DNA of 64,000 nucleotides, from assembly GCF_003987045.1 (NCBI RefSeq), contig NZ_PIPZ01000001.1:806001-870000 (forward strand). Direction: 5' to 3'. The translations under genes and the position numbers were made by a program. The stretch comes from Pseudidiomarina marina (GTDB lineage: Bacteria > Pseudomonadota > Gammaproteobacteria > Enterobacterales > Alteromonadaceae). Positions 1 through 64,000 of this stretch are shown piece by piece. Under the pieces are notes generated by a model that did no database searches, was not told where the DNA came from, and saw only the letters and a list, made by a program, of their open reading frames with translations. Every line of letters starts with the position of its first letter. Within the stretch, counting starts at the first letter, position 1.

Positions 1-184
1 AGCCAGCGAAGGCCATGCCGCTGAAATGAACTTCACCTCACAGCTGAAATATGACATTGGTCCAATGGTTGGCTACGACAGCCGTTTGTATGTTGGTGTT
101 GAGTACGCGCACTGGAATAATAAATTTGGCATTGACGGTGTTGATGAACGTAACCTAAATTTATTGGTGAAAATTCACTTATAA
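1..184 (+). CDS. Tsx-like outer-membrane channel protein (3' end only)
   Basis: Only the last 60 codons are in the window, read from base 2 to a TAA at 182-184. The visible tail has alternating polar and hydrophobic residues typical of beta strands (for example LYVGVEYAHW) and ends in NLLVKIHL, like the C-terminal strand of Tsx-type nucleoside channels. In that family the protein is a monomeric outer-membrane barrel for nucleoside uptake. The family call rests on a short C-terminal stretch, so a different small barrel porin remains possible. Confidence 0.6.
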   Translation, partial: ASEGHAAEMNFTSQLKYDIGPMVGYDSRLYVGVEYAHWNNKFGIDGVDERNLNLLVKIHL

Positions 185-217
185 CGCTCAACGAAAATAA
201 TTAAAAAGGACGCGCTC

Positions 218-814
218 ATGGCTTGGCAACAAAGAATTCCTCATATGCTTGCGGTAGTGATTGTTGCCACCATGGTGTGGTCGTTTATTAATCCGTACGA
301 TATGCGCGTATGGTGGGCTGAAATGACGCCGATTTTAGCCATATTTATCGGCCTTGTTGCCACCTATCGTCAATTCCAGTTCAGTAACACCAGCTATGTT
401 TTGATGAGTGTTTTACTCATCTTGCACACCATTGGCGCACACTACACGTTTGCGCGTGTACCGTTTGAGTGGGTCACTGAGTTCTTTGATTTCGAACGTA
501 ATCATTACGACCGAATTGCACATTTTACTGTCGGTTTCTATGCCTATGCAGCCGCAGAATTACTCGTACGAAAAAATTGGGCCCGCCCTATCACTGCCAT
601 GCTGTTTGGACTGTTTTTTATTATGGCCGTCGCCGCTGGATACGAGATTATCGAGTGGCAATTTGCAGTCATTGAAGGTGGCGACGCCGGCATTGAATTT
701 CTCGGCTCACAAGGTGATGAATGGGACGCCCAACAAGATATGCTCGCTGATACGCTAGGTGCATTGGCGGCATTGGTGCTATTCTGGTTCTCCAAATACC
801 GCCAACGAACCTAA
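218..814 (+). CDS. YjdF family (DUF2238) inner-membrane protein
   Basis: This 198-residue protein has about six hydrophobic segments and the conserved signature of the YjdF/DUF2238 family: an HYDRIAHF motif near residue 95, an AAGYEIIEW motif near 140, and the terminal QGDEWDAQQDMLADTLGA stretch near 170-187. The family is an integral membrane protein without an established function. The ATG follows an AAGGA ribosome site by seven bases. It lies 33 bases after the Tsx-like gene on the same strand and could share its transcript, but nothing in the sequence links their jobs. Confidence 0.85.
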   Translation: MAWQQRIPHMLAVVIVATMVWSFINPYDMRVWWAEMTPILAIFIGLVATYRQFQFSNTSYVLMSVLLILHTIGAHYTFARVPFEWVTEFFDFERNHYDRIAHFTVGFYAYAAAELLVRKNWARPITAMLFGLFFIMAVAAGYEIIEWQFAVIEGGDAGIEFLGSQGDEWDAQQDMLADTLGALAALVLFWFSKYRQRT

Positions 815-824
815 CTTTTCGTGG

Positions 825-1262
825 TTATTCGCCGATATCTTCGTTCCAGAGTTCTGGGTTGTTAGCTATGAACGTATTCATCAACTCGATACACGTAGCA
901 TCTTGCAGTACGTCAACCTTCACACCGGCTTGACGCAAGCGTTCTTCGGCACCCATAAAGGTTTGATTTTCGCCGACCACCACATGCGGAATACCGTACA
1001 GTTCGATAGCGCCCGAACACATGCAGCATGGTGATAGCGTGGTATAAATGGTGCACTCACGGTAAACCTTAGCAGGCTGACGCCCAGCATTTTCAAACGC
1101 ATCCATTTCCCCGTGTAAAATCGGGCTGCCGCTTTGCACACGGCGGTTATGCCCTCGACCGATGATTTTACCGTTGTGCACAATGACCGAACCAATCGGC
1201 ACACCGCCCTCTTCCATCCCTTTCTTGGCTTCCTCTATGGCGGCCTGCATAAATTTATCCAT
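825..1262 (-). CDS. Cytosine deaminase of the yeast Fcy1 type
   Basis: This 145-residue member of the cytidine/deoxycytidylate deaminase fold carries the zinc ligands His50 (in HGEMDAFENAGR), Cys79 and Cys82 (in LSPCCMCSGA), with Glu52 as the proton shuttle. From memory it resembles the yeast cytosine deaminase along its whole length, including GGVPIG, LYGIPHVVVGEN and the C-terminal WNEDIGE, where Trp139 and Asp142 match residues that close the cytosine pocket in the yeast enzyme. The expected reaction is cytosine to uracil plus ammonia. This is not the TIM-barrel CodA of E. coli. It is convergent with the preceding membrane protein gene, 10 bases apart. A broader nucleobase deaminase is the main alternative. 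Confidence 0.82.
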   Translation of the reverse strand: MDKFMQAAIEEAKKGMEEGGVPIGSVIVHNGKIIGRGHNRRVQSGSPILHGEMDAFENAGRQPAKVYRECTIYTTLSPCCMCSGAIELYGIPHVVVGENQTFMGAEERLRQAGVKVDVLQDATCIELMNTFIANNPELWNEDIGE

Positions 1263-1331
1263 TTTTTTATTCCTTGTTGCTCCTAATTATTCAGAAATAT
1301 CGCACGCGAAACAGCCAGTTACAAATGCTAT

Positions 1332-1526
1332 TTGCGAAGCAAACTCGTCGTCAGTTGTTATTTTAATCGCTCTGGATTAGACATCCACATACTTGGCGTT
1401 TACTCCGATTCTGATATAGTCCTTTTACATAGAGTTCAAACCGAAACCGAGTACGAGTTCGATCAGCAAGATCTCTACAAAATAATCGGACAAGTATTCG
1501 GCGCACTGGAAGAGTCAACGAGATAG
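1332..1526 (+). CDS. Doubtful short hypothetical protein
   Basis: An open frame of 64 codons with a TTG start ends three bases before the next gene. The reading frame is open further upstream to about 1287 without an ATG. The C-terminal half (EFDQQDLYKIIGQVFGALEE) looks protein-like and could be amphipathic helix, so it may be a remnant of a longer gene or a short leader gene. No clear ribosome site is seen at the TTG, and I recognise no family. Confidence 0.25.
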   Translation: MRSKLVVSCYFNRSGLDIHILGVYSDSDIVLLHRVQTETEYEFDQQDLYKIIGQVFGALEESTR

Positions 1527-1529
1527 TCT

Positions 1530-2399
1530 ATGAACTTTCGATTCTCACTTATTTTTATTGGAGCAATGACTTGCCTTCTAGCGGCCTGCTCTTCCACGCC
1601 ACCTAAAAATTCAGCAATTATTCAGGATTCTGAACAAGTACATAAAATATCACCCATTGAATACCTTCCTGCACTCGCCGGAGATTATTTCAAACTACAG
1701 TCAACTGCCGTTGGACGCCCTTATCATATCTTTGTTCGCTTACCTGAAGGGTACGATGCCAACACAAAACAATATCCGGTGGTTTACCTACTGGACGGTG
1801 ATAGCCTTTTTCCATTACTTGCACCTACCCACCTATTTTTGACCTATGATGAAAATTTGCCTGAAGCGATCATAGTCGGGATTGCATACGGCGGCTTTGG
1901 CGACATCAACAAACGTGATATTGATTTTACTGCGCCAGCCGCAGACGGAAAACTAGGAATAGACGGTGCACCGCAGTTTTTAAAATTCTTGAAAACCGAA
2001 CTTATACCGCGAATTGAACACAGCTATCGAGCCGATTCCGATACAAGAATTTTATTTGGACAATCGCGTGGCGGATATTTCACACTGTGGTCAGCTCTAG
2101 CCGACCCTGATTTGTTCTACGCGCGCATTGCGAGCAACCCAACAGTTACACCGGGGCAAACGCGCTTTTTTGAGGCACCTAGTTTAGCGCCAAACTCCCA
2201 AGGTTTAGTCGCTGTCGCTACAGGCACACGTGACCGCGAAACTCGAATGGTATTTGCAAATCGTTGGACCAGTTATTGGAATGAGCAGCCTAATTCGCCA
2301 TGGCAATCCAAACACTTTATTATCGAAAATGGTACACATGCTGCTACTGTGGGCGAAACGTACCGCCAAACGATGATCTGGATATTTAATGAACAATAA
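1530..2399 (+). CDS. Lipoprotein alpha/beta hydrolase, esterase D/Fes type
   Basis: This 289-residue protein begins with a lipoprotein signal peptide ending in the lipobox LLAAC, which puts the lipidated Cys at about residue 20. The rest is a PF00756-type esterase: a YPVVYLLDGDSLF strand near 85-97, the nucleophile elbow GQSRGG near residue 173, and a late His in ENGTHAATVGE near 270. In the family such enzymes hydrolyse esters, including siderophore and acyl esters; the substrate here cannot be told. It overlaps the next gene by 11 bases, indicating co-expression. A truncated paralogue lies at 4093-4380. Confidence 0.8.
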   Translation: MNFRFSLIFIGAMTCLLAACSSTPPKNSAIIQDSEQVHKISPIEYLPALAGDYFKLQSTAVGRPYHIFVRLPEGYDANTKQYPVVYLLDGDSLFPLLAPTHLFLTYDENLPEAIIVGIAYGGFGDINKRDIDFTAPAADGKLGIDGAPQFLKFLKTELIPRIEHSYRADSDTRILFGQSRGGYFTLWSALADPDLFYARIASNPTVTPGQTRFFEAPSLAPNSQGLVAVATGTRDRETRMVFANRWTSYWNEQPNSPWQSKHFIIENGTHAATVGETYRQTMIWIFNEQ

Positions 2400-2757
2400 A
2401 AACTTCAATAACGAGAAGATTAATTACATTGAATTGCCAGCTCGCGACATTGAAGGCACAAAAGACTTCTTCGCGAAGGCTTTCGGTTGGGGTTTTGTCG
2501 ACTATGGCCCTGATTACGCGGCCATACAAAATGCAGGGCTTGATGGTGGGTTTTATAGCTCAGACTTAGTGGCATCGACTAGCACTGGTAGCGCGCTAGT
2601 CGTGCTGTACAGTAAAGAGCTTGAAGCTAGTCAAACACGCGTTGAACAGGCTGGCGGCACAATTATAAAGCCAATTTTTGAGTTCCCTGGCGGGCGCCGC
2701 TTCCATTTCACCTGCCCTAGCGGCAATGAATATGCTGTTTGGTCTGATGTAGTTTAA
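2389..2757 (+). CDS. VOC family (glyoxalase/bleomycin-resistance fold) protein
   Basis: A 122-residue single-module VOC protein. It begins its fold with YIELPARDIEGTKDFFAKAFGW, the usual first beta-alpha unit, and ends with RRFHFTCPSGNEYAVWSD, the typical metal-binding strand region. Members bind a divalent metal and act as dioxygenases, isomerases or resistance proteins; the closest look is to the uncharacterised glyoxalase-like group. The ATG lies inside the 3' end of the esterase gene, so translation is probably coupled. The substrate is unknown. Confidence 0.8.
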   Translation: MNNKNFNNEKINYIELPARDIEGTKDFFAKAFGWGFVDYGPDYAAIQNAGLDGGFYSSDLVASTSTGSALVVLYSKELEASQTRVEQAGGTIIKPIFEFPGGRRFHFTCPSGNEYAVWSDVV

Positions 2758-2823
2758 TGGCTGGTTTGTGCCAAATACGGACGTATTGCAAATGGAATTT
2801 TTATCAAGATATGTCGACAAAAA

Positions 2824-3210
2824 TTATTTTTTATCAAGCAGTTGCGACTTAATTTCAGGTAAGCAATCGGCAAATTCTCTTTGAATCGAGGGCATTTCCC
2901 CAAGCTGGTCACCTCCACCACGCAGTACAACCAATAGCATGGCTACCATTATAGACACAGCATTTGATATTCGGACCATATGATCAAGTAAAGTAAGTGG
3001 ATAACCTTTACTGTGACGATTAATTGCGTAAATACCACCGTGGATAAACGAGCTGAGGGGCTTCCAAGAGTACTCTTTGAATTCCATTAGCATATTCAAC
3101 GGTTCTTGGGGAGCTTTACCTTGTAGGTTCTCAAGCATTTCGCTGAGCATGGGAAGTCTATTAGCTTTTTCAGCTGTCTCTTGTGTTAATTCGCAAGACG
3201 GTAGGTGCGG
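2824..3210 (-). pseudogene. DUF6988-like protein, 5'-truncated remnant
   Basis: The frame is open from a stop at 3211-3213 down to 2824. An ATG at 3150 would give only 108 residues, yet the codons upstream of it (ETAEKANRLP) still read like the family. The body shows WKPLSSFIHGGIYAINRHSKGYP, a hydrophobic helix, and a terminal FADCLP, a pattern I associate with DUF6988, whose members are considerably longer at the N terminus. No start codon or ribosome site exists for the longer frame. I infer that the 5' part was lost, though a short functional protein from 3150 is not excluded. Its function is unknown. Confidence 0.5.
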
Positions 3211-3474
3211 TTATCCTATAACGAGCGCACGGTATCAAAGCTTAGTTTTACTTTATATGACAGACATTAAACGACACGAAGAAATAACACAATAATCCCC
3301 TTTTAAGTGGATTAATCGTCAACCAAACCCTGAACTAGACATCCGATGCAAAGGATTCTCTACCATCGCTTCGGATATATACCCTTAAATACGATAATCC
3401 TGAACACAGACGTTAATCCACTCATGTTTAGCATAATCTCTTGATCGTAAGGCTCGATTCAATTGATATATCAT
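3211..3474. other. AT-rich intergenic stretch, no gene seen
   Basis: This segment between the DUF6988 remnant and the next membrane protein gene has no convincing frame on either strand, no clear terminator and no recognisable repeat. It is AT-rich compared with the flanks and belongs to the accessory, partly decayed stretch from about 1.3 to 4.4 kb. Confidence 0.5.
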
Positions 3475-3921
3475 TCACGTATATTTGTCTAAAATCCCGA
3501 ATAATAATTCTGAATTTTCTATATGAACCGGAATAAAAATTTCCCCTTTTTTACCAGCATCGACTACCACAACGGGCATGCCATTGCTCGAAAAAGGGTA
3601 GGCTTTCACTATGTCGTTTAGGGGAAACTGTCTTTTCAGGAGCCAGTAATTTCGCCCACTGATCTCGTCCCCAACAATTTCAACATATGCGCATTTGAGT
3701 AGATAACTCAAAGAAATACCAAAAAAAGCACTAAAAAGGAAAATAACAAAGTACACAAGCGGAATTTGATTAATAGCAATATGTTCAAAGGTCTGAACAA
3801 CATCAAAAGACAAAGAAAACCAGCGAATAATCATCAGAAGCGTAAAACTAATCGACAGCACTACAAACAAATGTTTCGTCATATGTTTGGCAAGTTGCTG
3901 CCATTTAACTTGAAAAATCAT
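3475..3921 (-). CDS. Hypothetical two-helix membrane protein
   Basis: This 148-residue protein has two hydrophobic segments, at about residues 17-37 and 55-75, followed by a soluble C-terminal part of short strands (YVEIVGDEISGRNYWLLKR, then MPVVVVDAGKKGEIFIP). The arrangement of two membrane helices followed by a small beta-rich domain resembles bacterial PH-like membrane proteins, but no family motif is certain. It stands alone in an AT-rich area with untranslated flanks. I do not assign a function. Confidence 0.55.
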   Translation of the reverse strand: MIFQVKWQQLAKHMTKHLFVVLSISFTLLMIIRWFSLSFDVVQTFEHIAINQIPLVYFVIFLFSAFFGISLSYLLKCAYVEIVGDEISGRNYWLLKRQFPLNDIVKAYPFSSNGMPVVVVDAGKKGEIFIPVHIENSELLFGILDKYT

Positions 3922-4092
3922 TAACGCTTCCTCGGTGATAAAAATTCATTATTCACTTTCAGCGAACATAAGCAAAAGATTATTGATTTATATAAAAAAG
4001 TTCGCACTAAAACTTATTGAATGCAAAAATGAAAACTGATTAAGTACGTTAACCATTCTGAGCGCCTTGCTTAAGCTGATAGGAATTCTGCA

Positions 4093-4380
4093 ATGAAGTT
4101 AGTATGGATGCTCATCCTATTCATGTTCTGCCCATTAAGTTTAGCCACCGGCGCTGTAGAAATTCCAAGAAGCAGGACAGTGGAGTTAACCGACCCCAAG
4201 AGTAAACTCGTTTATCCAGTTTTTATTACGACACCGCGCTCGTATCGTTCTAATACCGATAAGATTTATCCGGTTATCTACCTGACTGATGGCCTATATA
4301 GTTTTCAATTAACCTCTGGTGCCACGGCATTTCCAACGACCCTAACGCAAGGTTTAGACTGGATTTATGGGAATCCATAA
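4093..4380 (+). pseudogene. N-terminal fragment of a secreted esterase
   Basis: The 95 codons encode a signal peptide (hydrophobic residues 3-18, cleavage likely after LATGA) followed by the first part of a PF00756-type esterase, including YPVIYLTDGLYSFQL. The frame then stops, and the nucleophile elbow and catalytic His are absent. Downstream DNA up to the convergent lipoprotein gene at 4404 does not resume the fold. It is a relative of the intact lipoprotein esterase at 1530-2399. I read it as a 3'-truncated pseudogene. Confidence 0.6.
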
Positions 4381-4403
4381 GGTTGGGTAGCAATAAGCTG
4401 ACA

Positions 4404-4799
4404 TCATCCAGACGAACACTCGTTCACAACCGCCAACCCCATATCGATATGCGCCACAATATAGCCATATTCTTTCTTTGAAAGGTTGCCACTGTCGAAC
4501 TCACCTTCAGCAAGTTCATGATCCCAAGCCTTGCCGCAAGGCGCTGGAGGAATTGACGTATCCAGTTCTAACAAATACTTTTGTTCTTGCTCGAGACGAT
4601 GACCTGCCTCGACGGCACGTTTGGCGCAATGGCTTAAGGCATATTCAACGGCAAATTTATCGACGCTGGGCATGCCTACGAACTCGACCTCGCAGCCTAG
4701 AGTGCGATTGCCTGCCCTATCGATATAAAACAGCTTGCCGGTGGTGCAAGCTGAAAGAATAAAAACTGCAGCGATAACAACAAAGTATCTGTTATTCAT
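4404..4799 (-). CDS. Hypothetical small lipoprotein
   Basis: A 131-residue protein with a lipoprotein signal ending in the lipobox LSAC, giving Cys18 as the lipidated residue. The mature part is mixed alpha/beta with four further cysteines (LGCEVEF, SHCAKR, PPAPCGKA and VNECSSG), which could form two disulfides in the periplasm. I recognise no family. It lies downstream of rhlE on the same strand with 17 bases between them, but has its own weak ribosome site. Confidence 0.6.
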   Translation of the reverse strand: MNNRYFVVIAAVFILSACTTGKLFYIDRAGNRTLGCEVEFVGMPSVDKFAVEYALSHCAKRAVEAGHRLEQEQKYLLELDTSIPPAPCGKAWDHELAEGEFDSGNLSKKEYGYIVAHIDMGLAVVNECSSG

Positions 4800-4816
4800 A
4801 ATAGTTACCGGCTTGG

Positions 4817-6082
4817 TTAAGTTCGACGCTTGCGGTCACGCGATGGCTTTTTACCGCCACCAGAATTTTTATCACTATTACCCTGTGGCTTTCCAGCGCG
4901 ACGCGGCGGGCGTGGCGCTTTCTTTGGTACCGGTGTTTTGCCATTTAATTCAACATCAGCAAAGCCTTCGAGCTTGTGACGCTCAATTGGCTGGCCAATC
5001 AGTTTCTCGATGGCTTTGAGTGTTTTAAACTCTTCGTCCATGACCAGCGAAATGGCGTGTCCAACCTGCCCTGCGCGGCCAGTACGACCAATACGGTGCA
5101 CGTAATCTTCTGCCACTTGCGGCAAATCGAAGTTGATTACATACGGCAATTTTTCAATATCCAAGCCACGGGCGGCAATGTCCGTCGCAACCAACACTTG
5201 TACCTTGCCGGCCTTAAAGTCAGCTAAAGCTTTAGTACGTGCGCCTTGGCTTTTATTGCCATGAATTGCAGCAGCTAAAAATCCGTCGCCATCCAACTGT
5301 TTTACTAAGCGATTAGCGCCATGTTTGGTGCGCGAAAACACAATCACTTGCGGCAAATTGAGGTTGCGCAGAATTTGCATTAGCATGCGCGGCTTCTGAC
5401 TCTTTTGTGCGGCATACATGATCTGATCAATACGCTCAGCAGTCGCATTTGGCGGCGCAACACTAATTTCAACTGGGTTATTCACTAGGCTTTTTGCAAG
5501 CGTACGAATCTCATCTGAGAACGTTGCTGAAAACATCAACGTTTGGCGCTTGGCTGGCAGTAACTTGATGATTTTTTTAATGTCATGAATGAAGCCCATA
5601 TCGAGCATACGGTCTGCTTCATCAAGAACCAGCATTTCAAGTTTTGGAAAGCGAATGGCGTTTTGCTGGTAGAGGTCGAGCAATCGCCCCGGCGTTGCCA
5701 CCAGAATATCGACGCCCTTGCGCAGTTTCATCATCTGCGGATTAATTTTCACGCCACCGAATACCACAGCATAATTGAGCGGCAAGCCTGCGCCGTAGTT
5801 CATCACGCTTTCACCAACTTGCGCAGCTAATTCACGGGTCGGCGTCAAAATGAGTACACGTGCAGTATTTGCTTTCGCACGCTCATTATCTTTTAACATT
5901 TCAAGAATCGGTAAGGTAAAGCCAGCGGTTTTACCGGTGCCGGTTTGTGCTGCAGCCATCACGTCTTTACCAGCTAACACGGCTGGTATTGCTTGAGCTT
6001 GAATAGGGGTTGGTTCAGTATAACCTTGGCGTGTCAGGGCAGATAAAATTTCAGGGCAAAGACCGAGTTCAGAAAAAGTCAT
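4817..6082 (-). CDS. rhlE: DEAD-box ATP-dependent RNA helicase RhlE
   Basis: This 421-residue helicase shows the full motif series: Q motif [11 protein letters not shown] near residue 23, Walker [10 protein letters not shown] at 44-52, PTREL near 81, DEAD at 154-157, SAT at 185-187, [17 protein letters not shown] near 305, and [10 protein letters not shown] near 330. A basic tail rich in Lys, Arg, Pro and Gly follows from about 380 and would contact RNA. The overall sequence fits the RhlE branch, which acts in ribosome assembly and RNA remodelling. It appears to be transcribed alone or with the small lipoprotein gene downstream. Confidence 0.92.
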
Positions 6083-6158
6083 GTATAAATGTGCAACTCA
6101 ATTGTGATAAGAAGTTGCATTCTAACCGATTAAAGCTCACACCGCAGTTAATTTCACT

Positions 6159-6629
6159 TTAAGTTAGTTCTATTAGGTAACGGCTAACCAAACTTCCGTT
6201 ATCATTAATCTCGGAATGGAAAACTCCACCACACGTTTCAATCATTGCGCGCGAAGCGACATTTTGTGTATGACAGTGGATATGGGCAGTTTGAATGCCT
6301 AGTTTGCGACCTTGCTCAAGGCTTAATTGGAGTAATTTAATTCCCAAACCTTGCCGGCGAAAGGATGGGCGAATACTTAAACCGATATGCCCGCCACAGT
6401 GCTCAATTTGAGCATTTAACCGATGCCGAATATTTGTGCAGCCGATGATTACATCACCCGCAACCATCCAAAATGTCGAGCTTTGCACAAATCCATCAGG
6501 CACCTTGGTTCCGTCGCGAATACCTTCGATGCGAGCCAACATAGCTTCAAAATCACGGTGATCAAAATCCAGCGGAAACGGATACCGCTCCTCGCTACCA
6601 AGCTCAGCTATATAAGATATAAGCGTCAT
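6159..6629 (-). CDS. GNAT family N-acetyltransferase
   Basis: A 156-residue GCN5-related acetyltransferase. The acetyl-CoA pyrophosphate-binding loop is visible as RRQGLG at residues 91-96, preceded by the strand GGHIGLSIRPSF and followed by the usual helix and the TAHIHCHTQNVASRAMIETCGG segment. The substrate cannot be predicted. It lies between rhlE and a cold-shock/DUF1294 gene on the same strand with gaps of 76 and 51 bases. Confidence 0.85.
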   Translation of the reverse strand: MTLISYIAELGSEERYPFPLDFDHRDFEAMLARIEGIRDGTKVPDGFVQSSTFWMVAGDVIIGCTNIRHRLNAQIEHCGGHIGLSIRPSFRRQGLGIKLLQLSLEQGRKLGIQTAHIHCHTQNVASRAMIETCGGVFHSEINDNGSLVSRYLIELT

Positions 6630-6680
6630 AGCTCGCTTTCAAATTAGCCGTCGGCAATATAAGTTGATACACAAGATCCC

Positions 6681-7274
6681 TCACGACACCCATCCAAGAA
6701 GTCCCAGTTCGTCACCGTAAAAAACGAGATAATAAACGGCAGCAATATTCAGAATAACCGTCATGTAAAACACCGCACGAAACGAAGTTTTGCGTGTTTT
6801 ATGGCGAAATTGTTGTTGTGCAATTAAGGCACCAGGCCAGCCTCCAAGAAATGAAAGCCAATGCAGAACATTCTCTGGCGTGCGTTGATAGCCGTTTTGA
6901 GCGGCTCGTTTATCGATAGCATAAAAGAAATAGGTAACGGCACTTAACAAAGCAAAAATCCAAGAGACTTCAACCGGAAAATCCGTTAGTAAACTTGCGT
7001 AGCCGGTCGCGCCAATATACCCCATCGCGATAAGTAATGTGGGTAACATCAGCCAATCTGTTCTCTCACGAACATAGGTAACCTCAACCGCTCGAAGCTT
7101 ACCGTCGGGTTGTTGCTGTAATTTAAAGGTAACTTCGTCACCTACTTTTGGCTTGCGGCGTCGATTTTCAAATTCCTTTATATGCGCAAACGTTTGCTGC
7201 TGCGAGCTCGCCATTTGCACAAACCCAAAGCCTTTATCCTCATTCCATTTCACCAAAACGCCATTGTGTCGCAT
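6681..7274 (-). CDS. Cold-shock domain plus DUF1294 membrane protein
   Basis: This 197-residue fusion begins with an S1-like cold-shock fold at about residues 1-65, with the RNP1-like KGFGFVQM near 14-21, and continues into a DUF1294 membrane domain with hydrophobic helices near 75-92, 98-117 and 165-185. The DUF1294 signature YFFYAIDKRAAQ and WLSFLGGWPGALIAQ is clear. The combination is widespread in gammaproteobacteria; it may link nucleic-acid binding to the inner membrane, but no function has been settled. Confidence 0.88.
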   Translation of the reverse strand: MRHNGVLVKWNEDKGFGFVQMASSQQQTFAHIKEFENRRRKPKVGDEVTFKLQQQPDGKLRAVEVTYVRERTDWLMLPTLLIAMGYIGATGYASLLTDFPVEVSWIFALLSAVTYFFYAIDKRAAQNGYQRTPENVLHWLSFLGGWPGALIAQQQFRHKTRKTSFRAVFYMTVILNIAAVYYLVFYGDELGLLGWVS

Positions 7275-7390
7275 GCTTTTATGTCCTTATAACGAAACAC
7301 TCTGCGGATAACTCTTTCGCAATATTACGAATTCGTCTCACAGAAAGCGACGACGAAATTCAGCTTTACGTTGTTCTTGCGTTCCGTCTG

Positions 7391-8188
7391 CTAATCCTTC
7401 GCGGCTAAGAACTTCTTTGCCGGTATCCATATTGCATCGGCTTTTTCTAAATCACCGAAAATATCAATGTCATCATCGTCTAAGCTAGCAACCCAGGCTG
7501 CGCTGTACGCATCCACCTGATCATGGGTGCCGCCAGCGCTAATTTGCTTTAACTGAGCCCAATCTTCAGGCGAAGCTGGCCAACCGGTATGGCGGGCGAT
7601 TGCTTCTAGTTGCAACTGTGGCACACCTTTACCACTTTTATGCGGCGCGTTCGGCAATAAACGGCGGATATTCGCCTGCGGGAATACCTCGCGAACCGGC
7701 GCTATGGTTGCCAATTCTCGAGAAATTTCAAAGCCCGCAAGCATCCAAAGTTGCATGGCATGAGGAACGCGAGAAATTGCGCCACCAGAAGCCAAGTGAA
7801 GGCGTACTTTGTGAATAATCTCATCAAATTCGGGCTTTGACGGCGTTTTATAACACCGAATACCGGCTTGGTTGAGTTCGCGCTCCGCAATGCGGTAATC
7901 CAACGCGCTTGAGCGTGGACGCAACGGTGAATCAATACCGATTCGCTCGGGCGTTGCTCCATAAAAATGACAAACATCGATAATATATTCACGAATCTGC
8001 CGCGCATAATTCAAATTATATTCGTGCTCTACAACGAGTTTGTTGCCATGCCCATATGGCGCTGCGAAGGGAAGTTCTTTCAGCGGCAACGGAATTAATC
8101 GCCCTTCCCGTTTTTCAACAAATACAATCGGAATGCGCTTTTTCACCGCGCACGAAACATCAACCCCAATAAACACCGAACGAGACAT
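7391..8188 (-). CDS. DUF429 family protein (RNase H-like fold)
   Basis: A 265-residue protein with the DUF429 pattern: an opening FIGVDVS strand near residue 6, GIDSPLRPR near 103, an EVFPQANIR segment near 168, and the late HDQVDAYSAAWVA near 223. These acidic positions are the expected active-site residues of a predicted RNase H-like nuclease. Its ATG overlaps the stop of the upstream DUF924 gene in a TAATG arrangement, so the two are translationally coupled. The biochemical role is uncharacterised. Confidence 0.75.
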   Translation of the reverse strand: MSRSVFIGVDVSCAVKKRIPIVFVEKREGRLIPLPLKELPFAAPYGHGNKLVVEHEYNLNYARQIREYIIDVCHFYGATPERIGIDSPLRPRSSALDYRIAERELNQAGIRCYKTPSKPEFDEIIHKVRLHLASGGAISRVPHAMQLWMLAGFEISRELATIAPVREVFPQANIRRLLPNAPHKSGKGVPQLQLEAIARHTGWPASPEDWAQLKQISAGGTHDQVDAYSAAWVASLDDDDIDIFGDLEKADAIWIPAKKFLAAKD

Positions 8189-8736
8189 TAGAACGACGAA
8201 CCCGGTTGCTGTAAAAACGTCAATTCTTCATTTGTAGATTCGCGCCCGAGTATTGCGTTACGGTGCGGATAGCGGCCGTACTTATCAATAATTTCTTTGT
8301 GTTTTAATTCGAAGTCGTAATTGGTTTCTAAACCGGGTTGATTAAATAATTGAACGGCTTGCTGATGAATCAATGCCGATTCACTATGCATATAAGGCAT
8401 ATATAAGAAGGCCTTTTCGGCAGCATTAAAATCGGCATCTACCTTTAATGCTACAGCTTCTTGCGCCAGTACTAATGCCATTGCGTCTTGCGCGAACGAA
8501 GCTGGCGTATCTCGGTAAACATTTCGCGAAAATTGGTCCAACACGATAATTTCAGCGAGACGCCCCTTAACCGACTCTCGCCACTGCCAGAGTTCACCCT
8601 GAGAGGCCGCTTCAAGCGTTGTACCAAATCGCCGCTTTATCGTTTCGTCTAAGACGTCACTTTTAGCAAACCACTGTTGAGGCGTCAGTTCGTGAAACCA
8701 AAAATTTAAAACATCAGCAAAGTCATATAATTTCAT
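8188..8736 (-). CDS. DUF924 family protein
   Basis: This 182-residue alpha-helical protein has the DUF924 hallmarks: an opening VLNFWFHELTPQQWF, the central LAEIIVLDQFSRNVYRDTP near residues 80-98, then FLYMPYMHSE near 130 and YGRYPHRNAILGRES near 155. The fold is TPR-like and the family has no settled function. It is the first gene of a two-gene operon with the DUF429 gene, with overlapping stop and start. Confidence 0.85.
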   Translation of the reverse strand: MKLYDFADVLNFWFHELTPQQWFAKSDVLDETIKRRFGTTLEAASQGELWQWRESVKGRLAEIIVLDQFSRNVYRDTPASFAQDAMALVLAQEAVALKVDADFNAAEKAFLYMPYMHSESALIHQQAVQLFNQPGLETNYDFELKHKEIIDKYGRYPHRNAILGRESTNEELTFLQQPGSSF

Positions 8737-8812
8737 GCTATAAATTCCTTAGTGCTTGATTGAATGTAACGCTTCATCAATAAGCGCACAAGTTTAAGGG
8801 GGGTAAGGACGC

Positions 8813-9505
8813 ATGAAAACAATCGGAATCATCGGCGGTATGAGTTGGGAATCGACTCAAACGTACTATCGGTTGATTAACCAGAAGGTGCGCGAACAGC
8901 TTGGCGGTTTACATTCAGCCAAAGTCATTCTTTATAGTGTCGATTTCGCCGAAATAGAACCCTTACAACACGCCGGAGATTGGGCAGGTACGGCCGATAT
9001 ATTGGCTGAAGCTGCACAAGCTCTCGAAACGGCCGGCGCCGACTTTCTTTTACTTGCGACCAATACGATGCATAAAGTATCACCCGAAATTGAGCTTGCT
9101 GTGAACATCCCCCTACTCCACATTGCTGATGCAACAGCGGCTGCACTGCAAGCGGATAATATTACCACCGTAGGACTCCTCGGCACCAAATTCACCATGG
9201 AACAAGATTTCTACCGTGACCGCCTCGAGTCGCACGGTATTTGCGTTGTTGTTCCAGAAATAAGAGAACGAAACCGTATTCACGAAGTGATTTTCAAAGA
9301 GCTTTGTCTGGGCAAAATTGAACCGCAATCAAAAGCAGATTACTTAAATATTATCAACAAGCTTGGTGAATATGGCGCCGATGCCATCATTTTAGGCTGC
9401 ACCGAAATCGGGTTACTCATCGATCAGGCGGATACATCAATAAAACTGTACGACACAACCGAAATTCACGCCGACCAAGCCGTCAAATTCGCCCTCGGAA
9501 AATAA
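8813..9505 (+). CDS. Aspartate/glutamate racemase family protein (YgeA type)
   Basis: A 230-residue PLP-independent amino-acid racemase. It opens with KTIGIIGGMSWEST and carries LLLATNTMHKV near residues 80-90 and AIILGCTEIGLLI near 193-205. The second catalytic Cys is present in GCTE, while the first site is Thr rather than Cys. The same Thr/Cys pairing is known for E. coli YgeA, which acts on L-aspartate and L-glutamate, so this is likely the normal state for the subgroup. It is monocistronic and divergent from the DUF924 gene. Confidence 0.87.
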   Translation: MKTIGIIGGMSWESTQTYYRLINQKVREQLGGLHSAKVILYSVDFAEIEPLQHAGDWAGTADILAEAAQALETAGADFLLLATNTMHKVSPEIELAVNIPLLHIADATAAALQADNITTVGLLGTKFTMEQDFYRDRLESHGICVVVPEIRERNRIHEVIFKELCLGKIEPQSKADYLNIINKLGEYGADAIILGCTEIGLLIDQADTSIKLYDTTEIHADQAVKFALGK

Positions 9506-9530
9506 AAAAGGCCGCCCGAAGGCGACCTTT
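9501..9530 (-). terminator. Rho-independent terminator of the nuclease gene
   Basis: A ten-base-pair stem (507-516 with 521-530 of this kilobase, one wobble) closes a TTCG tetraloop on the minus strand and is followed there by a T-rich run. It lies just past the nuclease stop and just inside the 3' end of the racemase gene. On the plus strand it could also act weakly for the racemase. A near-identical structure is at 12189-12216. Confidence 0.8.
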
Positions 9531-9555
9531 GAAGGACTCATAACCTAAATTCTTT

Positions 9556-12021
9556 CTAAAACCCGAACGATTGACCTTGATTAAGGTTTCCTCGAGTACT
9601 GCGACTCGGGTTTTGCCACAAAAAGTCGCTATATTGGGTTCCTGAACCACTCAACTGCAGTGAATCGTTTGCAGATGAATTGGCAGTTTCAGATACACCA
9701 ATTGCCTCAGACTGCATACCCGCCGCTGGACCAGATGTTGCCGTCATTACGCCCTCGTAGCTTATAAACTGCACCACTTCTCCTTGAGCATCAATCAATG
9801 CGAGACCATCAGGCGAACCATTCTGCATGCCAGCAAAATCAAATGCTAAGGTGCCGAAGCCACCTTGTTGATTGCTGATGACTCCGGCAAGTGCAACAGT
9901 CGCGTAAACTTCGCCATTGCTGCCGTTGTATCCCAAAATTGTCCAGCCACTGAGGTCGCTGCCAGAGTTACCGGCTACTTCAACGAACTCATTTCGGTCA
10001 CCACCTTTATTGTCATAATGAAATTCATTAATCCAAACAACTGGAGTAACCGGCGGCGCACTCACATTAACCAATGCAGCACTTTCGTCTGTCGCACCTG
10101 CGTCATCGGAAACAGTGAGCGTCACAGAGTATTCACCAGCAGCTGAAAACGAATGATTATTCAATGCGCCCGTTGCTGTTGTGCCATCGCCAAAATTCCA
10201 ATCATAGGAGACAATACTGCCATCAGTATCGCTGCTTGCTGACGCATCAAATTGACATTCTAAGTAGGTACAAGTGGCGTTAAATACGGCTGTTGGCGGT
10301 GTATTGACCGGCTCACTGCTCACAAAGCTTTGGCCTGAGTTAACGCTACCCGCAGTTGCGCTTTGAGGGGCTTGCCAAGTAAAATCACTGTATTGCTCGC
10401 CCGAGCCACTAAGCTGTAACGAATAACCGACAGGCGTCGAGCTGGTTTCACTAACGCCAATATCTTGCGATGATTGTCCAGCTGCTGGCCCATCAACTGC
10501 GGTCATAACGCCTTCGTAGCTTAAGAACTGCACCACGTTGCCTTGAGCATCAATTAAGGCCACACCATCCGGCGCGCCATTCTGCAAGCCGCTCATTGGA
10601 ACGCTTAAAGTACCGAATCCGTCACTTTGATCAGCCAGAACACCGCTCAAATTAGCGGTCGCGTACGCTGTTCCGCCGTTACCGTTATAGGCTACTAATT
10701 GCCACCCACTTAAATTGCTTCCTGCACTGCCGGCCACTTCAACGAATTCGCCCGTGTCGATTCCATCATTATCGTAGTGGATTTCATTAATCCAAACGCT
10801 TGCGGCTTGTGTTCCGCCGTTTGCAGTTGCAATAACCTCATTACTAAATACCGATTCGTTACCTGAGGTATCGACTGCCGTCACAACGTAATAGTAGGTT
10901 GTACCACCCGAAACACTGTAATCATCATATGCTGCTGAAGTAACGAGTGCACTGGTTAATCGACTGTAACCACTACCAGCGATTGTGCTTCGATAAACGT
11001 GATAACCGGCGAGATCAGATTCGGTATTTTGGTTCCAAGCTACGGCAATAAGTCCGCTGCCTGCAGAAGCACTCACATAGCTCGGCGCTGTTGGTGCCGT
11101 GGTATCGCCACCACCACCTGAGCTCCCATCACAGATGTTCTCAAACACACAGGTTGCGAATTCAGGGTGATCAATAAACGGATTACGGTTGCCTTGGAAT
11201 GAATACACGATATCGTTGCGACGGCGTTCCAAGTCATCCACGGGGTCTTCTTGATGCCATTGCAGCAAGACTGATTTCAAACCCATGTATGCGACCGAGA
11301 TGTTTGCGCCCTGATTGGATTGAGCAATCAAATTGCGATCATCCGTCAGAATCAGATCCGGCTCGCTAAACCCAGTCACGCCATGCGTACCGCCTTCATA
11401 ACGCACTGCCATGTACATGAGTGCACGAGCGACATCGCCGCGACGCCCTGACCAGGTTTCCCAAGTGCCGGTATCAAAAGACCCCTCGGTCCAATTTGAT
11501 TCGCTTGAACTACCACCTCGACCATTATTGAATTCAGTCGGCTTTTCAGTACAAGCCGTCGTGCAATTGGCATAAGGCTTATTACTGCGGCTTGAGTTAT
11601 AGCTGCTATCTGAAATAAATAAATGATGAGCATCGGTATAAGCATAATTTGAGCTGCCATCATTTGGAAAACCATAAGACTTTGGCCAGCTATGCTCGCG
11701 ATTATAAAGTGTGTTTCCACCACCAACTTTTCCATAACTGGCGTTTTTATAAACATCGATCACATTATTCGAATTATCCGGATCTTCATCTGCTGCTTCT
11801 AAAATATCCCAAGTATCGGTGCTACTTGAGGTATATGGATAGCGTTGGTGATCATCAATAATTTCGTGGAGCGATTGTTGTAAGGTTTGTGCGTTGGTTT
11901 GATCAACTGAGTTGTAATAATCAGCAGGTGGAGCTGCAATTGCTGTAAGTGAGTAAAATGAAAAACAAGTTACCGCGAGCAGGCTTTGTTTTAACAAGCC
12001 TTGTTTTGAATGAACGCTCAT
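9556..12021 (-). CDS. Secreted endonuclease I with FN3, PKD and two LTD-like modules
   Basis: The likely start is the ATG at 12021, preceded by AAGGG; an in-frame ATG at 12063 would put 14 polar residues before the signal peptide. The 821-residue product has a signal peptide (cleavage near TAIAA), an endonuclease I domain at about 30-300 with the active-site NREHSWPKSYG (Glu109, His110) and the terminal NRNPFIDHPEF, an FN3 domain near 306-396, an LTD-like module near 402-560, a PKD domain near 574-656, and a second LTD-like module near 662-821. It should degrade extracellular DNA, and the adhesive modules may bind surfaces or polymer. The two LTD-like modules are closely related and look duplicated. 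Confidence 0.88.
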   Translation of the reverse strand: MSVHSKQGLLKQSLLAVTCFSFYSLTAIAAPPADYYNSVDQTNAQTLQQSLHEIIDDHQRYPYTSSSTDTWDILEAADEDPDNSNNVIDVYKNASYGKVGGGNTLYNREHSWPKSYGFPNDGSSNYAYTDAHHLFISDSSYNSSRSNKPYANCTTACTEKPTEFNNGRGGSSSESNWTEGSFDTGTWETWSGRRGDVARALMYMAVRYEGGTHGVTGFSEPDLILTDDRNLIAQSNQGANISVAYMGLKSVLLQWHQEDPVDDLERRRNDIVYSFQGNRNPFIDHPEFATCVFENICDGSSGGGGDTTAPTAPSYVSASAGSGLIAVAWNQNTESDLAGYHVYRSTIAGSGYSRLTSALVTSAAYDDYSVSGGTTYYYVVTAVDTSGNESVFSNEVIATANGGTQAASVWINEIHYDNDGIDTGEFVEVAGSAGSNLSGWQLVAYNGNGGTAYATANLSGVLADQSDGFGTLSVPMSGLQNGAPDGVALIDAQGNVVQFLSYEGVMTAVDGPAAGQSSQDIGVSETSSTPVGYSLQLSGSGEQYSDFTWQAPQSATAGSVNSGQSFVSSEPVNTPPTAVFNATCTYLECQFDASASSDTDGSIVSYDWNFGDGTTATGALNNHSFSAAGEYSVTLTVSDDAGATDESAALVNVSAPPVTPVVWINEFHYDNKGGDRNEFVEVAGNSGSDLSGWTILGYNGSNGEVYATVALAGVISNQQGGFGTLAFDFAGMQNGSPDGLALIDAQGEVVQFISYEGVMTATSGPAAGMQSEAIGVSETANSSANDSLQLSGSGTQYSDFLWQNPSRSTRGNLNQGQSFGF

Positions 12022-12188
12022 CGATTTACCCTTATAATTTTTATAAATAATTGGTGTATACATCGAATATTTATTGCAAATAAAGCTTAATCAATAATTA
12101 AACATCTGATCATTAATTAACCAAACCTTTGCAGTAAACGAGCGCATTAAATCACTTCTTTATTAATTTTCAATGACATTTTTGAGAA

Positions 12189-12216
12189 ATAAAAAAGGCC
12201 GCCCGAAGGCGACCTC
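12189..12216 (-). terminator. Rho-independent terminator downstream of the peroxiredoxin gene
   Basis: On the minus strand an eight-base-pair GC-rich stem with a TTCG loop (196-203 with 208-215, one G-T wobble) is followed by TTTTTTATT. It lies 56 bases past the peroxiredoxin stop. The stem and loop match those of the terminator at 9501-9530. Confidence 0.8.
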
Positions 12217-12240
12217 TTGTTCTTTAGTCTTTCGTTTTCC

Positions 12241-12262
12241 GAATAACGAATAACCAATAACG
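12241..12262. repeat. Short copy of the AATAACG intergenic repeat
   Basis: The sequence consists of three head-to-tail AATAACG-like units (GAATAACGAATAACC, then AATAACG). It is the smallest of five intergenic places in the window that carry this motif; the others are at 26343-26394, 26528-26574, 53531-53716 and 55839-55984. Confidence 0.6.
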
Positions 12263-12271
12263 CTTTTTGTT

Positions 12272-12877
12272 TTACAGCTTGCTAGCGTTCTTAGAAAGGT
12301 AATCAGCAACACCCTTAGGATCAGCCTTCATACCTTCATCACCTTCTTTCCAACCAGCTGGACATACATCGCCATGCTTCTGGTGGAAGTTCAACGCGTC
12401 AACTAAACGAATCATTTCGTCAATGTTACGACCTAATGGCAAGTCGTTTACGATTTGGTGACGAACTAAACCGTCTTCGTCAATTAAGAATGATGCACGG
12501 AAAGCAACGCCCGCTTCTGGATGCTCAACGTCATAAGCACGGCAAATTGAGTGTTTTACGTCTGCAACCAATGGTTATTTCACTTGGCCGATACCGCCGT
12601 CTGCTTCAGCGGTGTTACGCCATGCGTTGTGCGTGAATTGTGAATCGATAGAAACACCAATAACTTCAACGCCACGCTTTTTGAACTCTTCTAAACGGTG
12701 ATCAAATGCGATCAACTCAGAAGGACAAACGAACGTGAAGTCGAGTGGATAGAAGAAAACAACCGCTTTCTTGCCTTTAATTTGCTCGTGCAAGTTAAAG
12801 TTTTCAACAATTTCGCCAGTACCTAGTACGGCAGCTGCAGTGAAGTTAGGAGCCTTACGACCTACTAATACACCCAT
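12272..12877 (-). pseudogene. 2-Cys peroxiredoxin (AhpC/Tsa type) interrupted by an in-frame TAA
   Basis: The two halves lie in the same frame, separated by one stop codon at 12575-12577. Upstream residues run from MGVLVGRKAPNFTAAAV through the peroxidatic Cys in FTFVCPSEL to GGIGQVK; downstream ones continue at once with PLVADVKHSICRAY to the resolving Cys in GDVCPAGW and the normal C terminus. The family usually has Tyr at the stop position (QVKYPLVAD), so a single base change from TAT or TAC explains it. The 201-codon gene is otherwise intact, with a good GGAG site and its own terminator. As read, the product would lack the resolving Cys. Either a recent nonsense mutation or a sequencing error is possible. 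Confidence 0.85.
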
Positions 12878-12904
12878 GGTTAATCTCCATTTAGTTGTTT
12901 AAGT

Positions 12905-13243
12905 TTATTCAGCTTCTGGCGCCGGATGACGCGCAGCAACTTCGTTAATTAATTCTTGTAATTCGCCTTTTTGGAACATTTCCAAAATAATGTCACAACC
13001 ACCAACTAACTCGCCTTCAACCCACAATTGCGGGAACGTTGGCCAATCAGCAAATTTCGGCAATTCAGCGCGGATATCTGGGTTTTGCAATATATCCACA
13101 TACGCAAAAGCTTGACCACAGCTCATGAGAGCTTGTGAAGCTTGCGATGAGAAGCCACAGCTTGGTAACTTCGGTGAACCTTTCATGTACAACAGAATCG
13201 GGTTTTCTGCGATCTGTTGCTTAATTTTTTCAACAGTTTCCAT
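12905..13243 (-). CDS. grxD: Monothiol glutaredoxin Grx4
   Basis: This 112-residue protein has the monothiol CGFS active site in KLPSCGFSSQA near residue 29, followed by the glutathione-binding WPTFPQLWVEGELVGGCDI segment near 67-85. Proteins of this class bind a [2Fe-2S] cluster with glutathione and take part in iron-sulfur delivery and iron sensing. A GAGGT site precedes the ATG. It lies just upstream of the peroxiredoxin gene (27 bases) and is divergent from sodB, a common grouping of redox-stress genes. Confidence 0.94.
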   Translation of the reverse strand: METVEKIKQQIAENPILLYMKGSPKLPSCGFSSQASQALMSCGQAFAYVDILQNPDIRAELPKFADWPTFPQLWVEGELVGGCDIILEMFQKGELQELINEVAARHPAPEAE

Positions 13244-13492
13244 GACTACCTCAGGTAATGAGCGTTTCTAACGGCGCGCATTATACCATGTTCAGAAAAC
13301 ACATTCAGTACGCGAAACCGTCATAAAGAAGTTATACTTTAGGGTAAAGTTAACCCTTGAAATAAACTTTTGTGCCACAATTTAACTATATAGTGACGGC
13401 AAGTTTTGAATTCAATGGTAAAATAGCCGGAATTCAGAACAAACAATCAAACGTACAACACATTCATTTCTCAACAACAACGGAGAGTCGAC

Positions 13493-14074
13493 ATGGCATT
13501 TGAATTACCAGCATTGCCTTACGAGAAAAATGCACTTGAGCCACATATTTCAGCAGAAACCATTGAATATCACTATGGTAAACATCACCAAACTTACGTG
13601 ACTAAGCTGAACGATGCGGTAAAAGGCACCGATATGGAAGGCAAGTCACTCGAAGATATTATCAAAACTTCAAAAGGCGGCGTATTTAACAACGCAGCTC
13701 AAGTTTGGAACCACACGTTCTATTGGCATTGTTTAAGCCCAAATGGCGGCGGTAAGCCAACTGGCGCTGTTGCTGATGCAATTAACGCAGCATTCGGTTC
13801 GTTCGACAAGTTCAAAGAAGAGTTCAGCGCACAAGCAGCTGGCAACTTCGGTTCTGGCTGGACTTGGTTGGTGAAAAAAGCAGACGGTTCAGTTGCAATC
13901 GTGAACACCAGCAACGCTGAAACCCCATTAACTGATTCGTCAGTAACGCCTATCCTGACCGTTGATGTTTGGGAGCACGCTTACTACATCGATTACCGTA
14001 ATGCGCGTCCTAACTACTTAAACGCGTTCTGGAACTTGGTAAACTGGGACTTCGTAGCGAAAAACTTCGCTTAA
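13493..14074 (+). CDS. sodB: Iron superoxide dismutase
   Basis: A 193-residue Fe-type superoxide dismutase. The metal ligands are in [10 protein letters not shown] (first His), [11 protein letters not shown] (second His) and [13 protein letters not shown] (Asp and His). The Gln in [10 protein letters not shown] is the position that marks iron rather than manganese enzymes. It converts superoxide to peroxide and oxygen in the cytoplasm. A GGAG site precedes the ATG, and a strong terminator follows. It is divergently arranged with grxD. Confidence 0.95.
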
Positions 14075-14087
14075 GTCTGATTTATTC

Positions 14088-14123
14088 AAACGGCCAATGC
14101 CCATAAGGTGTTGGCCGTTTTTT
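14088..14123 (+). terminator. Rho-independent terminator of sodB
   Basis: A ten-base-pair perfect stem, AAACGGCCAA with TTGGCCGTTT, closes a 13-base loop and is followed by a run of T. It lies 14 bases after the sodB stop codon. Confidence 0.88.
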
Positions 14124-14208
14124 AATTCCTTCCGCCCTGATCAATTTCCTTGTAAATCACGTAATCATCCCCACTAAAGTTATATAACTTAATTTGAAGT
14201 GAGGGCTT

Positions 14209-15285
14209 ATGTTTATTGATGTACCCAATCGTTTTACCGTCGCACCAATGACGCGCACCAGTGCGGATGAGCATGGTGTTCCAACCGCCATCATGGGTGA
14301 TTATTACGAACGCTTTGCCAAAGGCGGCTTCGGTTTGGTAATTACCGAAGGTGTTTACACCGATGATCGCGCCGCACAAGGCTATGTGAATCAACCTGGT
14401 ATCATTAATGCCGCGCAAGCTGACGCTTGGCGAAATATTGTTGAGCGCATTCATGCGTCCGGTAGTAAAGCCATCATGCAACTGATGCACGCTGGCGCAC
14501 AAATGCAACACAGCAATTTCGTTGATCAACCAATAGCACCAAGCACTGTGCAGCCCAAAGGTGAGCCATTAAGTTTATACGGCGATGTGCCAGGTTGGTT
14601 GGAGCCGAAAGAAGCTTCGCTGAGCGACCTTGAACATGCACTAAATGGTTTTGTCGCTTCCGCAAAAAGAGCCGAAGAAATTGGCTTTGATGGCGTTGAG
14701 TTGCATGCTGCGAATGGGTATTTATTGAATGAATTTTTGAGTACTCACTTTAATCAACGTGAGGATGAATTTGGCGGCTCACTCGATAAGCGTATCGCGT
14801 TTGTTGAACGCGTCGTTCGCGCTGTCCGTAGCGCCGTCAGTGACAACTTTGCGGTTGGCATTCGAATCGGCCAGATTACTGTTACCGACAATGACTATCA
14901 ATGGCCTGAAGGTGAAGCCGCAGCGGTAAAATTAGTGCGTATTTTAGCTGACGCCGGCGTCGATTTTATTCATACCACCGACACATCAGTTGCCCGTAAG
15001 CCTTTTGCTGATGGCAGTGACAAAACACTGGCTGACATTGTTGCGGCTGAAACGAACGTTGGTTTGATAATCAATGGCGGAATTGATGAGACGAATTACG
15101 CGGACTATGCCGCGAAATTCCCAAATGCTTTACTTGCCTTAGGTAAAAAAGCATTAGCGAACCCAGACTTCCCAGAGCGTTTTAAAGCAGGTGATACATT
15201 GGTGGATCTAGATTTTCAAATGTTATTGCCAAAGGCCACGTTAGAGAACGAGTGGAAATGGCGCGCCGAGCAAGGCGTCGAGTAA
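14209..15285 (+). CDS. Old Yellow Enzyme family NADH:flavin oxidoreductase
   Basis: This 358-residue TIM-barrel flavoprotein shows OYE family landmarks: RFTVAPMTRTSAD near residue 8, GFGLVITEGVYTDDRAAQGY near 41-60, MQLMHAGAQ near 86, GVELHAANGYLLNEFLS near 163, FNQREDEFGGS near 182, and a late phosphate-binding LIINGGIDE near 285. Members reduce electrophilic alkenes such as unsaturated carbonyls using FMN and NAD(P)H. A GAGGG site precedes the ATG. It stands between sodB and fadR and is probably transcribed alone; its natural substrate is not known. Confidence 0.88.
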   Translation: MFIDVPNRFTVAPMTRTSADEHGVPTAIMGDYYERFAKGGFGLVITEGVYTDDRAAQGYVNQPGIINAAQADAWRNIVERIHASGSKAIMQLMHAGAQMQHSNFVDQPIAPSTVQPKGEPLSLYGDVPGWLEPKEASLSDLEHALNGFVASAKRAEEIGFDGVELHAANGYLLNEFLSTHFNQREDEFGGSLDKRIAFVERVVRAVRSAVSDNFAVGIRIGQITVTDNDYQWPEGEAAAVKLVRILADAGVDFIHTTDTSVARKPFADGSDKTLADIVAAETNVGLIINGGIDETNYADYAAKFPNALLALGKKALANPDFPERFKAGDTLVDLDFQMLLPKATLENEWKWRAEQGVE

Positions 15286-15332
15286 ATCAGACTGAAGCTT
15301 TGTCGAGTAACAGCGGTTACTCGACAACATCT

Positions 15333-16043
15333 TTATTCGACTAGATTATCTGGGATATCACCACGCATGCTGTGCCAGATACGGCCTGATTGGTAACCAT
15401 ATTCACGAACCAATAAGACCGCGTCATCACGGCGCGAGTCAGCCGCCATTTCTCTTAAATCAGCGTAGTACTTGCGAGCCAACTTACGTGCATCATCGTT
15501 TGAGAAATAGAAATTACCAATGCGTGAATATAATCCTTTAAAGCCATTCAATACCAATACGTAAATTGGATTGCCAGATGCCATCGCAAGATCATGATTC
15601 AAACGATAATCATATTGGCTAAAGGCTTCAGCTGAATCTTCAAGCGACTCAGCTTCTTTTAATAGTTCGACAACCTTATCTGGTGCATTGCGAACTGCTT
15701 GGCGAATATAGATAGCACTAATGTTGGTGCGAGCAGATAGTAACTGATCGACTAACTCAGGCATGCCATCTTCATCAAGTCGCGCTAGCGTCTCAAGGAT
15801 ATTAAGCCCCGACGTTTCCCAAAAATTATTGACCCGCGTTGGCTTGCCATGCTGGATAGTCAACCAACCATCACGGGCCAAACGCTGCAACACTTCGCGC
15901 AAGGTCGTACGGGTAACACCAATCAGCTCGGACAACTCACGCTCTGCTGGTAAGATAGTGCCGGGTGCAAAATGCCCGTTCCAGATTGATTTTACGATGT
16001 ATTCCTCGGCAAAACCTGCTGGACTTTGTGCCTTAATAATCAT
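15333..16043 (-). CDS. fadR: Fatty-acid metabolism regulator FadR
   Basis: A 236-residue GntR-type regulator. The winged helix at about residues 1-75 includes [20 protein letters not shown] and the recognition region [18 protein letters not shown], very close to enterobacterial FadR. The C-terminal helical domain binds long-chain acyl-CoA, which releases the protein from DNA. In relatives it represses beta-oxidation genes and activates unsaturated fatty-acid synthesis. It is divergent from dsbB, with a FadR-like operator at 16127-16143 between them; two more candidate operators in the window precede fadD and the KAS III gene. Confidence 0.93.
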
Positions 16044-16126
16044 GAAGTGGCCTGTATTTTGAATAACGTTACCTAATGTAGGGTTACTATTTGTTATAAT
16101 CCATTGCCTGATTCTATCAGTCTTTT

Positions 16127-16143
16127 CAATGGTCGGACAAGTT
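16127..16143 (+). promoter_or_regulatory. FadR-like operator between fadR and dsbB
   Basis: The sequence CAATGGTCGGACAAGTT matches the known FadR consensus (ANCTGGTCSGACNTGTT) at all but three positions and keeps the full TGGTCGGAC core. It lies 84 bases upstream of the fadR start, suggesting autoregulation or control of the divergent pair. It shares a 13-base core with the site at 55815-55831. Confidence 0.6.
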
Positions 16144-16229
16144 TTGTAAAGCTTCTTAACCCAATCTTATCGACAATCAATTTAGGCTCAGGTATGGTTC
16201 TTGGCAAATAATTATAAGGCGGTGATTTT

Positions 16230-16751
16230 ATGCTAACTTTTTTGGCCAAACTTCCAGCACAGCGTAACGCTTGGGCAATTCTTTCTGCATCCTGCTTTGC
16301 ATTGTTAGCAGCGGCGTTGTTTTTCCAATACCAGCTTGGCTTAGAGCCCTGTGTGAAATGTATTTATCAGCGCACCGCCATACTTGGCATTGGTATAGCC
16401 GCATTAATTCCACTGTTCGCGCCGCAGCTCCTAGTGACTCGTTTACTGGGTTTTGCCGGATGGCTAGTTGCCGCTATTTGGGGTTGGCTAATTGCCCGTG
16501 AACATCTCGAAATTCAAAATTCAGAAAACTCGTGGTTTATTGTTTGCGACACCTTCCCTAACTTCCCTAGCTGGATGCCGTTACATGAATGGTTTCCAAG
16601 TTTCTTCGCTGCCCCTGGGCAATGTGGGGAAATTGACTGGCAATTTGCCGGTTTAAGTATGCCCGGCTGGATGCAGGTGATCTTTGCAACCTATACGATT
16701 ATCGCCATTGCCGTTATTCTTGCGCGCTTGGTGAAATTCAAAACCGTTTAA
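16230..16751 (+). CDS. dsbB: Disulfide bond formation protein DsbB
   Basis: A 173-residue inner-membrane protein with four hydrophobic helices (roughly residues 13-32, 45-62, 68-87 and 145-167). The first periplasmic loop has the redox pair in EPCVKC near residue 40, and the second loop has the other pair, CDTFPNFP near 106 and GQCGEIDW near 131. It oxidises DsbA and passes electrons to quinone. Its position next to fadR matches the usual gammaproteobacterial order, except that nhaB is missing here. It converges with ycgN, overlapping by four bases. Confidence 0.95.
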   Translation: MLTFLAKLPAQRNAWAILSASCFALLAAALFFQYQLGLEPCVKCIYQRTAILGIGIAALIPLFAPQLLVTRLLGFAGWLVAAIWGWLIAREHLEIQNSENSWFIVCDTFPNFPSWMPLHEWFPSFFAAPGQCGEIDWQFAGLSMPGWMQVIFATYTIIAIAVILARLVKFKTV

Positions 16752-17206
16752 TTGGTATCGCGTAGCGGCCAAGTCACAATACGAAGTTCGAGATCTTCTT
16801 CCACTGCATCTTCGCTGTCGACTAAGCCTGCTGCGCTCATACCAGCGGCAATCATTGGCACCCTTGAACCGGCATGATACAACGGGTGCCAAGAGGCCAA
16901 CCCACGCCCCTCGGCTAAACGACGATAAGCACAGCTGGTCGGCATGTAGTCTAAGTCATAAACGTTGTCTGGCGTAATGACAACACAGTCCGGCACATGC
17001 TGCTTACGGTTAGCGTAATCTGAGCATTGCGCCGTTTTGGTATTGAGTAATCGACAACTGACATCGGTATAGTGAATCACTTCGTCGTTGTCAGATTCGT
17101 CAATGAGCTTATGCAAGCAACACTTACCGCACCCATCACAAAGACTTTCCCACTCCTCGTGGGTTAATTCGTTTAACGCTTTATCTTTCCAAAATTGACC
17201 GCTCAC
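16748..17206 (-). CDS. ycgN: YcgN family cysteine-cluster protein (UPF0260)
   Basis: This 152-residue protein carries the UPF0260 cysteine cluster: CDGCGKCCLHKL near residues 23-34, CRLLN near 51, CSDYANRKQHVPDCV near 61-75, and TSCAYRRL near 91. The Cys spacing implies metal or iron-sulfur binding, but the family is uncharacterised. It is four bases downstream of the ycgM gene, in the conserved ycgL-ycgM-ycgN neighbourhood. Confidence 0.9.
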   Translation of the reverse strand: MSGQFWKDKALNELTHEEWESLCDGCGKCCLHKLIDESDNDEVIHYTDVSCRLLNTKTAQCSDYANRKQHVPDCVVITPDNVYDLDYMPTSCAYRRLAEGRGLASWHPLYHAGSRVPMIAAGMSAAGLVDSEDAVEEDLELRIVTWPLRDTN

Positions 17207-17209
17207 AGT

Positions 17210-17854
17210 TTACTCGGCTGCTCGCACATCACCAGACCATCGCCACTGCTGCCCGTCATTTTTAAGGGTTAACTCAAGCTTATCGCCTAAACCCAGCGCG
17301 GCGACGCCAGCCGGCGTTCCAGTCAAAACGACATCACCCGGCACTAACGTAAACTGTTGTGAAATATCCGCCAGCAAATCGGCAATAGCAAAAATCATTT
17401 CGCTTGATTTGCCGTGCTGTCGAAGTTCACCATTCACCGACAACGCAATATCAAAATCTGCATCGGCATTAAATTCAACACGCTCAACCATCGGTCCGAG
17501 CACACATGAGCCATCGAATGCCTTCGCCCGCTCCCACGGTTGCCCTTGTGCTTTTAGTTCGCTTTGCACTTGGCGTAACGTTAAATCAAGCGCGACACCG
17601 TAACCTGCAACGGCTTTTATTGCTTGTTCTGGCGTCGCTTTACGTAATGGAATGCCAATATAAACAGCCAATTCAATTTCATGTTGGCATTCGCCTTGGT
17701 CGGTTGGAATACGCACTTCAGGAAGGCGGGTAATTGATGATGGCGGCTTCATAAATAACAATGGCCGAGTCGGCACGGGATTATTTAGTTCAGCGGCATG
17801 GTCAACATAGTTACGGCCTACACAGACAATTTTACTTGGCGGTTGTAATCCCAT
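17210..17854 (-). CDS. ycgM: Fumarylacetoacetate hydrolase family protein YcgM
   Basis: A 214-residue FAH-fold protein. It opens with SKIVCVGRNYVDHAAELNNP, and keeps the metal-binding acidic residues in CQHEIELAVYIG near 50-61 and the TGTPAGVAALGLGD turn near 178. Relatives include acylpyruvases and oxaloacetate tautomerases, the likely activity here. A GAGGT site precedes the ATG. It sits between the transglycosylase gene and ycgN with only a few bases on either side. Confidence 0.88.
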   Translation of the reverse strand: MGLQPPSKIVCVGRNYVDHAAELNNPVPTRPLLFMKPPSSITRLPEVRIPTDQGECQHEIELAVYIGIPLRKATPEQAIKAVAGYGVALDLTLRQVQSELKAQGQPWERAKAFDGSCVLGPMVERVEFNADADFDIALSVNGELRQHGKSSEMIFAIADLLADISQQFTLVPGDVVLTGTPAGVAALGLGDKLELTLKNDGQQWRWSGDVRAAE

Positions 17855-17860
17855 ACGTGA

Positions 17861-18850
17861 TTACCTCGGGAAACGAATACGGTCGGACAAATACCCTACC
17901 GCCGCCACAAAATAATGCGAGCGGTTCCAACGCATCAACGCATCGTAGTTGTTGTACGCTAAAAATACACGGCCTTGTTTATCATCCGGTATCACCACCG
18001 ATGCTTCAATGTCGTCGCGCTTGGGTAAATCGCCGCCATCGTAGCGACGGACACCGAGTTCCTGCCATTCTGACAACGACTTTTTCACCTTCAACGAAGC
18101 TAATTCAGTATCAAATTCTTCAGGCAGTTGTACCTGGCGGCCCCAAGTAACGTCGTCACGCCAGCCAACCGATTTCAGGTAATTTGCCGCTGAGGCAAAT
18201 ACGTCGCCTTGCGAACCCCAAATATCTTTACGACCGTCGCCATCGTAATCAACCGCATATGACATAAATGAACTCGGCATAAACTGCGCTTGCCCCATTG
18301 CGCCAGCCCAAGATCCCTTCATTTGCTCAATCGGAATATGACCTTCTTCAACAATCGTCAGTGCGTGCCAAAGTTCTTTCTTGAAGAACTCCTCGCGACG
18401 ACCTTCATAAGCCATGGTAGTTAAGGCAGAGATAACATCCATACCACCTGTAAAGGCACCAAAATTCGTTTCAATACCCCACAGCGCCACAATAAAACGT
18501 GGTTGCACGCCGTATTCGGCACCAATCTTTTCGAGTAAATCTCGATGCTGCTCGTACATTTCTACTGCTTTTTTAGCCTTCCACTCTGGTACTGCTCGCG
18601 GCAAATAGGTATCAAGCGTCAGTTTGAATTCAGGTTGATTACGATCAGCTTTCACTGAGCGTTGGTAAAACTGAACGTTGGCAAATGCCGTTTCTAAGGT
18701 TTGTTGGCTGTAACCATCAGCAAGTGCCTCTTGCTTGAGCTGCTCAACATAGGTAGCAAAACCCTCTTCGCCCTTTTCTTCAGCTACTGCTATCCCGGGC
18801 ACCGCCATAAATATTACCGCTAAAGTTAGATTACGGACGACTTGAATCAT
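17861..18850 (-). CDS. Lytic murein transglycosylase (MltB/SltB family)
   Basis: The 329-residue product has an N-terminal signal peptide (cleavage near IAVAEE), then an SLT_2-type domain with the catalytic Glu127 in LWGIETNFG, the substrate-groove motif GGMDVISALTTMAYEGRR, and MGQAQFMPSSFMSYAVDYDGDGRKDIW. It should cut the glycan backbone of peptidoglycan, leaving 1,6-anhydromuramic acid ends. No lipobox is visible, so it is probably soluble in the periplasm, unlike E. coli MltB. Its start overlaps the ycgL stop by four bases. Confidence 0.9.
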   Translation of the reverse strand: MIQVVRNLTLAVIFMAVPGIAVAEEKGEEGFATYVEQLKQEALADGYSQQTLETAFANVQFYQRSVKADRNQPEFKLTLDTYLPRAVPEWKAKKAVEMYEQHRDLLEKIGAEYGVQPRFIVALWGIETNFGAFTGGMDVISALTTMAYEGRREEFFKKELWHALTIVEEGHIPIEQMKGSWAGAMGQAQFMPSSFMSYAVDYDGDGRKDIWGSQGDVFASAANYLKSVGWRDDVTWGRQVQLPEEFDTELASLKVKKSLSEWQELGVRRYDGGDLPKRDDIEASVVIPDDKQGRVFLAYNNYDALMRWNRSHYFVAAVGYLSDRIRFPR

Positions 18851-19128
18851 GACGCAGACTCCTGGTGTTGTTGCTTATGCGTAGCCAATAAATTTTCTTC
18901 TTTCGGTGGCATCTGCAAATAAAATCCCGCTTCATTGAGGTGCTTGGTCAACTCCTCAACACTTAACCGTGCTAACTTGCGATCTGCTTTAAGCGCAATT
19001 GTCATCACGTGTATAGGTTGACCAAAGCTTTTCTGCAAAGGTTCAGGGATTTTTGTAAAGTCCGCCGGATGCGGCATGTAAAGATAGGTATCAGCCCGTC
19101 GCGGGCTGCGATAAATCGCACACAACAT
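18847..19128 (-). CDS. ycgL: YcgL domain protein
   Basis: A 93-residue YcgL-fold protein with the family opening LCAIYRSPRRADTYLYM and the central IPEPLQKSFGQP, ending in FYLQMPPKEENLL. The family is a small alpha/beta protein of unknown function found next to rnd. It is two bases downstream of rnd and overlaps the transglycosylase gene by ATGA, so rnd-ycgL-transglycosylase are translationally coupled. Confidence 0.92.
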   Translation of the reverse strand: MLCAIYRSPRRADTYLYMPHPADFTKIPEPLQKSFGQPIHVMTIALKADRKLARLSVEELTKHLNEAGFYLQMPPKEENLLATHKQQHQESAS

Positions 19129-19130
19129 GA

Positions 19131-20264
19131 TTAACGATCTCGCTGTAATATCGCTTCCAAAGATGCTCTCAGCTTAGCCCCTCGCCAGCTTCGGTACAAG
19201 TCAGGGAGTGACAGGTCTGACTTGGCTGCCTCAGGTACTTGCCACGCCCAATGAATCACATCATTGATTTGGCGTCGCGATGCAATTAATCCAGGCTCGA
19301 CACCTAACTCTTTGGCTAGGGCCGCTACCGCTTGTTTAATCGCATTGAATACCGGCTTATAACCACGCATATCAGTCAAACGCTCAAGTGGCGCTGGTAA
19401 GCTATCTGCTGCCTGTCCAGCTCGAATGGCCGTCAGCAATGATTCACCGGCATAACGAATCGTTACTGGCGATAAATCGATAATACCGCGTAATTGCCCA
19501 AGATTTTGTGGCATACGACGCGCCAGCTCAAGTAACGTATGATCTTTCGCCACGAAACCAAGCGGAATATCCGATTTCTTCGCACGTTCTAATCGCCACG
19601 CCATTAACTCACGTAATACAGCAAGTTGCTGTTGATTACATTGCCAAGCATTACCAAAAAATAGATACAACCATTGCGGTGGCACCGGCTGCGCGCGACG
19701 AATCACTTGCTCAGCACTTTCTGCTTCCACTAGCGCAATCTTCTCATCGCTAAGTTCAGCTCGTAAGCGCGGATAGATATCATGCAAATAGAAAACGTCA
19801 GCTGCGGCATAATCAAGTTGTTCTGCAGACAATGGTCGCTGCAACCAATCCGTTCGCGATTGTGATTTATCCAGTTCAACATCGTTGTAATGTTTCACCA
19901 TCGCCGCATACCCCATCGCCTCACCATGCCCCGCAAAAGCTAAAGCAATCTGGGTATCGAAAATATGGGTAGGAATTTGCCCCATGTTTTGCGCTAAGAT
20001 TTCGTAATCTTCACCGCCAGCATGTATGACAACATGAACATTGGGATCTTTTAGCAATTGCCAAAAAGGCTCCAAATCTACGCCTGAAGTAGGATCAATC
20101 AGCACTAACTGATCGGCCGCGCGCACCTGCAGTAAACCCAAACGGGCATAATAAGTACGCGTACGAACGAATTCAGTATCAAGAGCTAGATACGGTGCTT
20201 GCCGAGCTTGCTCGCAAAAAGCAAGCAAGTCAGCATGGCGAGTAATAAGCTGAAATGGCAGCAT
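19131..20264 (-). CDS. rnd: Ribonuclease D
   Basis: This 377-residue 3'-5' exoribonuclease shows the DEDDy catalytic set: LALDTEFVRTRTYYA (Asp29, Glu31), VVIHAGGEDYEIL near 96, and LDYAAADVFYLHDIYP near 149. Two HRDC-like helical domains follow, near residues 205-290 and 300-375. It trims 3' ends of tRNA precursors and other small RNAs. It begins three bases after fadD on the same strand with no strong ribosome site of its own, so coupling to fadD is likely. Confidence 0.94.
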   Translation of the reverse strand: MLPFQLITRHADLLAFCEQARQAPYLALDTEFVRTRTYYARLGLLQVRAADQLVLIDPTSGVDLEPFWQLLKDPNVHVVIHAGGEDYEILAQNMGQIPTHIFDTQIALAFAGHGEAMGYAAMVKHYNDVELDKSQSRTDWLQRPLSAEQLDYAAADVFYLHDIYPRLRAELSDEKIALVEAESAEQVIRRAQPVPPQWLYLFFGNAWQCNQQQLAVLRELMAWRLERAKKSDIPLGFVAKDHTLLELARRMPQNLGQLRGIIDLSPVTIRYAGESLLTAIRAGQAADSLPAPLERLTDMRGYKPVFNAIKQAVAALAKELGVEPGLIASRRQINDVIHWAWQVPEAAKSDLSLPDLYRSWRGAKLRASLEAILQRDR

Positions 20265-20267
20265 GTG

Positions 20268-21956
20268 TTAGTTCGACTTTGCCTCTTCTTCGTCGCGAAG
20301 CTCGCGACGGAGTATTTTGCCGACGTTACTTTTTGGCAATTCGTCACGAAACTCAACTAACTTAGGAACTTTGTAGCCAGTCATATTTTCTCGCGCATAA
20401 TTAATCAGCTCTTTTTCGCTTAAGCTGTTGTCTTTACGCACGACAAATACCTTAACCTGCTCACCTGATGCTTCATGAGGTACGCCAATGGCAGCAACTT
20501 CGAGAACTTTTGGATGATCGGCAATCACATCTTCAATTTCATTTGGATATACGTTAAAGCCCGAAACCAAAATCATGTCTTTTTTACGATCGACAATTTT
20601 GAAAAAGCCATTTTCATCCATCACACCGATATCACCAGTCGCGAACCAACCGCCTTCTTTCATCACTTTCTCGGTTTCTTCAGGACGGTTCAAATAGCCG
20701 ACCATGACTTGCGGCCCGCGAACCTGAATTTCACCCGGTTCACCTTGAGCAACTTCTTCACCGGTTTCGGTATCAACAATACGAACATCAGTAGACGGTA
20801 ACGGAATACCTATGGTGCCATTGTAATGCTCGATGTCCGTTGGATTCACCGTAACAACCGGCGAACATTCAGTTAATCCGTAACCTTCTAGCAGACGTGA
20901 TTTCGTCACGCGCTCCCACTGTTCAGCCACTGAGCGCTGCACCGCCATACCGCCACCAAGAGCAATTTTTAGGTGCGAGAAATCTAAGTCTTTAAAGCCC
21001 TCGGCATGAAGTAAACCGTTAAACAGGGTATTCACACCAGAGATCATTGAGAACGGGTACTTCTGCAGTTCTTTGACGAACCCTTTCATGTCACGCGGAT
21101 TCGTGATCAGAATATTACGACCACCGTGCTTCATGAAGGTTAAGCAATTCGCCGTTAAGGCAAAGATATGATAGAGCGGAAGTGCTGTAACTATGGTCTC
21201 TTCGCCGTCGTTCACCAACGGCGCAACAATTGCTGAAACCATCTCTAAGTTCGCCACCATGTTGCGGTGCGACAACATCGCGCCTTTGGCTAAACCAGTG
21301 GTGCCGCCGGTGTATTGTAAAAACGCAAGATCGTCGCCGTTGAGCTGTGGACGTTCATAATTTGCCTTCTCGCCCTGACTCAATGCACTACGGAAGTTCA
21401 CGGTATTTTTGAGCGTATAGCTCGGTACCATTTTCTTCACATATTTGACGACAGCATTCACAATCCAACGTTTCGGTGCCGGCAGCATGTCACCAATAGC
21501 GGTTAAGATAACATTCTCAACCGGCACGTCAGCTTCAACTTTTTCAAGTGTATGTGCGAAGTTATCGAGAATAACAATTGCTTTTGCATTTGAATCAGAT
21601 AGCTGATGCTTTAATTCTCGCGGCGTATAAAGCGGGTTTACGTTAACAACCACAAGACCTGCGCGCAAAGCACCAAATAACGCAATCGGATACTGCAACA
21701 AGTTTGGCATCATAATTGCCAATGCATCGCCCTTTTTAAGGCCCTGTTGTTGCAAATATGCAGCGAATTGACGAGAAAGTACGTCAAGTTCGTTGAAAGT
21801 TAGTTCTGTATCCATATTCACATAGGCAACTTTGTCACCATAGTTTTGGATACTTTGCTCGAAAATGTCGACCAGCGAATTAAAGTGGTCCGGATCAATA
21901 GTCTCCGGTACGCCAGCTGGATAACGTTTAAGCCAAATTTTATCCACGCGCTTCAT
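20268..21956 (-). CDS. fadD: Long-chain fatty acyl-CoA ligase FadD
   Basis: About 562 residues of an AMP-forming acyl-CoA synthetase: [18 protein letters not shown] near residues 208-225, [11 protein letters not shown] near 350, [20 protein letters not shown] near 440, and a C-terminal [12 protein letters not shown]. It activates long-chain fatty acids at the inner membrane for beta-oxidation. The start is uncertain: the ATG at 21956 follows an AGGAG by one base, while the GTG at 21947 has the ideal spacing and matches the E. coli start (IWLKRYP). A FadR-like operator lies about 50 bases upstream. rnd, ycgL and the transglycosylase gene follow closely. Confidence 0.94.
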
Positions 21957-22005
21957 GCTCCTGAACAATTTATGTCGTTTTTATATGTTAATAACTCGCA
22001 ATCAT

Positions 22006-22022
22006 CGCATATCCGACCAGTG
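22006..22022 (-). promoter_or_regulatory. Candidate FadR operator upstream of fadD
   Basis: On the minus strand the sequence CACTGGTCGGATATGCG shares CTGGTCGGA and the following TG with the FadR consensus, with four mismatches overall. Its place 50 to 66 bases upstream of the fadD ATG is where repression of fadD by FadR is known in relatives. Confidence 0.5.
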
Positions 22023-22026
22023 TTGC

Positions 22027-22938
22027 CTAGCCGTTGTGTGCACGAACCATCTGTGATAATGCACCAATAATCGCAGCTGGTTGCTCCATATGTACGTGAT
22101 GACCGCCTTCAACTTCTGCAACTTCAAGTTGCGGAACAAACGCCTGCCACTGCTCGAGCGCTTGTTTCAGACGTTGATGACCGGTACTTCCTAGAATGAC
22201 TGTAAACGGGCATTGGATATGTTTTAGTACATCAGCAATTTGTTCGGCAGTCAGCCGTACTGGCGATTTTAGACGTAATTGTCCATCGGCGCGAAACCGA
22301 AAGTCATTGTCACCAAGCTGCTCAATGCCGCGCTCGACCAATATCGCCGCCAAGTCACGGCTAAAGTCACCAGCATGTTTGCGCGCCATGATTGCGGTTT
22401 GCAGATCACGGTAATGTGGGCGATGTTTGAATTGTTGCTGCCAACGACTCTCAAAGCCTTGACGTAAATCGGTAGTGGTGTCGCTGGCTTTAGAAGCAAG
22501 CAGACCAAAGGCTTCTATCGCTACTAGCCAGGAAACCTTTGCTGGTGCAATGCCAGCAAACATATTGGCGACATAAGCGCCCATCGAGTGAGCGACAATA
22601 CTGACACGTTGCCACTGTTGTTGCTCACAAATGTGCCAAAGGTCATAAACGTAATCCATAAATGGGTAATAGTTGCCTGCCGGACGATGATCACTGTGTC
22701 CATGCCCTGCCCAGTCGAGCGCAATGAGATGATAGTTTTCGGCAAGAGGGCTTTGTAAAAAGGCATCGGCTAGTGGCAGAAAACTATGCGCATTATCTAA
22801 CCATCCATGCAGCGCTAGTAACGGTTCACCCTTTGGGTTTCCCCAACAGAGCCCGCGCACCACGCCCCACGGCAACTCAAAAGAAACAGGCTCAGCAACT
22901 TGCCGAGCCTGTTGATATACCAATGTTTGTTCAGTCAT
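22027..22938 (-). CDS. Alpha/beta hydrolase
   Basis: A 303-residue hydrolase of the MhpC-like fold. The oxyanion region is LLALHGWLDNAHSF near residues 40-53, the nucleophile elbow is AHSMGAY near 116-122, and the catalytic His is in VEGGHHVHMEQP near 279. The family takes many esters and related substrates; none can be named here. It is upstream of fadD on the same strand, with 70 bases between, and downstream of slp. Confidence 0.82.
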   Translation of the reverse strand: MTEQTLVYQQARQVAEPVSFELPWGVVRGLCWGNPKGEPLLALHGWLDNAHSFLPLADAFLQSPLAENYHLIALDWAGHGHSDHRPAGNYYPFMDYVYDLWHICEQQQWQRVSIVAHSMGAYVANMFAGIAPAKVSWLVAIEAFGLLASKASDTTTDLRQGFESRWQQQFKHRPHYRDLQTAIMARKHAGDFSRDLAAILVERGIEQLGDNDFRFRADGQLRLKSPVRLTAEQIADVLKHIQCPFTVILGSTGHQRLKQALEQWQAFVPQLEVAEVEGGHHVHMEQPAAIIGALSQMVRAHNG

Positions 22939-22957
22939 TGAATCGTACAGCTTCTGT

Positions 22958-23530
22958 TTAGTTATCTTTATTCTGCTTAGAGCCTTTTTCCATCACTGGG
23001 CCTGGGTAATAAATCGGGCGTGGATAGGCTGGGCGCGTGTACCAATAATGGCGATACCATAGCGCATCATAATTCACTTCTACACGAGTCGGCTCTTTAC
23101 GAACCGGCCATAGGTATTTGCTCGAGACATTTAATACCGGAAACAAGTAGGTATATTCATCAATTGTACCGGTTTCTGGTTCGGCTACGGTGCCGACGAA
23201 AGTAACAGAGCTACCTTGCTTCCATACCATTGGGTCAACAAAGCCACTTAATTTTGCGCGAAAACGGCCTTGGCTTTGATCACTTGTCAAAGGACGTCCC
23301 CAACGGTGCAAATCGAAGTTCACTACTTCAATGACAGTACCGTTATCCGAGTTGCGAACTTCAGCCACAACCCCACCCCAACGAGCAGTCTTGCCAACCG
23401 CTGATTGTGGTTGTTCAAGTGCAGCACTATACGGAACTAAAGCGTCCTCGTCAGCTACTTGTAGTGCATCCGGTACTGATGAACAAGCGGTCAATAACAG
23501 CGCTGCAAAAATGGGAACTATACGTTTCAT
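22958..23530 (-). CDS. slp: Slp family outer-membrane lipoprotein
   Basis: The start at 23530 has GAGGT eight bases upstream and gives a lipoprotein signal MKRIVPIFAALLLTAC with Cys16 lipidated; an upstream in-frame ATG adds 26 residues without a signal. The 190-residue mature region contains the Slp-type features AVGKTARWGGVVAEVRN, WGRPLTSDQSQGRF and SVTFVGTV. Slp proteins are starvation-inducible outer-membrane lipoproteins of unclear function. The C-terminal tail is rich in Tyr, Pro and Arg. Confidence 0.87.
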   Translation of the reverse strand: MKRIVPIFAALLLTACSSVPDALQVADEDALVPYSAALEQPQSAVGKTARWGGVVAEVRNSDNGTVIEVVNFDLHRWGRPLTSDQSQGRFRAKLSGFVDPMVWKQGSSVTFVGTVAEPETGTIDEYTYLFPVLNVSSKYLWPVRKEPTRVEVNYDALWYRHYWYTRPAYPRPIYYPGPVMEKGSKQNKDN

Positions 23531-23664
23531 AATCGGTACCTCACTGACTTTTCTAATCATGCTAACTACATCCAAACTGGATACGAGTAACTTTCTAAAA
23601 ACTCGCAAAGTCTGTGTTAGTTATAGCACTTTGATTGAGCTTCTGCTCAGTAAGTTCCGGCGTT

Positions 23665-24369
23665 TTATTCACGTCCTGGTAACTTTTTCCAAGCAACTTC
23701 ATTACGTACATACAACGGCTCCAGATCGGCAGCGTCAACAGGTTTACCGTGAACCAATGCCCAGCGCAGTATATCCTCTGCAAGTGGTAACGTAACGTCA
23801 TCAAGCACCGTCACTAGGCCCGGCGAATTCAGCGCATCACCATAGGCCTGCCAGCCGGTTCCTGCCCCTATAACCGAATTGCCAACAGCAATCTCTGGCC
23901 ACCACGACTGCATCGTAATATCCGCTAATGGTGCCATTTGCTCAGGCGCTAATTGTTCTGCCATACCCTGATTATTGCGAAACGGCGCGACATAAATTTC
24001 CTGCATTCTTGCATCAATCGCACTTATCACGACTTGAGCGTCATGATTGCGGATAGCTTGCTGCGCAAGTGCCGTTAATGTACTGACGGGAAAAATCGGT
24101 AAAGTGTGACTAAACGCCAAACCTTGAGCGACAGAAACACCAATACGCACGCCAGTAAAGCTGCCAGGACCGTTACCAACCACCAAAGCATCAAGGTCAG
24201 CAAGTGTAATTTGCTGTTCTTCAAGCACTTCTTGCACGAAGCCTAAAATGCGCTGTGAATGCTCTCGGGGAGTCACTGCGGCACGGGTGACAATCACGTC
24301 GCCCACCTTAAGCGCAACCGAGCATTGCTCAGTCGAAGTATCAAGTGCTAGCACTGCATTCAAATTCAC
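23665..24369 (-). CDS. tsaB: tRNA t6A biosynthesis protein TsaB
   Basis: A 234-residue ASKHA-fold protein opening with AVLALDTSTEQCSVAL, with the signature GNGPGSFTGVRIGVSVAQGLAF near residues 65-85 (shown in part). TsaB is the non-catalytic partner of TsaD and TsaE in making N6-threonylcarbamoyladenosine at tRNA position 37. The ATG overlaps the stop of the helicase gene yoaA by four bases, so expression is coupled, a common arrangement in gammaproteobacteria. Confidence 0.94.
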   Translation of the reverse strand: MNLNAVLALDTSTEQCSVALKVGDVIVTRAAVTPREHSQRILGFVQEVLEEQQITLADLDALVVGNGPGSFTGVRIGVSVAQGLAFSHTLPIFPVSTLTALAQQAIRNHDAQVVISAIDARMQEIYVAPFRNNQGMAEQLAPEQMAPLADITMQSWWPEIAVGNSVIGAGTGWQAYGDALNSPGLVTVLDDVTLPLAEDILRWALVHGKPVDAADLEPLYVRNEVAWKKLPGRE

Positions 24370-26291
24370 TCTGAATTCTCCAACGTATCTAAAAAATCAA
24401 GCGCTACCGTTAAATCGCGTGTGCGGCGCATGGTTGGTAGGCTTTGTAAGAACACCCCGCCATATGGCTTGGTTACTAATCGCTGATCACAAACAATCAA
24501 TACCCCGCGATCATCCGCATCCCTTATTAGGCGTCCTGCGCCCTGCTTCAGTGCGATAATAGCTTGCGGCAATTGTACCTGAGCAAACGGGTCAACTCCA
24601 CGTAACCGACAGTCTTCCACACGGGCCTGCAATAACGGATCGTCGGGGCTCGCAAATGGCAATTTATCAATGATAACGCAACGCAGTGCATCGCCGCGTA
24701 CGTCCACGCCTTCCCAAAACGATGCAGTACCAAGCAGTACGCCATTGCCAGCGGCGATAAACTGTTGTAATAATTCACGTTTACTAGTGCTTCCTTGTAC
24801 AAAAAGAGGCCGATCCGTTTTATTCTCTAATTGTTTTGCAATCAGCTGAAGCATACGGTGGCTCGTGAATAACACAAAAGTGCCACCGCTTTGATTGTGG
24901 TCAATCACTTGTTCAACAATATCGAGTAGCGCTGCCGGCATTTCGCGTTCGTGCGGCTGCGGTAAATAACGCGGTAGGCACAGTAAAGCCTGTTCAGCGA
25001 AGTTAAACGGGCTTGCTAAACACAGCGTTTCCGCATGGTTAATACCAAGTTGTTCAGTAAAATGACGAAAATCTTCACCAACTGCTAGCGTTGCCGAGGT
25101 GAATACCCACGCCATCTCGCTACGTTCAAGATAGCCACCAAATTTTTCAGCGACACTTAATGGCGTTTGATGCAAGGTCACTTGTCGAGCCGTGGTTTCA
25201 AACCAGAAACTATAACCCGTGCGACTTACATCCTGCAGTTGTTCCCATTTATGTAAAAACTGCACACAGCGCTCATAAGCATTATCAAGATCTTGATTGC
25301 GCCCAAGTGCACTCTTGCAAACCTCACGCAAAAATGTGAGATGCTCCGCCACGACATCAGCGGCCAATCGCACTGCGGGCTGTTGCGAAAACTGACGCCA
25401 ATTACCGCGCATCGGATCTTTGGGAAACACCAAACGCCAGTCATTTAAACTACCAAGTACCTTATCAGCGGCTTTATCTAATTGCCGCAAGTCTTTTAAT
25501 TCAGTTAAGTACAGCACTTTTAGCTCATGGGCTAATTCTTGCAATTGTCGACTCGAAACCGCCTCACCAAAATACTGGCTAGCAATATCAGGCAACTGGT
25601 GCGCTTCATCAAAAATGACGGCATCAGCTTGCGGTACCAGCTCTCCGAAACCAACATCCTTAAGCGCCATATCGGCAAAAAACAAATGATGGTTCACCAC
25701 CACTAAATCGGCATCCATCGCGCGCTTTCTCGCCTTCACAAGATAGCAATCTTCATAATCGGGACAATCACGACCCAAACAATTGTCGACCGTACTCGTT
25801 ACAGTTGGCAGAATTGGTGCGTCTTCTTGCAGAATATTAATTGTCCCCACATCACCATCATCAGTACGTTGCGCCCATTTTCGGATTTCGACTAACTGAC
25901 CTTGTAGCTCTTTACTCATTTCACCGCTGTGCGCTACAGCTTGATTCATCCGATGCAAACATAAATAGTTCGCGCGACCTTTCAATAGTGCGACCATTTT
26001 TTTCGGCGCTAAAGCATCACGCAACGCCGGCAAATCACGGTGATACAACTGTTCTTGCAAGGCTTTGGTTCCGGTCGAAATAATGGCTTTGCCATCATTC
26101 AGTAATACTGGCACCAAATACGCAAAGGTTTTGCCGGTTCCCGTTTCCGCTTCGACAACGAGTTGCGATTTTTTGACTAAGGCACGCTCGACAGCCGCTG
26201 CCATCTCGCTCTGCGCCGCTCGTGGTCGAAAGCCCTGCAAGGTGCGCGCCAGCACGCCATCAGCTTGAAATTGTGAGGTAACTTTAGACAT
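24366..26291 (-). CDS. yoaA: ATP-dependent DNA helicase YoaA (DinG/XPD family)
   Basis: This 641-residue superfamily 2 helicase has Walker A VEAETGTGKTFAYLVP near residues 45-60, four cysteines of an iron-sulfur domain at about 110-180 (YLCLHR and NCLGRDCPDYEDC), the DEAH box VIFDEAHQLPD near 228, and C-terminal motifs GTASFWEGVDVRGD and QGAGRLIRDADDRGV. YoaA unwinds DNA with a 5'-3' polarity in relatives and works with the polymerase chi subunit in repair. It is upstream of tsaB. Confidence 0.92.
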   Translation of the reverse strand: MSKVTSQFQADGVLARTLQGFRPRAAQSEMAAAVERALVKKSQLVVEAETGTGKTFAYLVPVLLNDGKAIISTGTKALQEQLYHRDLPALRDALAPKKMVALLKGRANYLCLHRMNQAVAHSGEMSKELQGQLVEIRKWAQRTDDGDVGTINILQEDAPILPTVTSTVDNCLGRDCPDYEDCYLVKARKRAMDADLVVVNHHLFFADMALKDVGFGELVPQADAVIFDEAHQLPDIASQYFGEAVSSRQLQELAHELKVLYLTELKDLRQLDKAADKVLGSLNDWRLVFPKDPMRGNWRQFSQQPAVRLAADVVAEHLTFLREVCKSALGRNQDLDNAYERCVQFLHKWEQLQDVSRTGYSFWFETTARQVTLHQTPLSVAEKFGGYLERSEMAWVFTSATLAVGEDFRHFTEQLGINHAETLCLASPFNFAEQALLCLPRYLPQPHEREMPAALLDIVEQVIDHNQSGGTFVLFTSHRMLQLIAKQLENKTDRPLFVQGSTSKRELLQQFIAAGNGVLLGTASFWEGVDVRGDALRCVIIDKLPFASPDDPLLQARVEDCRLRGVDPFAQVQLPQAIIALKQGAGRLIRDADDRGVLIVCDQRLVTKPYGGVFLQSLPTMRRTRDLTVALDFLDTLENSE

Positions 26292-26342
26292 GAATTGGGT
26301 TCGAAATTAGTGATGCGACAAATGTAACATAAAACCCAACCA

Positions 26343-26394
26343 CGTTACTCGTTATTCGTTGTTCGTTATTGGTTACTCGTTATTTGTTATTCGA
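26343..26394. repeat. Intergenic repeat, plus-strand CGTTATTCG orientation
   Basis: A run of degenerate CGTTATTCG and CGTTACTCG units lies between yoaA and the his promoter. Units of the opposite orientation occur at 26528-26574, so the two blocks flank the his promoter as an inverted pair. The sequence is not coding and belongs to the same repeat family found at four other intergenic places. Confidence 0.65.
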
Positions 26395-26463
26395 GGGGTG
26401 TACGATAAACAATATTTCTATACAACTTGATACAGGAAATTATATTTTCTTTGTTTTTATTGG

Positions 26464-26491
26464 TTGATAGCGATAAAAATACCTATACAAT
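26464..26491 (+). promoter_or_regulatory. Sigma70-like promoter of the his operon
   Basis: A TTGATA -35 box (26464-26469) and a TACAAT -10 box (26486-26491) are separated by 16 bases. A start near 26498 would give a leader of about 80 bases before the hisL ATG. Confidence 0.7.
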
Positions 26492-26527
26492 CAACCCATA
26501 CTTTAATCGAAGAGCTAAACAATGCCT

Positions 26528-26574
26528 TCGAATAACGAACAACGATTAACGATTAACGATTAACGAACAACGAT
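26528..26574. repeat. AATAACGA/GATTAACGA repeat inside the his leader
   Basis: Tandem CGAATAACGAACAACG and GATTAACGATTAACG units lie between the his promoter and hisL, so this copy should be transcribed in the his leader RNA. It also fills the place where a ribosome site for hisL would be expected, and no good Shine-Dalgarno motif is seen there. Confidence 0.65.
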
Positions 26575-26577
26575 TTT

Positions 26578-26619
26578 ATGATTTTAAAGCAGCACCACCA
26601 TCACATACATCCGTGTTAG
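26578..26619 (+). CDS. hisL: his operon leader peptide
   Basis: A 13-codon frame encodes MILKQHHHHIHPC, with five His codons, four of them consecutive. It ends at a TAG that overlaps the first hairpin of the attenuator and lies about 60 bases before a strong terminator, followed by hisG. This is the classic arrangement for attenuation by charged histidyl-tRNA: slow translation of the His run favours the antiterminator. The peptide is not homologous in length to the E. coli leader, but the logic is the same. Confidence 0.88.
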   Translation: MILKQHHHHIHPC

Positions 26620-26667
26620 CCCAGAAATTCTCTGAAGGCTAACTCAATTATTTTGGGGCTGCCTTCA
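26616..26667 (+). promoter_or_regulatory. Alternative pause and antiterminator pairing of the his attenuator
   Basis: The segment 26616-26642 can fold with TTAGCC pairing to GGCTAA as a first hairpin that includes the hisL stop codon. The competing pairing is TGAAGGC at 26633-26639 with GCCTTCA at 26661-26667. Such mutually exclusive pairs are expected of a transcription attenuator. The assignments are by eye. Confidence 0.55.
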
Positions 26668-26681
26668 CTGAATTCATAACG

Positions 26682-26714
26682 AACCCCGCAAGGCGCCCTT
26701 TGCGGGGTTTTTTA
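26682..26714 (+). terminator. Attenuator terminator before hisG
   Basis: A GC-rich stem (AACCCCGCAAGG pairing with CCTTTGCGGGGTT, allowing one bulge) is followed directly by a run of T. It ends 13 bases before the hisG ATG and downstream of the His-rich leader peptide, so it is the regulated terminator of the his operon. Confidence 0.88.
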
Positions 26715-26727
26715 TTAGGAGTTTTAC

Positions 26728-27636
26728 ATGGTCGTCGATAAAAATTCACAGCGCTTAACCATTGCGATTCAAAAATCAGGACGTTTGAGCAAAGAGTCTA
26801 TTTCCCTTCTGCAAGCTTGTGGTTTCAAATTCAGTTTGCACGAAGCTCGCTTATTAGCGCACAGCAGTAACCAACCTGTTGACTTGCTGCGAGTGCGCGA
26901 CGATGACATTCCTGGATTAGTGATGGATGGTGTGGTTGACCTTGGCTTGGTCGGCGAGAATGTTCTCGAAGAAGTACGACTTGAACGCAAAGCGACGCAA
27001 CTTGCCTGTGAAGTTCAACGATTGCGTGCACTCGACTTTGGGCAATGCCGTTTATCCATAGCGGTACCGAAAGAGGAAGCCTACAACGGCATTCAAGATC
27101 TTGACGGCAAGCGCATTGCAACAACCTACCCATACTTATTGCAGAACTATTTACAGCAACGTGGCGTAGCAGCTAATAACGCTATTCTTACGGGTAGCGT
27201 GGAAGTGGCACCGCGTGCGGGGCTGGCTGACGCCGTATGTGATTTGGTATCAACCGGCGCTACCTTAGAAGCCAATGGTTTGGTCGAGAAAGAAGTGATA
27301 TTCCGTTCGCAGGCACAGCTTATTCAACGTCCAGAGCCCTTATCTGCAGCCAAGCAGGCCATTATCGATCAATTACTACCGCGTATTGACGGTGTGCAAA
27401 TGGCTCGCGAGAGCAAATACATCATGCTGCACGCACCTGTGAAAGCACTCGAGCAGGTAGTGGAGCTACTCCCTGGAGCAGAGCGACCGACTGTGCTACC
27501 ACTAAATCACACCGATGAACTGGTGGCGGTACACGTGGTTAGTACTGAGAAACTGTTCTGGGAAACCATGGAAGAATTAAAGGAAATTGGTTGCAGCTCT
27601 ATTTTAGTGTTGCCTATTGAGAAGATGATGGGGTAA
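26728..27636 (+). CDS. hisG: ATP phosphoribosyltransferase HisG
   Basis: A 302-residue long-form HisG, with catalytic domain [16 protein letters not shown] at the start, [10 protein letters not shown] near 70, and the PRPP-binding region [13 protein letters not shown] near 172. The last 75 residues form the regulatory ACT-like domain, which gives feedback inhibition by histidine in this class. It catalyses the first step, joining ATP and PRPP. GGAG precedes the ATG by eight bases. It is the first gene of the operon hisGDCBHAFI. Confidence 0.96.
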
Positions 27637-27639
27637 GCC

Positions 27640-28938
27640 ATGCGCGTATTTCAGTGGTCACAATTATCCGACCAACAACAAGCTGATGTGCTTGCGCGAC
27701 CAGCACAGAGCCAATCGGTTGAATTGCAGCAGCAAGTGGCAGCCATAATTAATGCGGTTGCCAGTGAAGGGGATGCCGCGGTATTGCGCTACACCCGTCA
27801 GTTTGATTGCGAAACATTAAGTGAGTTGCGCTACAGTGAGGCTGAAATTGCGGCGCAAGCGGGAAAACTTTCGACTGATGTGCAACAAGCGATTGATACG
27901 GCCTATGCGACCATTCGTGCGTTCCACTTGCAGCAGCAACCACAAGACATTCGCGTTGAAACCGCTCCGGGCGTTGTTTGTACGCAACGCTTCGACGCAT
28001 TGAACGCTGTTGGTCTTTATATTCCCGGAGGTACCGCCGTATTGCCATCGACCGCGCTGATGTTAGGTGTACCGGCACAAATTGCGAATAACCCACGTCG
28101 TGTGCTCGTGAGCCCGCCAGATAAAAACGGCGAGCTTAGCCCTGCGCTGATGTATGTGGCGCAAAAATGTGGCATTACCGAAGTGTATCGATGTGGCGGT
28201 GCGCAAGCGATTGCAGCACTTGCAGTAGGAACCGAGAGTATTGCGCCTGTGGCAAAAATATTTGGCCCAGGGAATAGCTTTGTAACCGCAGCAAAACAGC
28301 AAGTGGCACAGCGTAATGGCGGTCCGGCCATTGATATGCCGGCGGGTCCTTCAGAGCTTCTAGTAATTGCCGATGACACGGCCAATCCTGCTTTTGTTGC
28401 GGCCGACTTATTATCGCAAGCCGAACACGGCGCTGATTCACAGGTTATCTTGGTCAGCCCAAGCGCGTCTCTCATTGAAGCCACGCAATCGGCTATCGAG
28501 CAGCAACTTGAAGTACTACCGCGATCTGCAACAGCACGTAAGGCGCTAGAACAAAGTGCGTTGATTCAAACTGAATCGCTTGAACAGGCTTGCCAGATCA
28601 GCCAACGCTACGCGCCTGAGCACTTATCCGTGCAGCTGGATGATGCGGAACAGTATCTTCCACAACTGACGTTAGCTGGCTCTATTTTTATCGGCCACTA
28701 CACCCCTGAGTCTGGCGGTGATTACGCCACCGGAACAAATCACGTGTTGCCGACATATGGCTTTGCGCGCAACTACAGTAGCCTAGGCCTGCTTGATTTT
28801 TATCGCCGCTACACCACTCAAACAGTTTCCAAACAGGGGTTAGCGCAACTGAGTAAAGCAATTATCACGCTGGCTGAAACGGAAGGTTTACGAGCACACG
28901 CTCGTGCCGTCAGCATTCGCTTGGAGAATCAATCATGA
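27640..28938 (+). CDS. hisD: Histidinol dehydrogenase HisD
   Basis: A 432-residue zinc enzyme that oxidises histidinol to histidine in two NAD steps, the last reactions of the pathway. Visible motifs are GLYIPGGTAVLPSTALM near 126, VYRCGGAQAIAALAVGT near 183, the zinc-binding AEHGADSQ near 261, and ESGGDYATGTNHVLPT near 356. It lies three bases after hisG and overlaps hisC by four bases. Confidence 0.96.
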   Translation: MRVFQWSQLSDQQQADVLARPAQSQSVELQQQVAAIINAVASEGDAAVLRYTRQFDCETLSELRYSEAEIAAQAGKLSTDVQQAIDTAYATIRAFHLQQQPQDIRVETAPGVVCTQRFDALNAVGLYIPGGTAVLPSTALMLGVPAQIANNPRRVLVSPPDKNGELSPALMYVAQKCGITEVYRCGGAQAIAALAVGTESIAPVAKIFGPGNSFVTAAKQQVAQRNGGPAIDMPAGPSELLVIADDTANPAFVAADLLSQAEHGADSQVILVSPSASLIEATQSAIEQQLEVLPRSATARKALEQSALIQTESLEQACQISQRYAPEHLSVQLDDAEQYLPQLTLAGSIFIGHYTPESGGDYATGTNHVLPTYGFARNYSSLGLLDFYRRYTTQTVSKQGLAQLSKAIITLAETEGLRAHARAVSIRLENQS

Positions 28939-30044
28939 CGTTAGCGGCAACCTTACAACGTGCACACTTAGCTGAGTTAACGCCGTACGCATCGGCACGT
29001 CGTAGCATGAGCGGTGGTGCGGTTTGGCTGAATGCCAATGAAGCGCCTGTCACGCCGGTTTTGGCGGAAACGGCAACACAGTTAAATCGTTATCCAAGCT
29101 TTCAAAGTGCGGCGCTCAACCAAGCCTACGCGAACTATGCTCAAGTCAGCGCTGAGCAAGTGCTTAGCTGTCGGGGCAGCGACGAAGCGATTGATTTACT
29201 CATTCGCAGCTTCTGCGAGCCTGGGCAAGATGCCATCATGATCACTACGCCCACTTACGGTATGTACGCCATTAGCGCCCAAACCCAAGGGGCTGGTGTG
29301 GTTGATGTACCGCTAGTTAGCGCCGAAGACGGCACCTTGCAGTTGAATGTGGACGGCATGTTAGATGCGATGGCTTCGAACTCGCAACGCATCAAATTGG
29401 TCTTCGTTTGTAACCCGTCGAATCCGCTTGGCAACAACGTAAATTTAGTGGAACTAAAGCGACTGATTGAAAGCGTTGGCGATCAAGCTCTTGTGGTTGT
29501 GGACGAAGCCTATATTGAGTTTGCTGCACATGAATTAGCGACAAACAGAAACGTTCAAGCATTGAATGAAGTAAGCCAATGGCTTGCGAAGTATCCGCAG
29601 CTTGTGGTGATGCGGACCTTGTCAAAAGCGTTTGGCTTAGCGGCAATCCGCTGTGGCTTTGCGCTAGCCAATACAGATGTCATTGACGTACTACGTAAAG
29701 TGATTGCGCCCTACCCAATGCCACAGCCGTGCTTAGATATTGCTGAAAAAGCGCTATCTGCCGAGGGCATCGCGGCAATGCAGCAAGCAATTGCCGAAAC
29801 CACAGCCCAACGACTAACGTTTGTAGAAGCCATAGCAAATAAGCCTTGGATTAAAAAGGTTTGGCCAAGCTGCACCAACTTTGTCTTACTGGATGTCGAA
29901 AATGCGGAACAGCTCGTTGAGCAATGTCGTCTTGGTGGTGTCTTAATTCGTAATCAGTCAGCACAACGCGGACTAAACAACAGCGTCCGCGTCAGCATCG
30001 GAAGCGCAGCAGAGATGCAGCAGTTAATGGAGGTATTGCCATGA
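28935..30044 (+). CDS. hisC: Histidinol-phosphate aminotransferase HisC
   Basis: A 369-residue fold-type I aminotransferase. The PLP lysine is in [17 protein letters not shown] near residue 228, and the cofactor-contacting segments are [14 protein letters not shown] near 77, [10 protein letters not shown] near 157 and VDEAYIEF near 194. It converts imidazole-acetol phosphate to histidinol phosphate with glutamate. Start and stop codons overlap its neighbours by four bases. Confidence 0.95.
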
Positions 30045-31126
30045 GTTCAAGTAGCCCACAGAAAATTTTATTTATTGATCGCGATGGCACGTTGGTTGAA
30101 GAGCCGCCAGTGGATAAGCAGTTAGATAGCATTGCGAAGTTAGTGTTTGAGCCGCAGGTGATTCCAACCTTGTTAGCGCTACAAAACAAAGGCTATCGTC
30201 TGGTGATGGTATCGAATCAAGACGGTTTAGGTACCGATAGCTTTCCGCAATCCGACTTTGATGCCCCGCATGATCTGATGATGGCAATTTTCAACTCACA
30301 AGGTGTGCAGTTTGACGATGTGTTGATTTGCCCGCACTTTGACGAAGACAACTGCTCGTGCCGCAAGCCGAAACTTGGCTTAGTGCGTGATTACCTGGTG
30401 CAAGGTAAAGTTGATTTCACCGACTCGTACGTTATTGGCGATCGCGATACCGACATGCAGCTTGCCGAAAACATGGGAATTCGGGGCATTCGTTATGACC
30501 GCACGAACAATACTTGGCAAGATATTGCGCACACATTGATTAACCAGCCGCGGATCGCTGAAGTTCAGCGGACAACTCGCGAGACCGATATCAAAGTGGC
30601 GGTAGATTTAGATAAATCCCAACCGATTCGCATTCGTACAGGTATTGGTTTTTTTGACCACATGCTCGAGCAAATCGCCACGCACGGTGGCTTCTCACTG
30701 GCACTTGAGGTAGCTGGCGACCTGCACATCGACGAACATCACACGGTTGAAGATACCGCACTAGCATTTGGTCAGGCATTGCGCCAAGCATTAGGTGATA
30801 AGCGTGGTATTGGCCGCTTTGGCTTTGCGTTGCCGATGGATGAATGCCGTGCAGAATGCTTGATTGATTTATCCGGGCGCCCTTACTTGCAGTGGAATGC
30901 AGAATTCAGTCGTGACAATGTTGGTGAGCTCTCTACCGAAATGGTGAGTCACTTTTTCCGCTCGTTGAGCGACGCGATGGCCATTTCGCTGCACTTAAGC
31001 ACCACGGAGGGCAATGCGCACCACCAAGTGGAGAGCTTATTTAAAGTGTTTGGCCGTGCTTTGCGTCAGGCCATTGCTCGGGGTACGAGTGATGAACTGC
31101 CATCGAGTAAAGGAATGTTGGCATGA
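30041..31126 (+). CDS. hisB: Bifunctional histidinol-phosphatase/imidazoleglycerol-phosphate dehydratase HisB
   Basis: This 361-residue fusion has an N-terminal HAD phosphatase with [10 protein letters not shown] (Asp13, Asp15) and the zinc loop [15 protein letters not shown] near 102-116, then a C-terminal dehydratase from about residue 170 with [29 protein letters not shown] and [12 protein letters not shown] as manganese-binding motifs. It carries out two non-consecutive steps. The fused form is typical of gammaproteobacteria. Confidence 0.96.
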
Positions 31127-31740
31127 CACAACAGAACTTAGTCATTGTTGACACTGCTTGCGCGAATTTAAGTTCGGTACGATTTGCTTTCGAACGGCTG
31201 GGGGTAACCCCAGACGTTACCGCCGATGCAGCTCGAATTGCCGCCGCTGACCGGGTAATTCTCCCCGGTGTTGGCACAGCACAAGCCGCCATGCGCAACT
31301 TACAGCGTCTCGAACTTGTCGAAACCTTGCAAAGCCTGCAGCAACCGGTGTTAGGTATTTGTTTAGGTATGCAATTGTTAACGGATTGGTCAGCCGAAGG
31401 CGAAGTGAATTGTTTAGGCGTGATTCCTGCACAAACCGTACGTTTGCAAGCGGGCGAGCTCCCCTTACCACACATGGGTTGGAATACGGTAAGCGCTGTT
31501 GGCGACAACCCGCTATTGCGCAATATGGATGCCGAAGCTTGGTTTTACTTTGTGCACAGCTTTGCCGTTGCGAAAGACGACTCGACTATCGCGCAATGCC
31601 GCTATGGTCAAGAATTTGCAGCCATGATTCGGCATAAGAACTATTTTGGTGCGCAATTTCACCCAGAACGCTCTGGCCAAGCTGGCGCTCAATTATTAAA
31701 AAACTTTTTGGAGTTAACTGATGCTGATACCCGCGCTTGA
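31123..31740 (+). CDS. hisH: Imidazole glycerol phosphate synthase glutaminase HisH
   Basis: A 205-residue class I glutamine amidotransferase with oxyanion region ILPGVGTA near 47, nucleophile in [10 protein letters not shown] near residue 83, and the His-Glu pair in QFHPERSG near 184. It supplies ammonia to HisF. It overlaps hisB by four bases and hisA by twenty. Confidence 0.95.
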
Positions 31741-32458
31741 TTTGATTAATGGCGAAGTTGTGCGCTTACAGCAAGGTGATTTCGCAAGGCAAACGACTTA
31801 TTCAAGTAATCCGCTAACGCTTGTTGAAGCTTATGAAAAAGCGGGTGCCGAATGGTTACACTTAGTCGATTTAGATGGTGCGCGTGATACATCGCAACGC
31901 CAATTAGATTTGCTCAAAGGCATTACCGCAAGTACCACCATGAACGTGCAAGTAGGCGGTGGTATCCGCAACCAAGCTGATCTTGAGCAACTTTATGCAG
32001 CTGGTGTGCAGCGTGCGGTTGTCGGTTCAGTCGCCGTGCGCGAACCAAAACTGGTACAGCAATGGCTGCAAGAATACGGCCCAGATGCCATTGTGCTGGC
32101 CTTAGACGTTCATATCGATAACGATGGTGTGGCTTATGTTGCTACGCACGGCTGGCAGCAAACGTCGACCACAACGCTGACCGACCTCATTGATAGTTAT
32201 TTACCCTATGGGCTTCGTCATGTGCTCTGCACTGATATAAGCCGCGATGGCATGTTAACTGGTACCAATGTTGCGCTCTATCAGCAACTCAAACAGCGCT
32301 ATCCCCAACTACAATTACAGGCGTCAGGCGGCGTTGCCAGTTTAGATGATTTAGTGGCATTGCAGGCCATTCGTTGTGACTCAGTGATTCTCGGTAAGGC
32401 GTTGTTGACAGGAAAATTCACCTTAACGGAGGCATTACAATGCTGGCCAAACGCATAA
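31721..32458 (+). CDS. hisA: ProFAR isomerase HisA
   Basis: A 245-residue TIM barrel that opens ProFAR to PRFAR. The catalytic acids are in [12 protein letters not shown] (Asp7 or 8 region) and [12 protein letters not shown] near 170, with phosphate-binding loops VQVGGGIRN near 81 and ASGGVAS near 205. The start lies inside the hisH 3' end and the stop inside the hisF start. Confidence 0.95.
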
Positions 32459-33216
32459 TACCATGCCTTGATGTTCGCAATGGCGAGGTGGTCAAAGGTG
32501 TTCAATTTCGCAACCACGAAGTCATCGGTGCCATTGAGCCATTAGCGGAGCGTTATGCTCAAGCCGGTGCTGACGAATTAGTATTTTATGACATCACCGC
32601 ATCATCCGATGCTCGCGTTGTGGATAAATCATGGGTTGAGCGCATTGCGCGCTTAATCGATATTCCATTTACCGTTGCCGGTGGCATCAGTTCGATTACG
32701 CAAGCGCAAGAAATTCTAGCCATGGGCGCCGACAAAATATCAATCAACTCACCTGCCCTGCGCGATCCAAACCTGATCAACGCACTGGTTGAAGAATTTG
32801 GACAGCAGTGCATTGTGATAGGTATCGATAGTTTTTATAACGCAGAAACGAATGCCTACGAGGTCTATCAATTCACCGGTGATGAAACGCGTACCCAAAA
32901 AACCGCGTGGCAAACACGTGATTGGTTACGTGAGGTGATCGCTCGTGGTGCCGGTGAAATCGTCCTGAATTGTATGAATCAAGACGGCGTGCGCAAGGGA
33001 TACGATATTGAGCAGCTGAAAATGTTGCGTGCCGATTGCCCGGTACCGTTAATCGCTTCGGGTGGCGCCGGTAGCATGGAACATTTTGAGCAAGTATTTA
33101 AACAAGCGGATGTTGACGGTGCGCTTGCCGCCTCGGTGTTTCATAAAGGAATGATCGAGATTAAAGCACTCAAGCAATCATTGCAGCGGGCAGGCATTGC
33201 CATTCGGCCGGTGTAA
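32440..33216 (+). CDS. hisF: Imidazole glycerol phosphate synthase cyclase HisF
   Basis: A 258-residue TIM barrel that uses ammonia from HisH to make imidazole glycerol phosphate and AICAR. Catalytic acids lie in [17 protein letters not shown] near residue 11 and [13 protein letters not shown] near 130-180; the phosphate loops are VAGGISS near 82 and [11 protein letters not shown] near 205. It overlaps hisA by 19 bases. Confidence 0.96.
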
Positions 33217-33237
33217 AGCCGCGACAAGGAGTAACTC

Positions 33238-33852
33238 ATGCGAATTAATCAAACGAATATCGACATGGTCGATTTTGCCAAAGGTGACAACCTACTGCCT
33301 GCTATTGTGCAACATGCCTTAAGCGGCGAAGTACTAATGCAAGGCTATATGAACAGTGAGGCACTGCAGCGAACCTTAGCTAGCAACAAAGTGACATTCT
33401 ATAGTCGCAGCAAACAACGATTGTGGACGAAAGGCGAAAGCTCTGGCAATACGCTCGAACTCGTTAGCGTTCACACCGACTGCGATCAGGATAGCCTATT
33501 GATACTGGTTAAACCGGCGGGCCCTACCTGTCATTTGGGCACTCGAAGCTGCTTTACCGATGCGCAATCACAGCCGATGCTGCAACGCTTAATGGATACC
33601 ATCGAATCTCGCCGGGGCGCGCCGGTTGATAGTAGCTATACGGCTTCGTTATTTGCCGAAGGTGTTAAACGAGCGGCTCAAAAAGTTGGTGAGGAAGGTG
33701 TTGAAGTTGCGTTAGCCGCAGCGGCTGGCGATACCAAAGAACTCCTCAATGAAAGCGCAGACTTGCTCTATCACCTACTGGTGACATTAGCGGCCCGCGA
33801 TTTATCCATAAACGATGTGTTGGACGTGTTACATCAGCGGCATCAGTCGTGA
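33238..33852 (+). CDS. hisI: Bifunctional PR-AMP cyclohydrolase/PR-ATP pyrophosphatase HisIE
   Basis: A 204-residue fusion: the HisI part has LMQGYMNSEAL near 38, the zinc residues in SVHTDCDQDSLL near 84 and GPTCHLGTRSCF near 99; the HisE part from about 115 has EEGVEVALAAAAGDTKELLNESADLLYHLLV. It carries out steps two and three of the pathway. It is the last gene of the operon, 21 bases after hisF with its own GGAG, and converges on the MATE gene with a ten-base overlap. Confidence 0.95.
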   Translation: MRINQTNIDMVDFAKGDNLLPAIVQHALSGEVLMQGYMNSEALQRTLASNKVTFYSRSKQRLWTKGESSGNTLELVSVHTDCDQDSLLILVKPAGPTCHLGTRSCFTDAQSQPMLQRLMDTIESRRGAPVDSSYTASLFAEGVKRAAQKVGEEGVEVALAAAAGDTKELLNESADLLYHLLVTLAARDLSINDVLDVLHQRHQS

Positions 33853-35240
33853 GCCGCTGATTCTTCGGTAAAACGCGCTGCATGAGCCAGTTTATAACGG
33901 CGACTGACAACCAGCAGTCGCCAGCTTAACAGTACGGCTGCGCAACTTAAGCCCACAATAAAGCCTATCCACATACCAGCGGCACCCATTGGTGGCACAA
34001 TCCAGTCAGTCAGCGACAAGATAATACCTAGGCTCAAACCAAACGGCCAATAGGATACAAACGTAATAAACATCACCACTTTGGTATCTTTGTAGCCACG
34101 CAACGTGCCCATCGCAATCGCCTGGAAGGTGTCAGATAGAGTAAAAATTGCCGCCAATCCCATAAGTGTCGCCGAGAGCTGAATCACTGCCTGGTCATCG
34201 GTGTATAAGCTGGCTAACCACGCCCCTGCAAGATACATAATTAATCCGTTTACGGCGGCAAATGTCATGCCATAAACCGTGGCTAACTTATGGCTTAACA
34301 TCGCGTTCGCTGGGTTCCCTGCTCCCAACGCAAAACCAACCCGCAACGTCACCGCCATCGATAAACTTAACGGCACCATATAAACTAATGATGAAATATT
34401 GAGAGCAATTTGATGACTGGCGACCACCGTGGCGCCAAGCGGAGCGATAACCAACGCGGCAGCGGCAAATAAACTCACTTCAAAAAACATCGACGTTGCA
34501 ATCGGAAAACCAATGCGCACGATATACCAAATATCATCCCAGTTCGGCGCATGGAATGTCTTAAATATCTGTAATTTCTTGAAACGCTCAACCACCGACA
34601 CATAAACCAACATCCCAAACGCCATCACCCACAACACAATCGCCGTCGCCAAACCACAGCCGGCACCACCAAGGGCTGGCATGCCAAATTCACCATAAAT
34701 AAAGATATAGTTGACTGGAATGTTGACCAACAGGCCAAGCACACCGATGACTAACGACGGAACGGTGTGTGATAAGCCTTCGCAAAAGTTGCGCAGTACC
34801 ATATAAAGCACTAGCGCAGGAATGCCGAAGCTGACATAAAATACGTAATCGAGCGTCACCCGGCGAAATTCATCTTCGACCGACATTGCGTTAAGAATAA
34901 GCGGCGCAGCCTGAATGACGGCAAAGCACAACACGCCGCCAATCAGTGCGGAGTAAATACCCTGTTGCACCATATTTGCGACTTTGTGGTGTTTCCCAGC
35001 TCCATCAAAATGGGAAATGATTGGCGCCAATGCTAACGCCAAACCCATGATAATTAACGTGGACGGCACCCAAATACTGCCGCCGACGGAAACAGCCGCA
35101 AGATCAGTGGCACTGACACGGCCCGCCATCAACGTATCAACAACGCTCATCAACATTTGCGTTAGTTGAGCGATCAAAATGGGGCCAGTGAGCCGAGCTA
35201 ATTTAATTGACTCAGTCCACCAATGATTGGGTTGTTGCAC
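33843..35240 (-). CDS. MATE family efflux transporter (NorM type)
   Basis: A 465-residue protein with about twelve hydrophobic helices and family features near the start: LTGPILIAQLTQMLMSVVDTLMAG, followed by a second half that repeats the fold (RIGFPIATSMFFEVSLFAAAA near 243). NorM-type pumps export cationic drugs and dyes using sodium or proton gradients. It is the last gene of a four-gene run, ten bases after the cysteine desulfurase. Its substrate is unknown. Confidence 0.9.
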   Translation of the reverse strand: MQQPNHWWTESIKLARLTGPILIAQLTQMLMSVVDTLMAGRVSATDLAAVSVGGSIWVPSTLIIMGLALALAPIISHFDGAGKHHKVANMVQQGIYSALIGGVLCFAVIQAAPLILNAMSVEDEFRRVTLDYVFYVSFGIPALVLYMVLRNFCEGLSHTVPSLVIGVLGLLVNIPVNYIFIYGEFGMPALGGAGCGLATAIVLWVMAFGMLVYVSVVERFKKLQIFKTFHAPNWDDIWYIVRIGFPIATSMFFEVSLFAAAALVIAPLGATVVASHQIALNISSLVYMVPLSLSMAVTLRVGFALGAGNPANAMLSHKLATVYGMTFAAVNGLIMYLAGAWLASLYTDDQAVIQLSATLMGLAAIFTLSDTFQAIAMGTLRGYKDTKVVMFITFVSYWPFGLSLGIILSLTDWIVPPMGAAGMWIGFIVGLSCAAVLLSWRLLVVSRRYKLAHAARFTEESAAHD

Positions 35241-35250
35241 TTCTTTACTC

Positions 35251-36426
35251 CTAGTCTGAGCCGAACAAGGCCCAGCCAGCGTCCAAGGTTTCGAGTAAAC
35301 GGGTTAATTGCGAAGCGGTATTATACGCTCCTAAAGAGATTCTGACGACCGCTGGTAACTGCCATTGTTGCAATAATAATTGTGCACAGTGATGCCCAGC
35401 GCGCACGGCAATCTGATGTTGGTCGAGCCAGGCCGCAATATCAAAGGCTTGAAATACGTTGCTGTAAAAGGCCACGGTGGGTGTTGCCTGAGCTCCACTC
35501 GGCAATACGGTAAGCCACGGGCGCTGGTGTAATTCACGCACCAGTTGTTGACGTAACTGCGCTAAATGAGCGACATCTTTTTGCTGTTGAAGCCATGTTA
35601 CCGCCGCCGCTGCAGCCACCGCAGCCGCGGTATTCGGGCTACCGGCTTCAAATTTATGAATACCATCAATAAATTCAGCTTCCGTTGGCGTGACGCGCTG
35701 TACAATGCCGCCACCAACATGAAACGGCGCCATGCTATCGCGCAGCGCACCACTCAAATACACCACGGCACAGCCATTCACGCTATACACTTTGTGCGTA
35801 CTGAAAACGAGCGCATCGCAATGAAGTTCCGCGGTTTGAATAGGCTTATGCGCGGCGGCTTGAGCGGCGTCAATTATGGTCCAAGCCCCTTGCGCTTGCG
35901 CCGCCTGTAATAACGGCTCAATCGAAAACAAAGCACCTGTAATATTGCTGGCTGCGGTGATACTGACCACCCGCGTGCGCTCGTTGAGTAGCGCTTGCCA
36001 GTCGCCTAAGTCACCGGTTTGCCGATCAATCGGAATATATCGCAGGGTTAACTGATGTTCTTTTGCTAGGCGTTGCCACGGTAAAATATTGGCGTGGTGT
36101 TCGGCGTTCGATAGTAAAATTTCATCGCCAGCTTGCCACTTCACTGGTAATTGCTGCGCTAAACCATTGAGTGCCGCGGTAGTCGACGGTAGTAACGCGA
36201 CATTAGCGGCACTCGCCCCAATGAATGACGCCAGCGTCGCGCGCGCCGCCTCTAATTCATCGGTTGCCGCACGACCAAGTTGATGACTTGCACGGTGAAC
36301 ATTCGCGTGATGCTGCTGATAGTAATCGGTAAACGCGTGCATAACCACGTCAGGAACCTGACAGGTTGCTGCGCTATCGAAATAAATGAGCTGTGGGTGC
36401 TCACGTAATAAAGCAAACTGATTCAT
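35251..36426 (-). CDS. Cysteine desulfurase of the CsdA/SufS group
   Basis: A 391-residue class V aminotransferase-fold enzyme. PLP residues appear in SNAEHHANILPWQ near 104, IIDAAQAAAH near 183 and the lysine in FSTHKVYSVNG near residue 210, and the active-site cysteine is in RAGHHCAQLLLQQ near 345. It takes sulfur from cysteine, giving alanine and an enzyme persulfide. No sufE or csdE is next to it in the window, so the acceptor is unclear. It overlaps the upstream hydrolase gene by ATGA. Confidence 0.88.
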   Translation of the reverse strand: MNQFALLREHPQLIYFDSAATCQVPDVVMHAFTDYYQQHHANVHRASHQLGRAATDELEAARATLASFIGASAANVALLPSTTAALNGLAQQLPVKWQAGDEILLSNAEHHANILPWQRLAKEHQLTLRYIPIDRQTGDLGDWQALLNERTRVVSITAASNITGALFSIEPLLQAAQAQGAWTIIDAAQAAAHKPIQTAELHCDALVFSTHKVYSVNGCAVVYLSGALRDSMAPFHVGGGIVQRVTPTEAEFIDGIHKFEAGSPNTAAAVAAAAAVTWLQQQKDVAHLAQLRQQLVRELHQRPWLTVLPSGAQATPTVAFYSNVFQAFDIAAWLDQHQIAVRAGHHCAQLLLQQWQLPAVVRISLGAYNTASQLTRLLETLDAGWALFGSD

Positions 36427-37226
36427 GCCACCACTTCGTACTCTTGCGTGACAAACGCAACAATTTCAGGGTTCACCAATTGCGCATGCGTTACTGGTCC
36501 CATGTGACCGCAATCTAGCGTTTTCTCTTTGGCATTTGGCATTACTTGCAGTAAATGATGCGCTACACAACGGGCACTTTCTTGAGTATGTTTGCCTTGT
36601 AATACCAGCACCGGCATATCGACGTGACGATAGTCAGATAATTTATGCGGTTCACCCATCAGCGCTGCAAAATCCTTTGTAACTTTACCTGCCTGCAGCA
36701 CCATGCCTGCACGAATTCGATCGGGTAATGCGTCAAAATAGCCTGGCTGATTCCAGTAGTCGACAAAGGCTCGCGTCGCCGCTTCAGCATCATGCTGATA
36801 CATTTGCGCGGCTATTTTTTCAATCTCGATACGCGCCGGTTCATTCGCCTCAAGCACATGAAACGCCACCGGTTCAAATACAACCAACTCACGCACCGAA
36901 ATCGGTTTTTCTAAGGCTATCTTCAATGCCAACGCGCCACCGTATGAGTGACCGACAACGGTAATGGGTTGTTGCCACTGCGCAGCAGCAACCGCTTCCA
37001 GAACACGCGGTAGCTCATCGGTAAACCGAAATGCCTCGGGCTCGATATCCTCAGCGGCTGGCGCTTTACCATAACCTAATAAATCAACGGCCAAAATATC
37101 AAACTGGGCTTCCAACTGCGCGATCAATCCACGCCATTGGCCACTATTACTTTGCGAGCTGTGCAATAAAAGTAACGGTTGCTTTCCCGCTACCCCGAAG
37201 CGATGCACGCCAGGTAATGAGGTCAT
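36423..37226 (-). CDS. Alpha/beta hydrolase
   Basis: The start at 37226 overlaps the upstream stop by ATGA and gives MTSLPGVHRFG; a longer in-frame reading adds 43 residues rich in Trp, Arg and His that look like antisense of the upstream gene. The roughly 267-residue product has the oxyanion region LLLLHSSQSNSGQW near 17, nucleophile elbow VVGHSYGGALALK near 90, and the catalytic His in DCGHMGPVTHA near 243. It looks like a lipase or thioesterase type hydrolase, substrate unknown. It is co-expressed with MAPEG and desulfurase genes. Confidence 0.83.
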   Translation of the reverse strand: MTSLPGVHRFGVAGKQPLLLLHSSQSNSGQWRGLIAQLEAQFDILAVDLLGYGKAPAAEDIEPEAFRFTDELPRVLEAVAAAQWQQPITVVGHSYGGALALKIALEKPISVRELVVFEPVAFHVLEANEPARIEIEKIAAQMYQHDAEAATRAFVDYWNQPGYFDALPDRIRAGMVLQAGKVTKDFAALMGEPHKLSDYRHVDMPVLVLQGKHTQESARCVAHHLLQVMPNAKEKTLDCGHMGPVTHAQLVNPEIVAFVTQEYEVVA

Positions 37227-37627
37227 AACGAGCCACCAATGAATACGCCGATGACAAAACCTGCTTGCAACAGCAATACACCAAAGGTTCCGAGTACTCC
37301 CACTGTGCGCGCCCAAGAAGGTCCAACCGACATGGTAAGCCCTAAAGCGTGGCATACCCGTGCCACAAAAAGTGCAGCGCCTAGTGCATGCAGAAGCATT
37401 GCTGAAGCACCTTGCAACTCCATCAAGATCAACAGAATTAATGACAATGGAACATACTCAGCAAAGTTACTATGAATGCGTACTGCTACTTTCAAATCTT
37501 GTGAGTCACCGGTGCCAATTCCTACACGGTCGCGCCAACGCAACCGAATAACATTTACCGAAAGTGCAACATAAAGCAGCGTCAATAAGCCTGCATACAA
37601 CATGCTAATCGTTAACGTCATGTCCAT
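37223..37627 (-). CDS. MAPEG family membrane protein
   Basis: This 134-residue protein has four hydrophobic helices and the MAPEG hallmark near residues 35-60: RVGIGTGDSQDLKVAVRIHSNFAEYVPL (shown split in the family as GDG or GTG then RxHxNFxEYxPL). Relatives are microsomal glutathione transferase-like, but bacterial members are mostly uncharacterised. It is the first gene of an operon with a hydrolase, a cysteine desulfurase and a MATE pump. Confidence 0.88.
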   Translation of the reverse strand: MDMTLTISMLYAGLLTLLYVALSVNVIRLRWRDRVGIGTGDSQDLKVAVRIHSNFAEYVPLSLILLILMELQGASAMLLHALGAALFVARVCHALGLTMSVGPSWARTVGVLGTFGVLLLQAGFVIGVFIGGSL

Positions 37628-37678
37628 GATTGTTATCCTTTTTATGAACCAATAATGTTGAACAAACAGTTATTTTAT

Positions 37679-37706
37679 ACAAAAAAGCCCACACAAGGTG
37701 GGCTTT
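37679..37706 (-). terminator. Rho-independent terminator of adk
   Basis: A nine-base-pair stem, AAAGCCCAC (37684-37692) with GTGGGCTTT (37698-37706), carries a five-base loop and on the minus strand runs into six T. It begins 26 bases past the adk stop. Confidence 0.85.
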
Positions 37707-37731
37707 GGGAATTCTGAGATTTACGCGAAGC

Positions 37732-38388
<657 letters not shown>

Positions 38389-38458
38389 TTACTTAATTTG
38401 TTTGATGCGGATAAGTTAAGGTCGAACTTTACCTTGCACCAACAGGCTTTACAAGTCC

Positions 38459-38489
38459 GAGCATTGCCGACTTTCGTCGGACAATGCTC
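38459..38489. repeat. Perfect 13-base-pair hairpin between adk and htpG
   Basis: GAGCATTG pairs with CAATGCTC and CCGAC with GTCGG around a four-base loop and a one-base bulge. On the minus strand it lies after htpG and before adk, but it lacks a T run, so it is not a simple intrinsic terminator. It could be an RNA-stability hairpin or a Rho-assisted terminator. Confidence 0.6.
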
Positions 38490-38538
38490 ATCCTAAAGCT
38501 ATTTGCTGGAATTTTCCGCAACTTTGCCGCTTACTTGC

Positions 38539-40425
38539 TTATGCTTGCGTTAAATCGAGCATCAACTTGTTCATGCGAGCAACAAATTTAGCCGGATCTT
38601 TCAAGCTTCCCCGCTCGGCAAGTGTTGCTTGATCAAGCAATACGTGAGCCCACTCGCTGAAGCGACTGTCATCATCCAAAGCGACAATACGCTGAACCAA
38701 GGTATGTTCCGGGTTAATTTCAAAAATATACTTGGTTTCTGGTACTTTTTGACCGGCCGCTTCCATTAACTTCGCCATTTGCGTACTCATATCATTATCA
38801 TCCGTAACGATACATGCCGGCGAGTCAGTCAAACGATGCGTTACACGTACCGATTTTACATTTTCGCCTAAAGCTTTCTCAAAGCGCTTCAATTGTTTCT
38901 TAAAGGCTTTTTCAGAAGCTTCGTGTTGCTTCTTCGTTTCGGCATCATCAAGTTCGCCAAGATCAAGATCACCACGAGTTACTGACTGGAATGATTTTTC
39001 CTTGTACTCAGTCAAATGGCTCATCAACCACTCATCGATGCGCTCTGATAACAGCAATACTTCAATGCCCTTTTTGCGGAAAATCTCTAACGCTGGGTTA
39101 TCACGCGCTGCTTCATAGCTATCGGCCACAATGTAGTAAATCTTCTCCTGCTTTTCCGGCATGCGTTCTATATAGGCATCCAAACTCACTTTGGCTTCAC
39201 TGGTATCCTCATGTGTTGAGGCAAAACGCAGCAAGCTTGCAATAGTTTCTTGATTGCCATGATCTTCCGCTGGTCCTTCTTTCAATACCGCGCCAAAAGT
39301 GTTCCAAAACTCTTGGTACTTCTCTGCGTCATCTTTAGCGAGCTTGCTCAGCATACTTAAGATTTTCTTAGTACTACCATTGCGCATTGAGCGAGTAATT
39401 TTGTTGTCCTGCAAAATTTCACGCGAAACGTTCAATGGCAGATCAGATGAATCCATCAGACCGCGTACAAAGCGCAGATACGTAGGCATTAATTGCTTGG
39501 CGTCATCCATAATGAATACGCGTTTTACATACAACTTAATACCATGCTGGTTTTCACGGTTCCATAAATCCCACGGGGCGCGTTTCGGAATGTAAAGTAG
39601 ACTTGTATATTCTGAAGTACCTTCAACCTTATTGTGGCTCCACAACAAAGGTTCATCAAAATCGTGGGCTATGGTTTTGTAGAATTCCTTGTACTCGTCA
39701 TCCGATATTTCCGATTTTTCACGAGTCCACAGCGCTTGACCGGAGTTAACCGCTTCCCAGCCATCTTGTTTGTCGTCGTCATCACGTTTCGGCATTTGCA
39801 CAGGAATGCTTAAATGGTCAGAGTATTTTGTAATGATACTCTTCAGGCGCCACTCATCGAGATACTCATGCGCATCGTCGCGCAAATGCAAGATAATATC
39901 GGTACCGCGTTTTGCTTTTTCGATATCACGTAGCTCATATTCGCCTTCACCACGCGAGAACCACTCAACGGCGGTATCAGAGCCTGCGGCACGGGTACGA
40001 ACGGTTACACTATCAGCAACAATAAATGCTGAATAGAAGCCAACGCCAAACTGACCAATTAAACGACTATCTTTTGCTTGATCACCAGACAATTGGCTAA
40101 AGAAGTCGGCGGTACCCGATTTTGCGATAGTACCTAAGTTCGTCATCACTTCATCGCGCGTCATACCAATACCGTTATCACTGATGGTAATGGTACCGGC
40201 ATCTTTGTCAGCACTAACACGTACGAACAACTCAGCATCATCAGCGAGTAAGCTACTATCGCTTAACGCTTTAAAACGTAGCTTATCGGCAGCATCCGAT
40301 GCATTCGATACGAGCTCGCGCAGAAAGATTTCTTTATTTGAATAAAGGGAATGAATCATTAAATGAAGCAATTGCTTCACTTCGGTTTGAAAACCGTGGG
40401 TTTCTGCTTGACGGGTCTCCGCCAT
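38539..40425 (-). CDS. htpG: Molecular chaperone HtpG (Hsp90)
   Basis: A 628-residue Hsp90 with GHKL ATPase motifs: [14 protein letters not shown] near 38, [13 protein letters not shown] near 77, and [15 protein letters not shown] near 115. The middle domain carries the catalytic Arg region [13 protein letters not shown] near 332, and the C-terminal dimerisation domain follows. It refolds and stabilises client proteins after heat stress. A sigma32 promoter is visible directly upstream at 40486-40513. Confidence 0.97.
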
Positions 40426-40485
40426 AGTGATTTCTCCTACACTATCTTTCGATTAATCAACAATGATTAGATGGGTATAGGTGAA

Positions 40486-40513
40486 AGATGGGGATGGCGC
40501 TTCGCTTTTCAAG
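40486..40513 (-). promoter_or_regulatory. Sigma32 heat-shock promoter of htpG
   Basis: On the minus strand a perfect CTTGAA -35 box (40508-40513) and CCCCATCT -10 box (40486-40493) are 14 bases apart, matching the E. coli sigma32 consensus. The -35 box lies in a palindrome GGCGCTT...AAGCGCC whose arms flank most of the spacer. Confidence 0.9.
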
Positions 40514-40538
40514 CGCCATTTTCAGTAATTTATTAACG

Positions 40539-41147
40539 TTAGTTGTGATCGATAACCTTACGACCACTAAAGGCATGCCCCAATGTCGCTTGATCAACAT
40601 ATTCAAGTTCGCCCCCTACTGGCACACCATGTGCAATGCGCGAAGTTCGAATATTCCGAGAACGCGCTAAATCGGCGATAAAGTGGGCAGTGGCCTCGCC
40701 TTCAACCGTTGGATTGGTCGCTAAAATAATTTCTTCAATTGCTTCTTGTTGCAAACGTTTTGCTAATACATCCAAGCCGATATCTTCGGGGCCAATGCCA
40801 TCCAACGGTGACAAATGCCCCATAAGCACAAAATAACAGCCTTGATACTGACCGGTCTGCTCTATAGCTAAAACGTCCGCAGGTGTCTCGACAATACACA
40901 GCAAACCGCTTTCACGACGCTTGGTATTGGCGCAAATAGCACACATCTGTTCTTCGGTAAGCGTGCGGCATTGACTACAATGCCCCACTTTCTCAACGGC
41001 TTCCGTTAATGCCTGCGCTAAGCGTAAGGCACCCTCTCGCTGCCGCTCTAACAAGTGAAACGTCATGCGCTGCGCACTCTTCGGGCCAACACCTGGTAAT
41101 AACCGTAACGCTTGCACGAGCTCTTGTATTGCCGGACTAAGACGCAT
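40539..41147 (-). CDS. recR: Recombination mediator RecR
   Basis: A 202-residue protein with the N-terminal HhH region ([20 protein letters not shown] near 15-34), the zinc-binding Cys in [16 protein letters not shown] near 57-72, and a Toprim domain from about 80 with [12 protein letters not shown] and [14 protein letters not shown]. With RecO and RecF it loads RecA on gaps. It lies 13 bases after ybaB in the conserved dnaX-ybaB-recR order. Confidence 0.96.
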
Positions 41148-41160
41148 GCTTCACCCGTAT

Positions 41161-41493
41161 TTAGAAAGGCATTTTAAAGCCTGGTGGTAAGTTCATACCG
41201 CCAGTGACTTCGGCCATTTTTTCTTTGCTGGTTTGCTCAACGCGACGCACCGCGTCATTAATTGCCGCAGCAACAAGATCTTCAATCATCTCGCTGTCAT
41301 CATCTTCAAACAAGCTTGGGTCAATGCTTACGCGACGAACATTATGGTTACCTAACATCGTCACTTTAACCATACCAGCACCGGCTTCGCCCGTTACTTC
41401 AAGGTTTGCGATTTCAGCCTGCGCCTTTTGCATACGCTCCTGCATTTGCTGCGCCTGCTTCATCATGTTGCCTAAACCACCACCTTTAAACAT
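41161..41493 (-). CDS. ybaB: YbaB/EbfC family nucleoid-associated protein
   Basis: A 110-residue protein with the long N-terminal helix [20 protein letters not shown] and a beta core ending in GLxFP-like [11 protein letters not shown]. EbfC proteins bind DNA as dimers of tweezer shape and influence chromosome structure. It is 21 bases downstream of dnaX and just before recR, its usual place. Confidence 0.95.
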
Positions 41494-41514
41494 AAATACC
41501 TCTGTTTTCTATCA

Positions 41515-43446
41515 TTAATCTGGTTTGACGGAATCAGCTTGTAGCTGGGCTCCAAATTCAGTTTCGAGTTGCTGAGCAATTGAGTCCGACGCTAATGTTT
41601 GCTGCGCTACACTCAATCGATGCGCATTAATGCGCTGCTGAATTTCAACCGGCGTCGCTGCCTCGCTATCGCCTACCAATATATCACGCAACGTCATATC
41701 AAATTGTGTCGCCATTGCTTCTTTAATGGTGACGACGGCCCCATCATTCAACAGGTAGGCCCAGTTTTTTCTCACCATTAAAACGTATTGATCGTGCTCT
41801 TTTTGCAACACGCTGTTACGCGCCAACTGCCGCGTTAAACCATGCAAATCAAGCGCATCGATCATCGCCGACCAGCGATCAATTTCTGCGGCCCGTTGCG
41901 TGCTATCGGTGATTTGCGCATCAATCTCAGGCATCTCAACAGGCTTGTTTTCCACTGGTTGAGTCGCTGGTCGAGCAGCTTCTTGAAGCTGCTCTTGAGG
42001 CGATTCAAGCTCAGCCTGTTGATTCAACTTGGTGTCAGCTTGTTCAACTGCAGATTGTTTCTGAGCAGGCTCGTTGGCAGTGTCACTCGGTGGTGTTACT
42101 TCACGATTTTTTTTTTGCGCCAATGCGCTACGTGTTGCTAACAGCGCCTGTAAATCACTTTGCGGGGTGGGCTCTTGCGTCCCTTCTGATTCCGGTTCAT
42201 CAGCAACCGCATCATAATTTGCCGTATCCTGATGATTCGAAGCATCTATCTGATGCACCGGCTCTGCTGGCATATCATCAGTCAAGGCCGATGGCGGCGG
42301 TGCTGTTGCCGTGACCGGCTTTACCTTGGTGACCATCTCTGCCGGCGTTTCTACTACCTCAAGATATTCTGGCCGAAATGCCATTAAGCGCAGCAACGTC
42401 ATTTCGACACCACTACGAACATCACTCGCATAATTCAAATCACGACGACCTTGAACCAATATGTCGTAGAACACCTGTAATAACTCAGCTGGTAACTGCT
42501 GTGCTAAATGCTGCCCAGCTGGCTCTAAACCGGTGGCATGGGCGGTTTCTGGCACCGCTTTGTACAATGCCATCTGGTGAATAAGGTTTTGCAGCTCTGG
42601 CAATAATCCACTGAGGTCAGGTACTTGTCCCGCAACTTGCTCTAGCGTACTAAGCATTGTTTCCGCATCACCGCTCAACACATTTTGCATCAGGGTAATT
42701 AATTGGAAACTCGGAACACTGCCAAGCATTTGTTGCACGCCATGCATGCTTACCGCATGGTCGCCTTGCGCTATGGCTTGGTCCGTTAAACTTAAAGCAT
42801 CACGCATACTGCCTTGCGCTGCACGCGCCAACGCCTGTATTGCCGGCTCCTCAAAAGCGATATTCTCGGATTTGAGTACCTGCATTAAGTGGTTGGCAAT
42901 TTCATCGCGCGACAACGCTTTCAAATTGAACTGCAAACAGCGCGATAGCACCGTAATAGGCAGTTTTTGCGGGTCAGTTGTCGCTAATAAAAATTTAACG
43001 TGCTCAGGCGGCTCTTCAAGCGTTTTTAACAAGGCATTGAAGCTGTGGCGCGATAACATGTGCACTTCGTCTATCAGATAGACCTTAAAGCGACCTTGCG
43101 TTGGTGCGTACTGCACGTTATCGAGTAATTCGCGCGTATCTTCAACTTTGGTTCGTGAAGCGGCATCGATTTCTAGAAGATCAACAAAGCGTCCCTGATC
43201 GATAGCCGTGCAGGCACTGCATTGACCGCACGGTTCCGCGGTGATTCCTTGCTCGCAATTGAGGCTTTTTGCAAGTATTCGAGCAATAGTTGTTTTACCA
43301 ACACCTCGAGTACCGGTGAGTAACCAGGCATGATGCAATCGACCTGTTTGTAAGGCATTGAATAGCGGCTTCAACACATGTTGTTGCCCAACTACTTCGC
43401 CAAAATTTCGGGGTCGCCACTTACGTGCGAGAACTTGATAGCTCAT
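41515..43446 (-). CDS. dnaX: DNA polymerase III tau/gamma subunit DnaX
   Basis: The start at 43446 gives the standard MSYQVLARKWRP. The 643-residue tau protein has Walker A GTRGVGKT at 45-52, zinc cysteines at 64, 73, 76 and 79, DEVH at 126-129, and the SRC motif at 168-170. The clamp-loader domains end at about 370, followed by a Pro, Glu and Gln-rich linker and the C-terminal tau domain that contacts DnaB and alpha. At codon 444 an A10 run offers a frameshift or slippage site with an immediate stop in the -1 frame, which would yield a gamma-like short form. Confidence 0.96.
   Translation of the reverse strand: MSYQVLARKWRPRNFGEVVGQQHVLKPLFNALQTGRLHHAWLLTGTRGVGKTTIARILAKSLNCEQGITAEPCGQCSACTAIDQGRFVDLLEIDAASRTKVEDTRELLDNVQYAPTQGRFKVYLIDEVHMLSRHSFNALLKTLEEPPEHVKFLLATTDPQKLPITVLSRCLQFNLKALSRDEIANHLMQVLKSENIAFEEPAIQALARAAQGSMRDALSLTDQAIAQGDHAVSMHGVQQMLGSVPSFQLITLMQNVLSGDAETMLSTLEQVAGQVPDLSGLLPELQNLIHQMALYKAVPETAHATGLEPAGQHLAQQLPAELLQVFYDILVQGRRDLNYASDVRSGVEMTLLRLMAFRPEYLEVVETPAEMVTKVKPVTATAPPPSALTDDMPAEPVHQIDASNHQDTANYDAVADEPESEGTQEPTPQSDLQALLATRSALAQKKNREVTPPSDTANEPAQKQSAVEQADTKLNQQAELESPQEQLQEAARPATQPVENKPVEMPEIDAQITDSTQRAAEIDRWSAMIDALDLHGLTRQLARNSVLQKEHDQYVLMVRKNWAYLLNDGAVVTIKEAMATQFDMTLRDILVGDSEAATPVEIQQRINAHRLSVAQQTLASDSIAQQLETEFGAQLQADSVKPD
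42107..42116 (-). other. A10 slippery run in dnaX, candidate gamma-subunit frameshift site
   Basis: On the coding strand the codons read CAA AAA AAA AAT CGT. A shift to the -1 frame within the ten A leads to AAA TCG TGA, ending almost at once; the +1 frame stops four codons on at TAA. The truncated product of about 448 residues compares with 431 for E. coli gamma, where A AAA AAG is the shift site. Whether ribosomal frameshifting or transcriptional slippage acts here is not shown by the sequence. Confidence 0.7.
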
Positions 43447-43494
43447 GGCCAATATCTTCTCAATCTGTCGCTTCAGATAAGTAGCTAACTTACC

Positions 43495-44013
43495 TTAAAA
43501 TGAGCACAGGGTATAGTATGGAATCTTGGCTTGTTGTAACCGCTGAGCACCTGGTAAATCTGCAAGCGTGATTATAAACGCGCATTCTACAATGGTCGCT
43601 TGCTGCTTTTTAAGCATTTCTACCGCGGCTAAAATAGTGCCGCCAGTAGCCAGTAAATCATCAACCACAACCACCTTATCAGCGGCGGTAATGTCGTCTG
43701 CGTGAAGCTCTAATTTGTCTTCACCGTATTCAAGCGCATAAGTTTGTGACACGGTTTTGCGTGGTAACTTGCCCGGCTTGCGCAACGGCACAAAGCCAAT
43801 CCCCATCGCGTACGCTAACGCCGTAGCAAAAATAAAACCACGTGCTTCAATGCCAACAATTTTGGTAACGCCTAGTTCACGATAACGATCTGCAAGAACA
43901 TTAATGGTATGTCGAAATGCCTCACCATCAGCAAGTAACGGTGTGATATCACGAAATAATATGCCGGGCTTGGGGTAGTCCGGAATGGCTCGAATATAGC
44001 TTTCTATCTGCAT
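43495..44013 (-). CDS. apt: Adenine phosphoribosyltransferase
   Basis: A 172-residue purine salvage enzyme that joins adenine and PRPP to AMP. The opening IESYIRAIPDYPKPGILFRDITPLL is diagnostic, with GIEARGFIFATALAY near 55 and the PRPP-binding loop VVVVDDLLATGGTILAA near 114-130. It is upstream of dnaX, 48 bases away on the same strand, as in E. coli. Confidence 0.96.
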   Translation of the reverse strand: MQIESYIRAIPDYPKPGILFRDITPLLADGEAFRHTINVLADRYRELGVTKIVGIEARGFIFATALAYAMGIGFVPLRKPGKLPRKTVSQTYALEYGEDKLELHADDITAADKVVVVDDLLATGGTILAAVEMLKKQQATIVECAFIITLADLPGAQRLQQAKIPYYTLCSF

Positions 44014-44021
44014 TGATTATC

Positions 44022-44417
44022 TCAGGCAGTTGTTTGTTGCGGATTACCTGTTGTCGCAGCAAGATCATTGAGTAACCCCAATAAGCGTTGCGCTTCGACA
44101 GGTTTTGGCAAGCACAAGTTAGCACCGGCTTTGTCTGCCAGCGGTTGAACTTGCGCAGCGTCTTGTGTGGTCATCAAAATAATTGGCGTCTGTTGGTAGT
44201 GTTTCGACTGACGCAGATTTTTTATGAGCGCCAAGCCGTCCATTAATGGCATCTTGTGATCCACCAACACCACATCAAAATGCTGACTTTTAGAACGGTT
44301 TAAGCCGTCGAGGCCATCATTGGCACAGCTTACCGTAAACGGGCTTTGCTCAATAATCTGTAGCAATTGCTCCCGTGTCGCTGGTTTATCCTCAACCAGC
44401 AATAATTGAAGTGACAT
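44022..44417 (-). CDS. Receiver-only response regulator
   Basis: A 131-residue CheY-like receiver without an output domain. The acidic pair is Glu9-Asp10, the phosphoacceptor is Asp53 in DVVLVDHKMPLMDG, the switch Thr is in ILMTTQD near 83, and the Lys is in LPKPVEA at 105. It acts by phosphorylation-dependent protein contact. No histidine kinase is nearby, so its partner is unknown. It lies eight bases upstream of apt and downstream of the hvf cluster. Confidence 0.87.
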   Translation of the reverse strand: MSLQLLLVEDKPATREQLLQIIEQSPFTVSCANDGLDGLNRSKSQHFDVVLVDHKMPLMDGLALIKNLRQSKHYQQTPIILMTTQDAAQVQPLADKAGANLCLPKPVEAQRLLGLLNDLAATTGNPQQTTA

Positions 44418-44441
44418 AATATGCCTATTTAAGTTAACAGC

Positions 44442-44567
44442 TTACGCTGAAAAGAACTTATACCAGGACAAAACCGCCGGTAACACTGGTACTGCAAGAA
44501 ATACAATTACTGCAAGCCAGCCCATTTTTACGCCCGATTCATCTCGGAAGTTTTCATTATGCGCCAT
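44442..44567 (-). CDS. 41-residue single-helix membrane protein next to the hvf genes
   Basis: The frame encodes 41 residues: a polar start MAHNENFRDESGVKMG and one hydrophobic helix at about residues 17-35, ending WYKFFSA. GAGG lies about ten bases before the ATG. It is 44 bases downstream of hvfC on the same strand and 24 bases before the response regulator. The location suggests a last gene of the oxazolin operon, but a stand-alone small membrane protein is equally possible. I recognise no family. Confidence 0.65.
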   Translation of the reverse strand: MAHNENFRDESGVKMGWLAVIVFLAVPVLPAVLSWYKFFSA

Positions 44568-44611
44568 AAAATACATCCTCACTGACTAAAATTTGCGGTG
44601 CGGATCATACT

Positions 44612-45373
44612 TTAATTGCTGCTTGGGAACAACATGGCTCTTTGATAGAGTTCAGGAACCGTTGCGAGTAAGCCTTGATATAGTTGTTCCTTTGTAAACT
44701 GTGGCAGCTGACTCGATAAATAGTCAGCGGCTTCCGCCAAGGTGCTCGAAGAACACTGCAATAAGTAATCCACAAACAACATTGTAACCGCATTGAGTTG
44801 CAGAAATTTGACGTTAGATTCCAAATTTCCGTTCTGCATCTGATCAACCCGATAAACGGCTAAGTAGCATGGCTGATTGAGCGGTTCATTTGGTGTAACA
44901 TCAGGTTGAATAGTATGTACTGGGTAGTCGAATGCATGCCACTGTAACGACGGATTAACTTGCCAACCTGATGCGTCTAATGCGACGTGTAGGGGCGGCT
45001 GAAAACATGCTGAATCATAGTGATATACTTCAAGTTCCATACGCTCGTACAAAGCAAGTTGGTAACTCCATTCTGGTAACCACGAGGCTTCATAAATTGC
45101 CAAAAATTCGGTGAATTCTGCACCGATTTCGGAAAATAATGGTGATTTAGAATGATGTTGAGCGATAAAAGATTGAAGAATCTCTCGCTCTTGTTCATTT
45201 GTAAACGTACTAAATAAAACTGGAAAGCCGCGAGTTATAAAACTCTCAATATTGTTATGAACCAAGCGTTGATATACTTTCAATCGGCGAGCCTCACCTT
45301 GTGGTGGTTCTGCCTGAAAAGGATCACGTAACCATCGTGACCATTGCTCCTGAATCCGTCGAAACTCACTCAT
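44612..45373 (-). CDS. hvfC: HvfC-type partner protein (DUF2063)
   Basis: A 253-residue DUF2063 protein. Its N-terminal helical domain has RLKVYQRLVHNNIESFITRGFP near 30-51, the usual signature; a second domain follows from about 140. In the published oxazolin and bufferin pathways this partner works with the DUF692 enzyme, recruiting the precursor peptide for modification. Its ATG overlaps the hvfB stop by four bases, indicating coupled translation. Confidence 0.88.
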   Translation of the reverse strand: MSEFRRIQEQWSRWLRDPFQAEPPQGEARRLKVYQRLVHNNIESFITRGFPVLFSTFTNEQEREILQSFIAQHHSKSPLFSEIGAEFTEFLAIYEASWLPEWSYQLALYERMELEVYHYDSACFQPPLHVALDASGWQVNPSLQWHAFDYPVHTIQPDVTPNEPLNQPCYLAVYRVDQMQNGNLESNVKFLQLNAVTMLFVDYLLQCSSSTLAEAADYLSSQLPQFTKEQLYQGLLATVPELYQRAMLFPSSN

Positions 45374-46197
45374 ACAAATTCTGTTTGTTGGGTTACTTTT
45401 TTCACGGCCTGCATTTCATCAAGCAACTCAGCCAACGGTGGAATATTAAAATCTCGCTCAAGTAGCACTGGGAACGGGCCATGATGCTGGTAGCTTACTT
45501 CCAGCAAATCAAAGACTTCCGGCCGAATCGGAGCGCCATGCGTATCAATTAATAGGTCTTCGGCTTCTTCGAAATGACCTGCAATATGGCCATAATTAAC
45601 TTTCTCTGAGGGGAGGCCTTTGATAAAGGCGACAGGATCGTAACCGTGATTGACGCTATTGACGAATACATTATTCACATCAAGTAGCAACTCACAATTT
45701 GATGTTGTTAAAACCTGATTTATAAACTCAAGTTCGCTCAGTTCAGTCGCAGCAGGCAAGTAATATGATACATTTTCTAATATGAGCGGTCTCTCAATTA
45801 GCTCCTGCACGCGCTTAACTCGCTGTGCCACATATTCTGCAGCTTCTTCGCTAAAAGGGATAGGTAAAAGATCATAAAGATGGCCACCCGCCGAACAATA
45901 GCTTAAATGTTCGCTATATCGCTCAATGTTAAAGCGCTCTAGAAAATCTTTAACCTTTAAAATAAAAGCTTCATCGAGTGGGTCAGGGCTACCAATCGAT
46001 AACGAAAGGCCATGACAAAATAGAGGATATCTTTCACGTAGCAGATCAAGCTGGTACGTCGCTTCATAGCCACGTTCAATCCAGTTTTCTGGAGCTATCT
46101 CCCAAAAATCAACGACGGGATTCTTCTGCAAAACGTCAGACAAGAACTCCCGTCGTAATCCTAATCCAACTAGGCGCCGCACTTCCCTTCGCCGCAT
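45370..46197 (-). CDS. hvfB: HvfB-type multinuclear non-heme iron oxidase (DUF692)
   Basis: A 275-residue DUF692/MNIO enzyme with a TIM-barrel fold. Conserved iron-ligand segments are visible: CHGLSLSIGSPD near 61, YSEHLSYC near 98, LILENVSYYLP near 137, LLLDVNNVFVNSVNHGYD near 168, GHIAGHFEE near 198 and VLLERDFNIP near 250. MNIO enzymes of this branch convert cysteines of EGKCG motifs to thiooxazole-type groups. The ATG lies inside the last codons of hvfA (28-base overlap), so the modifying enzyme is translated in step with its substrate. Confidence 0.9.
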   Translation of the reverse strand: MRRREVRRLVGLGLRREFLSDVLQKNPVVDFWEIAPENWIERGYEATYQLDLLRERYPLFCHGLSLSIGSPDPLDEAFILKVKDFLERFNIERYSEHLSYCSAGGHLYDLLPIPFSEEAAEYVAQRVKRVQELIERPLILENVSYYLPAATELSELEFINQVLTTSNCELLLDVNNVFVNSVNHGYDPVAFIKGLPSEKVNYGHIAGHFEEAEDLLIDTHGAPIRPEVFDLLEVSYQHHGPFPVLLERDFNIPPLAELLDEMQAVKKVTQQTEFV

Positions 46198-46595
46198 TTA
46201 CCTTCACCACATTTGCCTTCTTTGGCTTTTTCATTCATGCGTTCTTTGGCTTTGTCGTCCATTTTTTCCATGGCTTTATCGCCACCGCATTTGCCTTCGC
46301 CGCACTTCCCTTCGCCACATTTACCTTCTTTGTGTTTTTCGGCGTGTTCTTTGGCTTTATCACCACCACACTTACCTTCACCACATTTACCTTCGCCACA
46401 CTTCCCTTCTTTGGCTTTCTTGGCATCTTTCTTACCACCACAACGCATTTCTTGTTGCTGTTGCTGTTGTTGCTCTTGCTGATAGCCACCTGGTAACTCG
46501 GTAAAACCAAATGGATTTGCTGACGCTGTTACACCGGCTGCACCGACTAATAATGCACCTACGGCTACCGAAACTGACTTTTTCATCGCTTTCAT
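46170..46595 (-). CDS. hvfA: HvfA-type oxazolin precursor peptide with nine EGKCG motifs
   Basis: A 141-residue precursor: signal peptide to about residue 26 (cleavage after TASA), a short spacer with a seven-Gln run, Cys52, then three clusters each of three EGKCG motifs (cysteines at 66, 71, 76; 93, 98, 103; 129, 134, 139) separated by Lys/Glu-rich helices. Published work on Haemophilus HvfA and bufferins shows such motifs are modified by the DUF692 enzyme and bind copper. AGAGGAAC precedes the ATG. The operon order hvfA-hvfB-hvfC is standard; a DoxX-type hvfD is not seen here. Confidence 0.9.
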   Translation of the reverse strand: MKAMKKSVSVAVGALLVGAAGVTASANPFGFTELPGGYQQEQQQQQQQEMRCGGKKDAKKAKEGKCGEGKCGEGKCGGDKAKEHAEKHKEGKCGEGKCGEGKCGGDKAMEKMDDKAKERMNEKAKEGKCGEGKCGEGKCGA

Positions 46596-46687
46596 TGGTA
46601 GTTCCTCTTGTGTTGTTCTAGATCAATAGACTAGCACTTTTTTTAATTCGAAATATATTCTATAACAATAGTTCAGAACAAACAAAG

Positions 46688-46712
46688 AACCCCGCTAGAC
46701 AGCGGGGTTTTA
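46688..46712 (-). terminator. Terminator of the tonB2/TPR operon
   Basis: A nine-base-pair GC-rich stem, AACCCCGCT (46688-46696) with AGCGGGGTT (46701-46709), around a four-base loop. On the minus strand TTCTTTGTTT follows. It lies just past the TPR gene stop and upstream of hvfA, keeping the two units apart. Confidence 0.78.
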
Positions 46713-46742
46713 CTTTATTTTTAACAGTGTACTGTATTCAGC

Positions 46743-48050
46743 TTACAGTGAAACGCCACGGTTTGAAGCTTTTTGACGAATATACTGTTCCCAGCTCGTC
46801 GCATTGCGACGCTGATCGCGATGCTTTTTGGCTTCTTGTACGTATTTTAATGCCTCACGGAAGTTATTTTCATAGAAATATGCTTCTGTTAATGACATAT
46901 ATACGCGACCTGGCTCAGCAATACCTTGGTCTAAAGCTTTCATGTAAGCGTCAGCCGCTTTCATGTACTCTTCACCACGAAGGTACGCGTTGCCTTGGCG
47001 ACGGAAGAACTCAGCTTTTTCAGATTGAGATTCTTGCAAATTCGCCGACAGACCGTACATTTCAGCTGCACGAACATATTCACGAGCTTGTTCAAAGCTA
47101 CTTGCCGCACTTTGATAGTTACGCGCAGTTTTCTCAATATCGCCAGCATCAAGATGCTTAACCATAAGAGTCGCTGCTTTGTATGGAATTTGCGAGTTCG
47201 CGTACAACTGGATCATTGCCTTAATTTGGCTTTCTTTATCCATGTAGCCCGCTAAATACGCAATCTCTAACGTTTGTAACGCTTTGTCGATGTTCTCAGT
47301 CAGCATATAAAGCATGCCTAACTGACTCCACCATACCTTTTCGGTAGGCAGTTTATTCAAACCGACTTCAAGTACTTTAATCGCTTCTTTGTACTGCTCT
47401 GTTTCGTAGAAGGCTGCAACTTTCAATACATATGGGTTTTTGTTTACTTCGCCTTCTGATTCAAACGCTTCAATCGCTAAATCAGCTGGACGAACAATTT
47501 TATCAAATTGCTTCAACTCGTAATACGCGTTAGCAATTCGCAAAAACACATCTGGATCAGCTTCACCCGTAAACTGGAGCCACTTACCGTAATACGTTAA
47601 CGCATTACGATATTCTTCCAGCTGTAACGCTAGGTCGGCAGTCAGCTTTAATACTAATGCTTGGTCAGCATGACCTAACACATCAGCATCTGCTGCACGC
47701 TTCACTAACTCATAAGCTTTACGCTCTTGGCCATCGGCTGCATAGAGATTACCCAAAAAGCGGTTGACATAAGCGGTATCAAATTCGCTGCTTGGATCGA
47801 TTTCGACCAAGATGGCGATAGCACCCTTTGTGTCTTCTTCTTCAGTGTATAAATCCAATGCAGTCATCAAACGACGACCGACGCGTTCACTTACCGTTTG
47901 ATTACGGCGGCTTTGCTTCGCAGCTTCGACTTGTTCAGCTGATGGCAAGTTGTAATTGATTTCTTGTGAAGCGGCAGGCGCAGGAGCAGCTGCCATCACA
48001 GTACACAATACACTCGCACTAATTAATGTTGTGAGTTTTTTGTGCATCAT
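46743..48050 (-). CDS. TPR-repeat periplasmic protein of the TonB2 operon
   Basis: A 435-residue protein with a signal peptide (cleavage near APAAS) and about eight tetratricopeptide repeats spread from residue 85 to the end (for example ALTYYGKWLQFTGEADP and AADAYMKALDQGIAEPG). It is the last gene of the operon, three bases after tonB. TPR proteins in this position are typical of TonB2-type systems in Vibrio and Alteromonas and are thought to assist the energy-transducing complex in the periplasm. Confidence 0.85.
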   Translation of the reverse strand: MMHKKLTTLISASVLCTVMAAAPAPAASQEINYNLPSAEQVEAAKQSRRNQTVSERVGRRLMTALDLYTEEEDTKGAIAILVEIDPSSEFDTAYVNRFLGNLYAADGQERKAYELVKRAADADVLGHADQALVLKLTADLALQLEEYRNALTYYGKWLQFTGEADPDVFLRIANAYYELKQFDKIVRPADLAIEAFESEGEVNKNPYVLKVAAFYETEQYKEAIKVLEVGLNKLPTEKVWWSQLGMLYMLTENIDKALQTLEIAYLAGYMDKESQIKAMIQLYANSQIPYKAATLMVKHLDAGDIEKTARNYQSAASSFEQAREYVRAAEMYGLSANLQESQSEKAEFFRRQGNAYLRGEEYMKAADAYMKALDQGIAEPGRVYMSLTEAYFYENNFREALKYVQEAKKHRDQRRNATSWEQYIRQKASNRGVSL

Positions 48051-48053
48051 CTA

Positions 48054-48665
48054 TTACTCCATATCCAACGTGAAGTCGAGCTGGACTGTCTGACCTGGCT
48101 GGCGTACAGCTTTACCATCAACAACCTTCGGCTTGTATTTCCAACGCAACAATGCGCGGCGAGCTTCTTGGTCGAATACACGGCGTGGTTCTGAGTCGAT
48201 AACTTCAACATCAGTTACTCCACCTGTTTCATCGATGGTAAAACGTAGTTGCACCCAACCTTGGATACCGTCACGTGCCGCAGCCGGCGGATAACGCGGG
48301 TTAATACGTACGATAGGTGTTGCTTCACCATCGCGAACCATGAGTCCGCCCGCATTTAGCCCTGTATCGGTTCCACCTACATCGACCTCAAAACCTAAAT
48401 CAAGATTCATACCATCTGAGTCTGACGTATCAGGCTCGTTTGGCGGAGTCTCAGGCGGTTGCTGAGGTGGAGGCGGAGGTGGTGGTGGCGTACGGCGACG
48501 CTGATCCACATCCGAATCCGGTGGCGTTGTTACAAGTTCGATCGGTGCAGTCGGTGGTGGACCTTCGTTACGTCCCTCACCGCCGCTAATCAAAAAAGCC
48601 ATGAAAGCGAACAGAAGGAACGTAGCTGCAGCACCTAATAGTATTGATACTATAAAGCGCACCAT
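48054..48665 (-). CDS. tonB: TonB energy-transducer protein
   Basis: A 203-residue TonB with an N-terminal membrane helix near residues 7-27, a Pro-rich linker with an eight-proline run near 62-69, and the C-terminal TonB domain with INPRYPPAAARDGIQGWVQL near 117-136 and LLRWKYKPKVVDGK near 170. It spans the periplasm and contacts the TonB box of outer-membrane receptors. It is preceded by exbD by two bases. Confidence 0.93.
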   Translation of the reverse strand: MVRFIVSILLGAAATFLLFAFMAFLISGGEGRNEGPPPTAPIELVTTPPDSDVDQRRRTPPPPPPPPQQPPETPPNEPDTSDSDGMNLDLGFEVDVGGTDTGLNAGGLMVRDGEATPIVRINPRYPPAAARDGIQGWVQLRFTIDETGGVTDVEVIDSEPRRVFDQEARRALLRWKYKPKVVDGKAVRQPGQTVQLDFTLDME

Positions 48666-48667
48666 AA

Positions 48668-49069
48668 TTAATCGTCCTCTGCGGCTATGGATATCTTGTC
48701 AATACCCGCTTCCTTAATTTGATCCATGACTTTAACGACAACACCATGCTTGGCTTCTTTGTCCGCCTGAATCACTACGATATCAGTTGGCTGTTCTGCC
48801 AATAGACGTTCGATGTTTGCGCCTACACGCTCTACATCAACCATACGCTTGTCCATCCATACTTCGCCGTTCGCACGAATAGCGATAAAGATGTTAGCAG
48901 AAGGTTTTTTCTCTGCCTGACTCGCTTCTGGCTTGTTCACGTCAATACCAGCTTCTTTAACGAAAGAGGTGGTTACGATGAAGAAGATCAACATGATGAA
49001 TACGATGTCGAGCATCGGCGTCATATCGATCGCTGCATCTTCCTCTTCACGAAAACGTTTACGTGCCAT
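48668..49069 (-). CDS. exbD: Biopolymer transport protein ExbD
   Basis: A 133-residue protein with one N-terminal membrane helix carrying the family acid residue in IDMTPMLDIVFIMLIFFIVTTSF (Asp near 20, in MLD) and a periplasmic domain. It forms the proton-conducting complex with ExbB and drives TonB. It lies 12 bases after exbB and is two bases before tonB. Confidence 0.93.
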   Translation of the reverse strand: MARKRFREEEDAAIDMTPMLDIVFIMLIFFIVTTSFVKEAGIDVNKPEASQAEKKPSANIFIAIRANGEVWMDKRMVDVERVGANIERLLAEQPTDIVVIQADKEAKHGVVVKVMDQIKEAGIDKISIAAEDD

Positions 49070-49081
49070 AATTCTTCTCTC

Positions 49082-49606
49082 TTAATGATGTGGCAAACTG
49101 TCGATCAATTTTTCTTTCGCTCGACGCACCCGTGCTTCTAAGCGAGAGGCGAAGAACATACCTGACAATGCTGCAACCATGCCCGCCATTGTCGGGATTG
49201 TTGCCATCGAAATACCCGACGCCATCAAGCGTGGGTTACCAGTACCTTGTACGGCCATGATTTCAAATACTGCAATCATACCGGTTACGGTACCAAGTAG
49301 TCCGATTAACGGACAAATCGCTACGCAGGTTTTGATCAACAAAATACGCGCATTTAGTTTTTCGTTGGCTTCAGAAATCCATGCATCACGGATTTTGTGA
49401 GCGTACCATGAGGTGGTGTCTTTCCGTGCATCCCAATCGCTGATGATTTGCTTCTTCAGCTTAGGAAATACGCCGGTAAGGAACCAATAGCGCTCAATCA
49501 TGAGAACCCACATGAGAAAGAGCGCCCCCATGACGACGTACAAGACGTCGCCACCGGTACCCAGAAAATCCCTGATAGATTCCCAGAGCTCCACCAGGTA
49601 GACCAT
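49082..49606 (-). CDS. exbB: ExbB-type proton channel subunit
   Basis: The start at 49606 has GGAG eight bases upstream and gives MVYLVELWESIRDFLGTGG; an upstream in-frame start would overlap ttpC. The 174 residues have three membrane helices and the MotA/TolQ/ExbB core near 95-150 with CPLIGLLGTVTGMIAVFEIMA and PTMAGMVAALSGMFFA. It is the ExbB2 of the TonB2-type set. Confidence 0.93.
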   Translation of the reverse strand: MVYLVELWESIRDFLGTGGDVLYVVMGALFLMWVLMIERYWFLTGVFPKLKKQIISDWDARKDTTSWYAHKIRDAWISEANEKLNARILLIKTCVAICPLIGLLGTVTGMIAVFEIMAVQGTGNPRLMASGISMATIPTMAGMVAALSGMFFASRLEARVRRAKEKLIDSLPHH

Positions 49607-49610
49607 AGGA

Positions 49611-50972
49611 TTACTCCTTCTTCTCCGCGTGCGCGGCGACGATACCTGCAGCCTGTTCATCTAATACATGAACAATAGACTTAGCGCGTGATGCCACAAT
49701 CGCGTGTACAAGAATCAATGGCAACGCAGCAATCAGACCTAATGCGGTGGTAACCAACGCCATTGAGATGTCGCCTGCCATGATTTTCGGATCACCAGTA
49801 CCAAACAAGGTAATTGATTGGAAGGTACCGATCATACCAACAACTGTACCTAAGAGACCAAGTAATGGCGCGATAGCTGCCAAAATCTTGATGATGTTGA
49901 CGCCGCTTTCAATGCTTGGAGTTTCACGCAAGATAGCTTCGTCAAGTTTCAGCTCAAGGTTCTCAGTGTCTGCAGTTTTGTTCTCTTGATACACTTTCAA
50001 GATACGGCCAAGTGCGTTTTTGTCAGATGGGTTCGCAGTGTTTTTCAACTGGGCACGCATCTTCGCACCCTCAATACCTAAAGTGATGAACTTGTAAATT
50101 GCAATCAAGAAACCAACGATAAGCGCAACAGTGATGACGTAACCAACTGTGCCACCTTGGTGATAACGCTCTTCAAGAGTCGCTTTCTGAGTTGCCAAGT
50201 TCAAGATTTGACCACGAGCCGGGTCAATGTATAAACCTTCGTAACCAGTTTCAGTGTCTTCAAACGCTTCAACAGTTGCCAAAACATAACCTTCTGGCTG
50301 ACGACCTAATGGCTGAATTTCTTCAGCAGCGTCGTTGTAGTTGAAGTATTCGCCTTGTGAAATCAGGTTAAATACACCGATACGCGTTACATCGCGATTT
50401 TCAGTTGAACCGTCAAGCAAGGTAACATCACTGTTAAAAGTGACAACTTTGCCAGACTCTTTCATTTCGGTTAACCAAGCTAACCAAAGCTCTTCAAGCT
50501 CAGCAATCGTTGGAACTTCTTTCGCTTCAGCAATCGTTTCCAAAACGTCTTCACGACCTGGATACTGCGCGCTCACGATAGAGGTTGCGATACGACCAAT
50601 CGTGTCGCTTGCTGCACCACGTGCAACACCAACGATTTCACCCAAAGTACCAAGAGCGTTTTGCAACTCTTGCTCTTTGTTAGCAAGTGCGATTTCGTTT
50701 TCAGCGAATTGAGCCTGTAAACGCTCGCCGCGAGCTTTTTCATTCGCTAGCTGACGTTTTGCGTCGTTCAATAATGCTTGCTTATCAGCACGCTCTGAAG
50801 TGAATTCAGCTTCGCGCTGTGCATTAATACGCTGTGAGGCAGCACGGTTTTCTTTCACTAGTTCAAGAAGTTGGTCTAGTGATTTAGCTTCATCTTGCGC
50901 GTAAGCAGAGCTCGCGCCAGCTGATAATGAGAATGCTGCTGCGACCAGCAAAGATTTCACTAGTTTGTTCAT
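49611..50972 (-). CDS. ttpC: TtpC-type protein with MotA/TolQ/ExbB domain
   Basis: A 453-residue protein with a signal peptide (cleavage near AYAQD), a coiled-coil region near residues 27-110, a soluble beta region to about 260, and a C-terminal membrane domain of the ExbB type (LAAIAPLLGLLGTVVGMIGTFQ near 365). In Vibrio TonB2 systems TtpC is the fourth essential subunit beside ExbB2, ExbD2 and TonB2. Its start overlaps the upstream DUF3450 stop by four bases. Confidence 0.9.
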   Translation of the reverse strand: MNKLVKSLLVAAAFSLSAGASSAYAQDEAKSLDQLLELVKENRAASQRINAQREAEFTSERADKQALLNDAKRQLANEKARGERLQAQFAENEIALANKEQELQNALGTLGEIVGVARGAASDTIGRIATSIVSAQYPGREDVLETIAEAKEVPTIAELEELWLAWLTEMKESGKVVTFNSDVTLLDGSTENRDVTRIGVFNLISQGEYFNYNDAAEEIQPLGRQPEGYVLATVEAFEDTETGYEGLYIDPARGQILNLATQKATLEERYHQGGTVGYVITVALIVGFLIAIYKFITLGIEGAKMRAQLKNTANPSDKNALGRILKVYQENKTADTENLELKLDEAILRETPSIESGVNIIKILAAIAPLLGLLGTVVGMIGTFQSITLFGTGDPKIMAGDISMALVTTALGLIAALPLILVHAIVASRAKSIVHVLDEQAAGIVAAHAEKKE

Positions 50973-51751
50973 TCTGCACGCTCCGCTGCATAGATAGGCA
51001 GTTTAATCAGATCTGGTGCGGTTTGCTTCCGCGCCATACGAATTGCTTTGGTCAAAGAGCCAAGGTAAGCATCATCAAGAGCTTCCCATGCACCCGCTTC
51101 TTTGTTGTAAATCCAACCATTTTTCAGGTCCAAAGATTGAGCCATTAAAGCAGCACGTCCTAAGTGGAAGAAGTCAACAGAGATTTCTTCACCTTCGAAC
51201 TGCAACTTGCCTTCGTATGCGATCAAACCAGCGCCGTAATCCATTTCAGCTTGATAAGCTTCAGTGATTTGACGGAACTGCTCAGAGGTCGTGACGTTTG
51301 AAGCACCCATGATTTCGCGTAAACGCTCAACACGAGCCATACGACGCTCTTTATGAATCGGCAGATCAAGCTCCACAAACTGCTCCAGAGCGTCGATCAT
51401 TTTGTACATCAAAGGAACCACGCCTTGCTTGGTTGCTTCGATGCCGTCGATCTGGCGCTGTAGAGAAGCCAGTGATGCATTTTGATCATCAACGAGACGC
51501 TGAACGTGATCATTGTAGACTTTTAGGTTTTCGTATTCGTCTACAACTGCACGGTACTCATATAACAACTCTTGGCTCTGTTCGAACAAAGAATCGATTT
51601 TTTGCTGAGACCGCTTGTCAGCAGTGTGAGTTTTTGCTTCTTCGTTTTGCAACGTAGAAAGGTCTTGGGCAGCTGCGCTAGCGCTACCTGCAATTGCGAA
51701 CATCCCGATAAGGGCTGCAGCAACTTTGCTTTTATTGATTACTTTGGTCAT
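50969..51751 (-). CDS. DUF3450 periplasmic coiled-coil protein
   Basis: A 260-residue DUF3450 protein starting at the ATG at 51751 (an in-frame TTG nine bases upstream is the alternative). It has a signal peptide ending near SASAA, a long coiled coil at about residues 30-120 and the family tail QFRQITEAYQAEMDYG and EDISVDFFHLGR-like segment. It is the first gene of the operon DUF3450-ttpC-exbB-exbD-tonB-TPR, a layout known from Vibrio and Alteromonas. Its role in transport is not established. Confidence 0.9.
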   Translation of the reverse strand: MTKVINKSKVAAALIGMFAIAGSASAAAQDLSTLQNEEAKTHTADKRSQQKIDSLFEQSQELLYEYRAVVDEYENLKVYNDHVQRLVDDQNASLASLQRQIDGIEATKQGVVPLMYKMIDALEQFVELDLPIHKERRMARVERLREIMGASNVTTSEQFRQITEAYQAEMDYGAGLIAYEGKLQFEGEEISVDFFHLGRAALMAQSLDLKNGWIYNKEAGAWEALDDAYLGSLTKAIRMARKQTAPDLIKLPIYAAERAE

Positions 51752-52121
51752 AGTTCCCAACCAATTTGACTTAACTTTAAGCTCAACGACCTAATGTCGC
51801 CAGCCTCCCAGTTATTTGAGTGACGAAAAGAGTTTAATCAACACTTGCAGCTATTACCGATAGAAAGCCTACGGTAATAATGCATCAATACTCCCACGAT
51901 CGACGCGGCAATGTCAACAACGGATATCAGCTAAAATTCACACTAAATATAGATAAAATACCGTTTACAGCATCTTAACAGTTGTGAATAAAAGCGGTGT
52001 TTAATTGCATAATTACCCGCATCCTTTTGACCACAAAATCTTTCATTTTTGAAAGCCGTCCACTTGGGTTAGACTCACATAAACGCCTTTTATTCAATTT
52101 TTAGCAAAAAATAGGCTTTGT
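51752..52121. other. Divergent promoter region between DUF3450 and priC
   Basis: No gene is seen in this 370-base gap. It should hold the promoter of the tonB2-type operon on the minus strand and of the priC-like gene on the plus strand (a TTGAAA with a TAGACT 15 bases on, near 52048-52076, is weak). I looked for a Fur-box palindrome and saw none convincing. Confidence 0.4.
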
Positions 52122-52424
52122 ATGTCGAACCAAACAGTAATTTCTATGACACTTCGAAGTCGATTAGAGCAAGAAATCGATACCTTAGAACAACGCATTA
52201 CGCGCTTGAATATCCATGAAGATAATTTTACAGATTGGTTTGATGCCCAGCTGTTCAGCCAGGATGCCAACCAGCCACTCGACTATATTCGGGAGCTTCG
52301 GCAAAACCTTTTTAGCCTCATTAACGCAACAACCACCAGCAGAAGCCAGTGGTTGTCTGAACGTATTGCGCACCAATTAGGCGCGTTGCATCAAGCAGTT
52401 CGGTGGGCAGAGCAAGGTAGGTAA
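52122..52424 (+). CDS. PriC-like primosomal replication protein
   Basis: A 100-residue helical protein whose spacing of residues (LEQRITRLN, FTDWFDAQLFS, LDYIRELRQNLFSLI, WLSERIAHQLGALHQAVRW) follows the PriC helical pattern of a leucine-rich start, an FDxxLF element and a WLxE-xQ end. PriC restarts replication forks by loading DnaB on abandoned forks. The family call is from pattern only. It converges with the tryptophan dioxygenase gene, one base apart. Confidence 0.6.
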   Translation: MSNQTVISMTLRSRLEQEIDTLEQRITRLNIHEDNFTDWFDAQLFSQDANQPLDYIRELRQNLFSLINATTTSRSQWLSERIAHQLGALHQAVRWAEQGR

Positions 52425-52425
52425 C

Positions 52426-53520
52426 TTAATCGTCGTGTCGAAAATAGAACCCAAGCGCCTGCCGAACCGCGCTTGGAAGCTCCGGTAATGCGCTTTTCGG
52501 TAGTAAGTAAGTCGCCATCGCAAAAAAGTCTTTAAAGACTCTATTTTGCTCGGTAGTACGGCGCAAATAATCATGCCCCGACGAACCACCAGTTCCGATT
52601 TTCGTGCCGAGCATGCGTTGCACCATCATTGCATGTTTATAACGCCAAATTGTAAGCTTCTCATCCATCTCGGCTAATGACGTAATCACTTGATGAGCAA
52701 GATGAAATGCCGGTTCTTCGCGATATTGTGTAATAAATAACGCGCTCAACATTGCCCGCTGCGATAAGCGCACTCGGTTATCTTCCTGTAACGATTTATA
52801 ACGTTCGTTATCAAATAACGCCGAAAAGTTGTCCCGATTCACCTGTAAACTCGCCAATTCTGTTTCTAATTGACCGTCGTCAGCTGCATTCTGGCGAATA
52901 ATTTCTTCATCTCGATCCAGTGAATTTTGCACAGCCTGCTGATAAACATCCCAAAAACTAAAATCGTCAAACTGTAAAAACGGCATTCGAGCTAACCATT
53001 GATCAACACAATCAAATAGACTCGGGTGCGTTTCTAATTCCTCTAAGTAGACCCGATGTTCCTCACTGAGGCGGTTGTAAAACGATTGCTGATCAAAAGC
53101 GATACGCGTATCACGCGTTAATCCCAATATTATCTCAAGCTCTTTGAATTGAATGCTTTGAAAACCGGAGGCTGGAACCAAATAATCGCGAAACTCTAAA
53201 AATTCCTGTGGCGTCATCGTTTCGATAACGCCAACTTGATCATTCATCAAGTCTTGAATCGTCAGCACGCGGCGCAGGCGATGGGCAACTAATTGTAACG
53301 CTCGATCATCAAGTTGCTCGGCACAAAACTCTTTATAAATAGCACGCAGTTCATGCAGAACTTGCTTAAACCAAAGCTCATACACCTGGTGCACAATAAT
53401 AAATAGCATCTCATCATGCGCTTCGGGCCCATACTGTTTGCTGTGTGGTTGTTGCGAATCTAGGAGTTTATCAAGTTGCAGGTAGTCGCCGTAATAAACC
53501 GGCTTCACATTCTTCGGCAT
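52426..53520 (-). CDS. Tryptophan 2,3-dioxygenase
   Basis: A 364-residue heme dioxygenase. The proximal/distal region is HDEMLFIIVHQVYELWFKQVLHE with His44 near its centre, and the family end KHAMMVQRMLGTKIGTGGSSGHDYL is clear near 295-320. It opens the indole ring of L-tryptophan to N-formylkynurenine, the first step of the kynurenine path. It is alone here: no kynureninase or formamidase gene is in the window. Confidence 0.9.
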   Translation of the reverse strand: MPKNVKPVYYGDYLQLDKLLDSQQPHSKQYGPEAHDEMLFIIVHQVYELWFKQVLHELRAIYKEFCAEQLDDRALQLVAHRLRRVLTIQDLMNDQVGVIETMTPQEFLEFRDYLVPASGFQSIQFKELEIILGLTRDTRIAFDQQSFYNRLSEEHRVYLEELETHPSLFDCVDQWLARMPFLQFDDFSFWDVYQQAVQNSLDRDEEIIRQNAADDGQLETELASLQVNRDNFSALFDNERYKSLQEDNRVRLSQRAMLSALFITQYREEPAFHLAHQVITSLAEMDEKLTIWRYKHAMMVQRMLGTKIGTGGSSGHDYLRRTTEQNRVFKDFFAMATYLLPKSALPELPSAVRQALGFYFRHDD

Positions 53521-53530
53521 GGGGAAAATC

Positions 53531-53716
53531 TCGTTTTTCGTTAATCGTTATCCGTTATTCGTTATTCGAGTAACGCCTTTGCTTTAGTGTGTCTGTTTTT
53601 TCCAATAACGACAAGCAAAGCGATCGAATAACGAGTAACGCTTTTCACGAAAAGCGCAGCGAACGAACAGAGAACGAAGTGAACGGACGAACAGCGAAGC
53701 GTACGAATCACGCTTT
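53531..53716. repeat. Mosaic intergenic repeat between the dioxygenase and ffs
   Basis: This block contains CGTTATTCG-type units (53531-53575), the reverse CGAATAACGAGTAACG (53625-53640), and the units GAACGAAGTGAACGGACGA (53672-53690) and GGACGAACAGCGAAGCG (from 53685). The last two are shared with the block at 55839-55984: a 22-base identical run starts at 53685 here and at 55910 there. No frame or family is recognised. Confidence 0.72.
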
Positions 53717-53730
53717 TAAGAAGATTGGGT

Positions 53731-53842
53731 GGCGACCTCACCAGCCAGCACCCCGGCACCCACATCCCTGACTACGGCTGCTCCCTTCCGGGCCTGACCG
53801 GGTTCGCCAGTTCGTGTTGCGGGGGGACCAATGAGGTCACCA
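53731..53842 (-). ncRNA. ffs: 4.5S signal recognition particle RNA
   Basis: On the minus strand the conserved SRP hairpin is present: GGTCAGGCCCGGAAGGGAGC near the apical loop with the GGAA tetraloop and the two internal loops that bind Ffh. Outer arms GGTGACCTCA and TGAGGTCGCC pair to close the roughly 112-base molecule, similar in length to the E. coli 114-base RNA. It forms the SRP with Ffh for co-translational membrane targeting. A sigma70-like promoter precedes it. Confidence 0.92.
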
Positions 53843-53853
53843 TAACGGCGGGC

Positions 53854-53882
53854 ATTATCCCTCAAAGCCAGTGCACTCGCAA
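53854..53882 (-). promoter_or_regulatory. Sigma70-like promoter of ffs
   Basis: On the minus strand a TTGCGA -35 box (53877-53882) and a GATAAT -10 box (53854-53859) are separated by exactly 17 bases. The predicted start is about 5 bases upstream of the mature 5' end of the SRP RNA. Confidence 0.7.
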
Positions 53883-53922
53883 GGCAAGTACAGCTGACTG
53901 CTGAGAAATTAAGCACTTTTGA

Positions 53923-54669
53923 CTATTTCTTCTTATTTAGGCGGTCTTTAATCGCTTGGCGAGCGGCTTCAGAGCTAAGAGCACGAGCAAATATCTTTGC
54001 TTCACGCTCAATTCTATCTGCAACCGGTTCAGCGGGTTGTTTAATTAACTTTTTCGCGGCGCGTAAGCCACCATGTGGCTTGTTGGCTAACGCAGAAGCT
54101 ACCTGTTCAAGCGTATCTTGTAGCTCATCTGGCGCAACGACTTTGTTCACTAATCCATAGCTTAATGCAGCGTGCGCATCAAAATTATCACCAAGCAACA
54201 GCAACTCTGAGGCCTTTAAGTGACCACATTGCTGCGGCAGCAATAAGCTTGATGCTGCTTCTGGGACTAAACCTAGGTTAATAAATGGCAACGCGAATAC
54301 AGCATCGTTACTGGCATAGACTAAATCGCAATGAAGCAATATGGTTGTACCAATGCCAATTGCCAAGCCATTAACGCCAGCTACTAACGGCACGCTGAGT
54401 CGACTTAAGGTGTAGAGAAACTCAAATGGCGGCGCGCTATCGTCTAAATCTTCAATCGCCAAGAAGTCATTTAGGTCATTACCAGCGGTAAAGCTGTCGC
54501 CCTCGCCGGTCAACACAACAGCCGCAATTTTACTATCACGATCAGCAGCCTGCAGAGCTGAACTTAACGCCGTATACATGTCCTGTGTTAACGCATTCTT
54601 TTTTTCTGGACGCGCCAGCGTCAACCAAAGTACGTTATGCCGAACTTCCTCTTTAACGAAATTACTCAT
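53923..54669 (-). CDS. Enoyl-CoA hydratase/isomerase family protein
   Basis: A 248-residue crotonase-fold protein (start at the ATG 54669, overlapping the upstream stop by eight bases). It has NALTQDMYTALSSALQ near 25, the oxyanion-hole segments LTGEGDSFTAGNDL near 52-65 and GVNGLAIGIGTTILLHCDLVYA near 98-119, and the acidic position in LPFINLGLVPEAASS near 129. It could hydrate or isomerise acyl-CoAs. With a KAS III gene upstream and a FadR-like site, a role in fatty-acid turnover is plausible. Confidence 0.88.
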   Translation of the reverse strand: MSNFVKEEVRHNVLWLTLARPEKKNALTQDMYTALSSALQAADRDSKIAAVVLTGEGDSFTAGNDLNDFLAIEDLDDSAPPFEFLYTLSRLSVPLVAGVNGLAIGIGTTILLHCDLVYASNDAVFALPFINLGLVPEAASSLLLPQQCGHLKASELLLLGDNFDAHAALSYGLVNKVVAPDELQDTLEQVASALANKPHGGLRAAKKLIKQPAEPVADRIEREAKIFARALSSEAARQAIKDRLNKKK

Positions 54670-55753
54670 CGCCACGTTTTTCCCAAGCAGCTTTGGTGCC
54701 TTCGTACAACGGTAAGATTAAGTCGAGTGCTGTTTTGCCGTTGCTTGGCAGCGTTTCATTGTTATCGCGAATAGGCGTTACCCGTTGGCCCCACTTAATA
54801 ATTCCCGCGCCACAGGTTAAACCACCACCAAATACCGCAGAGACAATCGTATCGCCCGGCTTCACAATCCCCTGCTCTACCGCTTCACAGAACGCAATTG
54901 GTAATGTTGCTGACGACGTGTTGCCATATTTTTGAATGTTAATGACAGTTTTCTCTTCCGGTACTTTGCACATTTTCGCCAGATAATCGATCAAGCGCTT
55001 ATTCGCTTGGTGCGGAATAAGTGAGTCAATGTCATCAGTGGTCAAGCCGGTCTCTGCAAAAACTTTCTCGACAGCGGTGTTCATGCCTTTTACCGCTCTT
55101 TTGAAAATCTCTTGGCCGATGAAGTTAAACGGCATGATGCCGTCAAAACCAAATCGGTCAAAACTCATACCAAACTCGAGCGCTAGTACATCGCGTGCAT
55201 CGGCATCACAGGTGACATGCGAGGCTAATAAACCGCTTTCGACATCACTCGCTTCCAGAATCATGGCACCTGCGCCATCACCAAACAGTACGGCGCTTTC
55301 GCGTTTCGTCCAATCTAATATTCGCGTTAGGCGCTCGGCACCGATAATTAACACCTTTTTATGCGCACCAGTTCGAATTGCTTGTGTCGCGTAATGCATA
55401 CCGTATAGAAAGCTGCTGCATGCGGCGTTTAAATCAAACGCGGCAGCAGTTTTGTTACCTAAGTCACGTTGCACCGCTGAAGCGACGTTCGGAATAATTT
55501 CATCTGGTGTACAAGTACCAACCAAAATCAGATCAAGTTCTTCGGCATCTAAGCCTGCAGCCGCAAGCGCATTTCGCGCTGCCACGGTCGCCATTTTTGA
55601 AGTACCAACAGCACTTACTCGGCGCTCTTCGATACCGGTACGTGTGCGAATCCATTCATCTGAGGTATCTAAAAATGTCGCCAAATCATCATTGGTCATC
55701 ACAGCTGGCGGCAAACATTTTCCCCAACCGGTAATTTCTGCGTATTTTTTCAC
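54662..55753 (-). CDS. 3-oxoacyl-ACP synthase III-like protein (FabH family)
   Basis: A 363-residue thiolase-fold enzyme with the KAS III triad: Cys112 in NAACSSFLYGM, His248 in IPHQANKRL and Asn278 in YGNTSSATLP. It is about 40 residues longer than E. coli FabH because of a C-terminal extension. It should catalyse Claisen condensation of an acyl donor with malonyl-ACP, or act on long acyl-CoA as in related KAS III of beta-oxidation shunts. It is the first gene of a pair with the enoyl-CoA hydratase gene, with a candidate FadR operator at 55815-55831. Confidence 0.87.
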   Translation of the reverse strand: MKKYAEITGWGKCLPPAVMTNDDLATFLDTSDEWIRTRTGIEERRVSAVGTSKMATVAARNALAAAGLDAEELDLILVGTCTPDEIIPNVASAVQRDLGNKTAAAFDLNAACSSFLYGMHYATQAIRTGAHKKVLIIGAERLTRILDWTKRESAVLFGDGAGAMILEASDVESGLLASHVTCDADARDVLALEFGMSFDRFGFDGIMPFNFIGQEIFKRAVKGMNTAVEKVFAETGLTTDDIDSLIPHQANKRLIDYLAKMCKVPEEKTVINIQKYGNTSSATLPIAFCEAVEQGIVKPGDTIVSAVFGGGLTCGAGIIKWGQRVTPIRDNNETLPSNGKTALDLILPLYEGTKAAWEKRGDE

Positions 55754-55814
55754 GAGTTAAAACCTATATAGTCATCTGTCGTTTTTCGCTATCATAGCAC
55801 GAATGTTACCGAGT

Positions 55815-55831
55815 GAAATGTCCGACCATTG
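55815..55831 (-). promoter_or_regulatory. FadR-like operator upstream of the KAS III gene
   Basis: On the minus strand CAATGGTCGGACATTTC keeps the TGGTCGGAC core of the FadR consensus and shares a 13-base run (CAATGGTCGGACA) with the site between fadR and dsbB. It lies 62 to 78 bases upstream of the KAS III start. Confidence 0.55.
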
Positions 55832-55838
55832 ATAACGG

Positions 55839-55984
55839 CGTTATTCGTTACTCGTCCGTTCACTTCGTTCACTGTTCGTGCGCGCTTCGCGCTGTTCGAA
55901 TAGCGAAGCGGACGAACAGCGAAGCGTACGAGTAACGAATAACGAATAACGATTAACGAATAACGAGTAACGATTAACGAATTA
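55839..55984. repeat. Mosaic intergenic repeat with a perfect 16-base inverted repeat
   Basis: CGTTATTCGTTACTCG (55839-55854) is exactly complementary to CGAGTAACGAATAACG (55929-55944), so the block can form a cruciform. Inside lie TCGTCCGTTCACTTCGTTC (55852-55870) and GGACGAACAGCGAAGCG (from 55910), both also found in the block at 53531-53716. Tandem CGAATAACGA and GATTAACGA units run to the end. The next gene begins eight bases later. Confidence 0.75.
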
Positions 55985-55991
55985 AGAGCTT

Positions 55992-57107
55992 ATGACCTTA
56001 CTAACAAGTGCCGCTGGCACATGGCAACTTCAGCGCTATCCCGTCCGTTCCCATGACACCTTGCAAGCATGGGAAGCTGCGGATGAATTACTGCACGAAT
56101 TAATTGTTGAACGTGACGATCAACGGCCATTATTAATTAATGATCAATGGGGCGCATTACTGATGCCATTTGCAGGGCTTGATGTTGCAAGCCAAAGCGA
56201 CTCGTATGTTAGCCATTGTGGATGGCGACACAATCTTGAACTGAATCAGTTACCCGATACGTTAACAGCGCTTGCGCCGCTTGAGTCGCTCCCTGATGAT
56301 CGCGATGTCGTGTATTTAAAAATTCCGAAGAGCCTGAGTTTATTAGAATTCCAGTTAGCGAAGCTTGCGGCAGAGCTGCCTGCTGGCACACCAATTTTTG
56401 CGGCGGCAAAAAGTAAGCTTCTCACTCCGGCAGTACGTGACTTATTTGCGCAATACTGTGAAACGATCGAGGTTTCACTCATTCGTAGAAAATGTCGCAC
56501 CATTCGCGCGATAACCCGCTCAATTGCGCTTGATCAGGCGCGTTTCATGAGCTCCTGGGAAGTGCCTGAATTTAACCTGACGCTGCACCATCATGCCGGT
56601 GTATTTGCGCGCAATCAGCTCGATATTGGCGCCCGCTTTATGCTTGATAACATGCCACCCACAGGGGCGGAACAAGTCATCGATTTAGGCTGCGGAAATG
56701 GAGTACTCGGGTTGTACTATGCGCGGTTATCTCCGAATAGTGAGGTCACCTTTGTCGATGAATCCTATTTAGCTATTGCATCCACTCATCGCAATATTGT
56801 CAGCAACTTGCCGGCATCTCAATTATCGCAATATGACTTCCACGTTGATGATTGCTTGGCTCACAGGGCAAGCGAGAGCGCCGACTTAATTCTCTGTAAT
56901 CCGCCGTTTCATCAAGAACACGCAGTTACTGAGCATATCGCACGACAAATGTTCAGAGATAGTCGGCGAGTTTTACGTAAAAATGGCGAGTTATGGGTAG
57001 TGGCGAATCGTCATCTACCGTATTATCAACCGTTGAAACGTTTATTTAAGTCGGTGCACCAAATTGCACAAAACAGTAAATTCGTTATTTTTCAAGCACG
57101 AGGATGA
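55992..57107 (+). CDS. rlmG: 23S rRNA (guanine-N2)-methyltransferase RlmG
   Basis: A 371-residue two-domain methyltransferase. The N-terminal half is the degenerate RsmC-type domain with LQAWEAADELL near 24-34; the C-terminal half has the AdoMet loop VIDLGCGNGVLGLYYA near 230 and the catalytic LILCNPPFHQE near 299. RlmG methylates G1835 of 23S rRNA. The length and the LQAWEAADE motif separate it from RsmC. It overlaps the start region of the cyclophilin gene. Confidence 0.9.
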   Translation: MTLLTSAAGTWQLQRYPVRSHDTLQAWEAADELLHELIVERDDQRPLLINDQWGALLMPFAGLDVASQSDSYVSHCGWRHNLELNQLPDTLTALAPLESLPDDRDVVYLKIPKSLSLLEFQLAKLAAELPAGTPIFAAAKSKLLTPAVRDLFAQYCETIEVSLIRRKCRTIRAITRSIALDQARFMSSWEVPEFNLTLHHHAGVFARNQLDIGARFMLDNMPPTGAEQVIDLGCGNGVLGLYYARLSPNSEVTFVDESYLAIASTHRNIVSNLPASQLSQYDFHVDDCLAHRASESADLILCNPPFHQEHAVTEHIARQMFRDSRRVLRKNGELWVVANRHLPYYQPLKRLFKSVHQIAQNSKFVIFQARG

Positions 57108-57109
57108 TT

Positions 57110-57694
57110 ATGCGTTATCTGCTTTTAACCGTCGTCATATTCTTCAGCAGTATGAGTTCTGCAGAACAAATTCAACCTGATAACTTGTTTCCCAAAGTGA
57201 AATTCATTACCACTGAGGGTGATATTGTCGTCGAGCTTGATCGTGCTAAAGCGCCCATCACAGTAGAAAACTTTTTGATGTACGTACAAGCAGGCAGTTA
57301 TAACAACACCATATTCCATCGCATTATTCCGGGGTTCGTTGTGCAAGGCGGCGGCTATGATGAAAACTTCGAAGCTAAAACCATGTTTGATCCTATTTTC
57401 AATGAATCAGGTAACGGTAAACTCAATAACTACGGCACCATAGCAATGGCGCGCACATCCGATCCGCATTCGGCGACACGACAGTTTTATTTCAACATGA
57501 ACGATAACGAATCATTAAACCCGTCAAGCAAAGGATGGGGCTATGCGGTGTTCGGATGGGTTGTTTCTGGCGAAGACGTTCTCGACAAACTCGCAAGCGT
57601 CGAAACTGAGTTTTATCACGAGCAAACGGGTTGGCCAAACGTTCCGAAGCAGCCGCCGGTATTGAAAAAGATTGAAGTTGTACCTCAGCAGTGA
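57110..57694 (+). CDS. Secreted cyclophilin-type peptidyl-prolyl isomerase
   Basis: The start at 57110 has GAGG six bases upstream; an ATG two codons earlier overlaps the rlmG stop. The 194-residue protein has a signal peptide ending near SSAEQ, then the cyclophilin fold with TTEGDIVVELDRAKAP, FHRIIPGFVVQGGGYD near 70-85 and ATRQFYFNMNDN near 122-133. It should isomerise prolyl bonds in the periplasm. It overlaps the next gene by four bases. Confidence 0.92.
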   Translation: MRYLLLTVVIFFSSMSSAEQIQPDNLFPKVKFITTEGDIVVELDRAKAPITVENFLMYVQAGSYNNTIFHRIIPGFVVQGGGYDENFEAKTMFDPIFNESGNGKLNNYGTIAMARTSDPHSATRQFYFNMNDNESLNPSSKGWGYAVFGWVVSGEDVLDKLASVETEFYHEQTGWPNVPKQPPVLKKIEVVPQQ

Positions 57695-59025
57695 GTTATT
57701 CAAATTCAGCACCTTGGTACGCAGATCTCGCGGTATATCGTGAGCCCCGAGTTTGGGTAATCTTTGGCTTTGGCGTAATCAGTGGCTTTCCGTGGGTGCT
57801 GATTGGCTCCATGTTGTCAGCTTGGTTACAGGAAGTCGGTGTTGATCGTTCTGCTATCGGTTTATTTGGTGTCGTGTTCGTCGCCTACTCTATCAACGCG
57901 TTATGGTCACCACTGATCGATCGCGTCAAAATACCTCTATTGAATCGCTGGTTCGGGCAACGCCGCGCGTGGATCATTCTGTGCCTAAGTGGCATCTTGC
58001 TGGCTACTATCGTTCTCACGCAAATTAATGTTGTTGAGCACTTATGGTGGGTTGCGTTTGCGGCACTCATCATCGCAATATTTTCAGCTACGCAAGATAT
58101 TGCCATTGATGCATTTCGCATCGAGACCTTCGGTCCGCATGAAGCTCGTCTGCAATCAGCCGGTGCGGCGATGGCTACAGCAGGCTGGTGGAGTGGCTAC
58201 AGTGGGCTTGGCGCTATTCCTTTTTTCCTTGTCGATGGTACCAGTCTATTCTGGGAAGATGCCTATTTTGTATTGTGCTTTGTGATAGTTGTTCAGCTAC
58301 TTTTTGTTATAGCCGTAAGAGAATCGATTCGTTATCGCCCCGCAATACCAACTTTTAATCATTGGCTCGATTGGTTACGTAATACGCTGGTTGACCCCAT
58401 CACTGAATTTTTTAAACGAAATGGCTGGCAACTCGCAGTTGGTATGCTGTCATTTATTTTTCTGTTTAAAATTGGCGAAGCTTTTCTTGGCCGTATGTCG
58501 ATTGTCTTTTACAAAGAAGTCGGCTTTAGCAACGACGACATTGCGGTGTATTCAAAGATGGTTAACTGGTGGGTCACTATCATTTTCGCCATTCTCGGCA
58601 GTTTCGTAAACTTGCGTTTAGGGATCGTTCGAGGACTCATGCTTGGTGGTATCGCGATGGCCGCATCGAATTTGATGTTCGCTTGGATTGCCGGCGTTGG
58701 CCCCAATACGAACCTGTTCCTTGCCGCGGTGATAATTGATGGTTTTACGGCGGCGTGGTCTACCGTCGCCTTTGTCGCTTTTATTAGCTTGTTGGCGAAT
58801 CGTGCTTTTACCGCCACTCAATATGCTTTATTTGCGTCGCTTGGTAATTTGGGGCGTACCCTGCTCTCATCGTACAGTGGATACGTTGTCAACTGGCTAG
58901 ACGGAAACTGGCAGTTATTCTTTATTCTTACGGCGGTTATGGTTCTGCCAAGTCTGTTAATTTTATTCGCGCTTCGGAAATCACTCATGCGCTTAGAACA
59001 TAATTATCATCGGGAGCTCGAATAA
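57691..59025 (+). CDS. AmpG-like major facilitator permease
   Basis: A 444-residue protein with about twelve to fourteen hydrophobic helices. The AmpG family opening GVISGFPWVLIGSMLSAWLQEVGVDR and the first loop LWSPLIDRVKIP, then ISATQDIAIDAFRIE-like FSATQDIAIDAFR near 130, fit the PAT/AmpG group. AmpG imports anhydro-muropeptides for cell-wall recycling; the exact ligand here is inferred. It begins with GTG overlapping the cyclophilin stop and ends directly before the panE-like ATG. Confidence 0.87.
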   Translation: MSYSNSAPWYADLAVYREPRVWVIFGFGVISGFPWVLIGSMLSAWLQEVGVDRSAIGLFGVVFVAYSINALWSPLIDRVKIPLLNRWFGQRRAWIILCLSGILLATIVLTQINVVEHLWWVAFAALIIAIFSATQDIAIDAFRIETFGPHEARLQSAGAAMATAGWWSGYSGLGAIPFFLVDGTSLFWEDAYFVLCFVIVVQLLFVIAVRESIRYRPAIPTFNHWLDWLRNTLVDPITEFFKRNGWQLAVGMLSFIFLFKIGEAFLGRMSIVFYKEVGFSNDDIAVYSKMVNWWVTIIFAILGSFVNLRLGIVRGLMLGGIAMAASNLMFAWIAGVGPNTNLFLAAVIIDGFTAAWSTVAFVAFISLLANRAFTATQYALFASLGNLGRTLLSSYSGYVVNWLDGNWQLFFILTAVMVLPSLLILFALRKSLMRLEHNYHRELE

Positions 59026-59901
59026 ATGCACTGGTTAGTTGTGGGAACAGGCGCTGTTGGTAGTTTAATGGCTGTGAACTTGCGTCGCATTGGCGAACAT
59101 GTCTCGATAAAACCTCGCGTGACTGCAACACCAAATACGATTGAAATTATTCATGCAGCGCATAATCTCGAGTTTGGTGTACAACAGTTTCCGATTGAGC
59201 AACCCACCCAAATTTTTGCAGCGATCAAAGCCTATGACGTCGCTCATTTTCTAGATGAATTACAGCAGGCTCCATTGCCAGAGGGCTCGTCCGTTATCTT
59301 GAGCTACAACGGCATGCTAGAGAACGAGAATAGCATTATGCCGGCGAGCGCTTTGCATTGGGTGACAACACACGGGGCATACAAGAATGGCAAAGAAGTG
59401 GTTCATGCCGGACTTGGAGAGAGTTGGCTCGGTTGGGCACGTGTGGAACATGCTTCGAGTAGTCGACCCGCTGAGCTATTTAGCGTTTTAAATAATGCTT
59501 TACCGCTTCTGAACTGGAGTCCCGCCATCAATCAACGTCGTTGGTATAAACTTGCCATTAACTGTTTAATCAATCCGTTCACAGTCATTCATAATTGCCG
59601 CAATGGCGAACTAATACAGCACAACATTGCCGACCAACAACATCAAGTTGCCGAAGAGATTTGTTGGTTAGCGGAACATCAAGGTATTCAATTAAACGCT
59701 GATAATTTGGTTGAAAGTGCTAAACGCGTGATTAAAAATACCGCGAACAACTACTCCTCCATGCTCATGGATGTACGCCAGCAACGCCGCACCGAAATTG
59801 ACTATTTGAATGGTTTCATCGCTCGCCAAAGCACTGCCGCTGGAACCGAAGCGCCAGCGAATGAAGCTCTGTGGCGCCGCGTTCTAGAACTATCGGTGTA
59901 A
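59026..59901 (+). CDS. Ketopantoate reductase family protein (PanE type)
   Basis: A 291-residue NADP-binding protein with the Rossmann loop VVGTGAVGSLMA near 5-16, the family core KLAINCLINPFTVIHNCRNGEL near 175-196 with the catalytic Lys in YKLAINC, and TEIDYLNG near 260. PanE reduces 2-dehydropantoate to pantoate for coenzyme A. The gene directly abuts the AmpG-like gene (no gap) and converges with ribBX, whose stop is at the next base. Confidence 0.85.
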   Translation: MHWLVVGTGAVGSLMAVNLRRIGEHVSIKPRVTATPNTIEIIHAAHNLEFGVQQFPIEQPTQIFAAIKAYDVAHFLDELQQAPLPEGSSVILSYNGMLENENSIMPASALHWVTTHGAYKNGKEVVHAGLGESWLGWARVEHASSSRPAELFSVLNNALPLLNWSPAINQRRWYKLAINCLINPFTVIHNCRNGELIQHNIADQQHQVAEEICWLAEHQGIQLNADNLVESAKRVIKNTANNYSSMLMDVRQQRRTEIDYLNGFIARQSTAAGTEAPANEALWRRVLELSV

Positions 59902-61035
59902 TTATTCGTTACCGCCAGCTTGTTCATCTTCGATAAAATCGACAACCTCAAGCCCGAATCCTGAAAGCGCCGAGTAGCGTTTCGGTGAACTCATGAGGTG
60001 CATATGATGAACACCTAAGTCAGCCAAAATTTGCGAACCGATACCAACGTTACGCGAGGCATTTGAAGCGGCTGCAGTTGGTTTCACTTCGCCGCGGTCT
60101 TCTGCGGCAAAGCTCATCACCTGCTCTAAAATATGTTGTGGACTCTGTTGACGACCAATCACTACTAAAACACCGTCATTTTGACCGATGTATTCCATTG
60201 CGTGCCCTAATGGCCAGCTGCGCTTCGCAGCGCGTTGTGTAGCAAACAGATCATTAAAGGTATCTTGTAAATGAACACGAACATTCACCGGTTTATCAGG
60301 ATCAATCGCACCATGTACTAGCGCATAATGTACTTGCTTATCAATCGTATCTTGATAGGTAATAAGCTCAAACTCACCGTATGCGGTTGGTAACTTGCAA
60401 TGCGCTTTGCGCTCGACGGTTTTCTCTTTAAGCGAGCGGTATTCAATTAAATCGGCAATCGTACCAATTTTCAAATCATGTTCGGCAGCGAACTTCTCGA
60501 GATCAGGACGACGTGCCATAGTGCCATCTTCATTGAGAATTTCGACAATAACAGCCGCTGGTTCGAATCCCGCTAAACGCGCAAGATCACAGCCCGCCTC
60601 AGTATGACCGGCACGGTTCAATACCCCACCCGACTTCGCTTTCAATGGAAATATGTGGCCAGGCATTACTAAATCGGCTGGTTGCGCATCTTTTGCCACC
60701 GCAGCTTGCACCGTACGCGCTCTATCGGCCGCTGAAATTCCAGTGGTAACGCCCTCGGCGGCTTCAATAGAAACTGTAAAATTTGTGGCATAGGGTGAGT
60801 TGTTTTGATCAACCATCAACGGTAAGCGTAATTGTTTGCAACGCTCTTCGGTTAGAGTGAGACAAATCAGACCGCGTCCATAGCGCGCCATGAAATTAAT
60901 TGCTGCCGGTGTGACACATTCGGCAGCAAGAATCAGATCGCCTTCATTCTCGCGATCTTCATCATCCATCAAGATCACCATTTTGCCTTGACGAATATCT
61001 TCAATGATTTCTGCAGCACTGTTTAAACGAGTCAC
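59902..61035 (-). CDS. ribB: DHBP synthase with degenerate GTP cyclohydrolase II domain (RibBX type)
   Basis: A 377-residue protein. The N-terminal 3,4-dihydroxy-2-butanone 4-phosphate synthase is intact: [20 protein letters not shown] near 20, [10 protein letters not shown] near 53, and [16 protein letters not shown] near 143. The C-terminal half is homologous to GTP cyclohydrolase II ([19 protein letters not shown]), but the zinc Cys motif is absent: [20 protein letters not shown] stands where the metal-binding Cys should be. It likely acts only as RibB, with RibA encoded elsewhere. It overlaps ribD by four bases. Confidence 0.9.
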
Positions 61036-62156
61036 GACGTTAAGTCTCCTCTCACCCGGCGCGGAACGGCGATAATTCGAATATCATCCGCAACCTGACG
61101 AACATCTTTTAAAGTTAGTTCTGGCACCTGACTCATATGAGCAAATGCCGGCAAATTCAATAATCCGTGGCCACTATGGCCAATTAATTTTGGTGCCAGA
61201 TAAAGCACCAATTCATCAACTAATTCAGCGGTTAATAACGCACCGGCCAGCTGCGCACCGCATTCGGTCCAAACCGAGTTGATTTGCTTCTCCGCCAGTT
61301 CATGCATCAATTGCGTTAAATCGACGTGCCGCATATTTGTGCGAGCGACCATTATGCATTCAACATGCGCGGGCCAATCGCGTTCGACTGCCGTCGCAGG
61401 CGTGTCGGGTGCATGAACCAGAATAATTGGGAACGGCTCTTTAAATATGGCCTCTTGCCCCGTTAACAACCCCTGCGAATCAATAATTACACGAGTCGGT
61501 TGTCGTTCAGCTTGCGGATGACGAGCGGTTAAAATCGCGTTATCCGCCAACACTGTTTTTGCAGTACTCAAAATGGCACTACTTTGAGCGCGCCAACGGT
61601 GCACATCACGACGTGAATCCGTGCCGCTTATCCACTGACTTTCACCATTTGATAATGCCGTACGACCATCGAGGCTTGCCGCCATTTTCACGCGTAGCCA
61701 CGGCCGCTTGCGTTGCATTCGTGCCACGAAGCCGTTGTTAAGCGCCAACGCTTGCTGTTCAAGAATACCAACCAGCACTTCAATGCCATTCGCACGCAGG
61801 CGTTCAATACCCTCGCCGCTAACCAGCGGGTTCGGATCTTTCATCGCCACCACCACGGTCGCTACATTAGCCTTAATCAATGCATCGGCACATGGTGGCG
61901 TGCGCCCAAAGTGGCTACACGGCTCGAGTGTCACATAGACAGTCGACCCTTTAGCCAACGCTCCCGCTTCACGAAGTGCAAATACCTCAGCGTGGGGTTC
62001 ACCCGCTCGCTGATGCCAGCCTTCGCCCACAATCTTGCCATCAGCAACCACGACACAACCAACCATTGGGTTGGGCGCCGTTGAAAAACGCCCCTGAGCG
62101 GCAAGCTCAAGGGCGCGTTGCATAAAACGTTGGTGACAAGCCTGTGGATCAGTCAT
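61032..62156 (-). CDS. ribD: Bifunctional riboflavin deaminase/reductase RibD
   Basis: A 374-residue fusion. The deaminase half has [11 protein letters not shown] near 52 and [15 protein letters not shown] near 78-92 as the zinc site; the reductase half from about 150 has [24 protein letters not shown] near 148 and the late [21 protein letters not shown]. It performs two steps from the GTP-derived pyrimidine to the ribityl intermediate. It is coupled to nrdR by an eight-base overlap and to ribBX by four bases. Confidence 0.95.
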
Positions 62157-62598
62157 TGAGCCGTGCTATCTCCTCGCCAAACTCACGAATATCGTCAAAT
62201 GCACGATAAACCGAAGCAAAACGAATATACGCAACCTTATCGAGTGCTTTAAGATTTTCCATCACGAGTCCACCGATGACTTGGCTCGTGATTTCGCGCT
62301 CTCCGGTAGCACGCAGAGACGATTTCACATTTTGAATCGCCTGCTCCATGGCTTCCAAGCTTACTGGGCGTTTTTCCAACGCTCGTAGTAAACCATTACG
62401 TAGCTTGTCCTCGTTAAATGGCTCACGAGTACCGTCTGATTTAATTACGCGCGGCATGATTAGCTCTGCCGTTTCAAACGTCGTAAAGCGCTCTTTGCAC
62501 TCTGTGCACTCACGGCGGCGGCGCACGGAAGCGCCGTCTGCCACCAAGCGCGAATCAATCACTTTGGTATCTTGCGTGCCACAAAAAGGACAATGCAT
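62149..62598 (-). CDS. nrdR: Transcriptional repressor NrdR
   Basis: A 149-residue protein with an N-terminal zinc ribbon ([15 protein letters not shown] at 3-17 and [12 protein letters not shown] near 31-42) and an ATP-cone domain near 49-139. NrdR represses ribonucleotide reductase genes in response to dATP. It is upstream of ribD, the usual gammaproteobacterial nrdR-ribD order, and 20 bases downstream of glyA. Confidence 0.96.
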
Positions 62599-62618
62599 AC
62601 GCTCGTTCCTTAATTCAT

Positions 62619-63875
62619 TTAATTATAAACAGGAAACTGTTTACACAATGCTTTCACTTGCTCACGAACTTGCTCAATTACGCTTTCGTCATTGATGTTA
62701 TCAAGTACGTCACAAATCCAGTTTGCTACTTGCTCTGCTTCGGCTTGCTTGAAGCCGCGACGAGTAATTGCTGGCGTACCGAGGCGCAAACCAGAGGTAA
62801 CAAACGGTGAGCGCGGATCATTTGGAACCGAGTTCTTATTCACGGTGATATAAGCGCGACCAAGCGCAGCATCCGCATCTTTACCAGTGATATCTTTATC
62901 AATCAGGTCGACTAAGAACAAGTGGTTCTTGGTACCGCCTGAAACAATCTTGTAGCCACGCGATTGCATCACTTTAACCATCGTGTTTGCGTTGTCCAAC
63001 ACTTGTTGCTGGTACGCTTTAAACTCTGGCTCCATCGCTTCCTTAAATGCCACAGCTTTAGCCGCGATGACATGACACAACGGACCGCCTTGGCTACCAG
63101 GAAATACGCCACTGTTTAATTTCTTATGCAGATCTTCATCGTCTTTACCCGACAAAATCAATCCGCTACGTGGGCCAGCTAAGGTTTTGTGCGTGGTGGT
63201 AGTGACCACGTCAGCAAATGGCACTGGGTTTGGATATAAGCCAGCTGCCACTAAGCCAGCAACGTGTGCCATATCGACTAACAAATAAGCACCAACTTCA
63301 TCGGCAATTTCACGGAATTTTGCCCAATCGACAACACCGGAATAAGCAGAGAAGCCCGCAACAATCATTTTTGGTTTGTGCTCAAGTGCTAGCTCGCGCA
63401 CTTCCGCGTAGTTGATTTCACCGGTCGCTTCGTCCAAACCATACTGCACGGCGTTATACAATTTACCTGAGAAGTTGACATGTGAGCCGTGGGTCAAGTG
63501 ACCACCGTGGGCCAAGCTCATACCAAGAACAGTATCGCCTGCATTCAATAATGCTAAAAATACCGCTGAGTTTGCTTGTGAACCAGCGTGTGGCTGTACG
63601 TTCGCGTACTTCGCGCCAAACAATTTTTTCGCACGCTCAATGGCTAAATCTTCCACTGCGTCGACGTATTCACAACCGCCATAATAACGCTTGTGCGGGT
63701 AACCTTCGGCATATTTGTTCGTCAGTTGCGAGCCCTGTGCTTCAAGTACACGCGGACTGGTGTAGTTTTCTGAAGCGATGAGTTCAATATGCTCTTCTTG
63801 GCGTTGAACTTCGCCAGTCATTGCCTGCCATAAATCTGCATCGTAGTCGGCAATATTCATTTCATGTTTTAACAT
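62619..63875 (-). CDS. glyA: Serine hydroxymethyltransferase
   Basis: A 418-residue PLP enzyme interconverting serine and glycine with tetrahydrofolate, the main source of one-carbon units. Diagnostic segments are [19 protein letters not shown] near 29, [20 protein letters not shown] near 52, and the PLP lysine in [14 protein letters not shown] near 225-238. It heads the run glyA-nrdR-ribD-ribBX. Confidence 0.97.
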
Positions 63876-63911
63876 CGGGGCTCCTGACTTAACAAACTGT
63901 CGAACGAAAAT

Positions 63912-63954
63912 AAGTGGCGCCTAGTTTACCAATATACTTGGGTTAGCGCCAACT
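63912..63954. promoter_or_regulatory. Inverted repeat upstream of glyA
   Basis: AAGTGGCGC (63912-63920) and GCGCCAACTT (63945-63954) form nine-base arms (one bulge) around a 24-base spacer, 36 to 78 bases upstream of the glyA ATG. It could be a regulator site or the terminator remnant of the gene beyond the window. The regulator is not identified. Confidence 0.4.
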
Positions 63955-64000
63955 TAAGGGTTAAAATAAACAATTACGTTTTTTGCTTATACATATCGCC

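Follow-up and report, generated by a model that had tools for sequence, protein, structure and literature searches.

About 2,000 precursor peptides of the Buf_EGKCG, or oxazolin, type have been described; they span 31 to 506 residues with up to 58 cysteines, they mostly occur with differing combinations of MNIO, DUF2063, and DoxX genes, and one of them, HvfA, is modified far less well when it lacks its signal peptide (PMC12452194, PMC13419390, PMC12668002, PMC12538549, and PMC12636315 taken together). In nontypeable Haemophilus influenzae, the oxazolin system HvfABC consists of a precursor with a Sec signal and EGKCG motifs, the MNIO protein HvfB, and the DUF2063/RRE protein HvfC. The HvfA precursor is reported to hold six cysteines, distributed over three AEGKCGEGKCG motifs, and the DoxX-like HvfX is encoded in its operon (PMC13419390). 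Fontiphorin (FonABC) of Fontimonas thermophila also has EGKCG repeats; its fragments were reported to lose 8, 12, and 8 H, corresponding to doublets and a triplet, and the product was assigned seven 5-thiooxazoles (PMC12668002). The marine gammaproteobacterium Microbulbifer has MmrABC (bulbicupramide), a three-gene operon whose precursor is described as having a conserved leader, three cassettes, and 5 to 8 cysteines in cassettes of two (PMC12538549); the term DoxX has no match in the main text of that paper. Bufferins (BufABC) have MNIO plus DUF2063 maturation, a Sec signal, a copper role, and other precursor families.

We analyzed a 64,000-nucleotide stretch of the Pseudidiomarina marina genome (the window) that contains an operon of this kind. 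Three overlapping open frames, hvfA-hvfB-hvfC, were read on the minus strand with the precursor gene first, as listed in Table 1. With the first ATG taken as the start of hvfB, the hvfA and hvfB frames overlapped by 28 nt, and with GTG codon 6 they overlapped by 13 nt; hvfB and hvfC overlapped in the sequence ATGA. In Pfam, the MNIO protein matched PF05114 with 340 bits, and the hvfC product matched DUF2063 with 64 bits and NGO1945_C with 54 bits; the preliminary description had correctly placed overlapping DUF692 and DUF2063 genes behind the precursor. Its filing of the operon as Hvf or oxazolin type was borne out by curated NCBIfam models that scored above their cut-offs, namely the HvfB family NF003818 (400.3 bits versus 360), the HvfC family NF050145, for the partner of PME type 1 (198.5 bits versus 142), and the HvfA repeat domain NF050137 in the precursor (50.6 bits versus 19.5). 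The precursor fell below the cut-off of the HvfA equivalog NF050188 (33.2 versus 95 bits). It had no match in Pfam and was therefore not DUF2282. A literature search of titles and abstract openings found no publication on this operon in Pseudidiomarina, and the name Pseudidiomarina has no match in the main text of PMC12452194.

Table 1. Features of the hvf operon and adjoining genes in the window
Feature	Position	Strand	Details and basis
hvfA-type precursor	46170..46595	-	141 aa; NF050137 match, motif positions
hvfB, MNIO-family maturase	45370..46197	-	275 aa; PF05114, NF003818
hvfC, DUF2063 + NGO1945_C/RRE partner	44612..45373	-	253 aa; Pfam, NF050145
NPFGFTELPGGY box	46482..46517	-	Directly after expected signal-peptidase site
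EGKCG triplet 1	46365..46409	-	Residues 63-77
EGKCG triplet 2	46284..46328	-	Residues 90-104
EGKCG triplet 3	46176..46220	-	Residues 126-140
Terminator-like hairpin	46688..46709	-	Between upstream TPR gene and hvfA
Small membrane ORF (smORF)	44442..44567	-	41 aa; outside hvf system; conserved neighbour of response regulator/apt/dnaX
Single-domain response regulator (RR)	44022..44417	-	Outside hvf system; neighbour even where hvf is absent

The precursor was made up, in order, of a putative signal peptide, the NPFGFTELPGGYQ leader box, a Q-rich stretch, MRCGG, and three EGKCG triplets. Its N-terminus, read by eye, had KK, a hydrophobic core, and an ASA site, which together resemble a Sec-type signal peptide of about residues 1 to 26. 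The nine EGKCG motifs that had been noted earlier were present (starting at residues 63, 68, and 73; 90, 95, and 100; and 126, 131, and 136), and a tenth cysteine, passed over in the preliminary description, was C52, within MRCGG. The triplets were not evenly spaced, as had been claimed; their starts were 27 and 36 residues apart, leaving spacers of 12 and 21 residues. Pairwise identity of the triplets at the DNA level was 36 to 38 of 45 bases, and the differences were synonymous because all of the triplets encode EGKCG. A degenerate 14-nt EGKCG pattern had nine matches in the whole 2.41-Mb genome, all of them inside hvfA, and the reversed pattern, used as a control, had none. An antisense open frame of 172 codons (window 45978-46496, plus strand) spanned the repeat gene and was probably a by-product of repeat composition.

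Comparison with known hvf and buf clusters, which had been proposed as a check, placed the locus as an ordinary oxazolin/Buf_EGKCG member. The window precursor has nine cysteines in triplets, whereas H. influenzae HvfA has six and MmrA groups its cysteines in twos; fontiphorin likewise differs in repeat number and layout. Unlike the H. influenzae operon, the window operon has no DoxX gene, and unlike bufferin maturases, its MNIO protein scored below the cut-off of the BufB class NF050167 (274.8 versus 310 bits). The operon is thus a real, conserved, and ordinary member of the published family, also called captophorins. By sequence, the best solved relatives of HvfB and HvfC were 3bww (E 2.1e-71) and 3dee (E 1.1e-5), respectively. 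The window HvfB retained the His, Asp, Asn, and Glu residues that are the same in at least 98% of 80 aligned rows (window included), among them N175, D218, and H220. Judged by position, and allowing for about 24 extra residues inserted in the longer 3bww, these three should correspond to the H. influenzae HvfB residues N175, D242, and H244, replacement of which is reported to abolish activity (PMC13419390).

The best explanation of the gene content, order, overlap, and family membership that we observed, together with the conserved residues and the conservation in the genus described below, is that this captophorin RiPP operon of a Pseudidiomarina species very probably makes a Cu(I)-binding thiooxazole peptide. 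The chemistry, the order of steps, the copper binding, and a protective role would be those of its relatives. Specifically, HvfC would use its RRE domain to hold the precursor leader, made up of the signal peptide and probably also of the NPFxxxxLxxGY box next to it, and, still in the cytoplasm, HvfB would oxidise the cysteine of each EGKCG to 5-thiooxazole. Export by the Sec system and removal of the signal peptide would follow, leaving a mature peptide of about 115 aa that would bind Cu(I), whether in the periplasm or beyond it, with copper buffering as its most likely role. The triplets might form three metal-binding units, as the preliminary description suggested, but the number and grouping of repeats vary among relatives, and in one paper stochastic copper binding by EGKCG products is suspected (PMC12668002). 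Even when copper was added, the Microbulbifer EGKCG operon reportedly went undetected in the proteome (PMC12538549), and therefore a role in copper stress is not assured.

By analogy with the EGKCG peptides HvfA, FonA, MmrA, and NedA, for which a loss of 4 Da per modified cysteine is reported (PMC13419390, PMC12668002, PMC12538549, PMC12636315), we infer thiooxazole chemistry for the window peptide. The modification could instead be the oxazolone-thioamide of the original oxazolin assignment, which survives in the names that NCBIfam keeps for NF050137 and NF050188 and in a table in PMC12452194. However, two later reports reassigned the HvfBC products as 5-thiooxazoles (PMC12668002, PMC13419390), and the older structure is extremely unlikely here. 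Reported UV maxima are 302 to 305 nm for 5-thiooxazole versus 340/394 nm for methanobactins (PMC12538549).

The nearest named relatives of the window were Pseudidiomarina species and two Idiomarina-labelled assemblies. Among the 25 other Pseudidiomarina genomes, 22 had a PF05114 match, and the MNIO frame was open in all 22. A readable precursor, with 6 to 10 KCG motifs as counted by reading, adjoined hvfB in 19 of these 22 genomes. Two of the remaining three (G001 and G016) reached a contig edge at that point, and in the third (G021) the precursor was found at C5:30635 and hvfBC at C5:1797311. In G021, the precursor (L224:3120-3629) had moved off, and hvfBC stayed at the usual locus without it (L049). 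The layout of three triplets plus MRCG was common to the window, P. tainanensis (L131), and Idiomarina sp. 34-48-12 (L130), and repeat number and grouping drifted among relatives. Triplets as such were not confined to the genus, since they also occurred in L157, L188, L222, and L225.

The hvfA gene is under purifying selection, with dN/dS values of 0.02 to 0.11 against three close species. The hvfB gene and especially hvfC were more diverged than their neighbours, with synonymous sites saturated. Against P. tainanensis, amino acid identity was 82% for HvfB and 68% for HvfC, compared with 91 to 96% for the TPR, RR, and apt products. This divergence (window 44612-46197) may stem from weak codon bias or from recombinational replacement.

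The operon occupied one place in the genus, between the TPR gene and the smORF-RR pair. As read in 20 genus loci, the usual order was ExbD-TonB-TPR-hvfA-hvfB-hvfC-smORF-RR-apt-dnaX; the exceptions were L049 (G021), with no precursor there, and L037 and L043, with no apt hit separating RR from dnaX; L084 and L098, read in a further set of loci, likewise had none. Three genus genomes had no MNIO gene (L082, L083, and L084); in these, the TPR gene was followed directly by the smORF, RR, and dnaX, with apt between the last two in two of them. Outside the genus, hvfABC was also located upstream of apt and dnaX in G029, G030, and G034.

These neighbourhoods also bear on whether the peptide might be a secreted copper-uptake chalkophore, similar to methanobactin, rather than a copper buffer. 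The Sec-type signal, small size, and related copper chemistry would fit uptake, but no receptor or protease gene was located between the TPR gene and dnaX, and the upstream TonB-type cluster remained in the three genus genomes without hvf. A chalkophore is unlikely, and copper buffering is the reading that we retain.

The preliminary description had also counted an extra small membrane protein directly downstream. The ORF exists, and its membership in the system was contradicted by synteny. It was present in 25 of 25 genus relatives, including the three without the operon, and in six further genomes among 59 searched, several of which, in other genera, had it upstream of apt. In L033 and L035, it was below the threshold of the neighbourhood script, yet it was detected by the separate smORF search. 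Since the smORF stays where hvf is absent and lies upstream of apt elsewhere, it was rejected as an operon member and assigned to the RR/apt/dnaX neighbourhood. It had no Pfam or NCBIfam match and appeared, in several genera, as a conserved single-TM protein with a response regulator and apt close by.

The absence of hvfD, as noted previously, was correct: inspection of the locus showed no DoxX/hvfD(X) gene, and PF07681 had 0 matches in the genome. Eleven of 26 genus genomes had a DoxX match, on another contig or far from hvf. A missing DoxX gene at the hvf locus is therefore common in the genus and not distinctive. The terminator-like hairpin between the TPR gene and hvfA suggests that hvfA may start its own transcript. 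A similar GC-rich hairpin with a T run was seen by eye in 15 of 16 upstream stretches, and terminator-like sites in the region numbered 8 versus 4.7 expected. A generic promoter pattern scan gave promoter-like sites at chance level (8 found versus 8.4 expected).

Next to the signal peptide, the NPFGFTELPGGYQ box of the window fits the class of precursors that are linked to HvfB. Of the 87 distinct linked precursors that were counted, 86 carried the pattern [LMI]..GY; this sample favours the clade of the window because its 80 named loci were chosen by likeness to the window HvfB (51 to 85% identity). The box-less exception was L209; L201, another linked precursor, carried the box as NPFAMKELSSGY. 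L190 was masked and set aside, and nine of the 80 named loci, having no precursor in the first reading, were uncounted. On re-inspection, two of these (L184 and L207) had a precursor with the box and only two cysteines. Two others (L137 and L183) were cut by a contig end, L142 was the genome with the moved precursor, and in L148, L156, L192, and L194 another gene preceded hvfB. The gene in these last four loci, from Methylophaga, encodes a protein of about 255 to 280 aa with LLCGCPITKDG directly before the HvfB relative (L148:3131-3907, L156:977-1741, L192, and L194). Two of the proteins were scanned and had no Pfam match; they are possibly another MNIO substrate.

Among 19 precursors read without an adjacent HvfB, the box was found in one, L224 of G021, whose HvfBC is encoded elsewhere in the genome. 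The other 18, from 17 orphan genomes, had no [LMI]..GY before the first repeat; the shuffled background for the box was 0.017. A tblastn search with the window HvfB found none in the loci of these 18 precursors. On the dnaX tree, the maturase state switched only twice independently, and the association between box and maturase thus rests on two events, too few for significance. The pair test on this tree took both traits as already read from the loci and so merely repeats that association. The box was also absent from all eight precursors of family f8 that had HvfB alongside. The f8 HvfB proteins were 43 to 45% identical to that of the window; the family is probably, as a guess, Pasteurellaceae, and its precursors, which lack NPF..L..GY, are probably the nearest kin of H. 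influenzae HvfA. We ruled out L..GY as a universal HvfBC recognition element, given the f8 precursors, L209, and an alanine scan of FonA in which no single essential residue was reported ahead of the core (PMC12668002). At most, the box is a marker whose use is limited to a clade, and within this clade NPFGFTELPGGY is a candidate element for recognition by HvfBC.

Order-wide, in 394 genomes including that of the window, the repeat family was present in 110 and a PF05114 match in 219. Comparison of the two lists by hand gave nine of the 110 repeat-family genomes without a PF05114 match, and adding G028 and G033 brought the number of genomes with a KCG-repeat precursor and no PF05114 match to 11, some of them assembled in one or few contigs (G105 and G397) and others fragmented (G379 and G388). 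Seven of the 11 belonged to the family of the window, and six of these seven had the precursor beside apt. In six more genomes (G026, G032, G166, G266, G333, and G422), the precursor lay away from any MNIO gene, with none seen beside it. Six MNIOs were read, two in G026, three in G032, and one of two in G333; each adjoined a Cys-rich gene without EGKCG repeats. Four of these neighbours were tested in Pfam (one was DUF2282, and three had no match), and the two MNIOs that were scored were both of the BufB class. In the 11 orphan genomes of the window's family, with the MNIO absent or elsewhere, the precursor was beside apt and/or TPR in nine, flanked by both in five (G033, G192, G226, G266, and G387), and beside neither in G179 and G032. 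Many of the precursors from genomes without PF05114 (L086:4986-5471, L085:4193-4636, and L210-L219), which in the window's family were mostly beside apt, shared an alternative stretch after NPF, often V/I-x-T-I/V, in place of L..GY. Genomes with a precursor and no MNIO genes have been noted before, in 67 of 2,583 cases (PMC12452194).

These orphans raise the question of whether the window peptide itself acts as an unmodified Cys-rich metal-binding protein, with hvfBC decayed or serving another target. The 11 genomes without PF05114, in particular the six of seven family members beside apt, and the divergence of hvfB and hvfC relative to their neighbours would agree with this. On the other hand, the conserved residues of the window HvfB are intact, the MNIO frame is open in every genus relative with a match, and the L..GY box of the window peptide is missing from the orphan peptides. 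An unmodified peptide is very unlikely in the window, and a thiooxazole peptide remains our preferred reading.

For the repeat peptides as a group, we propose tentatively, and as less likely than not, that they may exist in two states. One would be committed to HvfBC and marked outside f8 by L..GY; the other would be box-less and HvfB-less, with a function independent of thiooxazoles, such as plain thiolate metal binding. The HvfB-less state would have lasted across several genera, and often in an unchanged chromosomal slot.

Pseudidiomarina is one more host of a widespread copper-peptide pathway, with a nine-cysteine layout whose copper load would be measurable. The mildly new aspect is that relatives keep a similar peptide, often in the same spot, without the modifying enzymes. 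Because KCG-repeat precursors are kept where no MNIO match is found, the repeats alone are no proof of modification, and repeat-based annotation may overcall modified RiPPs; three orphans that were tested all carry the NCBIfam label of an HvfA-family modified RiPP. If the two-state proposal is true, the curated annotation of orphans as modified RiPP metallophores would be wrong, and the box would mark modified peptides in this clade. The HvfB-less lineages that keep a KCG-repeat peptide offer a natural setting in which to see what modification contributes.
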